Shown here piece by piece: positions 1 through 58,291 of a stretch of DNA of 58,291 nt. The position numbers and the translations under genes are program-made. This stretch comes from Clostridiales bacterium (GTDB lineage: Bacteria; Bacillota; Clostridia; Lachnospirales; Lachnospiraceae), in contig JAJQIK010000042.1 in NCBI GenBank assembly GCA_021199255.1, positions 2,246 to 60,536 of the forward strand, written 5' to 3'. The notes under the pieces are model-generated. The model was not told the origin of the DNA and searched no databases. It saw only the letters and a list, made by a program, of their open reading frames with translations. Each line of letters opens with the position of its first letter. Positions within the stretch are counted from its first letter, which is position 1.

Positions 1-48
1 GACTTGCGGTTCACAAGGGGCTTGCCCCCTGTGAACCTGTTCAAGTCC
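1..48. other. Strong intergenic hairpin at window start
   Basis: Nested inverted repeats: an outer GACTTG/CAAGTC pair (1-6 with 43-48) encloses GGTTCACA/TGTGAACC, which encloses GGGG/CCCC around a short loop. There is no T-tract directly after it, so it is not a clean terminator. It resembles the other GC-rich intergenic hairpins of this window and may be the 3' structure of the gene upstream of the window. The rest of 49-156 holds no recognised gene. Confidence 0.5.
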
Positions 49-156
49 TGTCATCTGCACTGGTAAGGCTTTTGAGACATGAAGATGTCCCGGAAGTCTT
101 TCTTTACTTTTAGGTAATGTATTCTTTGACTTTAGACGAAAAGAGATGCCTGCTTT

Positions 157-1539
157 ATGGAAGAGACAAAGACAATCACCCGTGAAGAGAAGATGGCGAC
201 GCAGTCCATTGGGAAGCTGATGGTCAGCATGACGCTTCCGTCTATATTGGCGCAGGTGATTCATATTTTATACAGTATTATTGACCGTGTTTATATCGGG
301 CATATGGAAGGCGTAGGGGCAAATGCGCTGACCGGCGTAGGCGTTACCTTCTGCATTACCATTTTTATTTCGGCTTTCGCCGCCTTTGTCAGCAGCGGCG
401 CGGCGCCCTTAGCCGCTATCTGGTTAGGCAGGCAGGACAGGGAGCGGGGGGAGAAGATTTTAGGGAACAGCGTCAGCTTTCTGGTGGTCTGTACCGTTTT
501 GCTGATGATTTTTTTCTATCTGTTTCAAAGACCGCTATTATATCTGTTTGGAGCCAGCGACGCCACTATCGGCTATGCCGTGGATTATTTATCCATTTAT
601 CTGCTGGGGACGATCTTTGTAGAGACAGCGCTGGGGCTGAACGCTTTTATTATCTGTCAGGGACATTCCCAAACGGCGATGATATCCGTGCTTCTTGGAG
701 CGGTTACCAATCTGGTTTTAGACCCCATCTTTATTTTCGGACTGCATCTGGGCGTGAAAGGGGCGGCCGCCGCTACCGTGATTTCCCAGGCGCTCAGCGC
801 GGCGTGGGTGATGCGGTTTTTGCTGGGACATCGGTCTTCCCTGAAAATACGCAGGAAATTTCTTAAATTTGACGGGAAAATACTGGGCGGTATTTGTGCG
901 CTGGGGATTTCGCCTTTTATCATGAGCGCTACGGAGAGCTTTATCAGTATTGTGTTAAATCACGGCCTGCAGGCCTACGGCGGCGACCTGCATGTGGGGT
1001 CGCTGACGATTATGCAGAGCGTGATGCAGTTATTTGCGGCTCCGATCAGCGGCTTTACGCAGGGAATGACCCCTGTTATCAGTTATAATTACGGCGCGAA
1101 GAATTTTGACCGGGTCAGGGCGCTTTACCGTCGGACTATCGGGATATGTTTCGGCTTCATGGCGACGGCGGCTGCCACCACCATGCTGTTTCCGGAGTTC
1201 TACGCGGGCTTATTTACCCGTGAGGAGGAACTGATAGGGCTGGTTGGTCAGGTGATGCCGATTTTCATGGCCGGCATGCTGGTGTTTGGCTTGCAGAACG
1301 GGATTCAGCCCTCTTTTCTGGCAATGGGGCAGGCGAAGATTTCTCTTTTTATAGCGGTGCTTCGTAAGATTATTTTGTTGATTCCGCTGGCGGTTATCCT
1401 GCCGCATTTTATGGGGGTTATGGGCGTATATTATGCGGAGCCGGTTTCGGATACGCTGTCAGCCGCTACGGCGACGGTGCTTTTTACCGTGAACAGCAGG
1501 AAAATACTGACGGAGGAAGCATGGGCAAGGATACGATGA
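157..1539 (+). CDS. MATE family efflux transporter
   Basis: A 460-residue, very hydrophobic protein with about 12 predicted membrane segments in two similar halves, the usual size and layout of multidrug and toxin extrusion (MATE/NorM-DinF) antiporters. Early residues include SIGKLMVSMTLPSILAQ, typical of the MATE helix-1 region, followed by a stretch around IIDRVYIGH that resembles the family's 'D-x-x-x-I/V-G' signature. It probably exports cationic or other small compounds from the cytoplasm using a Na+ or H+ gradient; the substrate cannot be read from sequence. The start is uncertain: no strong ribosome site precedes the ATG at 157, and a second ATG follows at 193. The stop codon lies inside a hairpin repeat (1534-1566). 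It appears to be a single-gene unit. Confidence 0.9.
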   Translation: MEETKTITREEKMATQSIGKLMVSMTLPSILAQVIHILYSIIDRVYIGHMEGVGANALTGVGVTFCITIFISAFAAFVSSGAAPLAAIWLGRQDRERGEKILGNSVSFLVVCTVLLMIFFYLFQRPLLYLFGASDATIGYAVDYLSIYLLGTIFVETALGLNAFIICQGHSQTAMISVLLGAVTNLVLDPIFIFGLHLGVKGAAAATVISQALSAAWVMRFLLGHRSSLKIRRKFLKFDGKILGGICALGISPFIMSATESFISIVLNHGLQAYGGDLHVGSLTIMQSVMQLFAAPISGFTQGMTPVISYNYGAKNFDRVRALYRRTIGICFGFMATAAATTMLFPEFYAGLFTREEELIGLVGQVMPIFMAGMLVFGLQNGIQPSFLAMGQAKISLFIAVLRKIILLIPLAVILPHFMGVMGVYYAEPVSDTLSAATATVLFTVNSRKILTEEAWARIR

Positions 1540-1616
1540 GAAACCGCCTTCGCGGATTTCTCATCGCCTCTTCGCACAGGCGTCGTACCGACGCTTTTAG
1601 CTCAGAAATGAAGATT
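1534..1616. repeat. Dispersed hairpin repeat, copy 1
   Basis: Stem arms CGATGAGAAACCGC and GCGGATTTCTCATCG pair around the loop CTTC with one bulged A, and the stem contains the stop codon of the MATE gene. A second hairpin, GCGTCG-TAC-CGACGC, follows at 1580-1594, then the conserved string GCTCAGAAATG (1600-1610). Copy 2 at 21907-21969 has the identical 25-bp core hairpin and the same tail, but a different second hairpin. The pattern is that of a REP-like dispersed intergenic element. Confidence 0.75.
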
Positions 1617-1708
1617 TTGTGAATAGATTGTTATTTTGTGGGATATCGGTTAGAATAGTTTCTGGATGTAAAAAATGCTTCGGAATGGATATTACATGGA
1701 GGATTGGT

Positions 1709-2665
1709 ATGCGAAAGAATAAAGCGGTAACAACATGGTTTGCCTGCGGCGCGGCATTGCTTCTGCTGGCCGGCTGCGGCAGCTCCACGGCGGATACAGG
1801 AAATACCGCCGACGGTGCGGAGAGCACACAGACCGATACGGAGAAAGAGAATTTAAAACAGGCGGGACTGGGCGGCCTGATAATGCTGTACGATGATTCT
1901 GTCTGGACTCAGCAGCCGGATCAGGAGACGGATTCCAGTCTTGTCTTTGAGGATCAGAACGAGTCGATTCTTGGAATTTCGTGTTCGAAGGAGGCTACCT
2001 ATCAGCACCCGCTGGACATGATTTCCCTGTCGGAGCAGATTTATGCTACCTATGAGGGATATGAGGAAGTGGAAGAACCCACGGAGGTGGAAGTGCAGGA
2101 CGCAAGCTGGTATGAGTGGGTGATCCGGTATGAGGAAAACGGGGTCGATACGGTATCCCTGCAGCGTTTCTATGCGAAGAACTATTATGTCTACACAATG
2201 ACTTATGTGGCTGAGGAAGCGGCTTATGAGGCAGGGAAGAGCGAGGCGGTGAAAGCCATGAATTCTGTAGTCATGAGCGTGCCGGACAATGCAGAAGCGG
2301 AAGAAAAGGCGAAAGAATTTCTGGTGGGAACCTGGAGTATCGGCGTTGACAGCGAGGGCGATAAGGGATATCTCGTGCTGGAGGAGGACGGTACTTATGA
2401 GTGGTATATGGACAGCAGTATGGACGCCGCCAATATGCACACAGGGACTTATGGATGCGATGTGGAGAATACCACCTTGGGATTTGACGAGGGAGAGGGA
2501 GTTTATCTGGTGCTTTATCCGGAAGCCTTATACGTAGATGGGGAGAAGGGTATGACCGGCAGCCCGAAATACGACTACGCCTTTTCCTTAGAGCAGGGAA
2601 GCGACGGCTCCTATCCCATGATGAACGTCACTACCTTTGATATCTATACCACATATAAAAATTAA
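1709..2665 (+). CDS. Lipoprotein of unknown function
   Basis: A 318-residue secreted lipoprotein. The signal peptide runs from MRKNKAVTTW through a hydrophobic stretch to the lipobox LLAGC, and the mature part begins with a Ser/Thr/Asp/Glu-rich linker (about residues 24-50). I chose the ATG at 1709 because TGGAGG lies at 1697-1702 and because it gives a proper signal peptide; the open frame extends upstream to 1619 without one. The mature region is acidic and rich in Tyr and Trp. The last third (roughly residues 205-318, with W-S-I-G and Y-L-V-L-E-E-D-G-T-Y-E-W) looks like a small beta-rich domain of the lipocalin-like/DUF type, but I recognise no family with confidence. Monocistronic, followed by a terminator. 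Confidence 0.75.
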   Translation: MRKNKAVTTWFACGAALLLLAGCGSSTADTGNTADGAESTQTDTEKENLKQAGLGGLIMLYDDSVWTQQPDQETDSSLVFEDQNESILGISCSKEATYQHPLDMISLSEQIYATYEGYEEVEEPTEVEVQDASWYEWVIRYEENGVDTVSLQRFYAKNYYVYTMTYVAEEAAYEAGKSEAVKAMNSVVMSVPDNAEAEEKAKEFLVGTWSIGVDSEGDKGYLVLEEDGTYEWYMDSSMDAANMHTGTYGCDVENTTLGFDEGEGVYLVLYPEALYVDGEKGMTGSPKYDYAFSLEQGSDGSYPMMNVTTFDIYTTYKN

Positions 2666-2700
2666 AAGGAAATAAAGAAGAAAATAATGAAATGCTAAAA

Positions 2701-2742
2701 AGAGACTTTCGGTATGGTTTATTCATAGGGAGGTCTTTTTTT
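2701..2742 (+). terminator. Rho-independent terminator after the lipoprotein gene
   Basis: AGAC/GTCT arms extend through wobble pairs and an inner TATG/CATA stem, followed by seven T. It lies 35 bp after the lipoprotein stop codon. Confidence 0.6.
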
Positions 2743-2811
2743 GAACGTTTTCGGACAGTCCTGATGCGGCAGGCGATAGCACATCGGGAAACGCTTTTGT
2801 TAAATATGAAT

Positions 2812-2823
2812 AAAAACGTTTTT
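2812..2823. promoter_or_regulatory. Upstream LacI-type operator of the glycan locus
   Basis: Perfect CG-centred palindrome AAAAACGTTTTT, the symmetry expected of a LacI/GalR-family site. The same 12 bp recurs at 2933-2944, 121 bp away centre to centre. A weaker similar sequence, GAAACGCTTTTG, lies at 2789-2800. The likely binder is the LacI-type protein encoded at 7420-8436 (inference). Confidence 0.65.
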
Positions 2824-2892
2824 GATAAAGGCGCATAAATGGATAAAAAATAAAATAATTTTGTTCAAATTGTATAAAAATATTTTTTACTA

Positions 2893-2921
2893 TTGCAAAT
2901 AATATGTTCATATGGTACTAT
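2893..2921 (+). promoter_or_regulatory. Promoter of the sugar ABC transporter operon
   Basis: TTGCAA (2893-2898), 17-bp spacer, TACTAT (2916-2921). It lies between the two CG-centred palindromes, and its expected start point (about 2928) is just upstream of the second one. Confidence 0.65.
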
Positions 2922-2930
2922 TTAACCAAT

Positions 2931-2946
2931 ATAAAAACGTTTTTAT
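2931..2946. promoter_or_regulatory. Main LacI-type operator overlapping the transcription start
   Basis: Perfect 16-bp palindrome ATAAAAACGTTTTTAT immediately downstream of the predicted -10 box, a position where a bound repressor would block initiation. It shares the 12-bp core with the site at 2812. Confidence 0.7.
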
Positions 2947-2984
2947 TTTTGCGAAGCAGTAGCTTGTTGAGAATGGAGGAATAT

Positions 2985-4481
2985 ATGGAAAAAAGTTTGA
3001 CATTACTGTCAAAATGCAATGCGATTCTGGACAAAGAACTGGACGGAAGGAAAAAGGGAATTTGGATTACGATGACGGTAAGCTTGATAACGATTATTCT
3101 ATCGCTTCCCTTTTTCAGTTGGGTCAAACTGGTGAATATTTCTGCTTTGTTTGCCAAAATGGGGATTACCAAAGAAATGGCGGCTAATTTATACACTGGT
3201 TATAGTATTTTCAACCTTCTATCATTTGTGCAGGAATCGGGGGAAGGAAGAATTGGCTTATATGCTATGATACTTCTGATTATTATGGCGGCAGCTCTCT
3301 ATTTTAACGTTGCCTATGTTGTCAGGGTGATTTTCAGGATAAAGGGGGATAAAGGAAATCTGAGCCTTTATGCTACCGGGCGGACGGCGATGTTGTTTGA
3401 AGTTATTTTAGCGGGAGCCACTATTGGCTACGTGGTTTTTGCGAACCGCAAGTTCGGTATGAAAGGTTTTCAAACATCGCCGATGGTATACATATTGCTG
3501 ATGATTTCTCTTTTCTCTTATCTGGTAATTAAATTAATGGAGGCGGAGGAGAGGACGCTTTATAAAGAGCATGGAATTTTGAAGGAAATCAGAAAGAACT
3601 GGGTATTGTTTGTGATGCTGGTTCCTACATTTATTTACTTTATGATTAACAATTATCTGCCCATGATTGGAGTGTATTATGCGTTTACTAATTTCAATTT
3701 CAGGGACGGTCTGTGGGGGAGCCCATTTGTAGGCTTTAAGAATTTTGAGTTCCTGATCAAAGCCGATTTGTTCCGGCTTACCAGAAACACTATTTTATAT
3801 AATCTGGTGTTTATCGGCGTAGGCAATATCCTACAGATTGTATTTGCGATCTTTGTCAGCCAGGTGACTGTAAAGTGGTTTAAAAAGACTACGCAGACGC
3901 TGATGTTTATGCCCTACTTTGTATCTTTCGTTATCTTAAAAGTATTGGTATATAACATTTTTGAATATCAGTATGGTTTGATTAACAATATCCTTATTTC
4001 CATGGGCGGGGATAGAATTGATTTTTATAATACGCCGTCTTACTGGCCGGTGTTGATTACGCTGTTTTACCTGTGGAAAAATATTGGCTACGGAATGGTT
4101 GTGTATCTGGCGACGATTATGGGCATTGACAGCGAATACTATGAGGCGGCAAAGGTGGACGGAGCCAATATCTTTCAGCAGATCTGGTATATTACGCTGC
4201 CGCTTGTAAAACCGACCTTTATTATTCTACTTCTCTATGCGCTGGGAAGTATTATGAAGGGGCAGTTTGAACTATTCTATCAAATGATCGGCAATAATGG
4301 AGTCCTTTATAATATTACGGATATCTTTGATACCTATGTATACAGAATTACCATGACTCAGCCGCTCAGCATTGGCCTCGGTACGGCAGCAGGCCTCTAC
4401 CAGTCGCTGTTTGGATTCATCATTGTAGTTCTGGTGAATTTCCTTGTGAAACGTAAAAATCCTGAATATGCATTATTCTAG
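2985..4481 (+). CDS. Carbohydrate ABC transporter permease, LplB type, with membrane N-terminal extension
   Basis: A 498-residue inner-membrane permease. The last ~300 residues (from about 203, KNWVLFVMLVPTFIYF) are a standard LplB/UgpA-type permease with the EAA loop EYYEAAKVDGANIFQQIW that docks on the ATPase. Family members are usually about 300 residues long. Here about 200 extra residues at the N-terminus carry roughly four more hydrophobic segments (about 28-48, 93-115, 130-155 and 170-190). I chose the ATG at 2985 because GGAGG lies at 2975-2979; the frame is open to 2904, but that region contains the operator and the promoter start point. It is first in an operon with the permease at 4500 and the binding protein at 5585. 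No ATPase gene is present, so a shared MsmK-type ATPase elsewhere is likely. Confidence 0.88.
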   Translation: MEKSLTLLSKCNAILDKELDGRKKGIWITMTVSLITIILSLPFFSWVKLVNISALFAKMGITKEMAANLYTGYSIFNLLSFVQESGEGRIGLYAMILLIIMAAALYFNVAYVVRVIFRIKGDKGNLSLYATGRTAMLFEVILAGATIGYVVFANRKFGMKGFQTSPMVYILLMISLFSYLVIKLMEAEERTLYKEHGILKEIRKNWVLFVMLVPTFIYFMINNYLPMIGVYYAFTNFNFRDGLWGSPFVGFKNFEFLIKADLFRLTRNTILYNLVFIGVGNILQIVFAIFVSQVTVKWFKKTTQTLMFMPYFVSFVILKVLVYNIFEYQYGLINNILISMGGDRIDFYNTPSYWPVLITLFYLWKNIGYGMVVYLATIMGIDSEYYEAAKVDGANIFQQIWYITLPLVKPTFIILLLYALGSIMKGQFELFYQMIGNNGVLYNITDIFDTYVYRITMTQPLSIGLGTAAGLYQSLFGFIIVVLVNFLVKRKNPEYALF

Positions 4482-4499
4482 CAGAAGGAGGATATCAAG

Positions 4500-5390
4500 A
4501 TGAAAATCAAAAAGAACGCTTCGACGATTGTTTTTGAAGTGATAACTTACGCCATGCTCACCATTGGGGCGCTTGTATGCGTACTGCCTTTTATTATTAT
4601 TCTTTCAGGCTCTTTTACTGACAATACTACGATTCTCACAAAGGGTTACAGTCTGTTGCCAAGAAATATTACCTTGTCTGCATACAAGACGATTTTCAGG
4701 GCGCCGAAGGATATCTTGCAGGCGTATAAAATGACACTGTATTACACTATTGTGGGAACGACGCTGGGGTTGTTTATGATAACCCTGACGGGCTATGTGA
4801 TTTCCAGGAGAGAATTTAAGTATCGCAATCAGGTTTCCTTTTTGATTTATTTTACCAGTATTTTTGGCGGAGGTATGATTCCCTGGTATCTAATGTATGC
4901 GAATGTCCTGAATATGAAAGGTTCCACCTTCGCGATCTGGTTCCCGGCGTTGATGAGCCCGTTCCTGGTGATTTTGATGAGAACCTTTATTGTGGGCTCT
5001 GTCCCGGAGGCAATCACAGAGTCTGCCAAAATTGACGGGGCGGGCCACTTTACTATATTTACCAGGATTGTGCTGCCGGTGCTTGGCCCGGGGCTTGCGA
5101 CTGTAGGACTGTTTTTGGCGCTCGGTTATTGGAATGACTGGTACCGCTCTTCTATGTTCAGTACCAATTCAGAGACCTGGGAGTTGCAGTTCTATCTGTA
5201 TGATCTGTTAAATGCGACCACCGCTCTCAAACAAATGTCACAAAGTACCAGTATATCCACTGCTGATCTTCCGACCGAATCGGTGAAACTGGCCATGGCG
5301 GTGGTGGCTACTGGACCTGTACTGCTTCTGTATCCCTTTGTGCAGAAATATTTTGTCTCGGGAATTACAGTAGGCGCGGTCAAGGGATAA
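4500..5390 (+). CDS. Carbohydrate ABC transporter permease, YtcP/LplC type
   Basis: A 296-residue partner permease with six predicted membrane segments and the EAA-loop sequence ITESAKIDGAGHFTIFTRIVLP. It ends in the characteristic YPFVQKYFVSGITVGAVKG tail of the LplC/YtcP group (MalG-like inner-membrane subunits). AGGAGG lies upstream of the ATG, and the gap to the first permease is 18 bp, so the two are co-transcribed. It forms the transmembrane channel with the protein at 2985 and receives oligosaccharide from the lipoprotein at 5585. Confidence 0.93.
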   Translation: MKIKKNASTIVFEVITYAMLTIGALVCVLPFIIILSGSFTDNTTILTKGYSLLPRNITLSAYKTIFRAPKDILQAYKMTLYYTIVGTTLGLFMITLTGYVISRREFKYRNQVSFLIYFTSIFGGGMIPWYLMYANVLNMKGSTFAIWFPALMSPFLVILMRTFIVGSVPEAITESAKIDGAGHFTIFTRIVLPVLGPGLATVGLFLALGYWNDWYRSSMFSTNSETWELQFYLYDLLNATTALKQMSQSTSISTADLPTESVKLAMAVVATGPVLLLYPFVQKYFVSGITVGAVKG

Positions 5391-5400
5391 AGCCTGGATT

Positions 5401-5508
5401 AACAAAATTAATATTTTAACAAAGTTAATACTTTAACAAAGTTAATACTTTAACAAAGTTAATACTTTAACAAAGTTAATATTTTAACAAAGTTAATATT
5501 TTAACTTT
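5401..5508. repeat. Six tandem 17-bp repeats between permease and binding-protein genes
   Basis: Six head-to-tail copies of AACAAAGTTAATACTTT (5401-5502), with variation only at a few positions, followed by a partial AACTTT. Each junction creates the small inverted repeat TTAAC-AAA-GTTAA. There is no open frame and no spacer variation, so it is not a CRISPR array. It lies inside the operon, just ahead of the binding-protein gene, where it could affect mRNA processing, bind a regulator or act as a slippage-prone variable tract. Confidence 0.85.
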
Positions 5509-5524
5509 GGGAAAACGGTATAGA

Positions 5525-5560
5525 AAAGTGCTTGCACTTTGATATAAAAGAACTGATAAC
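5525..5560 (+). promoter_or_regulatory. Possible internal promoter and palindrome ahead of the binding-protein gene
   Basis: AAAGTGC-TT-GCACTTT (5525-5540) is an inverted repeat with 7-bp arms. It overlaps a possible -35 TTGCAC (5532-5537) that is followed, after 17 bp, by GATAAC (5555-5560). This would give extra expression of the binding protein, which is normally needed in excess over its permeases. Confidence 0.4.
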
Positions 5561-5584
5561 AAATCTTATAACAGGAGGGTAAAC

Positions 5585-7222
5585 ATGAAAAAGGCAAACA
5601 AAACAGTGAGCGTCCTATTGACTGTAGCAATGACGCTTATGCTTGGGGGCTGCGGTGCACAGTCCGCGGCGGACAGCATGGAGGATGTGGTTACGGAGGA
5701 AACGGCGGTTGCCCAAGGAGGGGAGGAAACGGCTGAAACCACAGAGGAGGCGGAAACGGCAGAACTGGACACATCAGAGAGAGTTGACCTGGTATTCTAT
5801 GTCATGGGAGACGCGCCTGCTGATGAGGAAATGGTAGAGGATGCCATTAATGATATTCTGCTCGAAAAGCTCAATGCAACTATCGATATGCAGTTTTCTA
5901 CATGGACGGATTTCCAGCAGAAATACAGTCTGGAGCTGACAGCCGGTTCCGCCGATCTTATTTATGTTGCGAACTGGTTAAATTATGGACAGCTTGCGCA
6001 GAGCGGCGCTTTTATGGAACTGGATGAACTACTGGACACGGTAGCGCCTGACTTAAAGGCGGCTGCCGGGGATGCCAACCTCAATATGTGTAGTGTGGAC
6101 GGTAAGATTTATGCGGTGCCCTGTACCTGGGCAGAGTATGTATCCAACGGCGTCAAATATCGCGAGGATTTAAGGGAAAAATATGATTTGCCGGTACCGG
6201 ACAGCCTGGAAAACTTTGAAGCTTATTTGCTGGGGATTCAGGAGAATGATCCTTCCCAGGGACTGTTAACCGTGACCACGGAAGAAAGCCAGGGCTTTTT
6301 GACAGCATTTGACGCTGCATGGATTTTTAATTATAAATATTCTTGGGTGAATATTAACGGACTTCCTTATGGTCTCACCGCAGATTATGATTCGCCCATG
6401 GATGTATATGATTACTGGTATTCAGATGATTTTGTGGAAGATATGAAGCTGATGAAGAAATGGGCTGATCTGGGCTTCTGGTCTAAGAGCGCCCTGTCGG
6501 ATACCAATAACAGCGAATCTTACAAGAATGGCCTGTGCGTAGCGGAAATCGCGGGACAAAATCCCAATAAGCAGATTACGGCTATTCAGGATTTCCAGAA
6601 CGACGGACATGACGATTGGGAATCAGAGTACATTGCGTATGGCGAGGTAAATGGCGTAATCTATCCGGGACATGCAACCCAAAACGCTACGGCGATTGTA
6701 AATGGCTGCCAGAACCCGGAAAGGGCGCTGAAGGTACTGGAACTGCTTATGACAGATCAGGAGCTGAACAATTTAATTCAGGCGGGAATTGAGGGCGTTC
6801 ATTATACGCTGGACGACCAGGGGGTTTATACCAATCTGAATCCTTCTAATCCTACTTTTGCGTATGAGGGATTTAACACATGGGCTTTGAGAAACGGCGA
6901 TTATAAGCTTCCGCAGGAATCCGATATTATTTTGAATGAAATGTTTGAAAAGTACGAAGAAATAGGAAGCCAGACGAAATTTCCTAATGTGAATATCTAT
7001 GACGGTTTCAGCGAGAACTATGATGCGTATGCAGCGGAAAGAACGGCGGTTTCCAATGTCATGAAGCAGTATTTGGCGCCTTTGCAGGCGGGGCTTGTGG
7101 ACGATGTGGATTCGGCGGTTGAAGAATTTCGCCGGAAGATGACGGACGCAGGCATTGACGTCTGTCGTGAAGGGTTTGAGCAGCAGTGGATTGCTTATTG
7201 TGAAGAGTACGGTTATAAGTAA
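5585..7222 (+). CDS. Extracellular solute-binding lipoprotein of the sugar ABC transporter
   Basis: A 545-residue lipoprotein. The signal peptide ends in the lipobox LMLGGC and is followed by a Glu/Thr-rich linker (about residues 30-62). The mature domain begins VDLVFYVMGDAPADEE and has the length and pattern of the LipO/YtcQ-type binding proteins (family 1 extracellular solute-binding) that pair with LplB/LplC permeases. AGGAGGG precedes the ATG at 5585. It captures an oligosaccharide at the cell surface; the GH30 gene in the same locus suggests a beta-linked glycan fragment, but the ligand is not determined by sequence. Confidence 0.92.
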   Translation: MKKANKTVSVLLTVAMTLMLGGCGAQSAADSMEDVVTEETAVAQGGEETAETTEEAETAELDTSERVDLVFYVMGDAPADEEMVEDAINDILLEKLNATIDMQFSTWTDFQQKYSLELTAGSADLIYVANWLNYGQLAQSGAFMELDELLDTVAPDLKAAAGDANLNMCSVDGKIYAVPCTWAEYVSNGVKYREDLREKYDLPVPDSLENFEAYLLGIQENDPSQGLLTVTTEESQGFLTAFDAAWIFNYKYSWVNINGLPYGLTADYDSPMDVYDYWYSDDFVEDMKLMKKWADLGFWSKSALSDTNNSESYKNGLCVAEIAGQNPNKQITAIQDFQNDGHDDWESEYIAYGEVNGVIYPGHATQNATAIVNGCQNPERALKVLELLMTDQELNNLIQAGIEGVHYTLDDQGVYTNLNPSNPTFAYEGFNTWALRNGDYKLPQESDIILNEMFEKYEEIGSQTKFPNVNIYDGFSENYDAYAAERTAVSNVMKQYLAPLQAGLVDDVDSAVEEFRRKMTDAGIDVCREGFEQQWIAYCEEYGYK

Positions 7223-7243
7223 GATTTATTCCGTCTTTTTTGT

Positions 7244-7288
7244 GAATATCGAAACGGCTGGCAGCTTTTGCCGGCTGTTTTGATATTC
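7244..7288 (+). terminator. Long hairpin terminator after the transporter operon
   Basis: Two 20-nt arms (7244-7263 and 7269-7288) pair fully, allowing three G-T wobbles, around a 5-nt loop. A run of four T lies inside the outer stem at 7278-7281, just after the inner GC-rich stem, as in an intrinsic terminator. Confidence 0.65.
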
Positions 7289-7341
7289 CATGTATCGTGG
7301 TGCGCGTCCGGGGAATCGGTGTCCAGAGTCATAGATGGCCA

Positions 7342-7370
7342 TTGTCTGAAAATTAATTTTATGTTAGCAT
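7342..7370 (+). promoter_or_regulatory. Promoter of the LacI-type regulator gene
   Basis: TTGTCT (7342-7347), 17-bp spacer, TAGCAT (7365-7370). The spacer contains a perfect 12-bp palindrome AAAATTAATTTT (7349-7360), a possible control site that is not CG-centred. Confidence 0.5.
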
Positions 7371-7419
7371 AGATGAGGAAATAGCAAAGAATAATGATAG
7401 ATAATGGAGAAGAAGCAAA

Positions 7420-8436
7420 GTGACATCACGAAAAGTTACGATAAGGGATGTGGCAAGAGAGGCGGGCGTCTCTATTTCCACGGTATCGAATGCGCTCAAC
7501 GGCGTGGATGTGTTGCATCCCGATACCAAACGTCATATTTTGGAGACGGCGCAGCGGTTGCACTATGTACCGAACTTAAATGGTAAAAATCTGAAGTCTC
7601 ATGCCACAAAGGTGATTGGCCTTTTTCTTACCTCGTTGACGGGGCCTTATTATGGTACGCTGGCGGATTCGATTTATCACAGGTGTCAGGAATACGGCTA
7701 TGAGCTTAATATCTTTATCAGTGATAAGGTAGATAATGCCATGATTAACCTGCTGGGACATCGAGTGGACGGAGCTATTATTTTAAATGAGCATATTCAG
7801 CAAAAGGAAGTAGATATGCTGCTGGAAAATGTAATACCTGTGGTTTTCATAGACAGGATACAGGAGGGGGCGCTTGCGTCCAGCGTTATTTTTGATTCTT
7901 ATCGTGAAGGAAAACTGGCAGGGAAATATCTGCTGGATCTGGGACACACCACCTTTGCTTATATTCGCGGTATTGCCAATAACTTTGACAACATAGAACG
8001 GCTTCGGGGATTTCGGGATGTATTACGGGAATCCGGCATTGTTTTAACAGAAAAATATATTTTACGAGGAGAATTTGAACGAGATGCCGCTTATCGCTCC
8101 GTGTCGGAATTTGTAGAATCGGGAACGCCTTTGCCGGAAGCAATTTTTGCCGGAAATGATTTGAGCGCTATTGGTACAATCGAGGCGCTTCTTGATAAGG
8201 GCATTAAGGTGCCTGAGCAGGTTAGCGTGATCGGGTGTGACGATATTGAAATGGCGCGGTTGGTCAGACCGTCGATTACTACGGTCAGAACCTCTTTTGA
8301 AGAACAGGGCAGCAGGGCGGTGGAACATCTAATTAGAATGATCAGGGATGAAGAGCCGGGAACCATAGAAGTGCTGTACGGACAAATTATGGAGCGGGAA
8401 TCTACATCTCCCAGGGAGCGGAGTGAAATGACTTGA
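7420..8436 (+). CDS. LacI family transcriptional regulator of the glycan locus
   Basis: A 338-residue protein. The N-terminal LacI helix-turn-helix (VTIRDVAREAGVSISTVSNALNG) and hinge region are followed by a periplasmic-binding-protein-like sugar-sensing domain with the typical IFAGNDLSAIGTIEAL and VSVIGCDDIEMARLVRPSITTVR segments. Translation starts at GTG (7420), ten bases after GGAG. It probably represses the transporter operon at 2985 through the palindromes at 2812 and 2931 and is released by the imported sugar; the match of protein to site is inference. The GH30 gene starts 25 bp after its stop. Confidence 0.92.
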   Translation: MTSRKVTIRDVAREAGVSISTVSNALNGVDVLHPDTKRHILETAQRLHYVPNLNGKNLKSHATKVIGLFLTSLTGPYYGTLADSIYHRCQEYGYELNIFISDKVDNAMINLLGHRVDGAIILNEHIQQKEVDMLLENVIPVVFIDRIQEGALASSVIFDSYREGKLAGKYLLDLGHTTFAYIRGIANNFDNIERLRGFRDVLRESGIVLTEKYILRGEFERDAAYRSVSEFVESGTPLPEAIFAGNDLSAIGTIEALLDKGIKVPEQVSVIGCDDIEMARLVRPSITTVRTSFEEQGSRAVEHLIRMIRDEEPGTIEVLYGQIMERESTSPRERSEMT

Positions 8437-8461
8437 AAACGACATTTTCATTGGAGGAAAT

Positions 8462-9799
8462 ATGCAGTTATCATTAAATACAACGGTTTACAGGAAAGAA
8501 AGAAGAGAGGAAAAGAACCGGATATTGTGCTTTGCCCCGGCCGGCGACAGGGAAAATGAGTTGATTAATCTTTATCCTGAAGTAAGGTATCAAAGCTTCG
8601 AAGGGTTTGGGGGTGCATTGACGGACGCGGCGGGATATGTATATGGACATATGTCGGCTGGGGATAGGAAGAAGCTGATTCAGGCTTATTTTGGCAAAGA
8701 TGGGATGCAGTATAACAGAGTCAGGCTTCCGATTGACAGCTGTGATTTTTCGGTAGAGCAGTTTCAGGCAGTTTCAGGCAAGGAAGATCAGAAATTCGAG
8801 ACTTTTTCTTTGGACAGGGAGAAGCAATATATATATCCTCTCTGGGAAGATATCAGGGAGGTAGTCCAGAATATAGAGGTTATGGTGACGCCCTGGTCTC
8901 CGCCGGATTTTATGAAAACGAACAAGAGGAGAGTACAGGGAGGACATCTGAAGGAGGAATACCGGGCAAGCTATGCGGAATACTTATGTCGATACATAGA
9001 GGAACTCAGAAAGACAGGCGTTCCAGTGAGCAGAATGAGCGTTCAAAACGAGCCCAAGGCGGTGCAGGCTTGGGATTCCTGCCTGATGGATGGACAGGAA
9101 GAGAAGATTTTTTTGCGGGATTATTTGTATCCTGCCATGGAAAAGCATGGTTTGGCTGATGTGGAAATTTTCATCTGGGATCATAATAAGGAACGCGTAT
9201 GGGAAAGAGCCAACGAGGTCATTGACGAAACCACCGCGCATATGGTGAAGGGAATCGCTTTTCATTGGTATAGCGGGGATCATTTTGAGGCGCTTCGGAT
9301 GGTCAGGGATAGATTTCCTGATTTAAAACTGATTCTCTCGGAAGCCTGCATAGAATACGGAAAGTTTTCCGCAGATAATGAGTATGCTAACGCCAGAAAA
9401 TACGCCCATGAGATCATCGGCAACCTGAATGTGGGAATGAACGCTTTTTATGACTGGAATCTTTTGCTGGACGAACAAGGCGGGCCCAATTATGCGGCGA
9501 ATTTCTGCGATGCGCCTTATATGTATCATAGAGGGCGGCAGGAGTTGAGAGAGAGAACGTCTTTATCCGTAATCGGGCATTTTAGCAAATATATTCGGCC
9601 TGGAGCGGTACGTATCGGTCAGTCGAGTTATACAGACCAACTGGAGACTACGGCATTTATCAATTCGGATGGAAGCATAGCGGTGGTAGTATTTAACCGG
9701 ACAGAGGAGGTTGTTCCAGTGACACTGCGCATTGGCGGCGAGTGCGTATCATGGGCGGCAGAGCCAGACACCCTTTCTACGGGCATTATTACGGAATAA
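8462..9799 (+). CDS. GH30 family glycoside hydrolase
   Basis: A 445-residue (beta/alpha)8 glycosidase. The GH30 landmark FEGFGGALTDAAGYV is near residue 46. The acid/base Glu197 sits in SVQNEPKA and the nucleophile Glu294 in LILSEACIEYG. A small beta-sandwich at the C-terminus (from about 375) completes the family fold. Family activities include glucosylceramidase, beta-1,6-glucanase, xylanase and beta-fucosidase; the sequence alone does not settle which. There is no signal peptide, so it acts in the cytoplasm on sugars brought in by the transporter at 2985-7222. GGAGG lies at 8452-8456. It follows the LacI gene closely and is probably co-transcribed with it. Confidence 0.92.
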   Translation: MQLSLNTTVYRKERREEKNRILCFAPAGDRENELINLYPEVRYQSFEGFGGALTDAAGYVYGHMSAGDRKKLIQAYFGKDGMQYNRVRLPIDSCDFSVEQFQAVSGKEDQKFETFSLDREKQYIYPLWEDIREVVQNIEVMVTPWSPPDFMKTNKRRVQGGHLKEEYRASYAEYLCRYIEELRKTGVPVSRMSVQNEPKAVQAWDSCLMDGQEEKIFLRDYLYPAMEKHGLADVEIFIWDHNKERVWERANEVIDETTAHMVKGIAFHWYSGDHFEALRMVRDRFPDLKLILSEACIEYGKFSADNEYANARKYAHEIIGNLNVGMNAFYDWNLLLDEQGGPNYAANFCDAPYMYHRGRQELRERTSLSVIGHFSKYIRPGAVRIGQSSYTDQLETTAFINSDGSIAVVVFNRTEEVVPVTLRIGGECVSWAAEPDTLSTGIITE

Positions 9800-9802
9800 A
9801 GA

Positions 9803-9832
9803 TTGACAAGGCTTACAGGCTTATGCTACAGT
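9803..9832 (+). promoter_or_regulatory. Promoter of the riboswitch-antiporter unit
   Basis: Consensus TTGACA (9803-9808), then TACAGT (9827-9832) after 18 bp, or CTACAG after 17 bp. It precedes the structured leader. Confidence 0.6.
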
Positions 9833-9837
9833 AAAAA

Positions 9838-9977
9838 CACGTTAAGAGGGAGTAGTTATCCTGTGCAGGCAACATACCCTGGCATACGCCATGTCTGCAC
9901 GCTTTCTGAATATTTCTGAATAGAACGATATGGAAAGAACGAGACTTTTAGCATGAAAATGCGGAGGTCTCTTTTTT
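9838..9977 (+). ncRNA. Probable yybP-ykoY (manganese) riboswitch with expression-platform terminator
   Basis: This leader contains the early GAGGGAGTAG segment (9846-9855) resembling the conserved GGGGAGUAG of yybP-ykoY RNAs. A stem GTGCAG/CTGCAC (9863-9868 with 9895-9900) encloses ACATAC (9872-9877) and TGGCATACGCCA (9880-9891), like the conserved CAUAC loops. It ends in a terminator: GAGAC/GTCTC arms (9941-9945 and 9967-9971), inner GCAT-GAAA-ATGC hairpin, and six T. The gene directly downstream is a cation antiporter, a common target of this Mn2+-sensing class. I judged it by eye without a covariance model; an unrelated metal-responsive attenuator is the alternative. Confidence 0.7.
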
Positions 9978-10001
9978 ATTCCGGTATAAGGAGGATAGAT
10001 T

Positions 10002-10937
10002 ATGGCAGTAGTGATTCAATTAGCGTTGCTGGTGGTGGGCTTCGTATTGCTGGTAAAAGGCGCGGACTGGTTCGTGGAGGGAGCCGGGAAGGTGGCGGAG
10101 AAATTCGGGATTCCGCAGTTGGTGATCGGTCTCACGATTGTGGCCATGGGAACCTCTCTTCCGGAGACGGCGGTCAGCGTGTCCGCGGCGTTGAAGGGAA
10201 GCGCGGATATTACCATAGGCAATGTGCTGGGAAGCAATATTTTAAATGTTTTAATCATCTTAGGGCTGACTGCGGTAATTCGCCCTGTTGCGGTACAGAA
10301 ATCAACCGTCCAATATGAGATTCCGTTTGTGGCGCTGGTTTCCGCGTTTCTTCTGGCAATCGGCTATACGGATCAGAGCGTGGGAAGAGTGGACGGCGTG
10401 ATTCTGTGGGTGCTGTTTATCGCCTATCTGTTATATTTGCTGAAAATGACGAAATCCGGTGAAAATATGCCGGAAGAGCTGCCGGAGCAGGAGATGCCGG
10501 TATGGAAAATGCTGCTGCTCATTGTGGCGGGCGCCGGAGCTATCGTGCTGGGGTCTGATCTGGCAGTAGACGCCGCGACAGAGCTTGCCCGAATCTTTGG
10601 TATGAGCGAACGGCTGATCGGGCTTACCATCGTGGCGCTGGGAACCTCCCTGCCGGAGCTGGTTACCTCTGTGACGGCGTCTGTCAAGGGCAAGGCGGAT
10701 ATCGCGGTGGGTAATATTGTGGGAAGCAATCTCTTTAATCTCCTGTTTGTCATCGGGACTTCGGCGCTGATTACCCCGGTGGTTTATGCGCCTGATTTTC
10801 TGGCGGACAGTATTGTGTGCATTGCGTCAGTAGTGATCCTGTGGCTGTGCGTTTGCAAAAACCACAGGCTGGGAAGGGCGGGCGGCGCCCTTATGCTGGT
10901 ATGCTATGGGGCATATTTTGTGTATCTGATGGGTTAA
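10002..10937 (+). CDS. Calcium/sodium antiporter (CaCA family, YrbG-like)
   Basis: A 311-residue membrane protein with about ten membrane segments and the two inverted alpha-repeats that define the CaCA exchanger family: VAMGTSLPETAVS with GNVLGSNILNVL in the first half, and VALGTSLPELVTS with GNIVGSNLFNLL in the second. It exchanges a divalent cation for Na+ or H+ across the cytoplasmic membrane. AGGAGG lies at 9989-9994. The riboswitch-like leader upstream suggests control by a metal ion, possibly Mn2+, so the physiological cation may not be Ca2+. Confidence 0.93.
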   Translation: MAVVIQLALLVVGFVLLVKGADWFVEGAGKVAEKFGIPQLVIGLTIVAMGTSLPETAVSVSAALKGSADITIGNVLGSNILNVLIILGLTAVIRPVAVQKSTVQYEIPFVALVSAFLLAIGYTDQSVGRVDGVILWVLFIAYLLYLLKMTKSGENMPEELPEQEMPVWKMLLLIVAGAGAIVLGSDLAVDAATELARIFGMSERLIGLTIVALGTSLPELVTSVTASVKGKADIAVGNIVGSNLFNLLFVIGTSALITPVVYAPDFLADSIVCIASVVILWLCVCKNHRLGRAGGALMLVCYGAYFVYLMG

Positions 10938-10990
10938 GCATTTTTTCTTACTGCCGGAGAAAGAGGGGAAGAGGGAAAATAACGGAACTC

Positions 10991-11019
10991 TTGCCACCAC
11001 TGGTTTTATTTGGTATAAT
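10991..11019 (+). promoter_or_regulatory. Strong promoter of the phosphofructokinase gene
   Basis: TTGCCA (10991-10996), exact 17-bp spacer, perfect TATAAT (11014-11019), 62 bp ahead of the start codon. Confidence 0.8.
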
Positions 11020-11081
11020 CGTGTTGGCGTCCGGTGTGTGCCGGACAAGTCATATTAAGAAGAAAATAAAGGAGAGAAGCA

Positions 11082-12308
11082 ATGAAAGGAAATATTGTTG
11101 TTGGTCAGTCTGGCGGCCCTACAGCCGTTATCAACTCTTCTGTAGCAGGCGTATACGCCGCTGCCAGGAAGCTGGGTGTTAAGAAGATTTATGGTATGGT
11201 TCATGGGATTGAGGGATTCTTAGAGGATAAGATGATTGATCTTGGAGATTACCTTGACGACGAGACAGGAATCGAATTATTAAAGAGAACTCCTTCCGCG
11301 TTTTTAGGCTCCTGCCGTTTTAAAATGCCTAAGATCGAAGGCCATGAGGACGTATATGAGAAGATTTTTGAAATCATGGAGAAGCATGATATCGAGTGCC
11401 TGTTCTATGCGGGCGGTAACGACTCCATGGATACGGTTAAGATGCTGTCCGATTATGCGGCGGCTCACAACAAACCCCAGAGATTCATGGGTGTGCCGAA
11501 GACCATTGACAATGACCTGCCGGTAACAGATCACTGCCCCGGATATGGTTCCGCGGCAAAATACATTGCTACATCTTTAAAGGAAATTATTCGGGATAAC
11601 GAGTCCTTCGGCGCTAAGAAGCCCACAGTTTGTATTGTAGAGATTATGGGACGTAACGCAGGCTGGTTAACGGCGGCAGCAGCGCTTGCCAAGGGCGAGG
11701 ACTGCAGCGGCTGCGATGCGATTTACCTGCCGGAGAAGGTATTTGATGTGGATCAGTTTATCGCGGACGTGAAGGAACTGTCCGTTAAGAAGTCGTCTGT
11801 TGTGATCGCCGTATCCGAGGGCGTTAAGGTTGCAGACGGCAGATATGTATGCGAGATTGGCAGAGAGGTAGCGGTAGACGCTTTCGGCCACAAGCAGATG
11901 TCCGGTACGGCTGTTATGCTGGCGGAAAAGGTAGCTGCGGAGACTGGCCTTAAGACCCGTGCAATCGAGTTCTCCACCTTACAGAGAGCGGCGACTCATT
12001 TAGCGTCCCTGACAGATATCAACGAAGCGTTCCAGGTGGGCTTCGATGCGGTGATGGCTGCGGAGGAAGGAAAAACCGGCATGATGATTACGCTTGACAG
12101 GAACGGCGACGCTCCTTATCAGTGCGGTACCAGCGCATATGATATTCACGCAATCGCTAACGTGGAGAGAAACGTTCCCGACGAGTGGATTACCGCAGAC
12201 GGCAAGGGCCTGACGGACGCTTATGAGAAATATGCGAGACCGCTTATCATGGGCGAATTGCAGCCGTTATTTGTAAATGGACTGCCCAGACATTTAGTAC
12301 GTAAATAA
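11082..12308 (+). CDS. pfp: 6-phosphofructokinase, probably pyrophosphate-dependent
   Basis: A 408-residue PfkA-superfamily enzyme that phosphorylates fructose 6-phosphate to fructose 1,6-bisphosphate in glycolysis. It begins IVVGQSGGPTAVINSS (phosphoryl-donor loop). The donor-selecting motif GGNDS has Asp114 where ATP enzymes have Gly. The active-site loop is PKTIDND with Lys140 where ATP enzymes have Gly. Both residues are the known marks of PPi-dependent enzymes. IMGRNAGW and the longer C-terminal part also fit that group. A GGAG-type ribosome site precedes the ATG. It has its own strong promoter and terminator, consistent with a highly expressed housekeeping gene. PPi specificity is inferred from these residues, not shown. 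Confidence 0.88.
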   Translation: MKGNIVVGQSGGPTAVINSSVAGVYAAARKLGVKKIYGMVHGIEGFLEDKMIDLGDYLDDETGIELLKRTPSAFLGSCRFKMPKIEGHEDVYEKIFEIMEKHDIECLFYAGGNDSMDTVKMLSDYAAAHNKPQRFMGVPKTIDNDLPVTDHCPGYGSAAKYIATSLKEIIRDNESFGAKKPTVCIVEIMGRNAGWLTAAAALAKGEDCSGCDAIYLPEKVFDVDQFIADVKELSVKKSSVVIAVSEGVKVADGRYVCEIGREVAVDAFGHKQMSGTAVMLAEKVAAETGLKTRAIEFSTLQRAATHLASLTDINEAFQVGFDAVMAAEEGKTGMMITLDRNGDAPYQCGTSAYDIHAIANVERNVPDEWITADGKGLTDAYEKYARPLIMGELQPLFVNGLPRHLVRK

Positions 12309-12389
12309 ACGCGCGGACGGCGTAGACTTTGCGGTTATCCGCCGGGTCTGCGGGAACCGGACGGCTTGCAGATTATTTATAAAAGAAGA

Positions 12390-12423
12390 AAAGGCTGAGT
12401 CACTATGATTCAGCCTTTCTTTC
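12390..12423 (+). terminator. Terminator after the phosphofructokinase gene
   Basis: Arms AAAGGCTGAGTCA and TGATTCAGCCTTT (13 bp, one G-T wobble) around loop CTA, followed by a pyrimidine-rich tail. Confidence 0.75.
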
Positions 12424-12447
12424 TATAGGGAGAGGGTATCGATCGAC

Positions 12448-15285
12448 ATGGAACAATATCATTTTATCAATCATCAGGGAACCTTTACGCTGGACAATCC
12501 GGAATTGACCAGTTATTTGTATTTCCCCATCGCCAACGAAGGGGGAATGATGAGCAGCGTGACGCCGGAGTTCGGCGGGGACGCCAAGACCGGCCAAAAT
12601 ACCTTTGTGCTGGAGCCGGTGAGCAGCGAGAATCTGCATAATAACAAATCCACCAGAAACTTCTGGCTGCGAATGCAAAACCGGGAGATCTGGTCCGCTA
12701 CAGGCGCTTCCGCTTCCCAGCAGGCGCGGAAATTCTGCCCGGATAAGGAAAAAACGAAGCTGACGGCGGGGCTGCTCTATCAGACCGTGGAGAGAGAGTC
12801 CGCGCAGTATGGCCTCCGGTCGGAGGCGACGATTTTTGCGCCGCTTACGGACATGGCGGTAGAATTGATGAAGGTGACGATTTGCAATACGGGGGAGGAA
12901 ACGCTGACGGCCACTCCGATTGCCGCGATACCTCTGTACGCCAGAAGCGCGGATAATATAAGAGACCACCGCAATGTGACCAGTATGCTGCACCGTATCC
13001 GGGTGACGGAACAGGGCGTGACGGTTGTGCCTACGCTGACCTTTGATGAAAGAGGGCATCAGAAGAATCATATGGCATACGGCGTATTTGGCAGAGGCGG
13101 GGTGTCTGTGAAAGCTGCGCAGGCGGACGCCGGGGAATCATCACGATACCAGAATCCAACAGGCTTTTATCCGGTGGCGGAGGACTTTATCGGGGAAGGG
13201 GGCTCCTTTGAAAATCCTTACGCGGCAGCTTCGGCGGATACGCCGACGGCTCAGGCGGGAGATCGAATCGACGGCTTCGAGGCGATGGGCGGTCTGGTAT
13301 TCCGGGAGATCAGCCTGCGGCCGGGAGAGAAGGCGTCTTATGTGATCGCCTTGGGCTGTATGGAAGATCCGGCGTGGGCGTCGCTGGAAGCGGGGCGGCG
13401 CAGAACGCAGGAGGATCGGAAATCGGACGAAACAGAAGTGACACGACTGTCAGATATGCTGGCGGATCGTATGAAGGAGTTCCTGTCTGAGCAGATTTTC
13501 GATGAGCGGCTGGAGGAATGTAAAGCCTACTGGAATGAAAAGAATAACATTGCTTACCGCTCCGGCGACCAGCGGTTTGACGAGTGGATGTACTGGGTTA
13601 ATTTCCAGCCCATGCTGCGCAGAATCTACGGTTGCTCCTTCCTGCCCCATCACGATTACGGCAAGGGCGGCAGAGGCTGGCGCGATCTGTGGCAGGACTG
13701 TCTGGCGCTGCTTCTCATGAATCCCTCCGGCGTGCGTAAGATGCTGCTGAGTAATTTCGGCGGCGTCAGGCTGGACGGCACCAACGCCACCATTATCGGC
13801 AACAGGCAGGGCGAATTTATTGCGGACAGGAACGGGATTCCCAGAGTATGGATGGATCATGGAATGTGGCCGTATCTGACCGTGGAGCTGTACGTGAAGC
13901 AGAGCGGGGATTTCCGCTTCTTATTGGAGAAAAACGTGTACTTTAAGGATAATCTGACCTACCGCGGCGACGGGCGGGATGCCGCATGGGAGGAAGAGCA
14001 GGGAAGCGTTCAGAAGAGCCTGGACGGGAAAGACTATCAGGGCACTGTTTTAGAGCATATCCTGTTGCAGCATTTATCCGCCTTTTATGATGTGGGAGAG
14101 CACAACCACATCAGACTGCGGGGCGCCGACTGGAACGACGCCATCGACATGGCGAAGGACAGGGGGGAGAGCGTTGCCTTTACCACCATATATGGCGGCA
14201 ATCTCTCCAGCATCGCGGGACTGCTGCGCAAGTTACAGGAGACGGCGGGCGTCGGGGAAGTGGAGCTGGCGGAGGAAATGCTGCCCCTGCTTTCCGAGCA
14301 GGAAGGGCTCTATGACAGCGTGGAAGCAAAGCAGAAGCTGCTGCGGGAATATTGTGAAAGCTGCGCCCATACGGTATCAGGCAGAACCGCAAAGGTAAAG
14401 ATCGGGGAGCTGGCCCGTAACCTGGAGGGGAAGGCGGAATGGCTCAGAGAGCATGTGCGCCGGACAGAGTGGGTTGGCGACGACGCCGGAAATCATTGGT
14501 TTAACGGTTATTATGATAATAGCGGAAGACGGGTAGAAGGAAAAAGTGACACGGGCGTCAGAATGATGCTTACGGGGCAGGTGTTCTCTATTATGTCCGG
14601 CACGGCCACGGATGAGCAGGTTTCGGAGATCGTCAAGGCGGCGGACGCTTATCTGTACGACGGCGACATCGGCGGCTATAAGCTCAATACCGATTTCCAT
14701 GAGGTCAAAACCGATATGGGCAGAATGTTCGGCTTCGCTTATGGGCAGAAGGAGAACGGCGCGGTATTCTGCCATATGGCGGTTATGTATGCCAACGCCC
14801 TGTACCAGAGAGGGTTTGCGAAAGAAGGATACAGGGTGATTCACAGCCTCTACAGCCATATCTGCGATGTGACAAAGTCCAGAATTTATCCGGGAGTGCC
14901 GGAGTATATCGACCCCAGGGGCAGGGGGGTATATCATTATCTGACCGGCGCGGCAAGCTGGCTGCTGCTTACCGTATTGACCCAGATGTTTGGTGTGCAG
15001 GGCAGATGGGGGGATCTGGCGCTGGAGCCGAAGCTGTTAAAGGAGCAGTTTGACGCTCAGGGCAAAGCCTGCGTGGAGCATGTTTTTAATGGGAAAAAGC
15101 TGCGGATTACTTATGAAAATCCTTACGGAAAGGATTATGGAGAGTATCGCATCGACGAAGTGCTTTGCAACGGCGCGAGGGTTTCCGGCGGGGAAGGAAT
15201 CGTCAGCAGAGAGATTCTGGAGTCTTTGGAAGCCTCCCGGGATGCAGATATCCCGGCGGGCGAGATTCGAGTGAAGCTTGTCTAA
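12448..15285 (+). CDS. GH94-like disaccharide or glucan phosphorylase
   Basis: A 945-residue cytoplasmic protein with the GH94 arrangement: N-terminal beta-sandwich (about 1-290), linker, and an (alpha/alpha)6 barrel containing GKGGRGWRDLWQDCLALLL and LRGADWNDAIDMA, whose Asp561/Asp564 region holds the catalytic acid. Such enzymes split beta-glucosides with phosphate, giving glucose 1-phosphate without spending ATP. Cellobiose, laminaribiose and beta-1,2-glucan phosphorylases are the main options, and the related families GH149/GH161 are an alternative; the substrate is not decided here. There is no signal peptide. The ribosome site GGGAGAGG is rather far (about 12 bases) from the ATG. Neighbours are a LacI regulator and glycogen phosphorylase, so a shared glucan-breakdown role is likely. 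Confidence 0.82.
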   Translation: MEQYHFINHQGTFTLDNPELTSYLYFPIANEGGMMSSVTPEFGGDAKTGQNTFVLEPVSSENLHNNKSTRNFWLRMQNREIWSATGASASQQARKFCPDKEKTKLTAGLLYQTVERESAQYGLRSEATIFAPLTDMAVELMKVTICNTGEETLTATPIAAIPLYARSADNIRDHRNVTSMLHRIRVTEQGVTVVPTLTFDERGHQKNHMAYGVFGRGGVSVKAAQADAGESSRYQNPTGFYPVAEDFIGEGGSFENPYAAASADTPTAQAGDRIDGFEAMGGLVFREISLRPGEKASYVIALGCMEDPAWASLEAGRRRTQEDRKSDETEVTRLSDMLADRMKEFLSEQIFDERLEECKAYWNEKNNIAYRSGDQRFDEWMYWVNFQPMLRRIYGCSFLPHHDYGKGGRGWRDLWQDCLALLLMNPSGVRKMLLSNFGGVRLDGTNATIIGNRQGEFIADRNGIPRVWMDHGMWPYLTVELYVKQSGDFRFLLEKNVYFKDNLTYRGDGRDAAWEEEQGSVQKSLDGKDYQGTVLEHILLQHLSAFYDVGEHNHIRLRGADWNDAIDMAKDRGESVAFTTIYGGNLSSIAGLLRKLQETAGVGEVELAEEMLPLLSEQEGLYDSVEAKQKLLREYCESCAHTVSGRTAKVKIGELARNLEGKAEWLREHVRRTEWVGDDAGNHWFNGYYDNSGRRVEGKSDTGVRMMLTGQVFSIMSGTATDEQVSEIVKAADAYLYDGDIGGYKLNTDFHEVKTDMGRMFGFAYGQKENGAVFCHMAVMYANALYQRGFAKEGYRVIHSLYSHICDVTKSRIYPGVPEYIDPRGRGVYHYLTGAASWLLLTVLTQMFGVQGRWGDLALEPKLLKEQFDAQGKACVEHVFNGKKLRITYENPYGKDYGEYRIDEVLCNGARVSGGEGIVSREILESLEASRDADIPAGEIRVKLV

Positions 15286-15331
15286 AATGATTGGTTAAGA
15301 ATTTTCAATCAAGAATTTTAACAAAAAATGT

Positions 15332-15362
15332 AAAAGAGTGGTTTACAAAGCCGCTCTTTTAT
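15332..15362 (+). terminator. Terminator after the GH94-like gene
   Basis: AAAAGAGTGG/CCGCTCTTTT arms (one wobble) around a 9-nt loop, ending in TTTTATT. Confidence 0.75.
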
Positions 15363-15376
15363 TATATGATTGTAAA

Positions 15377-15390
15377 GGAAAACGATTTCC
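15377..15390. promoter_or_regulatory. Probable LacI-type operator (autoregulation)
   Basis: GGAAAACGATTTCC, a CG-centred near-palindrome 77 bp upstream of the LacI-type gene at 15467. The position suggests autoregulation. No clear -35/-10 pair could be assigned in this stretch. Confidence 0.5.
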
Positions 15391-15466
15391 GACATAAAAA
15401 GGCAAAGAAAAGGAAGCAGAAGCGGATCGGTAAGAGGCTGTGAAATCCGCCTTGCAGTAAGAAATC

Positions 15467-16456
15467 ATGGTATCAATTAAGGATGTGGCAAAGCGCGCGG
15501 GCGTGGCGATCTCTACTGTATCTAAGGTATTGAATCATTATCCCAACGTCAGCGAAGAGACGAAGCGCAAAGTAAATAAGGCGGTAGAAGAGCTTAATTT
15601 CGTACCCAATTCGGTGGCGGCGGCGCTCTCCTCCAAGCAGTCCGGCAGAGTGGCGTTTCTGATGAATCTGAATAATGTATCTCAGGCGATTGATGAAATC
15701 AATATGCAGTACATGGCGGGGACGATCAGCCAGGCGGTGGAGATGAATCTGGATGTCATCACGGTTTTTTATTCCATGCTGCAGAATAAAAGTCTGGAAG
15801 AGGTGATACGGTACCTGCAGTCTCAAAGTATTACGGGGATTATTATTTTTGGGATGTCCAGGGACGATCGGGTGCTGCAGAAGCTGATTGCGGCCAGGAT
15901 TTTTAAAATTGTGGTAGTGGACGCGCCCATGGTCAACGAGTGCACCTCCGCTATCTGGATTGATCAGGAGCAGGCTCAGTATGATGTGGCGAAGAAGACG
16001 ATTCTGGAGAACCAGTGCGGAAGTATCCTTTATCTGGCCGGTAAGAAGAACGGTTATGTGACGGAGGAACGGCTCAGGGGTATTCGCCGTCTTGCGGAGG
16101 AATTGCAGCTTTCGATGCTGATCAGGAACGGAGAGTTCTCGGAATTGCAGGCCAGAAATATGACTTTCCGATACGCCAGGAAAAAGGACGCGGTGGTGTG
16201 CGCCTCGGACTTAATGGCCATCGGCGCTATGAAAGCGCTGATTGAAATGGATATTTTCCGCCCGGTATGCGGCTTTGACGGTATTACCCTGATGGGCTAT
16301 GCGGGAAAACAGATGAATACGGTGAGGCAGGATTTTAAACGGATCGCCTCGGAAGCGGTCATAGAGTTAAAAAGGCTGCTGGACGGGGGAGAAGGACGGC
16401 AGATAGTGATGGATTATGAACTGGTAAGAATCCGTTATACAGACATAATTGCGTAG
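15467..16456 (+). CDS. LacI family transcriptional regulator
   Basis: A 329-residue protein with a typical LacI DNA-binding head (VSIKDVAKRAGVAISTVSKVLNHYPNVSE) and a sugar-sensing core. The core is slightly atypical: the usual I-x-C-x-N-D segment reads VVCASDLMAIGAMKAL, and the usual F-D-D-x-x-x-A motif is replaced by CGFDGITLMGYAGKQMNTVRQDF. No strong ribosome site precedes the ATG at 15467, so the start is taken from homology of the HTH. Lying between a GH94-like phosphorylase and glycogen phosphorylase, it probably controls glucan metabolism genes. Confidence 0.9.
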   Translation: MVSIKDVAKRAGVAISTVSKVLNHYPNVSEETKRKVNKAVEELNFVPNSVAAALSSKQSGRVAFLMNLNNVSQAIDEINMQYMAGTISQAVEMNLDVITVFYSMLQNKSLEEVIRYLQSQSITGIIIFGMSRDDRVLQKLIAARIFKIVVVDAPMVNECTSAIWIDQEQAQYDVAKKTILENQCGSILYLAGKKNGYVTEERLRGIRRLAEELQLSMLIRNGEFSELQARNMTFRYARKKDAVVCASDLMAIGAMKALIEMDIFRPVCGFDGITLMGYAGKQMNTVRQDFKRIASEAVIELKRLLDGGEGRQIVMDYELVRIRYTDIIA

Positions 16457-16514
16457 GAAATGGGAAATCAATAACATAAACAACTATTATTATATGAACG
16501 CAGGAGGATGAATC

Positions 16515-18824
16515 ATGGCACAGGCAAGCAACCTGAAAAGAGATGTATTGGTAATGAATCTGGAAAAGGAACTGGAGGATCAGGCGCAGGATAACTATGG
16601 CAAGGCGATTGCGGACTGCAGCAATGCGGAAATCTATTACAGCCTATTGCAGTTGGCCAAGAAGCTGATGAAGGTATCTGAACCCATTGAGGGGGAGAAA
16701 AAAATCTATTATATTTCCGCGGAGTTCCTCATCGGCAAGCTGTTGTCCAATAACCTGATCAATTTAGGCATCTACGATAAGATTGAAGAAATCTTATCTA
16801 AAAACGGCAAGCAGTTAAGCGCTATTGAGGAGGTGGAGCCGGAACCCTCGCTGGGCAACGGCGGACTGGGGCGTCTGGCGGCATGCTTTCTGGATTCTAT
16901 TGCCACGCTGGGGCTTCCGGGCGAAGGAATCGGCTTGAATTACCACTATGGTTTGTTTAAACAGGTTTTTCAGGATAAGCTGCAGAAAGCGGAGAAGAAC
17001 GACTGGATTGAGGAGCAGTCATGGCTGACGAAGACGGACACTACCTTTGAAGTGGCTTTTGGCGATAAGACGGTTACCTCCAGACTTTATGACATTGATG
17101 TCATTGGATATGACAATGGTGTCAATAAATTGCGCCTGTTTGATATTGAGACGGTAGACGAGAGCCTTGTGAAGAAAGGAATCGATTTTGATAAAGAAGA
17201 TATTGAAAAGAATCTGACCCTGTTCTTATATCCGGACGATTCTGACGAGGCGGGCAACCTGCTGCGTATCTATCAGCAGTATTTTATGGTAAGCAACGCG
17301 GCGCAGTTGATCTTAAAAGAAATGAAGGAGAAAAAATATGACCTCCGCAGAATGTATGAGCATGCGGTCATTCAGATTAACGATACCCATCCGACCATGG
17401 TTATTCCGGAGCTGATCAGGATTCTGGTGGACGAGAAGGCCTTTACCATGGACGAGGCCATCGAGGTGGTCAGCAAGACCTGCGCCTATACGAACCATAC
17501 CATTCTGGCGGAGGCGCTGGAGAAATGGCCCCTGAAATATCTGGAGAAGGTAGTGCCCCAGTTAGTGCCTGTTATCAAGGAGCTGGATAAGAGAGTAGCG
17601 GCCAAATACAAGGACCCCAAGGTACAGATTATCGATCAGGACAACAGGGTGCATATGGCGCACATCGATATCCATTACGGCTTCTCCGTAAACGGCGTGG
17701 CCGCCATTCATACAGAAATCCTGAAGAATACGGAGCTGAACGCGTTCTACAAGATTTATCCTGAGAAGTTTAATAATAAGACCAACGGCATCACCTTCAG
17801 AAGATGGCTGCTGTCCTGTAACCGTGAGCTGGCGGGCTTTCTGTCGGAGACTATCGGCGACGGCTATAAGAAGGACGCCGACAAGCTGGAGAAGCTGCTG
17901 GAGTTTAAAGAGGATAAGGCTGTTCTTGACAGGATTGCCGAGATTAAGATGAACCGCAAGAAGGATCTGGCCGCGTACGTGCAGGAAACGGAGGGCGTGA
18001 GCTTAAATCCCGATTCCATCTTCGATATCCAGTCCAAGAGACTGCACGAGTATAAGCGTCAGCAGATGAACGCGCTTTACATTATCCATAAATATCTGGA
18101 AATCAAGGCGGGCAAGAAGCCGGTAAGGCCCATGACCTTTATTTTCGGCGCGAAGGCGGCTCCTGCCTATGTGATTGCGCAGGATATTATTCATCTTATT
18201 CTGGTATTGCAGGAAATTGTCAACAACGACCCGGATGTAAGCCCTTATATGACCGTGCTGATGGTAGAGAATTATAATGTCGCCTATGCGGAAAAAATGA
18301 TTCCGGCCTGCGATATTTCCGAGCAGATTTCGCTGGCGTCGAAAGAGGCTTCCGGAACCGGCAATATGAAGTATATGCTGAACGGCGCGGTAACGCTGGG
18401 AACCTCCGACGGCGCTAACGTAGAGATTCACGAACTGGTGGGGGACGACAATATTTATATCTTCGGCCAGAAGTCAGACGCGGTAATCAGGCATTATGAG
18501 AAAGCGGACTATGTTTCCAAGGATTATTATAAGAAGAGCCCTGTAATCAAAGAGGCCGTTGATTTCATCGTCAGCAGGCAGGCGCTGAAGGCGGGACATA
18601 AGGAGAATCTGGAACGCCTTTACAAGGAGCTGCTGAACAAGGACTGGTTCATGACGCTGCTTGACTTAGAGGATTATATAGCGGTCAAGGATCAGATGAT
18701 GGCCGATTATGAGGATCAGGAGAAATGGAGAAAGATGATGCTTGTGAACATCGCCAGGGCAGGCTTCTTCTCCTCTGACAGAACGATTGCCGAGTACAAC
18801 AGGGATATCTGGAAATTAAAATAA
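16515..18824 (+). CDS. glgP: Glycogen/starch alpha-glucan phosphorylase (GT35)
   Basis: A 769-residue enzyme that releases glucose 1-phosphate from the non-reducing ends of glycogen or maltodextrins. It is recognised by [13 protein letters not shown] near the start, [21 protein letters not shown], and the pyridoxal-phosphate site [19 protein letters not shown] with Lys619. It is a little shorter than E. coli GlgP (about 815 residues), as is common in clostridia. AGGAGG lies at 16502-16507. A short gap after the LacI gene and the terminator at 18846 suggest a lacI-glgP transcript. Glucose 1-phosphate made here and by the GH94-like enzyme would feed glycolysis through the phosphofructokinase at 11082. 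Confidence 0.95.
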
Positions 18825-18845
18825 GGCTGGCATAGAGAAAATATA

Positions 18846-18895
18846 GGGGGCTGTCGCACTAAACGATTTTTATTCGTTAAAGCGACAGCCCTTTT
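18846..18895 (+). terminator. Strong terminator after glgP
   Basis: GGGCTGTCGC (18848-18857) pairs perfectly with GCGACAGCCC (18882-18891). An inner AACGA/TCGTT stem and a T-run complete it. Confidence 0.85.
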
Positions 18896-18935
18896 AATGG
18901 CATAGAAGAAGCGCAGAAAAAATAAAAGTTATGTC

Positions 18936-18995
18936 TTGACAGATGGAAACGTAAGGTGTATTATCATTTCATACAAAACCTACGAAACAAGTAGG
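18936..18995 (+). promoter_or_regulatory. cysK promoter with a downstream inverted-repeat operator
   Basis: Consensus TTGACA (18936-18941), 17 bp, TATTAT (18959-18964). Just past the expected start point lies CCTAC-N7-GTAGG (18979-18995) in an AT-rich setting, the form of site bound by Rrf2-type regulators (CymR/IscR) that govern cysteine genes in Firmicutes. The promoter is clear; naming the regulator is inference. Confidence 0.7.
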
Positions 18996-19045
18996 AATTA
19001 TAGATTGCGAACCAACCTGTGTAAAGAAAAGAGGAGGATATCACA

Positions 19046-19984
19046 ATGGCAAACATTAAAAAGAGCGCGGCGGAGCTAATCGGCAAGACGCCTTTGCTGG
19101 AAGTAACCAATTACGAGAGAAACAACAACATTACAGACGCGACCATTCTGGTGAAATTAGAGTATTTGAATCCCGCCGGGTCTGTTAAGGATCGTATTGC
19201 CCTGAATATGATCGAGGAGGCGGAGCGCGAGGGCATATTGAAGCCGGGGGCGACGATTATTGAGCCCACCAGCGGCAATACCGGCATCGGCCTGGCGGCT
19301 GTGGCGGCGGCGAAGGGGTATAAGGCGGTGCTTACCCTGCCGGAAACCATGAGCGTGGAGAGGAGAAAGCTGTTGCAGGCATATGGCGCAGAACTGGTGC
19401 TGACGGAAGGCGCTAAGGGCATGAAGGGCGCTATTGCCAAGGCGGAGGAGCTGCAGGCATCCACGCCGGGCTCCATCATTCTGGGGCAGTTTGTCAATCC
19501 TGCCAACCCGGCGGTACATAAGGCGACCACGGGTCCTGAAATCTGGGAGGACACGGACGGCAAGGTAGATATTTTCGTGGCGGGCGTAGGAACCGGCGGT
19601 ACGGTGACCGGCGTAGGAGAATACTTGAAGGAAAAGAATCCCCATGTGAAAATAGTAGCCGTAGAGCCTGAAAGCAGCCCCGTATTGTCCGGCGGCGCGC
19701 CCGGCCCCCATAAGATTCAGGGTATCGGCGCCGGTTTTGTGCCGGAGGTATTAAATACACAGATCTATGACGAGATTATTCCGGTGTCCAATGAAGACGC
19801 CTTTGCCACAGGCAGAGCCATCGCCGTACAGGAGGGCGTACTGGTGGGCATTTCCTCCGGCGCAGCCTTATATGCGGCAACCCTGTTGGCCAAAAGACCG
19901 GAGAATCAAGGCAAAACGATTGTGGCGCTTTTGCCGGATTCCGGCGACAGATATCTGTCTACGCCGCTGTTTTCCGCCGAATAG
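19046..19984 (+). CDS. cysK: Cysteine synthase A (O-acetylserine sulfhydrylase)
   Basis: A 312-residue pyridoxal-phosphate enzyme joining O-acetylserine and sulfide to give cysteine. Lys48 in [11 protein letters not shown] is the cofactor lysine, [11 protein letters not shown] binds the substrate, and [13 protein letters not shown] holds the phosphate. Full length for CysK. AGGAGG precedes the ATG. It lies 130 bp before metNIQ, so two sulfur amino-acid functions are side by side, though metN has its own promoter. Confidence 0.96.
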
Positions 19985-20030
19985 GAACCGGGCGCCGATT
20001 GCCCTGAGCCGTGGTTCCGGCTTCTGCCGC

Positions 20031-20059
20031 TTGACAATCCGCCGTATCCATACTAAAGT
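20031..20059 (+). promoter_or_regulatory. Promoter of metNI
   Basis: TTGACA (20031-20036) and TAAAGT (20054-20059) with 17 bp between. The leader to the ATG at 20117 is too short for an S-box riboswitch. Confidence 0.55.
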
Positions 20060-20116
20060 AATGGGGTATGGTGATTTACAGAGTTGATATGTGCAGAAAT
20101 AGAAATGGGGATTAAA

Positions 20117-21154
20117 ATGGCAGGAATGATAGAAGTTCGCAGCTTAAGCAAGACGTTCGTCACCAAAGACGCCAGAATAGAGGCCTTGCAGGACATCAAT
20201 TTATCGATTCAGACAGGGGACATCTATGGCATCATTGGAATGTCGGGAGCAGGGAAGAGCACGCTGGTGCGCTGCCTGAATTTTTTGGAAAGACCCAGCG
20301 CCGGTACGGTGGAGATTGAAGGGGAGGATCTGAGCAGTCTGTCGGAAAGGGCGCTTCGTGCGAAGCGCAGAGAGATTGCCATGATTTTCCAGCATTTCAA
20401 TCTGCTGATGCAGAAGAATGTGATTGATAATATATGTTTTCCGCTGGATATCGCCGGTATGCCTAAGAAGGACGCCAGAAAGAGGGCAATGGAGCTGTTG
20501 GAGATCGTAGGGCTTACGGACAAAGCCAAGGCTTATCCCTCCCAGCTTTCCGGCGGACAAAAGCAGCGTGTGGCAATCGCCAGGGCGCTGGCGGCGAATC
20601 CCAAGATTCTGCTGTGCGACGAGGCTACGAGCGCTTTAGACCCGCAGACTACGCAGTCGATCTTGCAGCTTTTGAAGCAAATTAATCAAGAATACGGTAT
20701 TACCATCGTGATCATTACCCACGAGATGGCCGTGGTGCGGGCCATCTGCTCCCATGTGGCGATTATAGGGGAGGGGCGTCTGGTGGAGCAGGGCAGAGTG
20801 CTGGATATCTTTTCCCACCCAAGGACAGCCCAGGCCAGAGAACTGATCCTCAAAGGCGGGGGCGGGGAATATCCCGCGCCGGAGAATCGCCAGAAGGAGC
20901 TGATGAAGGGCAAATGCTGTGTCCGTATTGTGTTCTCGGACAATTCCTCTTTTGAGCCTGTCATCGCGAATATGGTTCTGAAGTTTGGACAGCCCATCAA
21001 CATTCTGAAAGCGGACACCAAGAATGTGGGCGGCATCGCCCGGGGCGAGATGATTTTAAGCCTGCCGGACGATTCGGATACGCAGAAAAGCATGATGGCC
21101 TATCTTTTGGAGAGGGGTTTGGCGTTAGAGGAGGTAGACGGCTATGTGGACTAG
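20117..21154 (+). CDS. metN: Methionine ABC transporter ATP-binding protein
   Basis: A 345-residue ATPase with Walker [10 protein letters not shown], signature [15 protein letters not shown], Walker [14 protein letters not shown] and the MetN-specific C-terminal NIL domain (from about residue 265), which binds methionine and shuts down uptake when the cell is replete. I chose the ATG at 20117, with GGGG at 20107-20110, because the resulting length equals the usual MetN size; the frame is open to 20084. It overlaps metI by 11 bp. Confidence 0.95.
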
Positions 21155-21806
21155 TGATCTGACGGCAATGATGGCGGAAGGGATTCGCGACACGCTTCTT
21201 ATGACGCTTGTGTCAACGGTATTTGGGTACATATTGGGGCTTCCGATGGGGATTGCCTTAGCGGTGACAGACCAAAACGGCGTCAAACCGAATGTGTGGA
21301 TTTATAAAATATTAGATGTGATTGCCAATATTGTCAGGAGTATCCCGTTTTTGATCCTGCTGATTCTGGTGATGCCCCTTACGAAATTAATCGTGGGGAA
21401 ATCCTACGGCTCAGTGGCGACAATTGTGCCCCTGACCATTGCGGCGGCGCCCTTTATCGGACGTATGATCGAGTCCTCCTTAAAGGAAGTGGATCAGGGC
21501 GTGGTGGAAGCGGCGCAGAGTATGGGAGCCGGAACCTTTACGATTATCTGGAAGGTGCTGCTGGTGGAGGCAAGAACCTCTATTCTGGTGGGCGTGACCA
21601 TTGCCATCGGAACGATCCTGGGATATTCCGCCATGGCGGGTGTGGTCGGCGGCGGCGGACTGGGCGATATCGCCATGAGATACGGTTATTATCGCTATGA
21701 GACGCTGATTATGATCGTGGCGGTCGTGCTGCTGGTGATTCTGGTACAGATTTTCCAGACGCTGGGAATGAGGCTGTCCGTAAGCTTAGATCGACGGAAA
21801 CGTTAG
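21144..21806 (+). CDS. metI: Methionine ABC transporter permease
   Basis: A 220-residue permease with five predicted membrane segments and the MetI hallmarks SIPFLILLILVMPLTKLIVG and the EAA-like loop VVEAAQSMGAGTFTIIWKVLL, which contacts MetN. Its start lies inside the end of metN, so translation is probably coupled. It forms the channel for D- or L-methionine with metN and the lipoprotein metQ at 22090. Confidence 0.96.
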   Translation: MWTSDLTAMMAEGIRDTLLMTLVSTVFGYILGLPMGIALAVTDQNGVKPNVWIYKILDVIANIVRSIPFLILLILVMPLTKLIVGKSYGSVATIVPLTIAAAPFIGRMIESSLKEVDQGVVEAAQSMGAGTFTIIWKVLLVEARTSILVGVTIAIGTILGYSAMAGVVGGGGLGDIAMRYGYYRYETLIMIVAVVLLVILVQIFQTLGMRLSVSLDRRKR

Positions 21807-21817
21807 CGGCTTTGTTA

Positions 21818-21969
21818 GTGTGAAAAATCACACTGATGTGCTGATTTTTCACACGGCTATTTGTTTCTGGGTTTCTGGGCGAAAACAAATAGCCCTGATG
21901 GCAGACGAGAAACCGCCTTCGCGGATTTCTCGCCGCCGCTTCGCAACAAGTTGCTCAGAAATGGGGATT
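21818..21969. repeat. Array of four hairpins between metI and metQ, including dispersed repeat copy 2
   Basis: In order: arms GTGTGAAAAATCA/TGATTTTTCACAC (13 bp perfect, 21818-21854); GGCTATTTGTTT/AAACAAATAGCC (12 bp perfect, 21855-21894); the dispersed hairpin with arms GAGAAACCGC and GCGGATTTCTC (21907-21931), identical to the one at 1538-1562; and GCAAC-AA-GTTGC (21943-21954), followed by the shared GCTCAGAAATG tail. The cluster separates the two transporter subunits from their binding-protein gene and contains no open frame. Confidence 0.75.
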
Positions 21970-21997
21970 AAAGTGTGAAAAGGGTACAAACAGATCG

Positions 21998-22014
21998 AAA
22001 GAGCGAGGCTCTTT
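21998..22014 (+). terminator. Small hairpin with T-run upstream of metQ
   Basis: AAAGAGC-GAG-GCTCTTTT. It could weakly terminate metNI transcription. A second GC-rich pair, GCGGCC/GGCCGC, follows before the metQ ribosome site. Confidence 0.35.
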
Positions 22015-22089
22015 TAGATAAAAAAAGATGCGGCCGGATTAAGAGGAGACAGGCCGCAGAAGCGTAAACGCTTCAGAATGGAGGAAAAA

Positions 22090-23007
22090 ATGAAAAAATT
22101 TATCGCAGGTATTTTGACAGCGGCATTGGCATTGTCGGTGCTGACAGCGTGCGGCTCTGACACCGCGGCTGTGACAGAATCCGTGGAGACGGAGGAAACG
22201 GCGGCGGAAGAGACCGGCGCTGAGGAGACGGAAGCCGTGGAAGAGACGGCGGAAGAAGAGACAGAGGCTGCGTCTAAGGGAACCATCACCGTGGCGGCGT
22301 CCGCAACGCCCCATGCCGAGATTTTGGAGCAGGCGAAGCCGATTCTGGCGGAGCAGGGCTGGGAGCTGGAAGTGACGGTATTCGACGATTATGTACAGCC
22401 GAACCTGGTGGTAGAGAGCGGCGATTTCGACGCGAACTATTTTCAGCATATTCCCTATCTGGAATCCTTCAATGAGGAACAGGGAACTCACTTAGTCAAT
22501 GCGGGCGGTATCCACTATGAGCCCTTCGGTATCTATCCGGGTACCAAGAGCGACCTGGGCGCATTGGAGAAGGGGGACGTAATTGCAGTTCCCAACGATA
22601 CCACCAACGAGGCAAGAGCGCTTCTGTTATTACAGGATAACGGCGTTATCACCTTAAAGGACGGCGTGGGCTTAGAGGCTACGGTAAGGGATATTGAGGA
22701 GAACCCTTATGAAATTGAGATTCAGGAGTTAGAGGCGGCGCAGGTACCCAGAGTCATCGACGAGGTGGCGTTTGTGGTGCTTAACGGCAACTACGCGCTG
22801 GAAGCAGGCTACAACGTAGTGAACGATTCTATTGCATATGAGCAGGCGGATTCCGAGGCGGCTCAGACCTATGTGAATATTATTGCCGTAGCGGAAGGCA
22901 ACGAGAATAACGACGGGATTGTGGCGCTGGTAGACGTGCTGAAATCCGACGAAATCAAGGAATATATCAACAGCACCTATGAGGGCGGCGTGATTCCTTT
23001 TGAATAA
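22090..23007 (+). CDS. metQ: Methionine-binding lipoprotein
   Basis: A 305-residue lipoprotein of the NlpA/MetQ family. The signal peptide MKKFIAGILTAALALSVLTAC ends in the lipobox, followed by an acidic linker (about 26-62) and the domain starting TITVAASATPHAEILEQAKP. The middle holds the family segments VVESGDFDANYFQHIPYLE and HYEPFGIYPGTK. I chose the ATG at 22090 with GGAGG at 22081-22085 rather than an in-frame ATG at 22078 that overlaps that site. It delivers methionine to MetNI. Confidence 0.95.
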   Translation: MKKFIAGILTAALALSVLTACGSDTAAVTESVETEETAAEETGAEETEAVEETAEEETEAASKGTITVAASATPHAEILEQAKPILAEQGWELEVTVFDDYVQPNLVVESGDFDANYFQHIPYLESFNEEQGTHLVNAGGIHYEPFGIYPGTKSDLGALEKGDVIAVPNDTTNEARALLLLQDNGVITLKDGVGLEATVRDIEENPYEIEIQELEAAQVPRVIDEVAFVVLNGNYALEAGYNVVNDSIAYEQADSEAAQTYVNIIAVAEGNENNDGIVALVDVLKSDEIKEYINSTYEGGVIPFE

Positions 23008-23040
23008 GGCCGGATCTGGGAATGATTAATGCTATCAGGA

Positions 23041-23084
23041 AGTGTGCGGGGAATGTCTGCGGAACATTCCCCGCACACTTTTTT
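23041..23084 (+). terminator. Very strong terminator after metQ
   Basis: Two perfect 16-bp arms (23041-23056 with 23064-23079) around a 7-nt loop, then T6. It lies inside the open frame upstream of addB, which argues against a long addB start. Confidence 0.9.
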
Positions 23085-23203
23085 GTCCGCATGGCGATTT
23101 GGCTGTGGATATGATATACTTTTACCCAGAGAAAATAGCGGCTGCGCTTCCCGATAAGCGCATTTTCAAGGAGTCTGAAATAAAGACCGGAAGGGGGATT
23201 TCC

Positions 23204-26200
23204 ATGTCGCTTCAGTTTTATTTCGGCGCTTCCGGCGCCGGCAAGAGCAAAAGGCTGCATCATGATATCATTCAGGCGGCCAGACAGCAGCCTCAGACCA
23301 ATTATCTGCTGATTGTGCCGGATCAGTTTACCATGCAGACCCAGATGGATCTGGTGGTGGAGCACCCAAGGCACGCCATTATGAATATAGACGTTCTGAG
23401 CTTCGGCAGGCTGACCCACCGGATTCTGGAGGAAGTGGGCGGGGAGGATATGCCGATTCTGGACGATACGGGCAAGAGTCTGGTGCTGCGGAAGGTGGCG
23501 GAGCAGGAGAAGCAAAGACTACAGGTGCTGGGAAGCCATCTGCACAAAATCGGCTATATCCATGAAATCAAGTCGGCCATTTCGGAGTTTATGCAGTATG
23601 GCATCGGAAGCAGGGAGCTGGAGCAGCTCACCGCTTATGCCCAAAGCCGCGGCGCGCTCTGCTATAAGCTGAAGGATTTGGGCGTCTTATATCAGGCCTT
23701 TCAGGATTATATCAGGGATCATTTTATTACCACAGAGGAGACGCTGGATCGCTTGAGGAAGGCATTGCCGGACTCGGAGATTATTCGCAACAGCGTGATT
23801 GCCTTCGACGGCTTTACCGGCTTTACGCCGATTCAGAACCGCGTGATTCAGGAGCTACTGCGCTTAAGTAAGAGAGTTATTGTCACGGTAGTCGTCGACG
23901 AGCGGGAGAATCCCTATCGGTTGGATCAGGAACAGAAGCTTTTTCATTTAAGTAAAAAGACCGTGTCGGATTTAAAAAAGCTGGCAGAGGAGGTTCGGAT
24001 TCCTGAGGAAAAGCCGGTATGGTGCCGGGAACGGATCGAAGGAAGACTGCCGCGGTTCGCGGGGAACGCCGAACTGGCGCATCTGGAACAGAATCTGTTC
24101 CGGTATCCCATCTTGCCCTATGAGGGCAGGCCGGCCCATATCCATATGGTAGAAGCCTCTACGCCGGGAGAAGAACTTCGGCAGACCTGTATCGCGATCC
24201 AGAGGCTTCTTATGGAAGCCGAGAGGACGGGAAACACCCTGCAATACCGGGATATCGCGGTGGTTACCGGAGATATGGAGACCTATGGCAGGGAGGCGGA
24301 GGAAACCTTCCGCAGATTCGGAATCCCTGTTTATCTGGATCATACCAGAGGAATTTTGGGAAATCCCTGTGCAGCGTATATCAGAAGCGCTTTGCAGATT
24401 GTGCTGCAGGACTTTAGCCCGGAATCCGTTTTTCATTATCTGCGCACGGGTCTGGCGGACTTTGAGCGGGAAGCGGTGGACAGGCTGGAGAACTATATCC
24501 GCAGATATGGCGTCCGGGGAAGGAAGCGGTGGAGCAGTCTCTTTATCTATAAAGAAGAAAATCCGGAGGGCGATCAGGCGGCGCTGGAGCAGTTGGAAGA
24601 GTATAACAGAATGAGGGAACAGCTGATGGCGCAGATGGAGCCGCTTCTCGCGCCGATGCAGACCACGGAGGAAATGGTGCGGGGGCTTTATGATTTTCTG
24701 GTGCGGGGGGAAGTGCAGCGGAAGCTGCAGCAGTATGAATCCCGGTTCCAGCAGCAGGGAGACCTGGCGCGAGCCAAGGAGTATGGGCAGGTGTATGAGT
24801 ATGTGGTCGATCTTTTAGATCAGATCAACGGACTGCTGGCGGAGGAACAGATGAGCCTGAAGGAATTTTCGGATATTCTGGATTCCGGTCTGATGGAGAT
24901 CAGTGTGGGCACCATTCCCCGGAATGTGGATCGGGTCGTGGTCGGAGATATTGAAAGAACTCGTTTGACGCAGGTTAAGGCGCTTTTCTTTCTGGGCGTC
25001 AATGACGGCAATATCCCCAAGGGCGCGGCAAACGGAGGGATTCTGTCGGATATTGACCGGGAATTTCTGCAGGAGTCCAAGCTGGAGCTGGCGCCTACGC
25101 CCAGACAGCAGATGTATATCCAGCGGCTTTACCTGTACCTGAATATGACGAAGCCCTCCGGGGAACTGTATCTGTCCTATGCAAAGATGGGAAGCGACGG
25201 CAGAACCCTCCGTCCCGCTTATCTGGTCGATCTGATGCGGAAGCTTTTTCCCGCCCTTTCCATAGAGCGGCCGGAGGCGGAGCCTGTGGAGCGGCAGATC
25301 GTAAACGGCAGGGACGGGATTACCCTTTTCACAGATCTTTTGCGGGAATATGCGGCCAGCAGGCTGCCCGATCCCCGGCAGAGGCAGCTTTATACCCTGT
25401 ATCACAGCTACCATGGCAATCCGGCGTATCAGGACGATATCGACCGACTGATTGAAACCGCCTTTTACCGCTATCAGGATAAACCCCTGTCCGGGCTGGT
25501 GACGCGGGCTCTTTACGGCACGATGCTGCAAAACAGCGTGAGCCGCCTGGAAAAGTATGCGGCCTGCGCCTACGCCCATTTTCTCCAGTATGGGCTGGCG
25601 CTGAAGGAGCGGGGGGAGTATAGCTTTGAGGCTGTGGATATGGGAAACGTATTTCATGGGGTGTTGGAGCTGTTCGCGGATCAACTGGCGGAGCATGGAT
25701 ATACGTGGTTTGATTTCCCTGGGGAGGCGGCGGCGCAGATGGTGGACAAAGCCATGGAAAGCTATACGGCGCGCTATGGGGAGACGATTCTGTACAGCAG
25801 CGCCCGCAACAGGCATCTTTTGAAACGAATTGCCCGTATTATGAACCGTACCGTGCTGACTTTGCAGACGCAGCTTAAGAAGGGCTCTTTCGTGCCGGAG
25901 CGGTTCGAGATGTCCTTTTCCCTGCTGGAAGATCTGGACGCTTTGAATATTACCCTGAACGAACAGGAAAAAATGCGCCTGCGGGGGCGGATTGACCGGG
26001 TAGACACCTGCGAAGTGGAGGATAAGGTCTACGTGAAGGTGATCGATTATAAGTCGGGCAGCAGGAAATTCGATCTGGCTGTGCTCTATTATGGGTTACA
26101 GTTACAGTTGGTGGTCTATATGAACGCGGCCATGGAGACAGAGCAGAGGAAGCATCCCGACCGGAAGATTGTTCCCGCGGCAATGTTGTATTATCATGTG

Positions 26201-26659
26201 ACGGACCCTATGGTGGAAGATGGAGAGAATCTGACCCCGGAGCAGGTGAATGAGCGAATATTGCAGGAATTAAAAATGACCGGTATGGTCAATGAGAATG
26301 AGGAAGCGGTTCGATTGTTAGATGCGGAATTTACCGACCGCTCGGATATTCTGCCTCTGGAACGGAAAAAGGACGGTTCCTTCTCCGCCCGCTCCAGCGT
26401 CATGAAGGAAGAGGAGCTGCAAGTGGTTTCTGATTATGTAAACCATAAAATCCGCCAGCTTGGCTGCGGTATCCTGGAAGGTACCATCTCGGTGAATCCT
26501 TATGAACAGAATGGGAACCGGGCATGTACCTACTGCGCTTACAATAGCGTGTGCGGATATGACGAGCGGGTGGAGGGTTACCATATGAGGAAGCTGGAGA
26601 AGCTATCCCCGGAGGAAGCGCTGGAACGAATGAAGCAGGAAGAGGAAAAGGAGGGTTAA
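23204..26659 (+). CDS. addB: Helicase-exonuclease AddAB, subunit AddB
   Basis: A 1151-residue subunit of the recombination nuclease that processes double-strand breaks and degrades foreign linear DNA. It has a helicase-like Walker A near the start (FGASGAGKSKRLH) and a C-terminal RecB-type nuclease domain with VIDYKSG. The four cysteines for the 4Fe-4S cluster are the first in KYAACAYAHFLQYGL and the last three in CTYCAYNSVCGYD. The ATG at 23204, with AGGGGG at 23192-23197, gives the normal AddB length; the frame is open from 23042 but runs through a terminator. addA starts 5 bp after its stop. Confidence 0.95.
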   Translation: MSLQFYFGASGAGKSKRLHHDIIQAARQQPQTNYLLIVPDQFTMQTQMDLVVEHPRHAIMNIDVLSFGRLTHRILEEVGGEDMPILDDTGKSLVLRKVAEQEKQRLQVLGSHLHKIGYIHEIKSAISEFMQYGIGSRELEQLTAYAQSRGALCYKLKDLGVLYQAFQDYIRDHFITTEETLDRLRKALPDSEIIRNSVIAFDGFTGFTPIQNRVIQELLRLSKRVIVTVVVDERENPYRLDQEQKLFHLSKKTVSDLKKLAEEVRIPEEKPVWCRERIEGRLPRFAGNAELAHLEQNLFRYPILPYEGRPAHIHMVEASTPGEELRQTCIAIQRLLMEAERTGNTLQYRDIAVVTGDMETYGREAEETFRRFGIPVYLDHTRGILGNPCAAYIRSALQIVLQDFSPESVFHYLRTGLADFEREAVDRLENYIRRYGVRGRKRWSSLFIYKEENPEGDQAALEQLEEYNRMREQLMAQMEPLLAPMQTTEEMVRGLYDFLVRGEVQRKLQQYESRFQQQGDLARAKEYGQVYEYVVDLLDQINGLLAEEQMSLKEFSDILDSGLMEISVGTIPRNVDRVVVGDIERTRLTQVKALFFLGVNDGNIPKGAANGGILSDIDREFLQESKLELAPTPRQQMYIQRLYLYLNMTKPSGELYLSYAKMGSDGRTLRPAYLVDLMRKLFPALSIERPEAEPVERQIVNGRDGITLFTDLLREYAASRLPDPRQRQLYTLYHSYHGNPAYQDDIDRLIETAFYRYQDKPLSGLVTRALYGTMLQNSVSRLEKYAACAYAHFLQYGLALKERGEYSFEAVDMGNVFHGVLELFADQLAEHGYTWFDFPGEAAAQMVDKAMESYTARYGETILYSSARNRHLLKRIARIMNRTVLTLQTQLKKGSFVPERFEMSFSLLEDLDALNITLNEQEKMRLRGRIDRVDTCEVEDKVYVKVIDYKSGSRKFDLAVLYYGLQLQLVVYMNAAMETEQRKHPDRKIVPAAMLYYHVTDPMVEDGENLTPEQVNERILQELKMTGMVNENEEAVRLLDAEFTDRSDILPLERKKDGSFSARSSVMKEEELQVVSDYVNHKIRQLGCGILEGTISVNPYEQNGNRACTYCAYNSVCGYDERVEGYHMRKLEKLSPEEALERMKQEEEKEG

Positions 26660-26664
26660 GCGGT

Positions 26665-29600
26665 ATGGCAATTTCTTTTACGGAGAAACAACAGCAGGTG
26701 ATCGATACCCACGGCTGTAATCTGCTGGTGTCTGCGGCCGCAGGCTCCGGTAAGACAGCCGTATTGGTGGAGCGGATTGTGAAGCTGGTCAGCGATGAGG
26801 AGCACCCGGTGGATATCGACAGGCTTCTCATCGTAACCTTTACCAACGCCGCGGCGGCGGAGATGCGGGAGCGTATTAGCCGCGCCCTGAATGACAGACT
26901 GGCGCTTTGCCCGGAGAACGAGCACCTGCAAAGACAGGTGACGCTGCTGCATAACGCGCAGATTACCACCATCGACAGCTTTTGCCTTTTCGTGCTGCGC
27001 AACCAGTTCCATACCATCGGTCTGGATCCTGGATTTCGGATTGGGGAAGAGGGGGAGCTGAAGCTCCTGCGCCAGGATGTGCTGGCGGGAGTTCTGGAGG
27101 AGCGTTATGCCGGAGAAGAACCCTCCTTTTTACAGTGTATGGAATATTTCAGTGTGGGCAGCAGGGACGACGCGGTGGAGGAGGTGATTCTCAGGCTCTA
27201 TGATTTTGCCATGAGCTATCCCTTCCCGGAGCAATGGCTTCTGGAACGGAAGAAGGATTATGAGACGCCGGGAAACACGCTGGAGGGGCTGCCATGGCTG
27301 GCGGACTGCTTTCACAGAACCGAGCTGCTGTTGGCGGGCTGCGCAGCCAGGCTGGAGGAAGCGATCCGCATCTGCGAAGAACCGGACGGCCCCTATCCCT
27401 ACGGGGAAACGCTGGAGCGGGAAAAAGAAATGGTTCAGGCGCTGCTTGCGCTGTGCAAAACCGCGCCGGGTTATCAGCAGACAGCGGACGCTTTTGGCGC
27501 GCTGTATTTTGAACGGCTGCCCGCCAGGAAGGATTCAGCCATTCACCCCGTGAAAAGAGAACTGGCCAAGAATATCCGCAATGAAGTAAAGGAGCAGCTT
27601 GGGGAATTGCAGAAACGGTATTTTAGCCAGAGCGAAGAACAGATTCTTGCCCAGATGACGGTCTGCGGGGAAGCGGTGGACGCGCTGGTGGACGTGGTTC
27701 TGGCGTTTAAGGAAGCCTTTGACGCAAAGAAACGAGAGAAAAATCTGCTGGATTTCGATGATATTGAACATTTTGCCCTGTCTATTCTGGTGCGGCAGGA
27801 CGAGGAAGGCGGATGTCTTCCCACGGAGACCGCCTTAGAATACCGGGAGTATTTCCATGAGATTCTCATCGATGAATATCAGGACAGTAATCTGGTGCAG
27901 GAATATCTGTTGTCCTGTATCTCCGGGCAGGAGGAGGGCAGATATAACCGGTTCATGGTGGGGGATGTGAAGCAGAGCATCTATAAATTCCGTCTGGCCA
28001 GACCAGAGCTGTTTCTGGAAAAATATGAAGCCTATGGACAGGCGGAGGACAACGCGGCTCTTTCCGGTACGGAGGGACAGGGGCTTACAGCCAGAAAAAT
28101 TGATTTGCACAGGAATTTCCGCAGTTGTTATGAAGTGCTTAACAGTACCAATTCCATTTTTGAACAAATCATGGGCAAAGAAGTGGGCGGCATTGTCTAT
28201 GATGAGCAGGCGGCGCTTTATCCCGGCGCGGTTTATCCGCCCTTAGAGCACAGGGAGACAGAGCTTCTGCTGTATCAGACGGGAGAGAAGCCGGACGACG
28301 TCTCGGTAAAGGAACAGGAAGCCTATGGCGTGGCTAAGAGAATTAAAGAGCTGATGCGGGATTTCCGGGTGACCGATCAGGACAGCGGCGAGCTGCGCAG
28401 GCCGGCTTTCCGGGATATTGTGATTCTGCTGCGCACCGTGTCAGGCTGGGACGAGGTGTTCCGGAAGGTACTGGAGGAGGAGAATATTCCCGTATACGTG
28501 ACCTCACGTACCGGTTATTTCGCGGCGGGCGAGGTACAGGAGCTGCTGCATTTCCTGCGAATCCTGGATAACCCCCTGCAGGATATTCCCCTTTATGGCG
28601 TGCTCCATTCTTATCTGGGAGGATTTACCGAGGAAGAAATTGCCCTGATCCGCTCCGCTGTCCCGAAGACGCCCTATCTGTATGACGCGGTGAAGCGTTA
28701 TGCCGGGGAAGGAGAGACCGGGGGGCAGAAGCATGACGGGGACGGCAGGGAAGCGGCGCTGCAAAGCAGGCTGCGCGCCTTCTGTGAAAGGCTGGACCGC
28801 TACCGCGATATGGCGGCATGGCTCTCCGTCCGTGAACTTTTACAGGTGATTCTGCGGGAGACCGGCTATCTGGATTACGTGGCGGTCAAGCCGGAGGGGA
28901 ATAAACGCCGCGCCAATGTGGAGATGCTGCTGGTTAAGGCGGCGGACTATGAGAAAACCAGCTATTACGGGCTCTATCATTTCCTGCGTTATATGGAACA
29001 ATTGGAGAAATACGAGGTAGATTACGGAGAAGCGGGCGTCCAGGAGGAAAACGCAGATGTGGTGCGCATTATGAGTATCCATAAAAGCAAAGGACTGGAA
29101 TTTCCCATATGCTTTGTGTCAGGGCTGGCTAAGGGCTTTCAGAACAAAGACGCTGCGGCGCATCTGGTAGCGGATATGGACGCCGGAATCGGCGTGGACT
29201 ATGTAGACCTGAAAATGCGTGTCAGGGGCAGGAACCTGCGCCGCAATGTGGTGGCGGATAAGCTGCGGCAGGATAATCTGGCGGAGGAAATGCGTATCCT
29301 CTATGTGGCGATGACCAGAGCGAAAGAGAAGCTGATTCTGACCGGCACGCTGAAAGCGCCGGAGAAGACGGCGGCGGCATTCATGCCGCTGCAAAAGAAG
29401 AAAGAAACGCTCCTGCCCTATGATGTGCTTATGAGCCAGAACAGTTTTCTGGAGCTGATTCTGGCAGCCCTTTCCAGGAACCGGTGTATGGAGGAACTGT
29501 ACCGTCTCTGCGGAATGGAGTCTGACCGGGAAAATAAATATTATGAAAAGGATATGAGTATTCAGGTGACCATATCGGGCTGGGAGGAGACTGAGAAAGC

Positions 29601-30441
29601 GTCGGTGGAAGAAACCCTCCGCAGGGAAGAAGCCAGACGGAGACTTCTCTGGTCAGATTCGTCCAAAGATGTGGACGCCACACTTATGACACGTATGTCA
29701 GAACAATTTTCATGGAAATATGCGTATGATAATCTGAAGGATCTCTATACAAAGACAACCGTGTCGGAATTGAAAAAAGCGGGCATGCAGGAGGAAACGG
29801 ACTTTTCTTTCAAATTATATGAAGAAGAGACGGTAGTTCCCTATCTGCCGCGGTTTCTGCAAAAAGACAGCAGCGTCACCGGTTCCATGCGGGGCAGCGC
29901 CTTTCATAAGGTCATGGAATTGTTTGATTTTACTAAATTGACTAAAGAGGTCAATGAAGATAAAGGAGCGGCAGAAGCCCTGTTAAAAGAACAACTGGAG
30001 GATATGCGGGCGGGGGGCAGGCTTACGCAGGAATATTATGAGGCGGTGTCGGCGCCCAGGATTGCCGCTTTCCTGCAAAGCGGTTTAGCCCTGCGCGTGG
30101 CCGACGCCGCCAGGGCGGGCAGGCTCCATAAGGAGCAGCCCTTCGTGCTGGGGCTTCCCGCGAATCTGTTGAAGAGTACCTTCCCGGAAGAGGAGACCGT
30201 GCTGATTCAGGGAATCATCGACGTGTTTTTCGAGGAGGAGGACGGTTATGTGGTGCTGGATTATAAGACGGACGCGGTGGAGAGGGCGGAGGAATTAATC
30301 AGCCGCTATCAGGTGCAGCTGCGCTATTATGCGCAGGCATTGGAACAGATGTCGGGATATGGCGCGGCCGGCGGGGGTAAGCCGGTGAAAGAACAGATTA
30401 TCTATTCCTTTAAGCTGGCGGAGGAGATCAGGCTTTCTTGA
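26665..30441 (+). CDS. addA: Helicase-exonuclease AddAB, subunit AddA
   Basis: A 1258-residue UvrD-type helicase plus nuclease. Near the N-terminus: Q-motif FTEKQQQVIDT and Walker A SAAAGSGKTAVLVERI. Motif II is IDEYQDSN, the helicase C-terminal motif is YVAMTRAKEKLIL, and the RecB-type nuclease motif near the end is VVLDYKTDAVE. It unwinds and cuts DNA ends together with AddB until it meets a Chi-like site, then loads RecA. GGAGGG lies before the ATG, and the tight spacing shows an addB-addA operon. Confidence 0.96.
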   Translation: MAISFTEKQQQVIDTHGCNLLVSAAAGSGKTAVLVERIVKLVSDEEHPVDIDRLLIVTFTNAAAAEMRERISRALNDRLALCPENEHLQRQVTLLHNAQITTIDSFCLFVLRNQFHTIGLDPGFRIGEEGELKLLRQDVLAGVLEERYAGEEPSFLQCMEYFSVGSRDDAVEEVILRLYDFAMSYPFPEQWLLERKKDYETPGNTLEGLPWLADCFHRTELLLAGCAARLEEAIRICEEPDGPYPYGETLEREKEMVQALLALCKTAPGYQQTADAFGALYFERLPARKDSAIHPVKRELAKNIRNEVKEQLGELQKRYFSQSEEQILAQMTVCGEAVDALVDVVLAFKEAFDAKKREKNLLDFDDIEHFALSILVRQDEEGGCLPTETALEYREYFHEILIDEYQDSNLVQEYLLSCISGQEEGRYNRFMVGDVKQSIYKFRLARPELFLEKYEAYGQAEDNAALSGTEGQGLTARKIDLHRNFRSCYEVLNSTNSIFEQIMGKEVGGIVYDEQAALYPGAVYPPLEHRETELLLYQTGEKPDDVSVKEQEAYGVAKRIKELMRDFRVTDQDSGELRRPAFRDIVILLRTVSGWDEVFRKVLEEENIPVYVTSRTGYFAAGEVQELLHFLRILDNPLQDIPLYGVLHSYLGGFTEEEIALIRSAVPKTPYLYDAVKRYAGEGETGGQKHDGDGREAALQSRLRAFCERLDRYRDMAAWLSVRELLQVILRETGYLDYVAVKPEGNKRRANVEMLLVKAADYEKTSYYGLYHFLRYMEQLEKYEVDYGEAGVQEENADVVRIMSIHKSKGLEFPICFVSGLAKGFQNKDAAAHLVADMDAGIGVDYVDLKMRVRGRNLRRNVVADKLRQDNLAEEMRILYVAMTRAKEKLILTGTLKAPEKTAAAFMPLQKKKETLLPYDVLMSQNSFLELILAALSRNRCMEELYRLCGMESDRENKYYEKDMSIQVTISGWEETEKASVEETLRREEARRRLLWSDSSKDVDATLMTRMSEQFSWKYAYDNLKDLYTKTTVSELKKAGMQEETDFSFKLYEEETVVPYLPRFLQKDSSVTGSMRGSAFHKVMELFDFTKLTKEVNEDKGAAEALLKEQLEDMRAGGRLTQEYYEAVSAPRIAAFLQSGLALRVADAARAGRLHKEQPFVLGLPANLLKSTFPEEETVLIQGIIDVFFEEEDGYVVLDYKTDAVERAEELISRYQVQLRYYAQALEQMSGYGAAGGGKPVKEQIIYSFKLAEEIRLS

Positions 30442-30453
30442 ATCAGGGCTGAC

Positions 30454-30482
30454 TAGACTTTTTATACAAAAACAGATACAAT
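30454..30482 (+). promoter_or_regulatory. Possible promoter of the GH43 gene
   Basis: TAGACT (30454-30459), 17 bp, TACAAT (30477-30482), between addA and the GH43 gene. Confidence 0.45.
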
Positions 30483-30532
30483 AAAGGCGGCTAGAGGAAT
30501 GAAGAAAATATAGGAGAGAATTTTATATTTTG

Positions 30533-31981
30533 ATGAAGGATAAAACGGAATACATCAAGGGAGCCAATCCCTATCTGCCTCTTTGGGAGCATGTACCTGA
30601 CGGCGAGCCGCGGGTTTTTGAATATGGCGGCGAGACGAGAGTTTATGTGTACGGCTCTCACGACACGGAACAAAACGCCTATTGCGGGCGCGATTATGTC
30701 GTATGGAGCGCGCCTGTCGATAATCTGGCCGACTGGAAATGCCATGGCGTCTGCTATGCCGCCTCTGATCATAGTATTCTTTATGCGCCGGACGTTGTAA
30801 AACGTGGCGATACATTCTATCTATACGCCGCGGAGGCTTGCGGCTCAAGGATTATGGCCGCAGAGTCAAAGACGCCTTGGGGGCCATTTATCAATCCCGT
30901 CCAGACGGATCTTGGATTTGATCCTGCCGTTCTTGTGGACGATGACGGAAGGGCATATGCGTATTGGGGCTTCTGCAAGAGCTATGCCGCCGAGCTGTGT
31001 GACGATATGGCGCACATCAAGAGACAGACCCTCAGGGAACATCTCATTGGCCACACAAAAGGTTATCAAGAATCCAGCGACGGTTATGAGGACGAAAACG
31101 ACGCGTTTTTTGAGGCGTCGTCCATACGCCGCGTAATGGGCAAATACGTTTTTATTTATTCAAAGCGCTATTTTACTCCTGTGCCGAGCTTGGGGGTCGA
31201 TACGCCGAATAATGGATTCCTTTCCTATCAATACAGCGACAGCCCTCTCGATGGGTATCTGCCGGGCGGAGATATAAGCTTTAACGGCGGCGAAATATTA
31301 AAAAAGCCGGACGGCACAGGCGAAATGACATATCGCTGGGGTAATAATCACGGCAGTATCGAGAGAATAAACGAAAAATGGTACGTTTTTTATCACCGGC
31401 AAACAGGTACAGATGAGTTTGCGCGTCAGGCGATGATGGAACCGATAGACGTTGCCATTGGCAGCGACGGCAGGCTTTATATAGGGGATGTAACGTATCA
31501 GGACGGGGAACCTGTTTCCTCCGCTCCTGTGGAAATGACATCCAGCGGCGCAAACGTAAACGGAATTGACGCGTATAAGATTATTTCTGCCGGCTATGCC
31601 TGTCACATACACGGAAAAGACAGTTCCGCATATATAAAGGCTGTATACGACCAGACGGATTCGGTTTCATCGCCTGTCGTCAATATAAAGGAAGGCACGA
31701 CTGTGGGGTTTAGATATCTGCAGTTTGGCAATACGCCTCCGCGCTGTGTTGCTGCCGAGGTTATCACAGATGGAGAGGTTATGGTAAATGTCCGCATTGA
31801 CGGGCACCGTGGAAGAGTGGTCGCACGTCTTGGCTTTGACAAAGAGGAGTCTGTCAGGAGTGTTCCTGTAGAGGTCGGTATCATAGGACGGCATGCGGTT
31901 TATTTTGAATTTTGTGCGGGCGAGGGCGTTTTATCTGAGTTTGTCGGATTTACCTTTGACCGCGCGGAGCTTGCAGGATAA
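30533..31981 (+). CDS. GH43 family glycosidase with C-terminal carbohydrate-binding domain
   Basis: A 482-residue five-bladed beta-propeller enzyme. The GH43 acidic triad is visible as PDGEPRVF near residue 18, GFDPAVLVDDDG (about 123-134) and the acid Glu in FFEASSIRR, followed by NNHGSIERINEKWYVFYHR. Residues from about 350 look like a CBM6-type beta-sandwich. Such enzymes are usually alpha-L-arabinofuranosidases or beta-xylosidases acting on plant arabinoxylan fragments. There is no signal peptide, so it is cytoplasmic. The start is uncertain: TTG 30530 or ATG 30533, both far from the AGGAGAG at 30512. It stands alone between DNA-repair and potassium genes. Confidence 0.88.
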   Translation: MKDKTEYIKGANPYLPLWEHVPDGEPRVFEYGGETRVYVYGSHDTEQNAYCGRDYVVWSAPVDNLADWKCHGVCYAASDHSILYAPDVVKRGDTFYLYAAEACGSRIMAAESKTPWGPFINPVQTDLGFDPAVLVDDDGRAYAYWGFCKSYAAELCDDMAHIKRQTLREHLIGHTKGYQESSDGYEDENDAFFEASSIRRVMGKYVFIYSKRYFTPVPSLGVDTPNNGFLSYQYSDSPLDGYLPGGDISFNGGEILKKPDGTGEMTYRWGNNHGSIERINEKWYVFYHRQTGTDEFARQAMMEPIDVAIGSDGRLYIGDVTYQDGEPVSSAPVEMTSSGANVNGIDAYKIISAGYACHIHGKDSSAYIKAVYDQTDSVSSPVVNIKEGTTVGFRYLQFGNTPPRCVAAEVITDGEVMVNVRIDGHRGRVVARLGFDKEESVRSVPVEVGIIGRHAVYFEFCAGEGVLSEFVGFTFDRAELAG

Positions 31982-32013
31982 AGCCTTTCCCAGGCTATTG
32001 GATGCCATGACGC

Positions 32014-32053
32014 AAAGAGCCAGATGACCGTTTCCGGCCATCTGGCTCTTTTG
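32014..32053. terminator. Bidirectional terminator between convergent genes
   Basis: AAAGAGCCAGATG pairs with CATCTGGCTCTTT (13 bp) with T-runs in both directions. It serves the GH43 gene and the DHH gene, which converge here. Confidence 0.85.
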
Positions 32054-32066
32054 GCAGGCGGCGCGT

Positions 32067-33002
32067 TTACTGCGCGTCCCCATAATAGGTATCATAATGT
32101 ACGATCTCGTCGATCAGCTTTGGAAGCTGCTCGTCCATAGTCTCGTCCGTAAACTGGCAGGTTCCCACGGCCTTATGTCCGCCGCCGCCGTATTTGAGCA
32201 TCAGGCTTCCTACATTGACGTGGGAGGTCTTATTTAAGACGCTGTACCCCACCGCCGCGGAGCAGCCCTTGCCGCCTTTTCCGTTTACAATCCAGACAGA
32301 AATATTCTGTTCAGGATACATACTGTAGATCAGGAAGCGGTTGCCGGAGTAAATCGGGTCTACGCCGCGCAGATCGGAGATAATCACGTCCTTTTCCACG
32401 CGGGTGTGGGCTTTTACCATCTCCCGGAATTTCTGATCCTGTTCCCGATAGACGGCGATACGCTCCTGTACGTCGGGCAGGGCTAAAATCTCTTCGGTAT
32501 TCATGGTGCGGCAACATTCCATCAGCTTTTCCATTAACTGATAATTGGAAATGGTAAAATTACGCCATCTGCCAAGCCCTGTCCTGGGGTCCATCAGAAA
32601 GCCTATCAGAATCCAGCCCTCAGGGTGCTGCACCTCATCGATGGTAAGATTGCCGGAATCTACCTTATCGACCGCAGCCATCATCTCGTCAAAATGGGCA
32701 AAACGCTCCTCGCCGCCGTAGTATTCATAGATAATACGGGCGCAGGAAGGGGTAATGCGGCTTTCTCCTTTATATTTGCCGGCCAACTGATTGCGCTCAT
32801 GCTCGCTGGAGTGGTGGTCAAACCAGAGCCCGCAGCCTTCCACAAAGGGAACGTTGGCTAACACGTCATTTTCCGTAATTTCGACCAGACCGTCTTGCAA
32901 ATCCTTGGGATGTGCAAACTTCCAACTGTCAATCAGCCCGATTTCTTTTAACAGGGCGCCGCAGGCAAGTCCGTCGAAGTCAGAACGGGTTACTAATCTC
33001 AT
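32067..33002 (-). CDS. DHH family phosphoesterase
   Basis: A 311-residue protein with the DHH-superfamily motifs RSDFDGLACG at the N-terminus, a DHHSSE motif (FDHHSSEHER) about 80 residues in, and the DHHA1-type GGGGHKAVGTCQF near the C-terminus. The superfamily includes exopolyphosphatases, nanoRNases and cyclic-dinucleotide phosphodiesterases; this short form without membrane domains could be any of these. A purine-rich ribosome site (AGGAAAGGCGG) precedes the ATG. It is divergent from ktrAB; because Ktr channels are controlled by c-di-AMP in Firmicutes, a role in nucleotide turnover is tempting but unproven. Confidence 0.82.
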   Translation of the reverse strand: MRLVTRSDFDGLACGALLKEIGLIDSWKFAHPKDLQDGLVEITENDVLANVPFVEGCGLWFDHHSSEHERNQLAGKYKGESRITPSCARIIYEYYGGEERFAHFDEMMAAVDKVDSGNLTIDEVQHPEGWILIGFLMDPRTGLGRWRNFTISNYQLMEKLMECCRTMNTEEILALPDVQERIAVYREQDQKFREMVKAHTRVEKDVIISDLRGVDPIYSGNRFLIYSMYPEQNISVWIVNGKGGKGCSAAVGYSVLNKTSHVNVGSLMLKYGGGGHKAVGTCQFTDETMDEQLPKLIDEIVHYDTYYGDAQ

Positions 33003-33029
33003 TTTTATCTTCCGCCTTTCCTAATGATC

Positions 33030-33107
33030 CTGTCTGTTTGCAGTCCGCAGCAAACAGACAGTGATAGTTGATATAAAAATTATAGCCAATCGCAGCGGCT
33101 TTTTCAA
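33030..33107 (-). promoter_or_regulatory. Promoter and leader hairpin of the DHH gene
   Basis: On the minus strand, TTGAAA (33107-33102), 17 bp, TATAAT (33084-33079). The leader contains a perfect 12-bp hairpin with arms CTGTCTGTTTGC and GCAAACAGACAG (33030-33061, loop 8), which might control translation or mRNA stability. Confidence 0.65.
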
Positions 33108-33174
33108 GGGAAAAAAGAAGCTTGGGGAAGCCGGCAAAAAGCCGCGGCAGAAAGTCCGCCGCGGCCGCTTTGGA

Positions 33175-33203
33175 TTGCGGTTGGAGGCGATGTGTGGTAT
33201 CAT
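33175..33203 (+). promoter_or_regulatory. Promoter of ktrBA
   Basis: TTGCGG (33175-33180), 17 bp, TATCAT (33198-33203). Its start point near 33210 rules out the upstream start codon at 33192 and leaves no room for a ydaO-type riboswitch. A GC-rich hairpin GCCGCGG/CCGCGGC lies just upstream (33141-33165). Confidence 0.6.
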
Positions 33204-33239
33204 AAAGGAATCAAAAATGGCAGCGATAAAGGAATGGTT

Positions 33240-34589
33240 ATGCAGATAGCACATCGAAAAAAGAGATTTTCCTCGTCACAGATTATTATGCTGAGCTTTA
33301 TGGGGGTGATCCTGTTGGGGAGCGTTCTGCTTATGCTTCCATGGGCTACCCGTGGAACTGGCGGCGCTTCCTTTCTGGACGCCCTGTTTACGGCGGTATC
33401 CGCCACATGCGTTACCGGCCTTGTAACCCATGACACGGCTACCTATTGGACCCTGTTTGGCAAGGCGGTGATCCTGTGCCTGATCCAGATCGGCGGGCTG
33501 GGGGTTATCACAATCGCGGTATTGATTGCGAGACTGTCGGGGCGTAAGATCGGCCTCATGCAGCGCAGCACCATGCAGGAAGCGATTGCCGCGCCGCAGA
33601 TGGGCGGGATTGTGAGACTGACCAATTATATTTTCAAAATGGTTTTACTGCTGGAGGCCCTGGGGGCGCTGGCGCTGATGCCCGCCATGATACCGAGATT
33701 CGGCGTGGCAAAGGGAATCTGGTATGCGGTTTTCCATTCCGTTTCGGCGTTCTGCAACGCGGGATTTGACCTGATGGGAGAGGAGCGGCAGTATTCTTCA
33801 CTGACCGCGTTCACCGCAGACCCCTGGGTCAATGTGGTGATTATGCTTCTGATTGTGATAGGCGGCATTGGCTTTTTGACCTGGGACGATATCAGAAGAA
33901 ATAAATGGCGGCTGCGCGGATACCGGATGCAGAGCAAGGTGATTCTGGCGGTGACCGGGATTTTACTCGTGCTGCCGGCGGTCTATTTCTATTGCGGGGA
34001 GTTTGGCAGAGCCGCGTGGGAGGGCATGACCTTACGGGAAAGAGTGTTCAGCGCGCTCTTTCAGTCCGTTACGGTGCGGACGGCGGGCTTTAATACGGTG
34101 GACTTAACGCAGCTTACGGAATCGGGACAGATGATTATGATGATCCTGATGCTGATCGGCGGCTCGCCGGGGTCTACCGCCGGCGGCATGAAAACCACCA
34201 CGCTGGCGGTGCTTGCCGCCACCGCAGTCGCCGTATTCAGGCGCAGGCCGGATGCCCAGATTTTTGGCAGAAGGATTCCCAACGATACGGCGCACTACGC
34301 GGCCACAGTATTGATGATGTATCTGACCTTATTTCTGGCGGGCGGCATTTTCATCGGGACAGTGGAAGGCATCCCGATGATTTCGGCATTGTTCGAGGCG
34401 GCGTCGGCCATCGGGACGGTGGGATTGTCCTTAAGCGGCACGCCGGCCTTTGGCACGGCCTCCAAGCTGGTGCTGATTCTGCTGATGTTTATGGGGCGCG
34501 TGGGCGGTATGACCATTGTGTACGCGGCGCTTTCCAGAAAGAAGCCTTATGTGGCGAAGCTGCCGCAGGAAAAGATTATGGTTGGATAA
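33240..34589 (+). CDS. ktrB: Potassium uptake protein, TrkH/KtrB family
   Basis: A 449-residue membrane channel subunit made of four membrane-pore-membrane repeats. Selectivity-loop glycines are seen in SATCVTGLVT, SAFCNAGFDL, VTVRTAGFNT and SAIGTVGLSL, and GGSPGSTAGGMKTTT is the typical intramembrane-loop segment. It takes up K+ driven by Na+ or membrane potential, gated by KtrA. I chose the ATG at 33240, preceded by AAAGGA; ATG 33234 is possible, and the open frame at 33192 starts upstream of the promoter start point. ktrA follows after 22 bp. Confidence 0.93.
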   Translation: MQIAHRKKRFSSSQIIMLSFMGVILLGSVLLMLPWATRGTGGASFLDALFTAVSATCVTGLVTHDTATYWTLFGKAVILCLIQIGGLGVITIAVLIARLSGRKIGLMQRSTMQEAIAAPQMGGIVRLTNYIFKMVLLLEALGALALMPAMIPRFGVAKGIWYAVFHSVSAFCNAGFDLMGEERQYSSLTAFTADPWVNVVIMLLIVIGGIGFLTWDDIRRNKWRLRGYRMQSKVILAVTGILLVLPAVYFYCGEFGRAAWEGMTLRERVFSALFQSVTVRTAGFNTVDLTQLTESGQMIMMILMLIGGSPGSTAGGMKTTTLAVLAATAVAVFRRRPDAQIFGRRIPNDTAHYAATVLMMYLTLFLAGGIFIGTVEGIPMISALFEAASAIGTVGLSLSGTPAFGTASKLVLILLMFMGRVGGMTIVYAALSRKKPYVAKLPQEKIMVG

Positions 34590-34611
34590 AGAGAAAGGTT
34601 GGTTGGAGGCT

Positions 34612-35259
34612 ATGAAATCTGTTTTGTTAATCGGTTTAGGACGTTTCGGCAGACATATTGCGGAGAAATTATACGAGCTGCGCCATCAGGTCATGGCGGT
34701 GGATCAGAAGGAAGGCCGGGTGGACGCTGTGCTGCCGCTGGTGACCAACGCCCAGATCGGCGACAGCACCAATGAAGATTTCCTGACTTCCCTGGGAATC
34801 CGCAATTTCGACCTCTGTATCGTGGCTATCGGGGACGATTTCCAAAGCTCCCTGGAAACCACCTCTTTGTTAAAGGAGCTGGGAGCTAAGCTGGTGGTCT
34901 CCAGGGCGGCGGGAGATGTGCATGCGAAATTCCTGTTAAGGAACGGAGCGGATGAGATCGTGTATCCGGAGAGACAGCTTGCAAATTGGACGGCGATACG
35001 CTATACCTCAGACCATATTTTTGACTATATCCAGTTGGACGACGACCATGCTATTTTCGAAATTCAGGTGCCGGAGGAATGGGGCGGCAGGACGGTAGGG
35101 GAACTGGATATCCGCAAGAAATATAATCTCAATATTATGGCGCTGAAGCAGGAGGGGCGCATGAACCTGTCCATTACGCCGGATACCCGTATCGGGGCGG
35201 AGCAGACCATGCTGGTGCTGGGGACGACGAAGGAGGTACAGAAGGTTTTTCATATTTAA
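34612..35259 (+). CDS. ktrA: Potassium uptake regulatory subunit, TrkA/KtrA family
   Basis: A 215-residue cytoplasmic ring-forming subunit. The RCK N-domain has the nucleotide-binding Rossmann motif LLIGLGRFGRHIAEKL, and the C-terminal TrkA_C (RCK_C) domain starts around residue 135. It binds ATP/ADP or NAD(H), and in many Firmicutes its C-domain binds c-di-AMP. The ATG at 34612 follows GGAGG at 34605-34609. An earlier in-frame start at 34516 would overlap ktrB and add unrelated residues. Confidence 0.93.
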   Translation: MKSVLLIGLGRFGRHIAEKLYELRHQVMAVDQKEGRVDAVLPLVTNAQIGDSTNEDFLTSLGIRNFDLCIVAIGDDFQSSLETTSLLKELGAKLVVSRAAGDVHAKFLLRNGADEIVYPERQLANWTAIRYTSDHIFDYIQLDDDHAIFEIQVPEEWGGRTVGELDIRKKYNLNIMALKQEGRMNLSITPDTRIGAEQTMLVLGTTKEVQKVFHI

Positions 35260-35304
35260 AGGAGCGGGAAGCTATACAGGGAGAGGCAAAGGAAAAGAAA
35301 TCGC

Positions 35305-36426
35305 GTGAAAAAGAGGGAAACGAAGCAGTCTGGAAAACAGAACAGGAATCCTTACAGGAGAACCATGATCCTGACAGCGGCGTGCATTGCCCTGACAGGA
35401 GTAATGGCGGCTTATGTGATCTGGTTTTATCAAAACGGACTCACGGAGGAAACCGAGCGGGAAACTTACGATAAATATTACATGATGATCACGGAGGACA
35501 ATAAATCTTCCATCTGGCAGTCGGTTTATCAGGGAGCCAGTACACGGGCTTTGGAAGAGAACGCTTATGTGGATTGGCTGGGGGATACGATTTTTGAGGG
35601 ATACGGCGTAGAGGAGCTGATGCAGATTGCGACAGCCTCTGGCGTAGACGGCATTATTGTAACCGCCAATGAGAACGAGGAATTGACCGAATTGATCAAT
35701 GAAGCGGCGGAGGAGGGTATCCCGGTGGTGACTCTTTATGGAGACAACACGAAGAGCGCCAGATGCAGCTTTGTAGGGGTAGGCAGTTACAATATGGGAC
35801 ATGAGTACGGCAGACAGGCATTGGAGATTGTCAGGGAGAGGGCGCAGGAGGAAACAGATGAGGCCGGTTCCCAGCCTGCCGCGGAGGAAGGCGGGAATCA
35901 GGGTTCTTCGGTCAAAGTGGCGGTGCTGGTCAATGCCTATGCCCAGGATTTGGATCAGAACATACTTTGCGCCGGTATTCAGGAGACGATCGAGCAGGAG
36001 CGGGAGGAGGATATGGAGATAGAATTTTCTCTGCTTTCTGTGGATGATACCAATGCTTTTTCCGTGGAAGAGTCGATCCGCGATATTTTTATGGAACAGG
36101 AGATTCCTGATATTATGATCTGCCTGAATGAGCTGACCACCACCTGTGTTTATCAGGCGGTGGTGGATTACAATAAGGTGGGAGAGGTTAATATCCTGGG
36201 TTATTATGATTCTGAGACCATTATCCGCGCCATAGACCGAAATGTAATTTATGCTACGGTGGCAATCGATACCAGGCAGATGGGCGCTTTCTGTATCGAC
36301 GCGCTGCAGGAGTATTATGAGCTGGGATATACCAGCCAGTATTTTACCGCAGATATCAGGCTGATTAATAAAGACAATGTGGCGGAATACCTGGAGAGAG
36401 GAGAGGATGCCGATGAAGCCTGGTAA
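35305..36426 (+). CDS. Membrane-anchored sugar-binding sensor protein (XylFII-like)
   Basis: A 373-residue protein with one N-terminal membrane anchor (about residues 15-38, ILTAACIALTGVMAAYVIWF) instead of a lipobox. A periplasmic-binding-protein type 1 domain follows, with ASGVDGIIVTANENEELTELINEAAEEGIPVVTL and the late segment VNILGYYDSETIIRAIDRNVIYATV. Translation starts at GTG (35305). It overlaps the histidine kinase gene by 14 bp. In clostridial XylFII-LytS-type systems an anchored binding protein presents sugar to the kinase; the gene order here fits that model. Ligand unknown. A Glu/Gln/Gly-rich insertion (about 187-207) interrupts the domain. Confidence 0.8.
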   Translation: MKKRETKQSGKQNRNPYRRTMILTAACIALTGVMAAYVIWFYQNGLTEETERETYDKYYMMITEDNKSSIWQSVYQGASTRALEENAYVDWLGDTIFEGYGVEELMQIATASGVDGIIVTANENEELTELINEAAEEGIPVVTLYGDNTKSARCSFVGVGSYNMGHEYGRQALEIVRERAQEETDEAGSQPAAEEGGNQGSSVKVAVLVNAYAQDLDQNILCAGIQETIEQEREEDMEIEFSLLSVDDTNAFSVEESIRDIFMEQEIPDIMICLNELTTTCVYQAVVDYNKVGEVNILGYYDSETIIRAIDRNVIYATVAIDTRQMGAFCIDALQEYYELGYTSQYFTADIRLINKDNVAEYLERGEDADEAW

Positions 36427-37909
36427 ATTAAGCGGCGTTTCCCTGCAGGTTAAGATCAGCAGTATCTATATCCTGACCAATCTTCTGGTCATGTGTGTGA
36501 ATGTGGTACTGCTTCTGGGGATCAATAATATTTCCAGGAGGCTGGATATGGTATATCAGGATAATCTGCATCTGAATGAATTGTCTGATATGCTTACCAC
36601 CGTACAGGATAACATGACAGACTACTTGAGTTCCAAGACCAGCGATTCCCTTGAGAATTATTATCGGAGCGAACAGGATTACCGCACCATGATGGAGAAT
36701 CTGAATGAAGAAATCACAGGCATATCCTTTGACCGGATGGAGCGCAATATCCGATATATGTCGGAAGACTATCTGGAAGAGGTGGGTCAGACCATTGAGG
36801 CCAAACGGGGACGTAATGTGGAGAAATACCGGGTTCATTATGAAGAGGCAACCCGGATGTATGAGTATATTCATACCTATATTTCAGGCCTGAATATGGA
36901 AAGGTTCAGAAATAATTCCGAACAGTACAGCGCGCTGTTACAAAGATTTCGGCTGTTTGAGGTGATTTCGCTTATTTCCATGGCGTTGGTGATGGCGAGT
37001 AATGTGTGTATTATTATCAGCCTGGTAGGCACCAGTATCCGTCCTCTTAAGAAGCTGGCCGGTTCCGCGGACGAAGTGGCCAGAGGCAATTTTGATATTG
37101 AGCTTCTGCCGGTGGAATCGCAGGATGAGGTGGGAGTGGTTACGGGAGCCTTTAACCAAATGGTAGTCAGCATCGGCAAATATATCGAGCGTCTCAGGGA
37201 AAGTATGGAGGCGGAGCGGGAACTGAAGGAACGGGAGCTGATGATGGAGACTCATTTAAAGGATGCAAGGCTGAAATATCTACAGGCGCAGATTAATCCC
37301 CATTTTCTGTTTAATACCCTGAATGCAGGAGCCCAGCTTGCCATGATGGAGGAGGCCGACAGGACCTATGAGTATGTGCAGAAGGTGGCGCAGTTTTACA
37401 GGTACAATATGAAGAAAAGCGAGGAGACAGTTACCATTGCGGATGAAATCGAGATGGTAGATTACTATGTCTATATTCTCAACGTGAGATTTGCCGGCGA
37501 TATTCATTATGAGAAGCGGATTGATCCCACCCTGCTTTCCGTGGAGATGCCTGGTATGATTTTGCAGCCCATTGTGGAGAATTGTGTGAATCATGGTATC
37601 CGGGAGATGGGAGGCGATGGAAGCGTCTGCCTTTCCGTTTATCGGACAGAGAAAGGGGTATGCATCAGCGTGAAGGATAACGGAATCGGTATGAGCCGGG
37701 AGACGATTGATCAGATCATGAGCGGAAGCTACAGAGAAGAGGGCAGGAATACAGGTTCTAACGGCATTGGTATGGACAATGTAATTTCCCGCATGAAGCT
37801 TTTTACCAAGAATGAAAATGTCATGGAGATTTCCAGCGAGGGTGCGGGAATGGGAACAGAGGTATTCATCTATCTGTGCGACGGACAGGAGCGGAGAGAA
37901 AATGTATAA
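36413..37909 (+). CDS. YesM/LytS-type sensor histidine kinase
   Basis: A 498-residue membrane kinase. Two membrane segments (about 16-38 and 184-206) flank an extracellular helical sensor region, then come a HAMP domain (RPLKKLAGSADEVARGNFDIEL), the His-kinase box QAQINPHFLFNTLNAG with phosphorylated His297, and an ATPase domain with NCVNHGIRE, DNGIGM and GIGMDNVISRM. I chose the ATG at 36413, six bases after GAGAGG; ATG 36407 is possible. It overlaps both neighbours, which points to coupled translation of sensor, kinase and regulator. It phosphorylates the regulator at 37902. Confidence 0.92.
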   Translation: MKPGKLSGVSLQVKISSIYILTNLLVMCVNVVLLLGINNISRRLDMVYQDNLHLNELSDMLTTVQDNMTDYLSSKTSDSLENYYRSEQDYRTMMENLNEEITGISFDRMERNIRYMSEDYLEEVGQTIEAKRGRNVEKYRVHYEEATRMYEYIHTYISGLNMERFRNNSEQYSALLQRFRLFEVISLISMALVMASNVCIIISLVGTSIRPLKKLAGSADEVARGNFDIELLPVESQDEVGVVTGAFNQMVVSIGKYIERLRESMEAERELKERELMMETHLKDARLKYLQAQINPHFLFNTLNAGAQLAMMEEADRTYEYVQKVAQFYRYNMKKSEETVTIADEIEMVDYYVYILNVRFAGDIHYEKRIDPTLLSVEMPGMILQPIVENCVNHGIREMGGDGSVCLSVYRTEKGVCISVKDNGIGMSRETIDQIMSGSYREEGRNTGSNGIGMDNVISRMKLFTKNENVMEISSEGAGMGTEVFIYLCDGQERRENV

Positions 37910-39497
37910 AATTATGCTGGCGGATGATGAGGGGATTGTAATAGATTCCCTGAAATTTATTATCGAAAAGGAATTTGGCGACGTGTGCCAGATTGAATAT
38001 GCCAAGACGGGCAGAAGCGTGATTGAACTGGCGGAGAATTTTCGGCCTGATATCGCGATCATGGATATTCAGATGCCGGGCATCAACGGTATCCAGGCGA
38101 TGCAGGAGATTCGGGAGAGCAACAGTCATGTGGTTTTTATTGTGATGTCTGCCTACGACAAGTTTGATTATGCCAAGGAGGCCATCAGGCTCGGCGTGCT
38201 GGAATATATCATGAAACCCATGGAGAGAAATAAAATCGTTGCGGCGCTGCGTAAGGCTATGGAACAGATCGACAGGGAACGGGCGAAGAGGAGTAATGAC
38301 CTGTTAATCAGGGAAAAGCTGGAGACGGTAGTGCCGATCATTGAGAGCGGCCTGATCTATGATATTCTCCTGCAGGAACATTTTACGGAGGATATTGACA
38401 GCTATCGGACGTTACTGGGGATCGAAGAGCATTATGCCTATATGGCTGTCGTGGTATGCGGCGATGCCCAGGAGGGGAACCACATGACCAATGCAGTGGG
38501 AAGCAGCGTGCGGATACAGCAGTATAGCCAGCATATCCGGGAAGCGCTGAAGGAAGGGTTCCCGGGCTGTATTGTGGGAACCGCCATGGCGAATAAGGTC
38601 GCAGTGATGGTGCCCGTCGGGGAGGGATGCCTGGCGTATAATCAAAGAATTGAGATTATTGATAAATCCAGGGAAATCGCGAGAAAGCTGCGAAAGAAAA
38701 CGGACGGCAGTTTTCGTATCGGGATAGGCGCCGTAAAGGGGCTGGGAGAAGTCCGGGAGTCTTATCAGGAGGCCCTGGCGGCACTGGTGAAAACGACTGG
38801 CAGCGTGGCTCATGCGGACGATCTGCCTATCCGGTGTGAGTATGGGGGAAATTATCCGATTCATCTGGAGAAATTGATTTTTCAGAAAGTGGAAAACGGA
38901 GAAATGGATCAGGCTATGGGAGCGGCGGAGGATTTCTTTCACTGGATGGTTGAGAATTATCCGGACAGCGTGATGGATATCCGGTTAAAGGTGTTGGAAT
39001 TTGTATTGTGGGCGGAGCACTTTGCCTACGAAAACGGAGGGATGACCTATGAGTTTAATTCCCGTAAGGACTACTTGCCCACGGTGATGAATACGGAAGA
39101 TATGAAGGAGCTGGAGCGCTGGTTTGTGTTAAAGATCAGCGAGGTATGCCAGAATATCCTGCGCAAAGGGGCGGAAAAGTCCAGCAGCGTGATTGAGACG
39201 GCAAGGGAATATCTACAGACGAATTACAGCAGGGATATTTCCCTGGACGATGTGTCCAGAATGGTTAATATCAGCCCCTATTATTTCAGCAAAATTTTTA
39301 AGGAGGATACCGGAGAGGGATTTGTGGAATATCTGACTGGCCTCCGCATGGACAAGGCGAAGGAACTGCTTACCACCACGGAATATTCCATGAAGGAAAT
39401 CTGTTCCAGAGTAGGGTATGCGGACCCCAATTATTTCAGCAGAACCTTTAAGAAGAATGTGGGTGTGACGCCCACCGAATACAAAGAGGGAAAATAA
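37902..39497 (+). CDS. Response regulator with AraC-type DNA-binding domain (YesN-like)
   Basis: A 531-residue regulator. The receiver domain (1-120) begins YKIMLADDEG and has phospho-acceptor Asp55 in DIAIMDIQMPG. A long middle region (about 130-420) follows, then a C-terminal AraC/XylS double helix-turn-helix (about 430-531) with DISLDDVSRMVNISPYYFSKIFK and MKEICSRVGYADPNYFSRTFKKNVGVTPTEYK. The ATG at 37902 overlaps the kinase stop by 8 bp. It most likely activates the sugar transporter genes downstream (39545-46021). Confidence 0.93.
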   Translation: MYKIMLADDEGIVIDSLKFIIEKEFGDVCQIEYAKTGRSVIELAENFRPDIAIMDIQMPGINGIQAMQEIRESNSHVVFIVMSAYDKFDYAKEAIRLGVLEYIMKPMERNKIVAALRKAMEQIDRERAKRSNDLLIREKLETVVPIIESGLIYDILLQEHFTEDIDSYRTLLGIEEHYAYMAVVVCGDAQEGNHMTNAVGSSVRIQQYSQHIREALKEGFPGCIVGTAMANKVAVMVPVGEGCLAYNQRIEIIDKSREIARKLRKKTDGSFRIGIGAVKGLGEVRESYQEALAALVKTTGSVAHADDLPIRCEYGGNYPIHLEKLIFQKVENGEMDQAMGAAEDFFHWMVENYPDSVMDIRLKVLEFVLWAEHFAYENGGMTYEFNSRKDYLPTVMNTEDMKELERWFVLKISEVCQNILRKGAEKSSSVIETAREYLQTNYSRDISLDDVSRMVNISPYYFSKIFKEDTGEGFVEYLTGLRMDKAKELLTTTEYSMKEICSRVGYADPNYFSRTFKKNVGVTPTEYKEGK

Positions 39498-39544
39498 GGC
39501 TTGCAATTGCGCTGCGCCGCAGGATGAAGCCGGGGAGGATTCTG

Positions 39545-40591
39545 ATGAAAAGAATAATAAGTATGCTGACGGTTTTGTGTCTGCTGGCGGGAACGGTTTC
39601 CTGCGGCAGTACTGAGAATGAGAATCAGGTGAGAGAGCGCCGGGAGGAAAAAATTCAGATAGGCATGAGCTTTGATTCTTTTGTGATTGAAAGATGGCAG
39701 AGAGACCGGGATATTTTTGTGTCGGTGGCCAAAGAACTGGGCGCGGAGGTCAATGTACAGAACGCCAATGGGGATGTGGAAGAACAGCAGAAACAGATCG
39801 ATTATTTTATCCAGAAGGGCATGGATGTGATTGTGGTGATCTGTATTGATTCTGAACCTTTGCTGGCTTCGGTGCAGAAGGCGCAGGCGGCGGGAATCAA
39901 AGTCGTGGCTTACGACAGGCTGATTGTGGACGCGGACGTGGATTTGTATATTTCCTTTGATAATGCCAGGGTAGGCGCTATCATGGCGGAAGCCCTGATC
40001 GATGAAGGAATTGCCGGAGGGAATGTGGTCATGCTGGGGGGAAGCCCGACGGATCATAATGTGCCTATGGTGGAAGGGGCGTTTCTGGAGATTATGGAGG
40101 AAAATCATGTGACCATACTGGATGCGGTACACGCGGAGGGCTGGAGGGCGGAGACCGCCGCCGACTATATCTACGACCATCCTGATGTGATCGCCCAAAC
40201 CGACGCTATTATGTGCGGCAATGACGACCTGGCCACGCAGACGGTGCGCGCCCTGGCTGAGAAACGTAAGGCGGGAGATATTCTGGTGGTAGGGCAGGAC
40301 GCGGATCTGGCGGCCTGCCAGCGGATTGTGGAGGGCACGCAGGTTATGACCGTCTATAAACCGGTGGAGAAGCTGGCGGCGCGGGCTGCGGAAGCGGCTG
40401 TCGCCCTGGCGCAGGAGGAGACGGTGGCGGGAGACGATGTGACTGTGATGAGCAATGGGGAATATGAAGTGCCCTATATCGGACTGGAGCCGGTTGGGGT
40501 AGATAAGGACAATATCGATGAGGTGATTATCGCCAGCGGTTTTCATTTAAAAGAGGATGTCTATCTGAATGTGCCGGATCAAATGCCCTGA
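39545..40591 (+). CDS. Sugar-binding lipoprotein, ChvE/XylF type
   Basis: A 348-residue lipoprotein with signal peptide MKRIISMLTVLCLLAGTVSC and a type 1 periplasmic-binding domain. Segments such as IQIGMSFDSFVIERWQRDRDIF, VVAYDRLIVDADVDLYISFDN and AIMCGNDDLATQTVRAL match the D-xylose/multiple-sugar binding group. GGGGAGG lies at 39532-39538; the upstream ATG at 39524 sits ahead of that site and was rejected. It is co-transcribed with the two-component genes and separated from the main transporter by a terminator, so it may serve sensing or be a second receptor for the same permease. Confidence 0.85.
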   Translation: MKRIISMLTVLCLLAGTVSCGSTENENQVRERREEKIQIGMSFDSFVIERWQRDRDIFVSVAKELGAEVNVQNANGDVEEQQKQIDYFIQKGMDVIVVICIDSEPLLASVQKAQAAGIKVVAYDRLIVDADVDLYISFDNARVGAIMAEALIDEGIAGGNVVMLGGSPTDHNVPMVEGAFLEIMEENHVTILDAVHAEGWRAETAADYIYDHPDVIAQTDAIMCGNDDLATQTVRALAEKRKAGDILVVGQDADLAACQRIVEGTQVMTVYKPVEKLAARAAEAAVALAQEETVAGDDVTVMSNGEYEVPYIGLEPVGVDKDNIDEVIIASGFHLKEDVYLNVPDQMP

Positions 40592-40665
40592 GCAGGCGCA
40601 ACATTGGCGGCGGAGCCGTTTCCCGGGAAGGAAATTGGTAAGGATAACAGGAAAATTTTGCGTTC

Positions 40666-40707
40666 GGAGTCCGGCATGACATGAATTTGTGCTAGGACTC
40701 CCTTTTT
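40666..40707 (+). terminator. Terminator after the sensor/regulator operon
   Basis: GGAGTCC (40666-40672) pairs with GGACTCC (40695-40701), followed by T5. It divides the sensor operon from the transporter operon. Confidence 0.8.
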
Positions 40708-40846
40708 GATGGCTTTCAGAGCCTTAAAAATTTGCAGAAGGTCATAAATTATTCCTATTTTATGTATGATATATTATATTTGCGGACGGGCGAAAGCACG
40801 TTGGCGGTAATATCAATTCATATAATGATAGGGAGGAAAACAGAAC

Positions 40847-41983
40847 ATGAAAAAGAAATTATTGAGCATGACTTTAGCGACGGCCATGATGGCGTCCGTA
40901 TTAGCCGGATGTGGCAGCTCTTCTGCTTCTACCGAGACGGCGGCGTCTACGGGGGAAACAGCTGCGGAAACCACGGAAGCGGCTACGGAAACGTCGGCTG
41001 CAGCCGGAACAAAGGTTGGCGTATCCATGCCGACTAAGGATCTGCAGAGATGGAATCAGGACGGTTCCAATATGCAGTCTGAGCTGGAAGCGGCAGGCTA
41101 TGAGGTTGATTTACAGTACGCCTCTAATGATGTGCAGACACAGGTGTCCCAGATTGAGAATATGATTTCCGGTGGCGCCCAGGTGCTGGTAATCGCGGCG
41201 ATCGAGGGATCTTCCCTGGGCGAGGCGCTTGATATGGCTAAGGCAGCTGATATCCCGGTCATCGCTTATGACCGTTTGCTGATGAATTCCGATGCGGTTT
41301 CTTACTATGCGACCTTTGATAACTATATGGTAGGTACTAAGCAGGGCGAATATATCGTTGACGCGCTTGATCTCGACAACGCAGACGGCCCCTTTAATAT
41401 GGAGATTACAGCCGGTGACCCTGGCGATAATAATGCGGGCTACTTCTACAATGGCGCTATGGATGTGTTGAATCCTTACATTGAGGAAGGCAAGCTGGTA
41501 GTCGTTTCCGGCCAGACATCCTTTGATGAGGTTGCAACCCCTACCTGGGCAACGGAGACGGCACAGTCCAGAGCGGAGAATATTCTTTCCTCTAACTATG
41601 CGGACGGCACTCAGCTTGACGTATGGCTTTGCTCCAACGACTCTACGGCTCTTGGCGTTGAGAACGCTTTGGCAGCTAACTACAACGGCGAATATCCCAT
41701 TATCACAGGCCAGGACTGCGATATTGAGAATGTGAAAAACATGATCGCTGGTAAGCAGTCCATGTCCATCTTCAAGGATACGCGTACCCTCGCGTCCCAG
41801 GTGGTTAAGATGGTAGGCCAGATTTTAAATGGCGAGACCGTCGATGTGAACGATACGGAAACATATGACAACGGCACAGGCGTTATTCCTTCTTACCTTT
41901 GCGAGCCTGTATTTGCGGATGTCAATAACTATAAGGAGTTGTTAATCGATTCCGGTTACTATGCGGAGAGCGATTTACAGTAG
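40847..41983 (+). CDS. chvE: Multiple-sugar-binding lipoprotein (ChvE-like)
   Basis: A 378-residue lipoprotein: lipobox SVLAGC, Thr/Ala/Glu-rich linker (about 25-50), then the ChvE-type domain VGVSMPTKDLQRWNQDGSN, with IPVIAYDRLLMNSDAVSYYATFDNY and a long ITAGDPGDNNAGYFYNGA loop. This is the receptor of ChvE-GguAB (MmsAB) transporters, which handle galactose, arabinose, xylose or glucose. AGGGAGG precedes the ATG. The ATPase and two permeases follow. It differs clearly from the binding protein at 39545. Confidence 0.9.
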   Translation: MKKKLLSMTLATAMMASVLAGCGSSSASTETAASTGETAAETTEAATETSAAAGTKVGVSMPTKDLQRWNQDGSNMQSELEAAGYEVDLQYASNDVQTQVSQIENMISGGAQVLVIAAIEGSSLGEALDMAKAADIPVIAYDRLLMNSDAVSYYATFDNYMVGTKQGEYIVDALDLDNADGPFNMEITAGDPGDNNAGYFYNGAMDVLNPYIEEGKLVVVSGQTSFDEVATPTWATETAQSRAENILSSNYADGTQLDVWLCSNDSTALGVENALAANYNGEYPIITGQDCDIENVKNMIAGKQSMSIFKDTRTLASQVVKMVGQILNGETVDVNDTETYDNGTGVIPSYLCEPVFADVNNYKELLIDSGYYAESDLQ

Positions 41984-42026
41984 AGAAGGTTTTCAGTTTA
42001 AAACTAACATCATACGGCGATAACAG

Positions 42027-42050
42027 GCAGGCGGGGGCGATCCCGCCTGC
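42027..42050 (+). other. Intercistronic hairpin between binding-protein and ATPase genes
   Basis: GCAGGCGGG and CCCGCCTGC (9 bp perfect) around a 6-nt loop, without a T-run. In this position such stems usually protect the 3' end of the binding-protein mRNA and raise its level over the membrane subunits. Confidence 0.6.
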
Positions 42051-42103
42051 TAATGCTAAGAATATTTATAAAATGGCGATAGAAATGATTGGGAGGGATA
42101 CAG

Positions 42104-43642
42104 TTGGCAAAGGTTTTGCTGGAAATGAAAAATATTACCAAGATATTCCCCGGCGTTAAAGCGCTTGATAATGTCAATTTGCAGGTGGAGGAAGGCGAAA
42201 TTCACGCCCTTGTCGGTGAAAATGGCGCTGGGAAATCCACCCTGATGAACGTGTTAAGCGGCATTTACCCTTACGGTACCTATGAAGGTGATATTGTTTA
42301 TAATGGTGAAGTTTGCAAATTTAATAAAATAAAAGATTCCGAAGAAAAGGGCATCGTCATTATCCATCAGGAGCTGGCGCTGGTGCCTTATATGTCCATT
42401 GGTGAAAATATGTTTCTGGGTAATGAACAGGGCAGGAAAAATGCCATCGACTGGGATCAAACTTACGCGGAAGCAGACAAGTATCTGAGAATGGTGGGAT
42501 TGGAGGAATCCTCCAAAGTCCTCGTAAAGGAAATCGGTACAGGCAAGCAGCAGTTGGTAGAGATCGCCAAAGCGCTTGCCAAGCACGCGAGGCTTTTAAT
42601 TCTGGATGAGCCTACCTCTTCCCTGAACGAAACTGATTCCAGGGCCCTGCTGGATCTGATGCTGGAGTTCAAGAAACAGGGTATGACAATGATTATTATC
42701 ACTCATAAACTAAATGAGGTTGCATATGTAGCGGATAAAATTACGGTAATCCGTGACGGCTCTACGATTGAGACCCTGGATAAACGGACTACCGAGATTT
42801 CGGAAGACCGGATTATTCGGGGGATGGTCGGACGTGAGCTGACCAACCGCTTCCCAAAGCGTCAGAATGTAAAGATTGGCGATATTAATATGGAAGTAAA
42901 GGACTGGACGGTATACCATCCGCTCTATCCTGAGCGCAAGGTAGTGGATCATGTATCCATGAATGTCCGTAAGGGCGAGGTCGTAGGAATTTACGGGCTG
43001 ATGGGGGCGGGGCGTACCGAGCTTGCCATGAGTATCTTTGGGCAGTCCTATGGCATCGGCATTACGGGTACCCTGACTTTAAATGGCAAAGAGGTGGTCT
43101 TAAAGACGCCCAAAGAGGCGATTAGGAATAAGCTTGCCTATGTCACAGAGGATAGAAAGGGAAACGGACTGGTATTGTCTAACCCGATTAAGATTAATAC
43201 CACCCTTGCGAATCTGGACAGCATCAGTAAGCACAAGGTGATCGATAAAGACCGGGAATATCGGGTGGCGGAAGAATACCGAGAGAAGCTTCATACCAAA
43301 TGCCCTTCCGTAGAACAGAATGTGGGAAATCTTTCCGGCGGTAACCAGCAGAAGGTGCTTCTTGCGAAATGGATGTTTACGGAACCTGATATCCTGCTTC
43401 TGGATGAACCAACAAGAGGTATCGACGTCGGCGCGAAATATGAAATTTACTGTATTATCAATGATCTGGTAGCGGCGGGAAAATCGGTTGTCATGATTTC
43501 CTCCGAGTTGCCTGAAGTCCTGGGTATGAGCGACAGAATCTATATCATGAACGCCGCCAGGATTGTGGGAGAGTTAAGGGCGGAGGACGCGTCCCAGGAA
43601 ATCATCATGGCAAATATTCTAAAATCAGGGAAGGGAGAATAA
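42104..43642 (+). CDS. mmsA: Multiple-sugar ABC transporter ATP-binding protein
   Basis: A 512-residue tandem ATPase of the RbsA/XylG/GguA type. The first half has Walker [17 protein letters not shown]. The second half has signature [14 protein letters not shown] and Walker [21 protein letters not shown]. In the second half the Walker A region reads [10 protein letters not shown], with Arg in place of Lys, as is usual for this class. Translation begins with TTG at 42104, seven bases after GGGAGG (42091-42096); an upstream TTG at 42089 overlaps that ribosome site. It powers the permeases at 43645 and 44846. Confidence 0.93.
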
Positions 43643-43644
43643 AA

Positions 43645-44814
43645 ATGGAACAAGGAAAGATTACGGCTTCTTTAAAAAAATACACCATGGTTATTGCCCT
43701 GATTCTGGTGATTGCATTCTTCTATTGGAGTACGGAGGGCAAAATCCTTTACGCACAGAATATTAACAATTTAATCTCGCAGAACGCTTATGTGTTTGTG
43801 CTGGCGACCGGTATGCTGCTCTGTATTCTGACCGGCGGTAATATCGATCTGTCCGTGGGCTCGGTGGTATGCTTTGTGGGCGGTATCGGAGCGGTCATTA
43901 TGGATCGGGATATGAGTCCCTGGGCGGCAGTTGCCGTTATGCTGATTGTGGGTCTTCTGGTGGGAATGTTCCAGGGCTTCTGGATTGCCTATGTCAAGGT
44001 GCCGCCTTTTATCGCCACTCTGGCGGGTATGTACGCTTTCAGGGGGTTATCCAACGTTGTCCTGCAGGGATATGCGGTTTCTGTTTCCAATACGACGTTC
44101 CTGAACGTGTTCGGCGGTGGCGCGGACTGCTATCTTCCTGATTTCCTGGGCGGAGGAAGCCTGAATATGACCTGCCTGGCGGGAGGGCTTCTGATCGCGG
44201 CTCTTTACATATTTATGACGCTTAGAAGCCGGATCAGGAAAAAGACCAGGGGGTATGCAACGGAGCCCTTTGCGGGGGAACTGGTCAAAACTGCTTTGAT
44301 CAGCGCGGTGATTATCTGGCTGTTCTATAAATTGGCAAATTATAAGGGGATTCCAAGCGCCCTTATATGGATTGCTTTGGTACTGTTGGTTTATGCCTAT
44401 ATCACATCCAGAACCACAATCGGACGTTATCTGTACGCGGTCGGGGGGAATGAAAAGGCGACAAGACTTTCCGGTGTCGATACGAAAAAGGTTTATTTCT
44501 TCGCTTATGCCAATATGGGACTTCTGGCGGGTCTGGCGGGTATTCTGACCATTGCCCGGGCTGCATCCGCACAGCCGACTTATGGACAGGGCTATGAAAT
44601 GGACGCCATCGCGGCCTGCTTTATCGGCGGCGCTTCCGCTTACGGCGGCGTAGGCTCCGTAGTAGGTATGGTAGTGGGCGCTACGCTGATGGGCGTGATC
44701 AATCAGGGTATGAGCATCATGGGCATGGAAGCAAACTACCAGAAGGTCGTCAAAGGCCTGGTGCTTTTGATTGCGATTATCTTTGACGTCATGTCTAAGA
44801 AGGAAAAGAAATAA
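43645..44814 (+). CDS. mmsB: Multiple-sugar ABC transporter permease 1
   Basis: A 389-residue permease of the BPD_transp_2 (RbsC/XylH/GguB) type with about ten membrane segments. Motifs include FVLATGMLLCILTGGNIDLSVGSVVCF, TTIGRYLYAVGGNEKATRLSGVD and AACFIGGASAYGGVGSVVGMVVGATLMG. It starts 2 bp after the ATPase stop codon. The gene at 44846 is a close paralogue, so the channel may be a heterodimer. Confidence 0.92.
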   Translation: MEQGKITASLKKYTMVIALILVIAFFYWSTEGKILYAQNINNLISQNAYVFVLATGMLLCILTGGNIDLSVGSVVCFVGGIGAVIMDRDMSPWAAVAVMLIVGLLVGMFQGFWIAYVKVPPFIATLAGMYAFRGLSNVVLQGYAVSVSNTTFLNVFGGGADCYLPDFLGGGSLNMTCLAGGLLIAALYIFMTLRSRIRKKTRGYATEPFAGELVKTALISAVIIWLFYKLANYKGIPSALIWIALVLLVYAYITSRTTIGRYLYAVGGNEKATRLSGVDTKKVYFFAYANMGLLAGLAGILTIARAASAQPTYGQGYEMDAIAACFIGGASAYGGVGSVVGMVVGATLMGVINQGMSIMGMEANYQKVVKGLVLLIAIIFDVMSKKEKK

Positions 44815-44845
44815 AGAAGAGTGTGCAGGTCACGGAAAGGATATG

Positions 44846-46021
44846 ATGAATATGAAAAATGCTTTGGAAGTATTAAGAAAAAATACGATGATATTTGTCC
44901 TGGTGCTGGTCTTTCTCTTCTTTACGCTGATGACAAAGGGACAGATGTTTACGGCGCTTAATTTCAACGCCTTGATTACACAGAATGCCTACGTATATAT
45001 TCTGGCGACCGGTATGCTGATGTGTATGCTGACCGGCGGTAATATCGATTTGTCCTGCGGCTCTTTCGTCTGCTTTGTCGGCGCTGTGGGCGGTATCTGT
45101 ATGGTTACCAGGGAGATGGGCACGGGCGTTTCTATTTTGGTTATGTTGTTGGTCGGGATTGTTTATGGAGCGATATTGGGGTATGTCATTGCTTATCTGA
45201 ATATTCCGCCGTGGATTGCTACCCTTGCGGGTTATCTGGCGTTCCGGGGCTGGGGAACCGCCTTGTTGAGTGCGAACAGCTCCACAGGAAGCATTGCGCC
45301 CTTTCCTCAGACTTATATTAAGATTTTCTCGGGCAAGATCTGGGAGACCGCCATTGGCGTCCTGAATGTCCCCTGCCTGATTGTGGGTATGATCGTCAGT
45401 ATTTTTGTGGTAATCCTCAATATCCTCAACAGAAGGAGCAGAAGCAGAAAAGGCTATGAAGTCGCTTCTGCCTGGTCTATGGTTCTTAAAACAGTGATTA
45501 CCGTGGCAGTGATTATGCTGTTTGCCTATAAGCTTGCCTATGCGGGCGGTATTCCGACCGTATTGATCTGGGTGGTAGCTATTGTGTTGCTTTACGAATT
45601 TATCACCTCTAAGACCACCATAGGACGTTATTTCTACACCATCGGCGGCAATGCGGAGGCAACGAGGCTTTCCGGTGTGGATACCAGGAAAATTATGTTT
45701 CTCGCTTATCTGAATATGGCGGTGCTGACCGTTATCAGCGCTTTTACCGTGATTGCAAGATTTCAGGCAGCCAATTCCACCGCGGGCACTAACTATGAGA
45801 TGGACGCTATTTCCGCCTGCGTAGTCGGCGGGGTATCCGCTTATGGAGGCTCCGGGTCTGTGTTTGGTATGGTGGTGGGCGCTACGCTGATCGGCGTGAT
45901 TAATTTGGGTATGAGTATTATGGGAATCGACGCCAACTGGCAGAAGGTCATCAAGGGCGTAGTACTGTTAGCGGCGGTTGTCTTTGAAATCTTGAACAAT
46001 AAGGATAAAACCAGGGCATAA
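44846..46021 (+). CDS. mmsB: Multiple-sugar ABC transporter permease 2 (tandem paralogue)
   Basis: A 391-residue permease with the same architecture as the preceding gene: YILATGMLMCMLTGGNIDLSCGSFVCFVGA, TTIGRYFYTIGGNAEATRLSGVD and ACVVGGVSAYGGSGSVFGMVVGATLIGVIN align directly. It differs in the N-terminus and in the segment after IPPWIATLAGYLAFRGWGTALL. The start is one of ATG 44843, 44846 or 44852; I prefer 44846, which follows AAAGG at 5-bp spacing. It is the last gene of the operon, which a terminator closes. One ATPase serving two permeases suggests an asymmetric channel. Confidence 0.9.
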   Translation: MNMKNALEVLRKNTMIFVLVLVFLFFTLMTKGQMFTALNFNALITQNAYVYILATGMLMCMLTGGNIDLSCGSFVCFVGAVGGICMVTREMGTGVSILVMLLVGIVYGAILGYVIAYLNIPPWIATLAGYLAFRGWGTALLSANSSTGSIAPFPQTYIKIFSGKIWETAIGVLNVPCLIVGMIVSIFVVILNILNRRSRSRKGYEVASAWSMVLKTVITVAVIMLFAYKLAYAGGIPTVLIWVVAIVLLYEFITSKTTIGRYFYTIGGNAEATRLSGVDTRKIMFLAYLNMAVLTVISAFTVIARFQAANSTAGTNYEMDAISACVVGGVSAYGGSGSVFGMVVGATLIGVINLGMSIMGIDANWQKVIKGVVLLAAVVFEILNNKDKTRA

Positions 46022-46032
46022 AAAAACAGGGG

Positions 46033-46073
46033 AAAGAAGTCGTATGCGCGGCAGCGCAGCGGCTTCTTTTTTT
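46033..46073 (+). terminator. Terminator after the sugar transporter operon
   Basis: AAAGAAGTCG pairs with CGGCTTCTTT (one wobble), with an inner GCGC/GCGC stem, ending in seven T. Confidence 0.85.
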
Positions 46074-46122
46074 GGTGGGAATGAACTATTTATAAAAACT
46101 TTGTAAAATCTTCAAGAGTCTC

Positions 46123-46151
46123 TTGCTATCCTTTTTTTTTTGACTGATAAT
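46123..46151 (+). promoter_or_regulatory. Promoter of the ABC exporter pair
   Basis: TTGCTA (46123-46128), 17-bp spacer containing a run of ten or more T, GATAAT (46146-46151). The T-run could make expression sensitive to slippage in spacer length. Confidence 0.6.
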
Positions 46152-46194
46152 AGGTGAAGATTAAGACGCAAACGTTCTTGAATGGAGGGATATC

Positions 46195-47946
46195 ATGATC
46201 AAAACATTAGCGGCGCAGATTAAGGAGTTTAAAAAGGCTTCTGTCATTACGCCTGTTTTCATGATTTTGGAGGTCATTTTCGAAACGCTGATTCCGTTTC
46301 TGATGGCGTCCATTATTGATGACGGTGTAGAAGCTGGTAATATGCGCCATATTTATGTGATAGGAGCCTTTATGATTGTGGCGGCTCTGTGCGGATTGCT
46401 CTGCGGCGTGATGGGCGGCAGGTTCGGGGCGAGGGCTTCCACCGGCTTCGCCCGGAACTTAAGACAGGCGATGTTTGAAAATATCCAGACTTTTTCTTTT
46501 TCCAATCTGGATAAATTCAGTACGGCGGGGCTGGTTACCCGTCTGACTACGGACGTTACCAATGTACAGAATGCTTATCAGATGCTTTTGCGTATGGCGT
46601 TCAGGGCGCCCGTCAGCATGATCTGCGCCATGACGATGGCGTTTATGATTAACGCCAGGCTGGCCAGCGTCTATCTGATCGCTGTCTGCCTGCTGGCCGT
46701 TGTGCTGGTGTTTATTATCAGGGGAGCGATGAAATACTTTCAGCAGGCGTTCCCCAAATATGACGCGCTGAACGCTTCCGTACAGGAAAACGTCAGCGCA
46801 ATCCGCGTAGTCAAGGCGTATGTCAGAGAGGATTATGAGACGGATAAGCTGAAAAAGGCCAGCCAGGCTATTTATGATATTTTTACCAAGGCGGAATCCC
46901 AAGTGGTCTTAAATATGCCGGTGATGCAGCTGACGGTTTATATCTGTATCATGCTGATTAGCTGGCTGGGCGCGAAGCAGATTGTGAACAGTACGTTAAC
47001 CACGGGCGAGCTGATGAGCCTGCTTACATACTGCATGAATATTCTGTCGAGCCTGATGATGCTTTCCATGATCTTCGTGATGCTGACCATGAGCGAGGCC
47101 TCCGCTGAGCGAATCTGCGAGGTGCTGAATGAGAAGAGCGATTTGACGAACCCGGAGAGTCCCATCTATGAGGTGCCGAACGGCGAAATTGTTTTCGAGC
47201 ATGTGGATTTTTCCTATCATAAAGATGGGTGCAAGCCGATTCTGCAGGATATTAATCTGCGGATTCAGCCGGGGGAAACCGTTGGTATTATCGGCGGTAC
47301 CGGCAGCTCCAAGACCAGCCTTGTCAATCTGATCAGCCGTCTGTACGACGTGACGGAGGGAACCGTTAAGGTGGGCGGCCATGATGTGAGAGACTATGAT
47401 ATGGACAGCCTGCGTAATCAGGTGGCGGTGGTATTGCAGAAGAACGTGCTCTTCTCCGGTACGATTCTGGAGAACTTAAGATGGGGCGACGGGGACGCCA
47501 CGGAGGAGGAGTGCAGGAGAGCCTGCCGTCTGGCCTGCGCCGACGAGTTTGTTGAGAAAATGCCGCAGGGGTATCATACCTTTATCGAGCAGGGAGGAGC
47601 CAATGTATCCGGCGGACAGAAGCAGCGTCTGTGTATTGCCAGGGCATTGCTGAAGAAGCCCAGGGTATTGATTCTGGACGATAGCACCAGCGCGGTGGAT
47701 ACTGCTACGGACGCGAAGATCCGCAAAGCCTTTGCGGAGGAAATACCGGATACCACAAAGCTGATTATCGCCCAGCGTATATCCAGCGTACAGCACGCAG
47801 ATCACATTATTGTATTGGAAAACGGTCAGATCAACGGTTACGGTACCCATGAGGAACTAGTTGAAAATAACGAGATTTATAGAGAAGTATTCGAGTCGCA
47901 GACAGGCGGCAGCGGAGATTTTGATGAAAAGGCAGGTGAAGCGTAA
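46195..47946 (+). CDS. ABC exporter subunit A (half-transporter with degenerate ATP site)
   Basis: A 583-residue half-transporter: six membrane helices (1-310) and an ATPase domain. The Walker A is GGTGSSKTS, with Ser372 instead of Gly before Lys373. The residue after Walker B is Asp496 (LILDDSTSAVD) rather than the catalytic Glu. The signature motif VSGGQKQR is intact. This is the pattern of the degenerate-site subunit in heterodimeric exporters of the YheI/BmrC type. GGAGG precedes the ATG. Its stop TAA overlaps the next start by one base (TAATG), so the two are translated together. Substrate unknown; multidrug or peptide export is plausible. Confidence 0.92.
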   Translation: MIKTLAAQIKEFKKASVITPVFMILEVIFETLIPFLMASIIDDGVEAGNMRHIYVIGAFMIVAALCGLLCGVMGGRFGARASTGFARNLRQAMFENIQTFSFSNLDKFSTAGLVTRLTTDVTNVQNAYQMLLRMAFRAPVSMICAMTMAFMINARLASVYLIAVCLLAVVLVFIIRGAMKYFQQAFPKYDALNASVQENVSAIRVVKAYVREDYETDKLKKASQAIYDIFTKAESQVVLNMPVMQLTVYICIMLISWLGAKQIVNSTLTTGELMSLLTYCMNILSSLMMLSMIFVMLTMSEASAERICEVLNEKSDLTNPESPIYEVPNGEIVFEHVDFSYHKDGCKPILQDINLRIQPGETVGIIGGTGSSKTSLVNLISRLYDVTEGTVKVGGHDVRDYDMDSLRNQVAVVLQKNVLFSGTILENLRWGDGDATEEECRRACRLACADEFVEKMPQGYHTFIEQGGANVSGGQKQRLCIARALLKKPRVLILDDSTSAVDTATDAKIRKAFAEEIPDTTKLIIAQRISSVQHADHIIVLENGQINGYGTHEELVENNEIYREVFESQTGGSGDFDEKAGEA

Positions 47947-49853
47947 TGCCGGGTCCGGGAACAAGGGGCAGAATGCCCATGCAGGGAAAGAAAATAGAAA
48001 ATCCTGGAAAGGTTTTTAAGAGGCTGATGGGATATGTGGCAAAAAATTATGCGCCCCATCTGGTTTTGGTGGCAATTCTGATTTTGGTCAGTGTGCTTGC
48101 CAATGTACAGGGAACGATGTTTATTCAGAAGCTGATCGACGATTATATCACGCCGATGCTGACGCAGGAGACGCCGGATTTCCATCCGCTGGCGATGGCG
48201 ATCGCCAGGGTTGCCGTTTTTTACGGCATCGGTGTGGCGGCCTCGTATGCGTGGAACAAAATGATGGTTTATGTGACGCAGGGAACGCTGCAAAATGTGC
48301 GTAACGATCTTTTCTCCCACATGGAGACGCTGCCTATTAAATATTTTGATACCCATGCCCATGGCGATATTATGTCGGTGTATACCAACGATACCGATAC
48401 GCTCAGGCAGATGATCAGCCAGAGTATGCCGCAGGTATTTAACAGCGCGATTACGATTGTCAGCGTATTGATCAGCATGATTATCTTAAGCGTGCCTTTA
48501 ACAGTGGTAACGCTGGTGATGGTGGCGGTGATGCTGGTGATTACCAGCAAGGTGGCGGGATTAAGCGGCCGTTATTTCCTCCAGCAGCAGCAGGACTTAG
48601 GAAAGGTAAACGGATATATTGAGGAGATGATGAACGGACAGAAGGTGGTCAAGGTATTCTGCCATGAAGAGGAGTCCGTCGCACAGTTTACGCAGTTGAA
48701 CGACAACCTTTACCATAGTGCGGACCGTGCCAATTATCTGGTCAATATCGTGGGGCCGGTGAATATGCAGTTGGGAAATGTCAGCTATGTGGTGTGCGCC
48801 ATTGTAGGAGGCGCGTTGGCGTTGTCCGGCATTTCCGGTTTGACGCTGGGCGCTCTGGCCAGCTTCCTGACCTTCAACAAGAGCTTTAACCAGCCGATTA
48901 ATCAGGTCAGCCAGCAGTTCAACTCCATCGTCATGGCGCTGGCGGGCGCGGAACGTATTTTCCGCATGATGGACGAGGAGCCGGAGACAGACGAGGGTTA
49001 TGTCAGTCTGGTAAATGTCAGGGAAGAAAACGGCGTCCTGACCGAGACGAAGGAACGTACCGGGCGCTGGGCGTGGAGGCATGAGCATCAGGCGGATCAC
49101 TCGGTCGATTATGTGGAGCTGAAGGGAGCCGTGGTGTTTGACGGCGTGGACTTCGGCTATAATGACGAAAAGATTGTTCTTCACGACGTGAAGCTGTTTG
49201 CGGAGCCCGGACAGAAGATTGCTTTCGTGGGCTCCACTGGCGCGGGCAAAACCACCATCACGAACCTGATTAACCGTTTCTATGATATTCAGGACGGTAA
49301 AATCCGCTATGACGGCATTAACGTCAATAAGATTAAGAAAGCGGATCTCAGAAGGTCTCTGGGAATCGTATTGCAGGATACGCACCTGTTTACCGGGACG
49401 GTAATGGAAAACATTCGTTATGGTAAACTGGACGCCACCGACGAGGAAGTAATCGCGGCAGCCAGGCTTGCCAACGCGGACGTATTTATCAGACATCTGT
49501 CAGACGGATATGATACGATGCTGACAGGGGACGGCGCCAATTTAAGTCAGGGACAGCGGCAGCTTCTGGCCATTGCCCGCGCAGCCATCGCAGACCCGCC
49601 GGTGCTGATTCTTGACGAGGCCACAAGCTCTATCGATACCCGTACAGAGCGTATCGTACAGGACGGCATGGATAAGCTGATGAAAGGAAGAACGACCTTC
49701 GTAATAGCCCACAGACTGTCCACCGTTAAAAATTCTGACTGCATTATGGTGCTGGAACAGGGGCGCATCATAGAGCGTGGGACTCATGACCAGCTTTTGG
49801 AAGCAAAAGGAAAATATTATCAATTATATACTGGCAACGCAATCGCTAATTAA
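47946..49853 (+). CDS. ABC exporter subunit B (half-transporter with catalytic ATP site)
   Basis: A 635-residue partner of the preceding gene. Six membrane helices (about 30-330) are followed by an ATPase domain with a canonical Walker A GSTGAGKTT and catalytic Glu558 in LILDEATSSID. The signature is altered to LSQGQ (533-537). Together with subunit A this leaves one working ATP site (this Walker A/B with the SGGQ of A) and one degenerate site. An insertion of about 50 charged residues (about 350-400, containing TETKERTGRWAWRHEHQADH) separates membrane and ATPase domains, as seen in YheH-type subunits. A terminator follows. Confidence 0.92.
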   Translation: MPGPGTRGRMPMQGKKIENPGKVFKRLMGYVAKNYAPHLVLVAILILVSVLANVQGTMFIQKLIDDYITPMLTQETPDFHPLAMAIARVAVFYGIGVAASYAWNKMMVYVTQGTLQNVRNDLFSHMETLPIKYFDTHAHGDIMSVYTNDTDTLRQMISQSMPQVFNSAITIVSVLISMIILSVPLTVVTLVMVAVMLVITSKVAGLSGRYFLQQQQDLGKVNGYIEEMMNGQKVVKVFCHEEESVAQFTQLNDNLYHSADRANYLVNIVGPVNMQLGNVSYVVCAIVGGALALSGISGLTLGALASFLTFNKSFNQPINQVSQQFNSIVMALAGAERIFRMMDEEPETDEGYVSLVNVREENGVLTETKERTGRWAWRHEHQADHSVDYVELKGAVVFDGVDFGYNDEKIVLHDVKLFAEPGQKIAFVGSTGAGKTTITNLINRFYDIQDGKIRYDGINVNKIKKADLRRSLGIVLQDTHLFTGTVMENIRYGKLDATDEEVIAAARLANADVFIRHLSDGYDTMLTGDGANLSQGQRQLLAIARAAIADPPVLILDEATSSIDTRTERIVQDGMDKLMKGRTTFVIAHRLSTVKNSDCIMVLEQGRIIERGTHDQLLEAKGKYYQLYTGNAIAN

Positions 49854-49891
49854 AACACGAATTAACATTACGACTGTTATACATTTGACTG

Positions 49892-49924
49892 AACAGGGCT
49901 CTGTTGAAAGACGGAGCCCTGTTT
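49892..49924 (+). terminator. Terminator after the ABC exporter
   Basis: AACAGGGCTC and GAGCCCTGTT form a perfect 10-bp stem around a 12-nt loop, ending in TTT. Confidence 0.8.
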
Positions 49925-49952
49925 GCGTGCGCACCAAACTATAAGCATAATA

Positions 49953-49980
49953 TTGTATTTTAATCAAAAGATGTTATAAT
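49953..49980 (+). promoter_or_regulatory. Promoter of the MBL-fold protein gene
   Basis: TTGTAT (49953-49958), 16 bp, perfect TATAAT (49975-49980). The leader of about 105 nt holds GC-rich inverted segments but no riboswitch that I recognise. Confidence 0.65.
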
Positions 49981-50092
49981 AGACACATCCCAATGTATGA
50001 AAATAGAAGAGCCTGTTGCGGGCAAATAAAGGATTACGCGCATCGCCTGACAGCCTGCGGGTAAAATGACTGCTTTGAAATGGAGGAGGAAG

Positions 50093-51781
50093 ATGAAAGC
50101 TGTTAAGAATATCTTGTTGTGGATTTGTTCTGTTTTTCTGCTGCTGCTGACGCTGGGAATGTTTAGCGAAAGCTTTTTTGGCGGGTTGCTGATGCTGCTG
50201 GCGGCGCTGCTTTGCAACCCGCTGGTGATCAAAGAAAAAACAGGCGTCCTTTCACGATGCATACGCCGCTGGGACGGTATGTCTCCTAAGGGTAAGAAAC
50301 GAATAATAATACCGAGTGTTATCATATTATTCCTGGCCTCCATGTCAACGATGTCCGTTTCCGGCCAGGCGCAATCGGGAACCGCCGCAGTTACGCAGAC
50401 TGCGGATACGGCGCTGGCGCAGGAAGAACTCGTGCAGGAAGAGGAGACGGAAGCAGAGGACGCGGAAGAGGCTGGCGGCAGCGTGGAATCTCAGAGTCAG
50501 GAGAAAGCCCGGGGCGGGGACGCAGATCAGAGCGCAGAAGAGTCTCAGGACCAGGAACAGGGAAGAGACGAGTCTCTAAACGGGAATGAGGAGGAAGAGA
50601 ATGGCAGTGACGCTTCGGAAGCTTCCGAGCTTACGGTACATTTCATGGATATCGGGCAGGGGGACGCTATACTGATTGCCTGCGACGGGGAATATATGCT
50701 TATTGACGCCGGAGGTAACGATAAGGGTACGGCGGTACAGAATTATCTGACCAAACAGGGGGTCGATCGGCTGAAATATGTGGTCGGTACTCATCCGGAC
50801 GCGGATCATATCGGCGGTCTGGACGTTATTCTATATAAATTTGATTGCGACACGATTATCATGCCGGACATTGATAATAATACGGCAACCTATCGGGACG
50901 TGATAGACACCATGGATATCAAAGGCTATCAGAATACGCTGCCGCAGACAGGAGATTGTTATGCTCTTGGCGGCGCGGAATTTACGATTCTGGGGCCGGA
51001 AAAGCATTACAGTGATACCAATAACAGCTCTGTCGTCATACGCCTGACCCATGGAACAAACAGCTTCCTGTTTATGGGAGACGCGGAAGAAGAAGCGGAG
51101 ACAGATCTTGTAAACGGCGATGGGGTCGTAGAGGCAGATGTACTGAAGGTGGGTCATCATGGAAGCAGAACCGCTTCCTCCGAGACATTTTTGCAGGCGG
51201 TTTCTCCTACGTATGCGGTGATTAGCTGCGGGGAGGATAACAGCTATGGGCATCCCCATGCCGAGACTTTGAACCATCTGCGCGCCATGGGAGCGCAGGT
51301 TTTTAGAACCGATGAACAGGGAACAATCGTGGCGGTATCGGACGGAGAAAGCCTGGAATGGAACTGTGCTCCTTCAGAAACCTGGAAAGCGGGAGAAAAT
51401 ACCCAGAGTGGGGATAGTACTAAAGCAGTTTCTGGGACTGGAACCGGCAGTAAAAACAGCAGCAGTACGGGCGCAGCCAGCACAACCAGCAGCAGTACGG
51501 GCGCAGCCAGCACAACCGGCAGCAGTACAGCCACAGTGACAGAGACGCAAAGTGCGGAAGAGCAGGCGCAGGTCACCAGCGCAGGGACTGACAATACCAA
51601 TAATTTGGAAACCGAAGAAGCAACGGCGGGAGGCAATTATATTGGCAACAAGAATAACGGGAAGCTGCACAGGGCTACCTGCCATACCTTGCCAAAACCA
51701 GAAAATCAGGTTATATTTAATACCAGAGAAGAAGCGGTAGCCGCCGGTTATGATGATCCCTGCGGTAATTGTAATCCATAA
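50093..51781 (+). CDS. Surface MBL-fold (ComEC-like) hydrolase with C-terminal Cys-rich domain
   Basis: A 562-residue protein. The N-terminus has two or three hydrophobic segments (within 1-95), then a Glu/Gln/Ser-rich linker (about 105-180). The metallo-beta-lactamase domain resembles the C-terminal part of ComEC: HFMDIGQGDAILI, metal motif H234-P-D-A-D-H239, and VLKVGHHGSRTASS. A low-complexity Ser/Thr/Gly/Ala linker follows (about 450-500). The last 50 residues, GKLHRATCHTLPKPENQVIF...DPCGNCNP, resemble the Ada-type zinc-binding module often found after such domains. GGAGGAGGAAG precedes ATG 50093; ATG 50066 lies ahead of that site. Predicted to act outside the membrane, perhaps as a nuclease or phosphodiesterase; substrate unknown. 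Confidence 0.85.
   Translation: MKAVKNILLWICSVFLLLLTLGMFSESFFGGLLMLLAALLCNPLVIKEKTGVLSRCIRRWDGMSPKGKKRIIIPSVIILFLASMSTMSVSGQAQSGTAAVTQTADTALAQEELVQEEETEAEDAEEAGGSVESQSQEKARGGDADQSAEESQDQEQGRDESLNGNEEEENGSDASEASELTVHFMDIGQGDAILIACDGEYMLIDAGGNDKGTAVQNYLTKQGVDRLKYVVGTHPDADHIGGLDVILYKFDCDTIIMPDIDNNTATYRDVIDTMDIKGYQNTLPQTGDCYALGGAEFTILGPEKHYSDTNNSSVVIRLTHGTNSFLFMGDAEEEAETDLVNGDGVVEADVLKVGHHGSRTASSETFLQAVSPTYAVISCGEDNSYGHPHAETLNHLRAMGAQVFRTDEQGTIVAVSDGESLEWNCAPSETWKAGENTQSGDSTKAVSGTGTGSKNSSSTGAASTTSSSTGAASTTGSSTATVTETQSAEEQAQVTSAGTDNTNNLETEEATAGGNYIGNKNNGKLHRATCHTLPKPENQVIFNTREEAVAAGYDDPCGNCNP
51458..51532 (+). repeat. In-frame 30-bp tandem repeats in the MBL gene linker
   Basis: Two identical 30-bp units (51458-51487 and 51488-51517) plus a half unit, coding for SSSTGAASTT. 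The length is a multiple of three, so copy-number change would only lengthen or shorten the linker. Confidence 0.9.
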
Positions 51782-51804
51782 GGCGGCTTCGGAAGGGAAA
51801 GTAC

Positions 51805-52044
51805 ATGATGACAAAAACAGAAGCGGTATCGGAGCTTGTGAAAAGAGGCTATAGCGCCAGACTGGAAAGCGGAACGGTTAATATCTATGCGGCTGACGGA
51901 AAGCCCGGCCTTTCGGAAATCAAAAAGATTTTTAAAGAAATCGGATATCATCAAAGCTTTGGACTGATCGGAGAAACCTCCGCTAAGCCGGTTTATTCCG
52001 ATCTGCTTACGGGAGAAGAGGGACAGATATCCTTTGTGCTTTAG
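51805..52044 (+). CDS. Small hypothetical protein
   Basis: A 79-residue soluble protein, MMTKTEAVSELVKRGYSA..., with no signal peptide. It alternates helix- and strand-like segments (KPGLSEIKKIFKEIGYHQSFGLI) and ends hydrophobically (GQISFVL). I recognise no family. GGAAGGGAAAG upstream of the ATG and codon use like its neighbours support it as a real gene. It starts 23 bp after the MBL gene and may be co-transcribed with it. Confidence 0.6.
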   Translation: MMTKTEAVSELVKRGYSARLESGTVNIYAADGKPGLSEIKKIFKEIGYHQSFGLIGETSAKPVYSDLLTGEEGQISFVL

Positions 52045-52122
52045 GAGGTTTCCATATCTATAGGAAAAGGAATCAGAACTGTACACTGAGGATAACCAGG
52101 GAGAATAAGAGGAAACGTGCAT

Positions 52123-53136
52123 ATGAAAATAAAAGATATCCACGTCGCTATCGCAGCAGCTCTCCTTTGCGTGGCGCTTGCACTCACAGCCTGCGGGCAG
52201 TCCGCCGAAAGCGGCGTAATCAATGAAACAGAAACGGAAATAAACGCTGAAGCAAGCTCCGAAGCTGTGCCGGAAACTGAGGAAGAAGCCGAGGCGGAGA
52301 CTGTCGAAGCCAGCCTTACGCAAGCAGATGCGGAAAGCACAGACGATGCCGATATCTCCGCAGAAGCTGACACAACAGAAGCAGCTTCTGCGGACACGGA
52401 ATTGGCTGCTACCAAGACAGACTCAGAGTACACGTACGCCGATGTATCCGCTACGATGTATGCGACGGATACAGTAAACATAAGAACCTCCCCGACAACG
52501 GACGGCGATATAAGCGGCACGCTTCCATATGGCACAAGCGTGACCGTGACTGCCCGGTGCAATGAGACAGGCTGGTATAGAATTGACTATAACGACGACG
52601 CAGAGAGCTATGTGAGCGATAAGTATTTAAGCGATACACAGCCCGATACAACCACGGCGGCGTCATCTGAAACGGATACTTCAGACACTGATACAGTTAC
52701 GCAGTCCTCGGCAAGCGCCGAGTCGGACAAAGACGCGCAGGCGCGTGCCGTTGCGCAGCAGATTGCCGACAGCATTACAGGCGGCACTGATCTGGAGAAG
52801 GTAAGGAAGGCCGCCCAGATTGTGGCTTTATACTGCGCGAACGCAACCTATACGTCGTCAGACTCGGATTATAAGACCGCCTACGGCGTATTCTGCAAGG
52901 GTGTATATACATGTGCGGGTTCTACAAGGGCGCTCGGGCTGGTGCTGGAGTGCATGGGATACAGTTGGGAGCATGTGAACGCCAACCAGTATAGCCATCA
53001 ATGGTGCAAGGTAACCATGGACGGGCAGATTGGCTGGGCGGACGGTATGGGCGGAATTGCTGACTACGGCGAATGTCCCTTTGCCTATGGAGGGAGCTAT
53101 ACGGATTCCAACGGCGTGACGTATGCCGTACAGTAG
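52123..53136 (+). CDS. Lipoprotein with SH3 domain and transglutaminase-like domain
   Basis: A 337-residue lipoprotein: signal peptide with lipobox LALTAC, then a long Glu/Ala/Thr/Ser-rich linker (about 28-105). A bacterial SH3 domain follows (about 107-168, VNIRTSPTTDGDISGTLPYG...GWYRIDYND). The C-terminal domain has a transglutaminase-like catalytic triad: Cys264 in YTCAGSTRAL, His292 in YSHQWCKV and Asp307 in GWADGMGG. It probably sits on the outer membrane face and binds or modifies cell wall or surface proteins. ATG 52123 is preferred over GTG 52117 because of spacing from AGAGG. Protease or transglutaminase activity cannot be decided. Confidence 0.82.
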   Translation: MKIKDIHVAIAAALLCVALALTACGQSAESGVINETETEINAEASSEAVPETEEEAEAETVEASLTQADAESTDDADISAEADTTEAASADTELAATKTDSEYTYADVSATMYATDTVNIRTSPTTDGDISGTLPYGTSVTVTARCNETGWYRIDYNDDAESYVSDKYLSDTQPDTTTAASSETDTSDTDTVTQSSASAESDKDAQARAVAQQIADSITGGTDLEKVRKAAQIVALYCANATYTSSDSDYKTAYGVFCKGVYTCAGSTRALGLVLECMGYSWEHVNANQYSHQWCKVTMDGQIGWADGMGGIADYGECPFAYGGSYTDSNGVTYAVQ

Positions 53137-53233
53137 AATGGCAATTTCGTAACTATTCCCGAAAATTCAAAGATAAACTTGTAGGGGTCAATACTTCTTT
53201 GAAGGACTGTATCCATAAAGTCGGAGGAAATTT

Positions 53234-53692
53234 TTATTCGTTTGCAGGTTTATATCCGTAGGAATCGAGCTTTTGCAGAAGCTTCTCTTCCAAGGGTTTG
53301 TACTGCATCATTTTTTTAACCATGCTGTCAAATGAGCGGGTAAAGTGCATCATATAGTTACAGGGTGCGGCGTAATACATGGAATATTTTCTGACGCTGG
53401 CAAAAAATGTATCGGTAAATTCATTTTTGGATACGGGGTATTCCTTTGTTTCACCGCAGTACGTAATGCGGAGACATTGGCTGTCCATGGCAAGATGGAC
53501 AGGATCAGCTTCATCAAGGCAGTTGTTGTCATAAAGGGTGTACGTAAAGGTATCTTCGTTTCTTGCGCCCATCAGGGCATCTAAGAAACTGTCTGTCAGG
53601 GATTCTTTGCCCCCGGCATGCAGTTCGTATTGGTCTTTGTGGTTTATGATAAGTGTGGTGCCGAGTTCTTCCGGCATTGTGAAAGAAATCAT
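53234..53692 (-). CDS. Hypothetical protein downstream of fic
   Basis: A 152-residue soluble protein beginning MISFTMPEELGTTLIIN, with mixed strands and helices and no signal peptide. I recognise no family. GGGAGG precedes the ATG at 53692; an earlier start at 53731 would almost touch the fic stop and lacks a ribosome site. It lies 42 bp after fic on the same strand and may be co-transcribed with it. Its base composition is closer to the core genes than to fic. Confidence 0.65.
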   Translation of the reverse strand: MISFTMPEELGTTLIINHKDQYELHAGGKESLTDSFLDALMGARNEDTFTYTLYDNNCLDEADPVHLAMDSQCLRITYCGETKEYPVSKNEFTDTFFASVRKYSMYYAAPCNYMMHFTRSFDSMVKKMMQYKPLEEKLLQKLDSYGYKPANE

Positions 53693-53734
53693 ATGAGCAT
53701 CCTCCCTATCTTTTTTTAAATAGTATACCACCGT

Positions 53735-54808
53735 TTAAAAAGTTGTAAAGTCCTGTAAATTTCTTACATAATGCGTTTTTCTTCCTGCTCCTAGCTTTTT
53801 AATATATCCTTCTTCTGCTAATTTCTTTAGAGCAGACTCTACGGATGAACTACCAAGACTAGGACAGGAAATAAGAGCTTCCTGCTTTGTAAATGTGCCG
53901 ATTTTGTTGGAAGCATAGGTTTTTACAATATCATAGGAAGTTCTTTTGGAACCCGATTTCCAAGCTATATCTATTCTCTGCTCAAATTCTTTATAGCAGG
54001 ATAATATAATACCAAGCATATATTTTATAAATGCTTTTGGGTCGTTTTCATTTGTGTGCCATCCTGCATCAGCAACTGTAAGGGCATCATAATAGCTTTC
54101 CTTGGTATCTGCAATCGCCTTTTCGATACTGATGTACTTTCCTACTTCATAACCGCTTTTATATAAAAGTAAAAGGGTAAGAAGTCGGCTCATGCGTCCG
54201 TTACCGTCATTGAAAGGATGCACACATAGAAAATCTAATATAAAGCATGGTATCAAAATAAGTGGTTCTACAAGCTCTTTTTCGAGGACTTCCGTATAAC
54301 TGTTGCATATTTGATAAATTGCATCAGGTGTCTCGTATGGTTCTAAAGGCTGAAAAATAACTTTTTTTTCTCCGCTTGGAAGTATCATTGCAATTTCATT
54401 AGCAGTCGTTTTGAACTTTCCACCATAGGAAAAAGAGGTGTATTTAAGCATTTCTCCATGAAGCTGTAATATATAGTTTGAATTTACTGGCATATAATCA
54501 TGGTTTTCATGCACTAGATTAAGGGAGTTGCGATAGCCTAAAATTTCTTTTTCATCCCTGTTTCTTGGGGTGGTTTTATCCTCTACTAATTGTTTTAATC
54601 GGGAGCGTGTTGTAACAATTCCCTCGATGCTGTTGGATGCTTCGGTACTTTGAATTTTGGCAATTTCTACCAGTCTTTCCAATTCTACTGGCTTTTGTCT
54701 TACAAATAATTCCTGCCGTCCTTTATATTCTTGTATTTTGGAAATATAGGATATTATTTCATTATCCCATGTTCTTTCTGCAAGTTTGCTATAATCAAAT
54801 GTTCTCAT
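53735..54808 (-). CDS. Fic family protein (putative AMP-transferase) with C-terminal winged helix
   Basis: A 357-residue protein. The N-terminal Fic_N part carries the inhibitory helix motif SNSIEG (58-63, the [ST]xxxE[GN] form). The Fic core has HPFNDGNGR with catalytic His197. The C-terminal 60 residues (TFTKQEALISCPSLGSSSVESALKKLAEEGYIKKLG) look like a winged helix-turn-helix. Fic proteins transfer AMP (or other nucleotides) to target proteins; the built-in inhibitory helix means activity is probably restrained until a signal appears. The gene is clearly AT-richer than the genes to its left, suggesting recent acquisition. Its promoter region carries four regularly spaced boxes that the winged helix might bind. 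Confidence 0.9.
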   Translation of the reverse strand: MRTFDYSKLAERTWDNEIISYISKIQEYKGRQELFVRQKPVELERLVEIAKIQSTEASNSIEGIVTTRSRLKQLVEDKTTPRNRDEKEILGYRNSLNLVHENHDYMPVNSNYILQLHGEMLKYTSFSYGGKFKTTANEIAMILPSGEKKVIFQPLEPYETPDAIYQICNSYTEVLEKELVEPLILIPCFILDFLCVHPFNDGNGRMSRLLTLLLLYKSGYEVGKYISIEKAIADTKESYYDALTVADAGWHTNENDPKAFIKYMLGIILSCYKEFEQRIDIAWKSGSKRTSYDIVKTYASNKIGTFTKQEALISCPSLGSSSVESALKKLAEEGYIKKLGAGRKTHYVRNLQDFTTF

Positions 54809-54813
54809 AGAAA

Positions 54814-54885
54814 TCTCCCAACTGCTTTATTCTTTCTCCCAATTATACACTATGTTTGGGAGAAAAAGCAATCTGATTTGGGAGA
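54814..54885 (-). promoter_or_regulatory. fic promoter with four phased TTGGGAGA boxes
   Basis: Minus-strand TTGCTT (54871-54866), 18 bp, perfect TATAAT (54847-54842). The octamer TTGGGAGA occurs four times: as TCTCCCAA on the + strand at 54814 and 54835, and as TTGGGAGA at 54856 and 54878. The spacings are 21, 21 and 22 bp, two helical turns each. Two copies face one way and two the other, flanking the -35/-10 region. Confidence 0.7.
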
Positions 54886-55114
54886 AAAGCCATAAATACA
54901 TTTTTGGTATAGTATACAAATATAATGGAGAAATGGTATAATAAAAATATGGAAGGTTTCCAACAGTTAACAACTTTCTATAGTTTTTTATAAGTTTTCA
55001 GTAACGGTAGGGAGCAAATGGGAAAATATATCAGAAATATTTAAATGAAGTTTAGTATTTACAAGCATTAAATATCGGATAACAGCATATACTGAAAGTA
55101 GCTGTAGAAATTGC
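54886..55114. other. AT-rich intergenic stretch without a supported gene
   Basis: Two TATAAT-like strings (54921 and 54937) and a 14-codon open frame (54949-54993) without a ribosome site are present. I see no clear element until the RNA promoter at 55115. Confidence 0.5.
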
Positions 55115-55143
55115 TTGACATTAAGTTCAAAGTTAAGTAAGAT
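55115..55143 (+). promoter_or_regulatory. Promoter of the AbiF-associated RNA
   Basis: Perfect TTGACA (55115-55120), 17-bp spacer, TAAGAT (55138-55143). The expected start is near 55150. Confidence 0.75.
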
Positions 55144-55149
55144 GTATAC

Positions 55150-55217
55150 AGTGATCGCGTTGCAGAAACCTGTGAGGCCTGCGACCGGAGGAGAACCTGC
55201 GGGGTCTCCTCTTTTTG
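55150..55217 (+). ncRNA. Putative AbiF-type small RNA
   Basis: A roughly 68-nt transcript bounded by a consensus promoter and an intrinsic terminator (GAGGAGA/TCTCCTC arms then T5, 55189-55216), with no open frame. An upstream stem pairs GTTGCAG with CTGCGAC and encloses CCT-GTG-AGG. The 11-mer AACCTGYGRGG occurs in both hairpin loops (55167-55177 and 55194-55204). It ends about 20 bp before the abiF-like start codon. A structured RNA at this position is known for AbiF (Abi_2) genes. Assignment is by position and structure; no covariance search was possible. Confidence 0.72.
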
Positions 55218-55235
55218 CTTTAAGGAGATATTTAT

Positions 55236-56177
55236 ATGCCAAAGATTTTTTTGAATTATGATCAGCAAATAGAAAAACTGAAGAATGAAAAAAATCTGCA
55301 AATTGATGATGAGCTATATGCTAAAGAAATTTTAAGGCAGACAAGCTATTATTCATTGATTGGAGGTTATAAAGATATCTTCAAAAATCCAATAACCAAG
55401 AAGTATAAGGATGGAACAAGGTTTGAGGATATTGTAGAGTTGTATTATTTTGATGAATCTTTAAGGCAGTTGTTTTTGAGATATCTCATCAAAGTGGAAA
55501 ATGAGATAAAGTCACAGGTATCATACTATTTTACAGAGAAGAACGGGGAGAATCAGAAAGAATATCTTGATACTAAGAATTACAATTATGTAGGAAAGAA
55601 AAATCAAAGAGATATTGACCGTTTGATAAAGATATTGGAAGGGTATGCTACAAAGCCGGCAGATTACCATTACATAAATCATGCACAGAAAAAATATGGA
55701 AATGTTCCATTATGGGTATTGACGAATGCGTTAACATTTGGAAATATCTCAAAAATGTATATGCTGCTTCCGCAGGATATACAGATTAAAGTGAGTCGGA
55801 ATTATTCGTGTGTCAATGAAAGCCAGATGATATCCATTTTGACAGTATTGGTAAAGTTTAGGAATGTTTGTGCGCATGGTGAAAGATTGTTCACTTATAG
55901 AACTACCGATAGTATACCGGATTTACCGATACACATGAAATTAAAGATTGCTCAAAAAGGTACGCAATATGTGAACGGAAAGAATGATTTGTTTTCGGTA
56001 GTGATTGCTTTGAGATATTTATTGAGTGATGGTTGGTATAGGGAGTTTATCAAAGAACTTAAAATCTTGATTGATAAGTACCTTAAAAAGCACGATAGTA
56101 TATCGAAGCAGGAGTTGTACGAGAGAATGGGTTTCCCAGAAAATTGGAAAAAAATTACTAGGTACAGAAAACATTAA
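55236..56177 (+). CDS. AbiF/AbiD-like (Abi_2 family) HEPN-domain protein
   Basis: A 313-residue, Lys- and Tyr-rich soluble protein of the Abi_2 type. It opens with MPKIFLNYDQQIEKLKN, then SYYSLIGGYKDIFKNP, typical of AbiD/AbiF proteins. The HEPN RNase motif is R209-N-V-C-A-H214 (Rx4H) in VKFRNVCAHGERLF. Family knowledge: these proteins act in phage defence as RNases restrained by a small RNA. AAGGAG at 55222-55227 sets the ATG at 55236. Base composition is far lower in GC than the core of the window, as for fic. It is closed by a long inverted repeat (56184-56245). Toxin-like activity is inferred, not shown. Confidence 0.88.
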   Translation: MPKIFLNYDQQIEKLKNEKNLQIDDELYAKEILRQTSYYSLIGGYKDIFKNPITKKYKDGTRFEDIVELYYFDESLRQLFLRYLIKVENEIKSQVSYYFTEKNGENQKEYLDTKNYNYVGKKNQRDIDRLIKILEGYATKPADYHYINHAQKKYGNVPLWVLTNALTFGNISKMYMLLPQDIQIKVSRNYSCVNESQMISILTVLVKFRNVCAHGERLFTYRTTDSIPDLPIHMKLKIAQKGTQYVNGKNDLFSVVIALRYLLSDGWYREFIKELKILIDKYLKKHDSISKQELYERMGFPENWKKITRYRKH

Positions 56178-56183
56178 AAATAG

Positions 56184-56245
56184 AAAGTGAGCAGAATAAT
56201 GCCTCCAAGTTAACATAGATTTGGAGGCATTATTCTGCTCACTTT
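56184..56245. terminator. Perfect 25-bp inverted repeat after the abiF-like gene
   Basis: Arms 56184-56208 and 56221-56245 are exact reverse complements (each begins or ends with AAAGTGAGCAG/CTGCTCACTTT), with a 12-nt loop and TTTT after the right arm. It works as a strong terminator in form, but the length and perfection exceed all other terminators here except that of metQ, so a mobile-element remnant is possible. Confidence 0.75.
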
Positions 56246-56279
56246 TAAATCGGAACATCTATCCGAAAAGCTAAAACTA

Positions 56280-56387
56280 TGTAAAAACCGGTAGACGTGG
56301 TATACTATAGATTGTAAAATGTAGGAAAACGCCGCGGCCACCGATTTGTGCAGGGCTTTACAACTATTCTAAAAGTGGCATACTATA
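56280..56387 (+). promoter_or_regulatory. Two tandem promoters sharing GTGGYATACTATA
   Basis: P1: TGTAAA (56280-56285), 17 bp, TACTAT (56303-56308). P2: TTTACA (56357-56362), 18 bp, TACTAT (56381-56386). The string GTGGYATACTATA covers both -10 regions (56297-56309 and 56375-56387), 78 bp apart. They drive the SH3 membrane-protein gene. Confidence 0.6.
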
Positions 56388-56453
56388 CATATCGAATGAA
56401 AAGCAAACATACCAGATTCCGGTATGAGCAATAAAAATGGGAGGGTATAGTTT

Positions 56454-57497
56454 ATGAAAAATATTACAAGGACGGGAACATCTTATAAAAACAGGGTTAT
56501 TAACAGGGCATCTATTTTCGCAGTGCTTTTGTTGATGCTGGTATTTCTGCTGGTGAGGAATGTGTATAGGGCAGACTCACAATGGGACTCAGTAACGTCT
56601 GATGTCAGGGAACAATATTGCCTGGATACTATATCTTGGCTTATAAGTAGAGAAATGTATGATTTAGCATATTCCGAGTTGTTGGCGTTGGAACTTTCCC
56701 CGCAGACAGTTACTAATTATTTCAACTACTATTTTGCCAATGCTAAATCAACTATAAGAATAACTACATTCTACAATGCCTATGGGGATGCCATCAAGGC
56801 AGCAGGCCTGCTGCCCACGGATTATACTATACCAGGGGCATCATCTGCATCCACGGAAACCGCTACGGGGACAGGGGATGCTGCGGATACGGGGGAGGCG
56901 GCTGCCAGCCAGACATCCTTTACGGTAGAGGATATTGAGCCGGTGCCCATGTGGGCTACCAGCATTGTCAATGTCCGTGACGGCGCTGCCACGGATTACA
57001 GTGCGCTGGGGATGCTGGAACAGTATGAAGAGGTTACGGCTAACGGGCTTGCATCTACCGGATGGTACAGGATAGAATATGGGGACGGCACCGGCTATGT
57101 ATCCGGGAAGTTCCTGACGGATGAAGACCCTTCCAACAGGGAAGTCCCTGTATATAATGAAGAAACAGGGACTGTGGATACCATCAGCTTTGAAGATACG
57201 GACCCGGAGGTAATCGACGAAACGGTGGAAGCCATTAAGGAAGAGCAGAAGGAAACGGTGGAAGAGGAGCCTGCCGTAGAAGAAGAAACCGCTGCAGAAA
57301 CTGTTGAGGAACCGGAGGAAGAAGCGGAAGAGCCTGAAGGGGAAACAGACGGCGCATCCCGCCGGAAGTGGTACCTGTTATGCCTTGCAGGCTGTGCCGT
57401 TACGGCTGGCGTTGCCGCCTGCCTGTGGTTCTACCGGAGGAAGAAAAATGTAGCGGCAAACTATGCCAGCCATAACAGAGATGACTGCATTGATTAG
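56454..57497 (+). CDS. Membrane protein with extracellular SH3 domain and C-terminal anchor
   Basis: A 347-residue protein. An N-terminal membrane segment (about 19-39, IFAVLLLMLVFLLVRNVY) is followed by a helical region (45-115), a short Ala/Thr/Gly linker and an SH3-type domain (about 165-225, VNVRDGAATDYSALGMLEQYEE...GWYRIEYGDGTGYVSGKFL). A Glu-rich stretch (240-300) and a second membrane segment near the C-terminus (about 307-325), ending in RRKK, complete it. This suits a surface protein binding cell wall peptides, anchored at both ends. Family not recognised. GGGAGG precedes the ATG. GC content rises along the gene, so the N-terminal third and the rest may have different origins. Confidence 0.75.
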   Translation: MKNITRTGTSYKNRVINRASIFAVLLLMLVFLLVRNVYRADSQWDSVTSDVREQYCLDTISWLISREMYDLAYSELLALELSPQTVTNYFNYYFANAKSTIRITTFYNAYGDAIKAAGLLPTDYTIPGASSASTETATGTGDAADTGEAAASQTSFTVEDIEPVPMWATSIVNVRDGAATDYSALGMLEQYEEVTANGLASTGWYRIEYGDGTGYVSGKFLTDEDPSNREVPVYNEETGTVDTISFEDTDPEVIDETVEAIKEEQKETVEEEPAVEEETAAETVEEPEEEAEEPEGETDGASRRKWYLLCLAGCAVTAGVAACLWFYRRKKNVAANYASHNRDDCID

Positions 57498-57581
57498 GGA
57501 AATGGCTATTGCTATATTTTATTAGTGGTAAAAAGAGATATGCTTATTATGACATAGAAGAAATGATATTGCCCAAAAACA

Positions 57582-58202
57582 ATGATGCTTATAGATAAAA
57601 TAAAGAAAAATACAAGACAGGAAACCACAGCAGCCAATGAGAAAAAAATGAATATCTGGCCAGTGCTTTTTCGTATGGTCATTACGTTTTTGGTTGCCAG
57701 TTTTATATTGTTTTTTGTTATTCCTATTGGAAGAATATCTTCCGGGTCTATGGAACCGACGCTTATGGTTAACGACATAGGGATTTGTTATGGCCTTGCG
57801 TATCTGAATCAAGAGCCGCAAAGAGGCGACGTCGTTATATTTACGCAAACAAATGCCGGAGATGATGAAACATGGATTAAACGGATTGTGGGAATCCCTG
57901 GGGATTATATTCAGTTTCTGGATGGATATGTCTATATTGATGGAAAATTGCTAGAGGAAAGTTATCTGGGAGCAGATATGAGAACCTTCTGCGACAGAGA
58001 TTTTGAGGTTCCCGAAAACGCATATTTTGTCTTGGGTGATAATAGGATAAATTCTTGGGATTCAAGATGGTGGGAGCAGCCGTATGTCTTAGAGGAAGAT
58101 ATTAAGGGAAAGCTTGTAGCATCCATTCCTCTATCAAAATTGATAGATGCCATTAAAGAAAACATTCTTAATATTCATCAAAATGATTGCCACAAATTTT
58201 AG
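57582..58202 (+). CDS. lepB: Signal peptidase I
   Basis: A 206-residue membrane serine protease that removes signal peptides from exported proteins. It has one N-terminal membrane segment (about 27-48). The nucleophile is Ser56 in SSGSMEPTL and the general base is Lys100 in ETWIKRIVGIPGD. The later boxes are FVLGDNRINSWDSR and the C-terminal KGKLVASIPLSK. Type-I single-anchor form usual in Firmicutes. The start is ATG 57582 or 57585; no strong ribosome site is visible. It could be dedicated to a surface protein such as its upstream neighbour, or be one of several SipS-type paralogues. Confidence 0.92.
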   Translation: MMLIDKIKKNTRQETTAANEKKMNIWPVLFRMVITFLVASFILFFVIPIGRISSGSMEPTLMVNDIGICYGLAYLNQEPQRGDVVIFTQTNAGDDETWIKRIVGIPGDYIQFLDGYVYIDGKLLEESYLGADMRTFCDRDFEVPENAYFVLGDNRINSWDSRWWEQPYVLEEDIKGKLVASIPLSKLIDAIKENILNIHQNDCHKF

Positions 58203-58220
58203 AAAAAGTTTACAATTTTA

Positions 58221-58247
58221 TCAGCACTCTCTGTTAACGAGTGCTAA
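58221..58247. promoter_or_regulatory. CIRCE heat-shock operator (HrcA site)
   Basis: TCAGCACTC, 9 bp, GAGTGCTAA matches the CIRCE consensus TTAGCACTC-N9-GAGTGCTAA at all but one arm position. It predicts that the gene just beyond the window end is a heat-shock gene (groES, hrcA or dnaK group) repressed by HrcA. A TTTACA box at 58209-58214 may be part of its promoter. Confidence 0.88.
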
Positions 58248-58291
58248 TTAAGGTGATATTGTTAAATCATACAATAACGTTCTATTAATAA

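Follow-up and report, generated by a model that had tools for sequence, protein, structure and literature searches.

Cas13 has been proposed to descend from AbiF-type toxins, which raises the question of how their RNA came to serve as a guide. Among the closest described systems is AbiF-Cd with its RNA, RCd22, from C. difficile prophages, a single-protein HEPN toxin whose gene follows a SigA promoter, a short RNA and a terminator; PMC12373285 reports inhibition in cis and in trans, a need for R202/H207, and two abiF motifs in RCd22, the last described for a prophage near-identical to phiC2. The PbAbiF protein has been solved together with its non-coding RNA (PDB 8vz6; Zilberzwige-Tal et al., as relayed in PMC12373285 and PMC12737573). 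For lactococcal AbiD1 a structured leader with an early-terminated transcript has been described (PMC12373285), and type III toxin-antitoxin systems such as ToxIN combine a leader RNA, a terminator and an RNase toxin that is inhibited by the RNA.

Here we describe a locus in a 58,291-nucleotide stretch of DNA from a gut bacterium of the Lachnospiraceae (the window, meaning the whole stretch analysed), which has the AbiF-Cd arrangement and, like it, encodes a single HEPN protein, about 30% identical to AbiF-Cd of phiC2. RCd22 consists of two abiF motifs (37.6 and 19.5 bits in phiC2), the window RNA of a single hairpin belonging to another family. Identity to PbAbiF is about 20%, and the RNA whose binding was solved in 8vz6 differs from that of the window: the PbAbiF branch carries an RF03085-type hairpin, to which the window RNA, compared with the RF03085 model, looks unrelated. 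The likeness to AbiD1 is one of description, and the window protein matches the PADLOC AbiD profile (PDLC02344; 220.7 bits, E 7.2e-66). With ToxIN and other type III systems the locus shares its leader RNA, terminator, predicted RNase toxin and presumed RNA-protein inhibition, but the toxin fold is HEPN and the RNA is one hairpin, not a pseudoknot or the repeats of a repeat-type antitoxin, with one copy in the window (one relative, L155, has two). Compared with Cas13, the 313-aa protein has one conserved R-x4-H where Cas13 has two HEPN domains in one chain, and it has no guide; no CRISPR-like repeat array lies in 53000-57000.

Results

The cassette, on the plus strand throughout, begins with a sigma-A type promoter (55115-55143), which the initial annotation had already picked out: TTGACA at 55115-55120, a 17-nt spacer and TAAGAT at 55138-55143. 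Taken singly this match does not exceed chance, as 54810-56300 holds 7 promoter-like sites where shuffles give 6.9, but a promoter recurs at the equivalent position in 40 of the 43 RNAs that precede an unbroken Abi_2 gene, and a transcript is predicted to start near 55150. The RNA core (55147-55188) and its intrinsic terminator, a hairpin and U run at 55187-55216, are followed by an AAGGAGA-like ribosome binding site (55222-55228, seen by eye and unscored), the gene for the Abi_2 (AbiD-type) HEPN protein (55236-56177) and a perfect 25-bp inverted repeat (56184-56245; arms 56184-56208 and 56221-56245, 100% complementary), a likely terminator marking the right end of the conserved unit. Going by sequence, one promoter serves both the RNA gene and the toxin gene, with a terminator between them, as in type III toxin-antitoxin systems. 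The 1.1-kb cassette is, as first noted, AT-rich (G+C 0.34 against 0.49 for the whole window). Since every blastn match between window 52000-58291 and 21 relatives fell within 55055-56281, with differing surroundings, promoter, RNA, gene and end hairpin are inherited as a single block.

The same AT-rich stretch holds a gene for a Fic-domain protein (PF02661; SoFic-like in PADLOC) on the minus strand at 53735-54808, and a 36-nt inverted repeat (53720-53755/56351-56386, 81% complementary) flanks the Fic and Abi genes. The repeat is not a known element; its right-arm region gave one other genome match, of 31 bases and outside the arm.

The open reading frame is free of internal stops, and its product matches Abi_2 (PF07751) at 164 bits against a cut-off of 25.6 (E 6e-48), with no match among NCBIfam profiles; it is the sole Abi_2 match in the source genome (3.08 Mb, 93 contigs). 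The R-x4-H motif proposed for this Abi_2-type gene is confirmed by 44 aligned relatives, among which R209, N210, A213 and H214 of the HEPN R-N-x-x-A-H motif are invariant, and the structural comparison with AbiF that the initial annotation had suggested gave a predicted fold resembling 8vz6, all other Foldseek matches being without significance. Motif and fold suggest that the protein is probably a HEPN ribonuclease acting as a dimer through R209/H214. Close behind the start codon, a homopolymer run (55246-55252) varies in length among the near relatives L007, L008 and L078; such differences put some relatives' copies out of frame, the window copy being in frame, and may reflect phase variation, decay or assembly error.

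The structured segment of about 68 nt with its own terminator, as originally proposed, is present. The folding energy of 55150-55217 is -28.1 kcal/mol (z -2.76), and for 55146-55217 z is -2.90; in each case a single shuffle out of 200 did as well. The fold has two hairpins, and a U run follows the second. Extending the segment lowers the signal (z -1.49 for 55120-55217, equalled by 14 of 200 shuffles; z -2.17 for 55146-55240, with a different fold). The terminator hairpin, present in the fold, is missing from the list of a simple terminator scan because that scan permits loops of 3-8 only. The core consists of a 5' AGUGA, a 7-bp stem (55159-55165 with 55179-55185) and a 13-nt loop with conserved C, G, G and G; our model of it, R1, scores the window at 65.4 bits, the window being one of the 20 rows from which R1 was built. 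A protein-based search brought 79 loci, and the same element (AGUGA, 7-bp stem, 13-nt loop, terminator) lies upstream of relatives at about 43-94% identity, as the initial annotation needed for close homologues.

Pairing in the stem reaches 99.2% across the 20 sequences, 5 of the 7 pairs show double changes, and RNAalifold recovers the identical stem unprompted. With 60 copies aligned to the model (54 distinct) the stem is 99.7% paired, with double changes in 6 of 7 pairs, and double-changed cells number 74 over the whole structure, compared with 18.3 for shuffles and no more than 7 once the structure is slid, in an alignment that was fitted to the structure and so leans towards it. A mini-hairpin within the loop (columns 23-25/29-31) is weakly supported (85.5-88.9% paired, double changes in one or two pairs) and is left out by RNAalifold. 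Alignment A6 includes, by mistake, the lone RNA of L158, and also the second copy of L083, which lies behind its gene; A7 includes L011 and L078, with broken Abi_2, and L176, whose Abi_2 precedes the RNA. By its pairing, we take it that the leader element is conserved and acts as RNA.

This R1 RNA matches no family in the public RNA catalogue, Rfam. At gathering thresholds no Rfam family was found in the window, and the abiF RNA family (RF03085), in which the initial annotation had placed the element, is absent from 54810-55300 even at E<=10, as it is at gathering from the relatives L002, L023, L027 and L033; the positive controls L073, L074 and phiC2, the last with both of its motifs, were matched. 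Reciprocally, R1 gave no match at E<10 in 40 other loci (including L062-L064, L066, L071-L074 and L087), and across window and loci it found the window RNA once, plus one chance match inside the window. The original observation is confirmed, its reading as an intact unit of RNA antitoxin and HEPN toxin is partly supported, and the RNA lies outside RF03085. A description of R1-type RNA was absent from the literature searched; the Cell 2025 AbiF/Cas13 paper or Weinberg 2017 may have one.

An Rfam E-value scan of the leader gave 13 sub-threshold matches; sbrA (RF01489) covers 55146-55218 with 15 bits where the gathering score is 45 (E 2.7), and was taken as chance. The Abi_2 leader hairpin of Javan72 (L084, a Streptococcus satellite phage), its loop slightly R1-like by eye, was not matched by R1. 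In L062 a DUF3800-XI RNA (RF02975, 56.1 bits) lies at 4289-4336, some 650 bases before the abiF-like locus.

In a tree of 44 proteins, the kind of RNA is seen to follow the protein clade. The 18 rows with R1 RNA form one group (support 97/93) with L030, whose contig leaves no upstream room for an RNA; eleven Bacilli rows without R1 RNA and the Bacteroidota row L041 are its sister group (100/100); and carriers of abiF-like RNA fall in the opposite half (split 100/99), five of their seven labels being assigned by eye (L062, L063, L066, L071, L072) and two, L073 and L074, having passed Rfam. Since the sister Bacilli proteins keep the catalytic motif behind a leader without R1-type RNA, the RNA is not a requirement for all Abi_2 proteins. 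Those examined among the Bacilli relatives L037-L059 have a very short leader, no R1 RNA and the motif kept, and several have a divergent neighbour gene in common, which would suit a settled chromosomal position.

Surveyed with R1, 391 genomes of the class gave 18 places (in 15 genomes) and 397 genomes of the family gave 86 (in 65), together 96 distinct places. Because a control of 198 genomes of Flavobacterium columnare's class gave two matches by chance, at 27.4 and 26.1 bits, the tally threshold was set at 32 bits, which excludes 9 of the 96; 197 genomes of the class of L027 (Eggerthellaceae) gave three matches, at 50.6, 40.1 and 24.6 bits. The 87 places at 32 bits or more comprise 43 with an unbroken Abi_2 behind (a tblastn piece of at least 270 aa without a stop, which is not a full gene check), 14 with a broken or partial one, 25 with none and 5 near a contig end. 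By raw scores, without shuffled control, a promoter (8 of 12 or better) and a terminator accompany 40 and 42 of the 43, 13 and 14 of the 14, and 19 and 24 of the 25 respectively. Among the 397 family genomes Abi_2 occurs in 50 of 60 with the RNA and 70 of 337 without it (Fisher p 1.3e-20); as this association is strong though either search ignored the other, RNA and gene belong together. RNA-bearing genomes without Abi_2 number 4 of 14 in the class draw and 10 of 60 in the family draw. In the relative L078 (848-5259) an intact RNA is separated by a hairpin-bearing insert from an Abi_2 gene broken by inserts and a deletion.

Scans of viral contigs with seven patterns yielded 14 contigs with the RNA, seven with Abi_2 behind it and seven without, three of the latter (L199, L203, L207) having less than 900 bases of room. 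Five contigs (L195, L196, L197, L201, L202) carry RNA and Abi_2 antisense beside a tail tape-measure gene, identified in L196 by PHROG (E 3.1e-137) and in the others by similar N-termini. In L199, L200 and the genome copy L130 this site is occupied by an RNA with promoter and terminator but without Abi_2; next to it are a gene for a ParE-like toxin (51.1 bits) and a Phd/YefM-like one, the latter just below cut-off. The genome G073 lacks Abi_2 but has two provirus-borne RNA copies, close to a terminase gene and an HNH gene respectively, and the IMG/VR proviruses L205 and L206 look like these two. In L187 (5229-6069) and L188 an R1-type RNA and terminator precede a 59-aa ORF and a zeta-toxin-like gene (PF06414, 26.5 bits), the L188 copy, at 28.1 bits, lying below the 32-bit cut; in L158 (3232-4045) a lone RNA precedes a nucleotidyltransferase gene and its NTase_sub_bind partner gene. 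Other neighbours of lone RNAs are AbiEii (L131) and DUF3990 (L192), and a DUF1016 nuclease gene follows L176; because neighbours were picked as they caught the eye, we claim no enrichment.

Discussion

We consider it likely that the cassette is an RNA-restrained HEPN RNase toxin, comparable to a type III toxin-antitoxin or abortive-infection unit; the sequence basis for this covers layout, fold, motif, RNA structure and association. As the layout suggests, the single promoter would yield mostly a short RNA stopping at its terminator, and occasional read-through past that terminator would give the toxin mRNA. The toxin would cleave as a HEPN ribonuclease, probably dimeric via R209/H214, and the RNA may bind and block it in trans through its conserved loop and 5' AGUGA. 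On the precedents of ToxIN and AbiF, a phage that halts or degrades host transcription would cause the RNA to be lost first, and the freed toxin would then stop growth. Weighing against this reading are the sister Bacilli proteins that manage without R1-type RNA, the occurrence of the window RNA as a single copy and not as repeats, the reliance on L176 as a lone case with a modest score, and the difference between the window RNA and the one with solved binding.

It is rather improbable, though deserving of weight, that the unit instead stabilises a mobile element, or is a domesticated RNase control, and plays no part against phages. Its movement as a block without shared flanks and its residence in prophages would suit such a role, as would the many broken near relatives, which are expected of a dispensable addiction module; phage resistance by AbiF, AbiD and AbiD1 in L. 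lactis (PMC12373285) is a family precedent against it.

We regard as somewhat more doubtful still the possibility that the RNA is a cis-acting leader or attenuator only, which holds the toxin gene off until a signal such as a phage protein or cold refolds it, as described for L. lactis AbiD1, without any contact between RNA and protein. RNA and terminator do occupy the 5' leader in all 43 cases of an RNA with an unbroken gene, a longer cut of the RNA folds differently, and for AbiD1 a phage protein that acts on the 5' UTR is described as raising translation (PMC12373285; the AbiD1 paper itself is PMC2661086). Against this, RCd22 is active in trans as well as in cis (PMC12373285), and lone RNAs keep a promoter and terminator with no gene to control. 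Odd layouts also favour a trans-acting RNA over a pure leader: in L176 the only RNA follows the gene and has a promoter to itself (a single case, at a modest 33.0 bits); L083 bears, downstream of the gene, an additional copy complete with promoter and terminator, and L145 and L153 each have a decayed-looking one there; and L155 has two tandem RNA units upstream of the gene, of which the first lacks a U run. That the conserved leader is a short coding region for a GTG-started peptide read towards the Abi_2 start is highly improbable and was rejected, for although the core GTG is nearly invariant and 64 of the 77 cores having it are open over 13 codons, 13 of 77 contain a stop, all three phases relative to the Abi_2 frame occur (17, 15 and 7 of 39), differences concentrate at the second codon position (319 against 163 and 170) and the stem shows base-pair covariation.

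The lone RNAs are most plainly read as decay relics, in which the toxin breaks and the harmless RNA lingers; broken toxins make up 14 of the 57 copies with any Abi_2 behind (at 32 bits or more). Speaking against a pure relic, lone RNAs compared with their nearest cognates keep 24 of 25 changed stem pairs paired, 16 by double change, though in a set chosen by a model that rewards pairing and with cognates that need not be ancestors. In near-copy comparisons of lone RNAs the RNA was kept no better than its flanks, and selection was not seen: L199 and L200 are identical at 39 of 42 RNA positions with flanks at 93-100%, L187 and L188 at 41 of 42 with flanks at 97-100% from 200 bases before, and L185 and L186 at 42 of 42 with the preceding 400 bases also at 96-100%.

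More speculatively, and with rather low confidence, we suggest that AbiD-branch HEPN toxins use a second RNA antitoxin family, without relation to abiF RNA, and that the lone copies retained and expressed by phages and bacteria are decoy anti-Abi RNAs which disarm AbiD defence. The decoys would then be the G073 provirus copies, in a genome without Abi_2, and the tape-measure-site copies of other prophages. Pseudo-ToxI of phage PhiTE and the Racrs offer precedents for such decoys (PMC3475682 and PMC10651486, respectively).

Should a sister branch keep this kind of enzyme in check with an RNA of different build, RNA control within the family would have emerged or been swapped on more than one occasion, unless a single RNA has diverged beyond recognition. 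The R1 RNA and the abiF RNA together would thus offer a clean comparison of two RNAs on one fold, and the lone phage copies, if active, would be an RNA-based counter-defence that is directly testable.
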